Part shown: positions 1-7,868 of the stretch, in pieces
How the letters are laid out: each line of letters starts with the position of its first letter
How positions within the stretch are numbered: the first letter of the stretch is position 1
Assembly: GCA_947302065.1 (NCBI GenBank)
Contig: CAMYUO010000067.1
Span: forward strand, 1-7,868
Source of the DNA: an uncultured Clostridia bacterium
GTDB lineage: Bacteria; Bacillota; Clostridia; Oscillospirales; Ruminococcaceae
Length of the DNA stretch: 7,868 nt
Reading direction: 5' to 3'
Program-made: the position numbers and the translations under genes
The notes under the pieces: generated by a model
What the model saw: only the letters and a program-made list of their open reading frames with translations
What the model was told of the DNA's origin: nothing
The model's database searches: none

Positions 1-337
1 CACGCAGCACCATTTCATTTATGTCGATAGGCTTTACCATATAGTCATCGGTACCTGCGATAAAGCCCTCCTGTTTATCTTCAAATGTTTCTTTTGCCGT
101 TACCATCAGTATCGGCAGGTCATAATTTGCACGGCGCAGCTGTCTTGTCAGCTCATAGCCGTCCATATTCGGCATCATAACGTCCGAGATTATGAGGTCG
201 ATATTGGTTTTTTCCATTACGTCGAGCGCTTCCATGCCGTCGCTTGCAGTATGGCACGAATATCCGTGCTGTTTGAGCGCTGCGCCCATCAGCTTTCTCA
301 GGCTGGCATCGTCTTCAACAACTAATATCTGGAACAT
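1..337 (-). CDS. Response regulator, receiver domain (partial, C-terminus off window)
   Basis: The 112 visible residues are a complete-looking CheY-like receiver domain. It starts MFQILVVEDD, with the acidic pair at D9/D10, the phosphoacceptor D52 inside DLIISDVMMPNMDGYE, the switch Thr at T80 (LMVTAK) and the conserved Lys K102 (DDYMVKP). Such domains accept phosphate from a partner sensor kinase and switch an output domain. Here the output domain lies beyond the left edge, so OmpR/PhoB family membership is an inference from the receiver sequence and not seen directly. The ATG at 337 is supported by a purine-rich Shine-Dalgarno (GAAAGGGA, 354-347) about 8 bases upstream. The gene is transcribed divergently from the small RNA unit at 578-762, with about 240 bp between them. 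No kinase gene is visible. Confidence 0.9.
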   Translation of the reverse strand, partial: MFQILVVEDDASLRKLMGAALKQHGYSCHTASDGMEALDVMEKTNIDLIISDVMMPNMDGYELTRQLRRANYDLPILMVTAKETFEDKQEGFIAGTDDYMVKPIDINEMVLR

Positions 338-374
338 CTGACACTCTCCCTTTCTGTTTTGAATCGTTAAAATT

Positions 375-388
375 CACTTCCCCAAGTG
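375..388 (-). promoter_or_regulatory. G-loop hairpin in the leader of the response regulator
   Basis: On the minus strand CACTT-GGGG-AAGTG is a perfect 5-bp stem with a four-G loop, about 40 bases upstream of the start codon. Its 10 bases ACTTGGGGAA (387-378) are exactly complementary to the C-rich loop of the small RNA at 654-663. Whether it lies in the transcript depends on the unmapped start site. The hairpin is seen directly; a regulatory role is inferred. Confidence 0.4.
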
Positions 389-409
389 CTGACCTCAGTT
401 TACAATAAA

Positions 410-434
410 ATTATGAACTAGTGATTAATGAACC
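410..434 (-). promoter_or_regulatory. Candidate promoter of the response regulator gene
   Basis: On the minus strand CATAAT (415-410) matches the -10 consensus at five of six positions and would start transcription near 403, giving a leader of about 65 bases. No good -35 is present. Instead GGTTCA (434-429) lies 13 bases upstream, and the same hexamer precedes the -10 in both small-RNA promoters of this window. This is a weak call resting on short motifs. Confidence 0.3.
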
Positions 435-510
435 CGAGAAACAGGTCAATCTTGTGCAAGGTGCACAACTACGCAACCGAAAACGTTTGAGAAGTTTGTA
501 GACAATGCAA

Positions 511-577
511 TCAAAAAAGTTTTTGTTAACTCCCGATAATTCATTTTGGGTTCACATAGGGCTGTTATTATATATAC
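511..577 (+). promoter_or_regulatory. Promoter of small RNA unit A, with 11-bp direct repeat
   Basis: An extended -10 element TGTTATTAT (TG at 563-564, hexamer 566-571) puts the start near 578. There is no consensus -35. Upstream are two TTCA half-sites exactly 11 bp apart (540-544 and 551-555), and above those an A/T tract (513-524) that could act as an UP element. Positions 511-574 align without gaps to 1727-1790 with about 52 of 64 identities, and the -10 part is the best conserved. An 11-bp half-site period just upstream of the -10 is typical of OmpR/PhoB-class activator sites. That interpretation is inferred. Confidence 0.6.
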
Positions 578-704
578 AACAACAAGAGAAGAAACCTCTT
601 CAAAGACTTTTGACATTGAGTTAAACTTAAAGTCAGTTATATCTTTTCTGCGATTCCCCAAGTCGCCATAGCATGATTTTAAGTTTGACTGAATGTCAAA
701 AAAA

Positions 705-721
705 TCCCTTTCATAATTCCA
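705..721 (+). repeat. 17-base direct repeat, copy 1 (pyrimidine-rich element of RNA A)
   Basis: TCCCTTTCATAATTCCA is identical to 1898-1914 and lies just upstream of the terminator in both RNA units. Its first eight bases are the exact complement of the Shine-Dalgarno region GAAAGGGA (354-347) of the divergent response regulator gene. Confidence 0.75.
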
Positions 722-726
722 TAAAG

Positions 727-762
727 AATTAAAGCTCATCTTCCCGGATGAGTTTTAATTTT
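727..762 (+). terminator. Intrinsic terminator of small RNA A
   Basis: The arms 727-740 and 747-760 pair over 14 positions with one G-U wobble, around a six-base loop. The GC-rich top is CTCATC/GATGAG. The 3' arm itself carries the U-rich run TTTTAATTTT. Confidence 0.65.
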
Positions 763-891
763 GCCCTCGCGCGGGCGGCGCTTGTCCGTCGCATAGCAGT
801 CTCATGTGACGGATATTTTGTTTCGCTCCGAGCAAAAAAATTCGTTTATCAGCTCGTTGATACGGGCTTTTATTTTTATAGGAGGTGCGGT
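763..891 (+). other. Structured leader upstream of the cupin gene
   Basis: This 129-base stretch between the terminator of RNA A and the cupin start contains three hairpins: 763-766/773-776 (GCCC/GGGC), 785-794/804-813 (10 bp including one wobble, followed by TATTTTGTTT) and 829-833/852-856 (CGAGC/GCTCG). The middle one could act as a second terminator. An open frame continues upstream from the cupin gene through this stretch to 748, but it starts inside the RNA A terminator and has no ribosome site. I see no convincing promoter and no riboswitch I recognise. Confidence 0.35.
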
Positions 892-1239
892 ATGCACGAA
901 TTCCCAGAGTTTATGAAAAGGCAGGCTAACATCATTCCCAAGAGCCAGCAGAACACGCCCGACATCACAGGCTACTACTATACTGCCAATGACGGCAGCC
1001 AGATGGCGTTCTGGTCATACTCTGCTGACAGGGTCTCCAAGGAGCACATGCACGATTACGATGAATACATGATATGCGTTGAGGGCGAATATATCGTTAC
1101 GATAAACGGTGAAGAGACCGTTCTGCACGCAGGCGACGAGCTGTTCATACCAAAGGGTGCGATGCAGGGCGGACGTGTCAAGGCAGGCACACGCTCTATC
1201 CACGCTTTCGGCGGTGTGAGGGTAAAGCCAGATGTTTGA
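892..1239 (+). CDS. Small cupin-domain protein
   Basis: This 115-residue single-domain cupin has no signal peptide, so it is probably cytosolic. Motif 1 is intact: H52-x-H54-x3-E58-x6-G65 (from EHMHDYDEYMICVEG). Motif 2 is present as G81-x5-P87-x-G89 (GDELFIPKG), but the position of the usual fourth metal ligand His is Gln92 (AMQGG). Cupins of this size bind a metal and act as small enzymes or ligand sensors; the substrate cannot be told from sequence. The ATG at 892 is chosen because AGGAGG (880-885) sits six bases upstream; the in-frame ATG at 748 lies in the preceding terminator. The stop overlaps the start of the GNAT gene by 8 bases, so the two are translationally coupled and probably work on related substrates. 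Confidence 0.85.
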   Translation: MHEFPEFMKRQANIIPKSQQNTPDITGYYYTANDGSQMAFWSYSADRVSKEHMHDYDEYMICVEGEYIVTINGEETVLHAGDELFIPKGAMQGGRVKAGTRSIHAFGGVRVKPDV

Positions 1240-1696
1240 GATAAAGCCATACGGCGAGGACATGAAGCGTGAGCTGTTTGAGCTGACTGCAAAATGCTTT
1301 GAGCAGTGCGGCAAGGTCTTTGAGCCGGACGGCAGGCACGCCTTTTACAATGATATACCGCACAATTTCGTGCAGTTGTGGTGCATGTTTGACGGTGAAA
1401 CGATGATCGGCACGGTCGGACTGAAAAGGCTGTCCGATGACAGCTGTGAGCTGAAAGCGCTGTATCTTGAGCAAAAGTATCAGGGCAGAGGTCTCGGGCG
1501 GCGGCTTGCACAGACGGCGATAGACTTTGCAAGGAAAAAAGGCTATGCAGAGATGTATCTTGACTGCATGTCGTCGAGTGTGAACGCCGTGGCACTCTAT
1601 GAACGGCTCGGATTTCATAAAGCTGCGAAATATAACAAAAATAATTTTGCAGATATTTTTATGAAAATGTCTCTTCAGCAGCCGCAAACCCTTTAG
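1232..1696 (+). CDS. GNAT-family N-acetyltransferase
   Basis: This 154-residue protein carries the acetyl-CoA pyrophosphate-binding motif Q84-x-x-G87-x-G89 (QGRGLG) after the beta-4 strand ELKALYLEQKY, and the C-terminal motif NAVALYERLGF (118-128). The fold covers nearly the whole protein, as usual for single-domain GNATs. Family members move an acetyl group from acetyl-CoA to an amine on a small molecule, peptide or protein; the acceptor is unknown. The ATG overlaps the cupin stop by 8 bases, indicating coupling. The gene ends in TAG, which matters for interpreting the internal TAG in atpG. The promoter of RNA B begins about 30 bases downstream, with no separate terminator between, so read-through would end at the RNA B terminator. 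Confidence 0.9.
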   Translation: MFEIKPYGEDMKRELFELTAKCFEQCGKVFEPDGRHAFYNDIPHNFVQLWCMFDGETMIGTVGLKRLSDDSCELKALYLEQKYQGRGLGRRLAQTAIDFARKKGYAEMYLDCMSSSVNAVALYERLGFHKAAKYNKNNFADIFMKMSLQQPQTL

Positions 1697-1726
1697 GCAT
1701 AGGCTTTTGACAGTCCAAAAAAATTC

Positions 1727-1793
1727 TCAAAAAATTTTTGGCAGACCCCCGAAAATTCATATTCGGTTCATTTAGGCCTGTTATTATATAGTT
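1727..1793 (+). promoter_or_regulatory. Promoter of small RNA unit B, paralogous to that of unit A
   Basis: The extended -10 TGTTATTAT (hexamer 1782-1787) predicts a start near 1794. TTCAT half-sites at 1756-1760 and 1767-1771 are 11 bp apart, as in copy A, and an A/T tract (1729-1739) lies above them. The gap-free alignment to 511-574 is about 81% identical. Confidence 0.6.
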
Positions 1794-1897
1794 GTCAAAG
1801 GGAGAGAGAACTCCCCGAGGCACTTAAAATCGAATCGGTATCTTCCGGGTGCCCCCAATAATAGCCCGAAGATCAATCAATAGATATTCTAAAAATT

Positions 1898-1914
1898 TCC
1901 CTTTCATAATTCCA
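1898..1914 (+). repeat. 17-base direct repeat, copy 2 (pyrimidine-rich element of RNA B)
   Basis: This is an exact match to 705-721, in the same orientation and the same place relative to the terminator. The sequence between the shared landmarks has diverged strongly, so the identity suggests selection on the element. Confidence 0.75.
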
Positions 1915-1962
1915 ATGATTAAATACTTACTTCTTTTGAGGAGTGGGTATTTAATCATTTTT
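1915..1962 (+). terminator. Strong intrinsic terminator of small RNA B
   Basis: The stem ATGATTAAATAC/GTATTTAATCAT (1915-1926, 1947-1958) continues inward through TTACTTC/GAGGAGTGG to a six-base loop, about 19 pairs in all. It is followed by a T run (1958-1961) and another T6 run at 1969-1974. Confidence 0.85.
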
Positions 1963-1985
1963 AGGGACTTTTTTCACGGTACATC

Positions 1986-2016
1986 AAAGACCCCGACGCA
2001 TTTGCATCGGGGTCTT
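1986..2016 (-). terminator. Terminator downstream of the Na/Pi cotransporter gene
   Basis: AAGACCCCGA...TCGGGGTCTT (1987-1999 with 2004-2016, one A/C mismatch, loop 2000-2003) lies seven bases after the stop codon. The minus-strand tail is only TCTTTGATGT, so release may be imperfect. The hairpin is symmetric and could also stop plus-strand read-through from RNA B. Confidence 0.7.
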
Positions 2017-2023
2017 GTCATTT

Positions 2024-3808
2024 TCAGCTGATAGCATATTTTGCGGAATACTCTGCGAGCTTTTCCTCGTAGGTCTTGGGACCGTTCTTATGCAGCTTGT
2101 CGAGATACTCGTGCTTTTTGAGGGTCGAGTATTCCTGTCTGCTGGTGAGCGGGTAAACTGCGATATTTGAGCAGTGGTCGGATATTCTCTCGACATTGGT
2201 GAGGATATCGATGAAGTGCACGCCGACATCGACCTTGCAGATGCCCGATTTTGCACGGTTGATATGCACTGATTTAAGCTCCTCAACGATCCGGTCAACG
2301 ACTTCCTCGAGCGGCTCGACCTCTATCATATCCTCTATCTCCATAGACTCTGTTGCCTTGATAGCAAGCTCGATTATCTCGCTGATGGCGGCAAATGTTA
2401 TGCGCAGCTCCTCACGGGCCTGTGCGGAAAAGCTTGCCTCGGCATCATACAGCGCCTCGGCTGTTTCAAGGATATTGATAGTATAATCACCTATTCTCTC
2501 AAACTCGGAGATAAGGTGGAAATATGCGGTCACACGGCGTGACTCGTCCTCGTTGAGTCCGCAGTCGTTGAGCTTGATAAGATACTGACCGACTCTGTCC
2601 TCGAGCCTGTCGATAGTATCCTCACGCTCTCTGATGTTCTCTGCGAGCTTGGGATCGAAGTCGTCGATGTTGGCATAAAGGTCAACAACAGCCTTGAAGT
2701 TCTTCTGCGCCTGAATGCCCATCTGCACAACAGCCTCGCTGGTCTGTGCGATAGCAACGTTCGGCGTAACGAGGAATCTCTCATCGAGGGTATCCTCTTC
2801 AAGCTCGTCCTCGTCCTCACCCGGCTTATCTCTTACTGTGAGGCAGGCAAGCTTTTCAAGCAGACCTGCGAACGGAATGAAGATAGCTGTAACCACGAGG
2901 TTGAATATGGTGTGGAAATTGGCGATATCGCCCGTTGTGAACTCTTTGTTCCAGAACGACCATCCGACCGTAGCTTGTATGGTATAGATCGCTATGAGGA
3001 AGAGTATCGTACCGATGAGGTTGAAATAGAAATGCAGCAGACCTGCACGCTTTGCGTTCTTTGAGGAATTGAGGCTGGAGAGCATAGGCGTTACGCAGGT
3101 ACCGATATTTGTTCCCATGATGATAGGGAATGCTGATGCGAACACGATAGCACCCGAGCCGGAGATAGCCTGCAAAATACCGACAGCTGCGGCACTTGAC
3201 TGTGTGCAGACGGTGATGACTGCGCCTGCGAGGACACCGAGCAGAGGGTTCTGAAGCACTTCAAATATCTTTTTGAACACCTCAAGTTCTGCAAGCGGCT
3301 CAACTGCGGCTCTCATAGTATTCATTCCCGTAAAGAGAATGGACACGCCCATGAGGATATTGCCGATGTTCTTTTTGCGGCTGCGCTTTGAGAACATAAT
3401 GAGGATTATGCCTGCGATCGCGAGCATTGCAGAGAAATTTGTCGGCTTGATAAGGTCGATAAAGAAACTGCCGTTTGACGAGCCTTCGAGCTTTGCAAGA
3501 CGAAGTATCTGCGCTGTCATCGTTGTACCGATGTTTGCACCCATGATGATGCCGACTGCGCCACGCAGTTTCAATATGCCTGCATTAACAAGACCGATAA
3601 CGATGACCGTCGTTGCGGTCGATGACTGCACGGCTGCGGTCACGACTGCGCCGAAGAATATCGACGTAAAGATATTGCCCGACATTTTTGCGAGGACTTT
3701 TTCAAGCAGTCCTCCGGATGCTTTTTCCAGACCGCTGCTGAGCGTGTTCATACCGAACATAAAGAACGCAAGTCCGCCGACAGCGACTAAAACATTAAAA
3801 ACACTCAA
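2024..3808 (-). CDS. Na+/phosphate cotransporter with C-terminal PhoU-like domain
   Basis: This 594-residue protein has the two inverted Na/Pi-cotransporter repeats of the NptA/YjbB/SLC34-like family. Repeat 1 carries QSSTATT (61-67) and GANIGTT (90-96); repeat 2 carries QSSAAA (203-208) and GTNIGT (232-237). The QSS motifs line the Na/phosphate site in the family. About eight to ten hydrophobic segments span residues 5-320. An acidic linker (EDEDELEEDT, 331-340) follows, then a PhoU-like helical domain (about 350-570) with the ERIGDYTINI and ERISDHCSNI repeats. It probably moves phosphate across the membrane, with PhoU modulating it. The start is TTG at 3808, supported by AGGTGG eight bases upstream and by the family N-terminus; there is no closer ATG. 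The lipoprotein gene ends 39 bp upstream. Confidence 0.92.
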   Translation of the reverse strand: MSVFNVLVAVGGLAFFMFGMNTLSSGLEKASGGLLEKVLAKMSGNIFTSIFFGAVVTAAVQSSTATTVIVIGLVNAGILKLRGAVGIIMGANIGTTMTAQILRLAKLEGSSNGSFFIDLIKPTNFSAMLAIAGIILIMFSKRSRKKNIGNILMGVSILFTGMNTMRAAVEPLAELEVFKKIFEVLQNPLLGVLAGAVITVCTQSSAAAVGILQAISGSGAIVFASAFPIIMGTNIGTCVTPMLSSLNSSKNAKRAGLLHFYFNLIGTILFLIAIYTIQATVGWSFWNKEFTTGDIANFHTIFNLVVTAIFIPFAGLLEKLACLTVRDKPGEDEDELEEDTLDERFLVTPNVAIAQTSEAVVQMGIQAQKNFKAVVDLYANIDDFDPKLAENIREREDTIDRLEDRVGQYLIKLNDCGLNEDESRRVTAYFHLISEFERIGDYTINILETAEALYDAEASFSAQAREELRITFAAISEIIELAIKATESMEIEDMIEVEPLEEVVDRIVEELKSVHINRAKSGICKVDVGVHFIDILTNVERISDHCSNIAVYPLTSRQEYSTLKKHEYLDKLHKNGPKTYEEKLAEYSAKYAIS

Positions 3809-3847
3809 TTTACTTCCACCTTTTACTTTACCCTTAAACTTTTCCTT

Positions 3848-4348
3848 TTACTTCTCAAACTTTTCCCTGACTATCTTAAACGCCTCGTCAAAGCCGTCTA
3901 TCCAGCACTTATCCATAGCTGAAAGCGAATTCGATTTATAATCATTTTCGAAAGCGCTGACCGTGATATTGTAGTTCAGGTCGCCTCCCTCGAATCTTGA
4001 TTCTATCTTTTTATCGAGGATATCCTGAGCATACTTTTTCAGCTTTTGCAGCTCACTTCCCGTTATCTTCTGCTGCTCGCCCGTCTTTTCATTGACCGTT
4101 CTGCCCGAGTAATACACGGTGAACTCATCTGCCGCCTGTTTTCGCTGTTCATCTGTCAGCTTTCTGTCACTCGGTTCTCGCTTGAACGTCAGCATTTTCT
4201 GCTTGTCCTCGCTCATAGTTGTCGTTGTATATTCCGTACGAGTACCCGTTGGCAGAGTAAATTCAAACTCGCCTGATGACGAGCTGTCACCGCACGAAAC
4301 AAGGCAGACCATTGCAAGCATTACCATGATAGCTATTATTTTTCTCAT
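3848..4348 (-). CDS. Small lipoprotein of unknown function
   Basis: From the ATG at 4348 the protein has 166 residues. MRK is followed by a hydrophobic stretch and the lipobox LVSC, with C19 as the lipidated cysteine, so it should be anchored on the outer face of the membrane. A Ser/Thr-rich linker follows, then a charged, helical domain (about 45-166) I cannot assign. The frame is open further upstream to 4405, but GGGAG (4360-4356) sits seven bases before 4348 and only this start gives a proper signal peptide. The gene lies between the atpC terminator and the Na/Pi cotransporter, 39 bp ahead of the latter, so co-transcription with the transporter is likely. A link to phosphate uptake is only positional. 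No family is recognised. Confidence 0.8.
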   Translation of the reverse strand: MRKIIAIMVMLAMVCLVSCGDSSSSGEFEFTLPTGTRTEYTTTTMSEDKQKMLTFKREPSDRKLTDEQRKQAADEFTVYYSGRTVNEKTGEQQKITGSELQKLKKYAQDILDKKIESRFEGGDLNYNITVSAFENDYKSNSLSAMDKCWIDGFDEAFKIVREKFEK

Positions 4349-4367
4349 TGCTGATCTCCCGTTTTGC

Positions 4368-4418
4368 AAAAAACAAGCCCAAGCCCCAAAACAGCGTTGT
4401 TTCAAGACTTCGGCTCTG
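4368..4418 (-). terminator. Terminator at the end of the ATP synthase operon
   Basis: On the minus strand the arm at 4418-4408 (CAGAGCCGAAG) pairs with 4383-4374 (CTTGGGCTTG), with one bulge and one mismatch. It encloses a small AAACA/TGTTT hairpin and is followed directly by T6 (4373-4368). It begins five bases after the atpC stop. The imperfect stem suggests partial read-through into the lipoprotein gene. Confidence 0.6.
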
Positions 4419-4422
4419 TTAT

Positions 4423-4824
4423 TTATTTCTTTCCAGCGACGAGCAGTCTGTTAAGTGCTCGCTTGAGCTTTTTCTCTGCTCTGTCAAATTCTTTCTGGCT
4501 TTCGTGACGTTTCATTCTTTCCTCGGCGTTTTGCTTTGAACGCTCGGCTCTGGCAACGTCGATCTCATCTGCCCACTCGATTGCGTTGGTAACGACTATG
4601 ACCTCATCGCCCGACACTTTTATAAATCCGCCCGAAAGCGCAGCCTCTTTTAGTGTTCCCTCGATCTCTATTTTCAAAGGCGAGGAAACGAGGTTAGCCA
4701 CATACGGAACGTGTCCGTGGAGGATACCCACGTTGCCCGTTGTGGTCTTGGCGATTATCTGAGTTGTCGTGCCCTCAAAGAAAGTCTTTTCGGGGGTGAT
4801 GATCTTTAAATTGAATGGCGTCAT
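4423..4824 (-). CDS. atpC: ATP synthase F1 epsilon subunit
   Basis: This 133-residue protein has the usual family length. The N-terminal beta-sandwich (about 1-85) shows the signature stretch TGNVGILHGHVPYVANL (29-45), where most relatives have a G-x-x-G-I-L-P-x-H-x-P pattern; here His replaces the Pro after GIL. The C-terminal helical hairpin (about 88-133) is rich in Arg, Lys and Glu (RAERSKQNAEERMKRHE). Epsilon sits on the central stalk, couples rotation and inhibits ATP hydrolysis. AGGAG lies six to seven bases before the ATG, and the atpD stop is 18 bp upstream. It is the last atp gene, directly before the operon terminator. Confidence 0.93.
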   Translation of the reverse strand: MTPFNLKIITPEKTFFEGTTTQIIAKTTTGNVGILHGHVPYVANLVSSPLKIEIEGTLKEAALSGGFIKVSGDEVIVVTNAIEWADEIDVARAERSKQNAEERMKRHESQKEFDRAEKKLKRALNRLLVAGKK

Positions 4825-4842
4825 TTTTTGCTCCTGTTATGC

Positions 4843-6273
<1,431 letters not shown>

Positions 6274-6276
6274 TTA

Positions 6277-6301
6277 TTAAAAGCAAGGGCATCTGCCCTG
6301 C
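6277..6301 (-). terminator. Hairpin with short T run between the small membrane protein and atpD (weak terminator or processing site)
   Basis: On the minus strand GCAGGGC-AGAT-GCCCTTGC (6301-6283) forms a seven-pair stem with one bulged T, followed by TTTTAATAA. It starts two bases after the upstream stop codon. Within an operon, such an element could lower or uncouple downstream transcription, or mark an RNA cleavage point. Whether it terminates is not shown. Confidence 0.4.
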
Positions 6302-6303
6302 GG

Positions 6304-6516
6304 TCATTTCTTTCTTCTGAACTTTTTCCAGCACCAATAACCGGCAGTGAGCACAAAATAAGAGACTATCGGAACAATAATGCTCCACTTGACCGTGAAC
6401 TCATAGCTCTTGTCAAAAACGAACTTTTCAAACAGCCAGACTATCACATCAACGCTTGCGACAAACACCGCAATGCCTATCAGCCAAAGCACTATCTTCT
6501 TTCCGAAGTTCTTCAT
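6304..6516 (-). CDS. Small two-helix membrane protein inside the atp operon, function unknown
   Basis: This protein has 70 residues. Two hydrophobic helices are evident, about 8-29 (VLWLIGIAVFVASVDVIVWL) and 44-63, separated by a short loop with charges (EKFVFDKSYE). The start is basic (MKNFGKK) and the tail strongly basic (KKFRRKK), suggesting both ends lie in the cytoplasm. An acidic D23 sits within helix 1. The start is certain enough: GGGGAGGT (6531-6524) lies seven bases ahead of the ATG, one of the strongest ribosome sites in the window. It lies 25 bp after atpG and 54 bp before atpD. It does not look like the Fo c subunit, which comes earlier in such operons and has a different motif pattern. 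I do not recognise a family; an accessory or assembly role is guessed from position only. Confidence 0.8.
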   Translation of the reverse strand: MKNFGKKIVLWLIGIAVFVASVDVIVWLFEKFVFDKSYEFTVKWSIIVPIVSYFVLTAGYWCWKKFRRKK

Positions 6517-6541
6517 ATCCCGTACCTCCCCGCTGATACAG

Positions 6542-6979
6542 TTACACGCTGTCGTTGAGGCTTGCCGAGCTTATCTCGGTCAGTTCCTGAGTTATCTGAT
6601 CCTGTCTTGCTCTGTTATACATAAGTGACAGGTTCTCGATCATTTCATCTGCGTTATCCGATGCAGATTCCATTGCCGCACGTCTTGCCGCCTGTTCGGA
6701 TGCGAACGAATCGACTATCGCCGAATAGAGCAGTCCGCACAGATACGCAGGCATCATTCCCTCGAACACCTCTTCGGGAGACGGATCGTAAACGGGTGCT
6801 GCGTGGCGTGTATTTCCCCACGAATTAAGGTTCTCGACAGGCAGGATAGCCATTTCGCACGGCTCCTGTGTCACTGCCGAAACAAAAGTTGTATAGATAA
6901 GGTCAACGCTGTCGAACTCGCCTTTCTTAAAGCGTGCTGCGACGTCCTCGGCGATGTCCATTGCGCCGTACATGCTCAT
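6542..6979 (-). CDS. atpG: C-terminal fragment of gamma subunit downstream of the TAG, possible re-initiation
   Basis: The frame downstream of the TAG has its first ATG at 6979 and a second at 6973. GAGG (in GCCGAGGGC) lies about eight bases before the second, so re-initiation is conceivable. The fragment of up to 145 residues contains the rest of the globular domain and the whole C-terminal helix (NLSLMYNRARQDQITQELTE). Fifteen codons between TAG and the first ATG would be lost. Two-chain complementation of gamma is not something I know to be established. Confidence 0.5.
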   Translation of the reverse strand: MSMYGAMDIAEDVAARFKKGEFDSVDLIYTTFVSAVTQEPCEMAILPVENLNSWGNTRHAAPVYDPSPEEVFEGMMPAYLCGLLYSAIVDSFASEQAARRAAMESASDNADEMIENLSLMYNRARQDQITQELTEISSASLNDSV

Positions 6980-7024
6980 GCCCTCGGCGATCTCGGAAAA
7001 CGAATCGGTAACGTTATAATCACG

Positions 7025-7411
7025 CTATGAGAAATACTCGACGGCAATTTTGCCTATCACCATGATGCTTACTTCTCTGCCCTTTTGCCGCAGGTCATCA
7101 GCTTTTGCAGCTGCTTTTTTGAGCACGTTGACGTTAAAGCCGCCCGCAAGACCTCTGTCGCCTGCGATGACTATCATAAGTGTTTTTTTCTTTTCGACCT
7201 TGGTCGTAAAAACAGATGTAAAATTGCTGTCCTTTGAGATGTCGCACATTGCATTGAAAAGAGTTTCAAAGAACGGCTGTACCGCTACTGCTCTTTCTTT
7301 TGCACGGCGCATTTTCGAGGTAGCAACGAGCTGCATGGCTTTGGTTATCTGCTTGGTGCTCTCGACGCTCTTTATGCGCCTTTTTACATCTTTCATATTG
7401 GCAGTTGCCAT
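7025..7411 (-). CDS. atpG: N-terminal fragment of gamma subunit as translated up to the TAG
   Basis: If TAG stops translation, the product is 128 residues: the N-terminal coiled-coil helix plus the first half of the Rossmann-like globular domain. It would lack the C-terminal helix needed to form the central shaft and so could not function alone. The ATG at 7411 has GGAG overlapping the atpA stop as its ribosome site. Confidence 0.6.
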   Translation of the reverse strand: MATANMKDVKRRIKSVESTKQITKAMQLVATSKMRRAKERAVAVQPFFETLFNAMCDISKDSNFTSVFTTKVEKKKTLMIVIAGDRGLAGGFNVNVLKKAAAKADDLRQKGREVSIMVIGKIAVEYFS

Positions 7412-7424
7412 ATGTCAGCGCTCC

Positions 7425-7868
7425 TTACTTTGATTTAAGGAATTTCTCCACATAACTTTTCAGAATCTCCTTGATAGCCTGCTCGTTCTCGGCAGTAAGC
7501 TCCTTGGTCTGAGTTATTGACGAGAATATATCAGGGTGGCTCTCCTCGATCTCCTTGAGCAGATCGTTCTCAAACTCTCTGACATCTGCAACAGGGATAT
7601 CCTTGAGGTAGTTGTTGACAACAGCATAGATCATAACGACCTGCTTTTCAACGTCCATAGGCGAGTTTTTGCTCTGCTTGAGGACTTCAACTATACGCTC
7701 GCCCTGAGCAAGTCTGTCCTTTGTATCCTGATCGAGATCCGAGCCGAACTGTGAGAAGTTCTGAAGCTCACGATACTGCGAATAAAGCAGCTTCAGCGGT
7801 CCTGAGACCTTCTTCATTGCCTTTATCTGCGCACTTCCGCCGACACGGGATACCGAGATACCCGGGTT
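7425..7868 (-). CDS. atpA: ATP synthase F1 alpha subunit (partial, N-terminus off window)
   Basis: The last 147 residues of alpha are visible. They begin NPGISVSRVGGSAQIKAMKK, which includes the arginine finger (the Arg of SVSRVGG, residue 8 of the visible part) that reaches into the beta catalytic site. The C-terminal helical domain follows (PLKLLYSQYRELQNFSQFGS, then RLAQGERIVEVLKQ). The nucleotide-binding and Walker motifs lie beyond the right edge. An ATG at 7817 within the frame is an internal Met (AMKKVSG), not the start. The stop TAA overlaps the ribosome site of atpG, 13 bp upstream of it. Confidence 0.95.
   Translation of the reverse strand, partial: NPGISVSRVGGSAQIKAMKKVSGPLKLLYSQYRELQNFSQFGSDLDQDTKDRLAQGERIVEVLKQSKNSPMDVEKQVVMIYAVVNNYLKDIPVADVREFENDLLKEIEESHPDIFSSITQTKELTAENEQAIKEILKSYVEKFLKSK

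Follow-up and report, generated by a model that had tools for sequence, protein, structure and literature searches.

In Streptococcus, the CiaR-controlled csRNAs occur as several similar small RNAs (sRNAs) per genome, all under one OmpR-type regulator that acts through a direct-repeat box, TTTAAG-N5-TTTAAG; each is described as a stem-loop, an unpaired linker complementary to translation starts, and a terminator, with sizes that vary such that some members have the terminator stem only (PMC3091779). LhrC1-5 of Listeria monocytogenes are also multicopy and depend on LisRK, and their redundant CU-rich UCCC motifs, located in loops or single strands, block translation (PMC4132741). UCCC is treated in that paper as a motif that blocks the Shine-Dalgarno sequence in low-GC bacteria, and RsaE, SprD, RNAIII, and FsrA appear there as C-rich Firmicutes sRNAs whose UCCC is expected to pair with it (PMC4132741).

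By analogy, the sRNA family described here would work most like the CiaR csRNAs and LhrC, but is a member of neither, because its box is different and it has no Rfam match. Like the csRNAs, it comprises several sRNAs per genome with a direct-repeat box, stem-loop, linker, and terminator, and its members vary in size, some having no stem other than that of the terminator; however, the box is TTCAY-N6-TTCAY in place of TTTAAG-N5-TTTAAG, the sequence is otherwise different, and the copies are arranged in tandem at a single place, divergently from the regulator genes, whereas csRNA genes are scattered. With LhrC it shares redundant C-rich motifs and the character of a multicopy sRNA of a two-component system (predicted, in this case), but LhrC is an Rfam family, and both the lineage and the promoter element differ. 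The C-rich UCCC motif is likewise common to RsaE, SprD, RNAIII, and FsrA, from which the present family is distinguished by its tandem copies, its association with a single conserved two-component locus, and a 15-nt linker that does not vary.

Two tandem units and their surroundings

The window (that is, the whole stretch of 7,868 nt analysed here, from an uncultured Clostridia bacterium of the Ruminococcaceae) contains two units that the initial annotation had described as tandem paralogous sRNAs of an unrecognised family. That observation is real, and the family extends far beyond the window. The paired promoters are, as had been stated, 81% identical (blocks 511-574 and 1727-1790, over 64 nt), and the identical 17-base element, TCCCTTTCATAATTCCA, starts at 705 and 1898. 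Three shared landmarks, CTTAAA, TATCTT, and CCCCA, start at 626, 640, and 656 in copy 1 and at 1823, 1839, and 1853 in copy 2, so that, as reported, the first and last landmarks are 30 bases apart in each copy; CTTAAA, however, is present in only one of eight copy-2-type units, so its occurrence in both copies is due to chance. A 5' hairpin does exist in each copy, although that of copy 2 competes with pairing between the leader (AAAGGGAG) and the linker. Private terminators were upheld by folding, in which copies 1 and 2 each form a 3' terminator hairpin, but a simple terminator scan called neither of them on the plus strand. Not mentioned in the initial annotation were the promoter box, which is of the activator type, and the neighbouring two-component system (window 1-337, minus strand). 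The features of the locus are as follows:

1..337, minus strand: 5' part of an OmpR/PhoB-type response regulator gene, from its translation; cut by the contig end, divergent from the sRNAs
375..388, minus strand: CACTTGGGGAAGTG in the regulator leader, a possible GGGG-loop hairpin; 10 nt exactly complementary to the copy 1 loop
397..428, minus strand: regulator promoter box TTAAT-N6-TTCAT-N10-TAAACT, with the geometry of the sRNA boxes
540..571, plus strand: copy 1 promoter TTCAT-N6-TTCAC-N10-TATTAT (box pattern search)
578..762, plus strand: sRNA copy 1, predicted start to terminator end (folding; covariance model 606-722, 122.1 bits)
608..701, plus strand: copy 1 long hairpin, 28-nt arms 89% complementary, with compensatory changes
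650..666, plus strand: copy 1 apical hairpin GCGA-UUCCCCAAG-UCGC, with both-side changes in three of four pairs
705..720, plus strand: copy 1 linker TCCCTTTCATAATTCC (exact pattern search)
725..762, plus strand: copy 1 terminator hairpin (folding)
1756..1787, plus strand: copy 2 promoter TTCAT-N6-TTCAT-N10-TATTAT (box pattern search)
1794..1962, plus strand: sRNA copy 2, second structural type (folding, alignment of copy-2-type units)
1842..1871, plus strand: copy 2 CCCC-loop hairpin (alignment of copy-2-type units)
1898..1913, plus strand: copy 2 linker TCCCTTTCATAATTCC (exact pattern search)
1914..1962, plus strand: copy 2 terminator hairpin (folding and self-complementarity)

Cupin and GNAT genes lie between copy 1 and copy 2, and the opposite strand downstream of the array encodes a Na/Pi symporter-PhoU protein and ATP synthase subunits. 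The ATP synthase gamma gene (window 6542-7411, minus strand) appears as two open frames separated by an in-frame stop near 7025, possibly a sequencing error in this fragmentary genome.

Structure and distribution of the family

The general plan of a unit is an activator-type promoter followed by a usually long hairpin, a linker, and a terminator. Copy 1 folds with a z score of -9.66 (none of 200 shuffles was as good) and copy 2 with one of -3.37 (1 of 200). Covariation was assessed in (i) 23 long-hairpin units (alignments A1 and A3) and (ii) eight copy-2-type units (A2); short units, those with a different hairpin, and L145, which a contig end cuts, were left out. Among the long-hairpin units, the consensus structure pairs in 97.5% of cells versus 86.7 in shuffles, both sides have changed in 14 of 23 pairs (shuffle mean 10.0; 6 of 500 shuffles reach 14) and in 71 cells versus 20.0, and the covariation score is 0.449 versus 0.232, a value reached by none of 500 shuffles; the tested structure was derived from the same alignment and the sequences are related, both of which favour the structure in this test. 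Further pair types were no more numerous than in shuffles (24 versus 25.5), and slid versions of the structure paired in 26.5-50.5%. RNAalifold identified compensatory change in 16 of 25 pairs for the full long-hairpin units, and the copy-2 type, with its eight units, exhibits such change in 8 of 35.

The apical hairpin is GCGA..UCGC in most units and GCGG..CCGC in two genomes; the other units carry ACAA..UUGU, ACAG..CUGU, or ACGG..CCGU, having lost the CCCC loop and kept the upstream UUCCCUC. The claim that a conserved RNA had retained its loop on differing stems is consistent with these data, in that stems change compensatorily across units and the loop stays C-rich. In the copy-2 type the 5' leader is able to pair with the linker; such cis pairing was rejected as a family-wide trait, as it fell within 5% of shuffles in 13 of 67 units (L123, which has a short leader, was left out). 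Long units of 227-298 nt (L014, L018, L019, and L022-L026) occur in larger genomes, with GCGATCCCCCAAGTCGC in the first of two hairpins that precede the linker.

Of 29 genomes of the genus, 26, including all 20 of the good ones, contain exact copies of the 15-mer TCCCTTTCATAATTC, at 62 sites in total; its reversed pattern yielded no match in the same 29. The sRNA units, or contig-end pieces of them, constitute 56 of these sites at one to five per genome, although two of the 56, in G017 and G024, are known only as sequence-search matches. Four genomes each carry five units approximately 300 bp apart. Of culturable carriers, R. bicirculans 80/3 (L131, G015) has a single exact copy and Ruminococcus sp. 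FC2018 (L135, G008) two. Two 15-mer-negative genomes encode units divergent from the regulator, one with a one-base linker variant (G013) and one cut by the contig end (G019); in G025, which is 80% complete, no unit was found. In all, 68 distinct units were collected, of which 67 were folded (contig-cut L145 being left out).

When the collection of named genomes was searched with the pattern TCCCTTTCATAATTCYATRNA, which misses units with ATAAG directly after the linker, 38 stretches were recovered: 29 hold sRNA units, mostly in Ruminococcus or Clostridia by label, and six are excisionase sites (discussed later). The remaining three, from Psychrobacter, Arcobacter, and Candidatus Atribacteria, are without the box and look like chance matches. 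The long-hairpin covariance model matched in 6 of 197 family genomes, representing 3 of 125 genera, and across the order it matched the window's own genome alone among 295, under strict filters that can lose weak matches. A fourth genus is added by G087 (L245), whose diverged array was missed by the model and is divergent from the regulator. That array has five or more copies of the element, spaced by about 220 bp, with TCCCTTATATAAATTC linkers and a GTCAT-N6-TTCAT box.

The initial annotation had looked to further loci with covarying stems and conserved CCCCA and TCCCTTTC for support, and these were found by the pattern search and the covariation test. That the family is unrecognised rather than a known repeat also held, as neither the window nor 14 relative loci matched Rfam at the gathering score; a permissive scan returned eukaryotic families only, which we regard as chance matches. 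Paper searches combining Ruminococcus with small-RNA or regulator terms, in a coverage mostly outside subscription papers, returned nothing on the sRNA family. We conclude that a real and apparently undescribed family is tied to a two-component locus, and predict that its members function as sRNAs.

The two-component system and the promoter box

In every genome that carries the 15-mer (26 of 26), the array lies next to one and the same OmpR/PhoB-type response regulator gene, in divergent orientation; the window's regulator is 88% identical to that of G003 over 112 aa. Orthologues of the regulator have receiver and winged-helix domains, and a kinase gene (HAMP and HisKA domains) follows wherever the stretch is long enough. 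The array is likewise divergent from the regulator in other genera, namely in all three model-positive genomes (G122, G164, and G242) and in G087, and ten more named contigs, with units other than those of the genus genomes (L123, L124, L125, L127, L141, L152-L155, and L157, with L141 being the G122 contig) carry the two together on opposite strands. No regulator was present in the stretch examined of L121, L144, or L145, and regulator orthologues of 53-61% identity, at nine loci, had neither box nor element within 1.5 kb upstream.

Each promoter consists of an 11-bp direct repeat, TTCAY-N6-TTCAY, and a -10 without a -35, and no sigma-70-like promoter was called at either copy 1 or copy 2. Promoters that OmpR/PhoB-type regulators activate are built in this way, with an 11-bp direct repeat where the -35 would otherwise be. 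The box and -10 precede 50 of 52 distinct element copies (at most two mismatches; copies with 330 nt upstream), the two box-less copies being excisionase sites, and at one to five units per genome the functional kind is that of multicopy sRNAs with a shared regulator box. A strict form of the box yielded 23 matches in 17 genomes, 18 of them at sRNAs, and its reversed pattern none in the same 17-genome control; a relaxed form yielded 97 matches in 29 genomes versus 10 for the reversed pattern, with 58 of the 97 located at arrays, as counted by position. In 12 of 26 genomes the box recurs at the promoter of the regulator itself, with TTAAT as the first half-site in 11 and an exact box in one, and the other 14 are without it. 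That this regulator, and not another one, binds the box is a prediction. Comparison of sequences thus far established a family with compensatory structure, a promoter box, a terminator hairpin, and a fixed two-component position. An extra box (TTCATATTCGGTTCAA...) with a -10 is located on the sRNA strand between the regulator and the first unit in L012, L013, L016, and L017.

Genes were read at part of the relaxed-box matches; in other genera the box was found in four genomes, where the sites read are those at the arrays. The box and -10 are located before ftsH in 10 of 29 genomes (L059, L076, L202-L206, and L209-L211; the family assignment was tested on one gene, whose N-terminus the other nine share), and the box is found before trkA in three genomes of a single clade, before a LacI-like gene in three, and before an Hsp20 gene in one. 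MTHFR is downstream of the box in two loci whose gene was read, and in L064, L193, L194, and L195 the box is followed by a conserved AAGGNNACANGGACNCCGCAGAG leader. The presence of the box before ftsH and hsp20 suggests a membrane or protein-quality stress as the inducing signal, which is the weakest step of our interpretation.

A phosphate reading, prompted by the Na/Pi-PhoU neighbour and the PhoB-like box, was weakened because PstS-type matches occur in 6 of 15 genomes with none over the cut-off, because only some genomes have the Na/Pi gene next to the array, and because those box sites whose genes were read precede ftsH, trkA, LacI-like, MTHFR, or hsp20 genes and none pst. PhoB and PnpS are the best named families for the regulator and kinase, far below the cut-off, and an identity as PhoB/PhoR was rejected on the curated values (PhoB, 189.9 of 296.2 bits; PnpS, 207.7 of 400; PhoR_proteo, 172.6 of 334.2).

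Predicted action, targets, and alternatives

We consider it probable, judging from sequence, that these are tandem sRNAs beside a regulator and kinase, activated by that regulator, which repress several mRNAs through the C-rich loop and the linker at ribosome-binding sites. Based on position and box, the adjacent response regulator would bind TTCAY-N6-TTCAY and induce each sRNA copy; the sRNAs would in turn repress translation as their CCCCAA and UCCCUUUC motifs pair with ribosome-binding sites, and target mRNAs are predicted to carry GAAAGGGA or TTGGGG near the start codon. In the window's clade there may also be feedback on the regulator mRNA via a CCCC-GGGG loop contact. Like the initial annotation, whose interpretation as a regulatory RNA family is supported, we infer that the C-rich loops may mediate sRNA action. 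Both UCCCUUUC and CCCCAA fit G-rich sites; CCCCAA is unpaired in all 34 folded units that have it, and the linker octamer is more than 0.5 unpaired in just 30 of 67. More tentatively, we postulate a control module in which the tandem array would be a main output of its two-component system, copy number (1-5) would tune the response, and feedback would come from the CCCC loop kissing a GGGG hairpin with which the regulator mRNA begins, the contact being rewired from clade to clade.

A search for the linker complement together with a start codon yielded 34 matches versus 13 for the reversed pattern in eight genomes, counts that, like those for pairing, are not independent, as the genomes are related; there was little recurrence among the 30 loci read, which include scpB-like N-termini in two genomes. 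An HTH gene of the excisionase type (66 aa; TIGR01764) exhibits an exact 15-nt linker complement over its ribosome-binding site, at six sites in five Ruminococcus genomes (L090, L097, L126, L133, L137, and L149, with named and unnamed contigs matched by coordinates). This gene of mobile elements is a possible sRNA target, but a lead only, because the mobile genes are related, the window's own genome (L033) has a one-base variant of the complement, and a viral homologue is without it.

It is unlikely, in our view, that the RNAs act mainly on the adjacent system, as a built-in feedback or with the regulator leader as a sponge, and have few distant targets. The array position beside the regulator is fixed, as such a role would imply, and the copy 1 loop and the regulator leader in the window's genome share a 10-nt exact complement (ACTTGGGGAA), in a stretch that can form a hairpin, CACUU-GGGG-AAGUG (AACUU..AAGUU in two genomes). 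Loop-leader complements of 8-10 nt were found in 9 of 29 unit-leader pairs, from seven window-clade genomes plus G015 and G003; an equally good match to the loop is present in 3 of 433 control leaders, and the duplexes of seven genomes rank in the best 0.5-2.8% of these controls. Linker-leader duplexes are in the best 1.2% for G008, G012, and G027. Most other genomes, however, are without such a leader fit: the loop complement is just 4-7 nt in 20 of the 29 pairs, including copy 2, G008, and G012, and the linker fit has a median rank of 6.5% over all 43 pairs. Further, the linker sequence is conserved to the letter, an indication of several targets.

Titration of a bound protein (Hfq, CsrA-like, or other), instead of pairing with mRNA, is improbable: while an invariant linker with varied stems would suit a protein site and Hfq is present (27 of 29 genomes), the C-rich single-stranded motifs fit Shine-Dalgarno pairing better than they do the GGA motifs of CsrA titrators. 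We give very little credence to the units encoding small peptides. Although an in-frame start codon precedes the element in 43, 29, or 32 of the 68 units, depending on the frame, none of the three frames is opened by one throughout; the median lengths amount to 7, 0, and 0 codons, and hairpin lengths vary without a period of three. Varying copy number and the near-identical tandem copies in G023 might recall a decayed mobile repeat with no function, but this least credible of readings is already contradicted by position, with the element at one locus only (excisionase sites aside), and by the compensatory change in stems.

Species of Ruminococcus are major degraders of fibre and starch in the rumen and gut. 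With a defined regulator, a box that can be read across genomes, and an RNA whose several copies share one unvarying motif, a post-transcriptional stress circuit becomes directly testable in these organisms. If tandem, regulator-activated sRNAs repress several mRNAs as we propose, the family would add another lineage to the recurring theme of two-component systems driving several redundant C-rich sRNAs.
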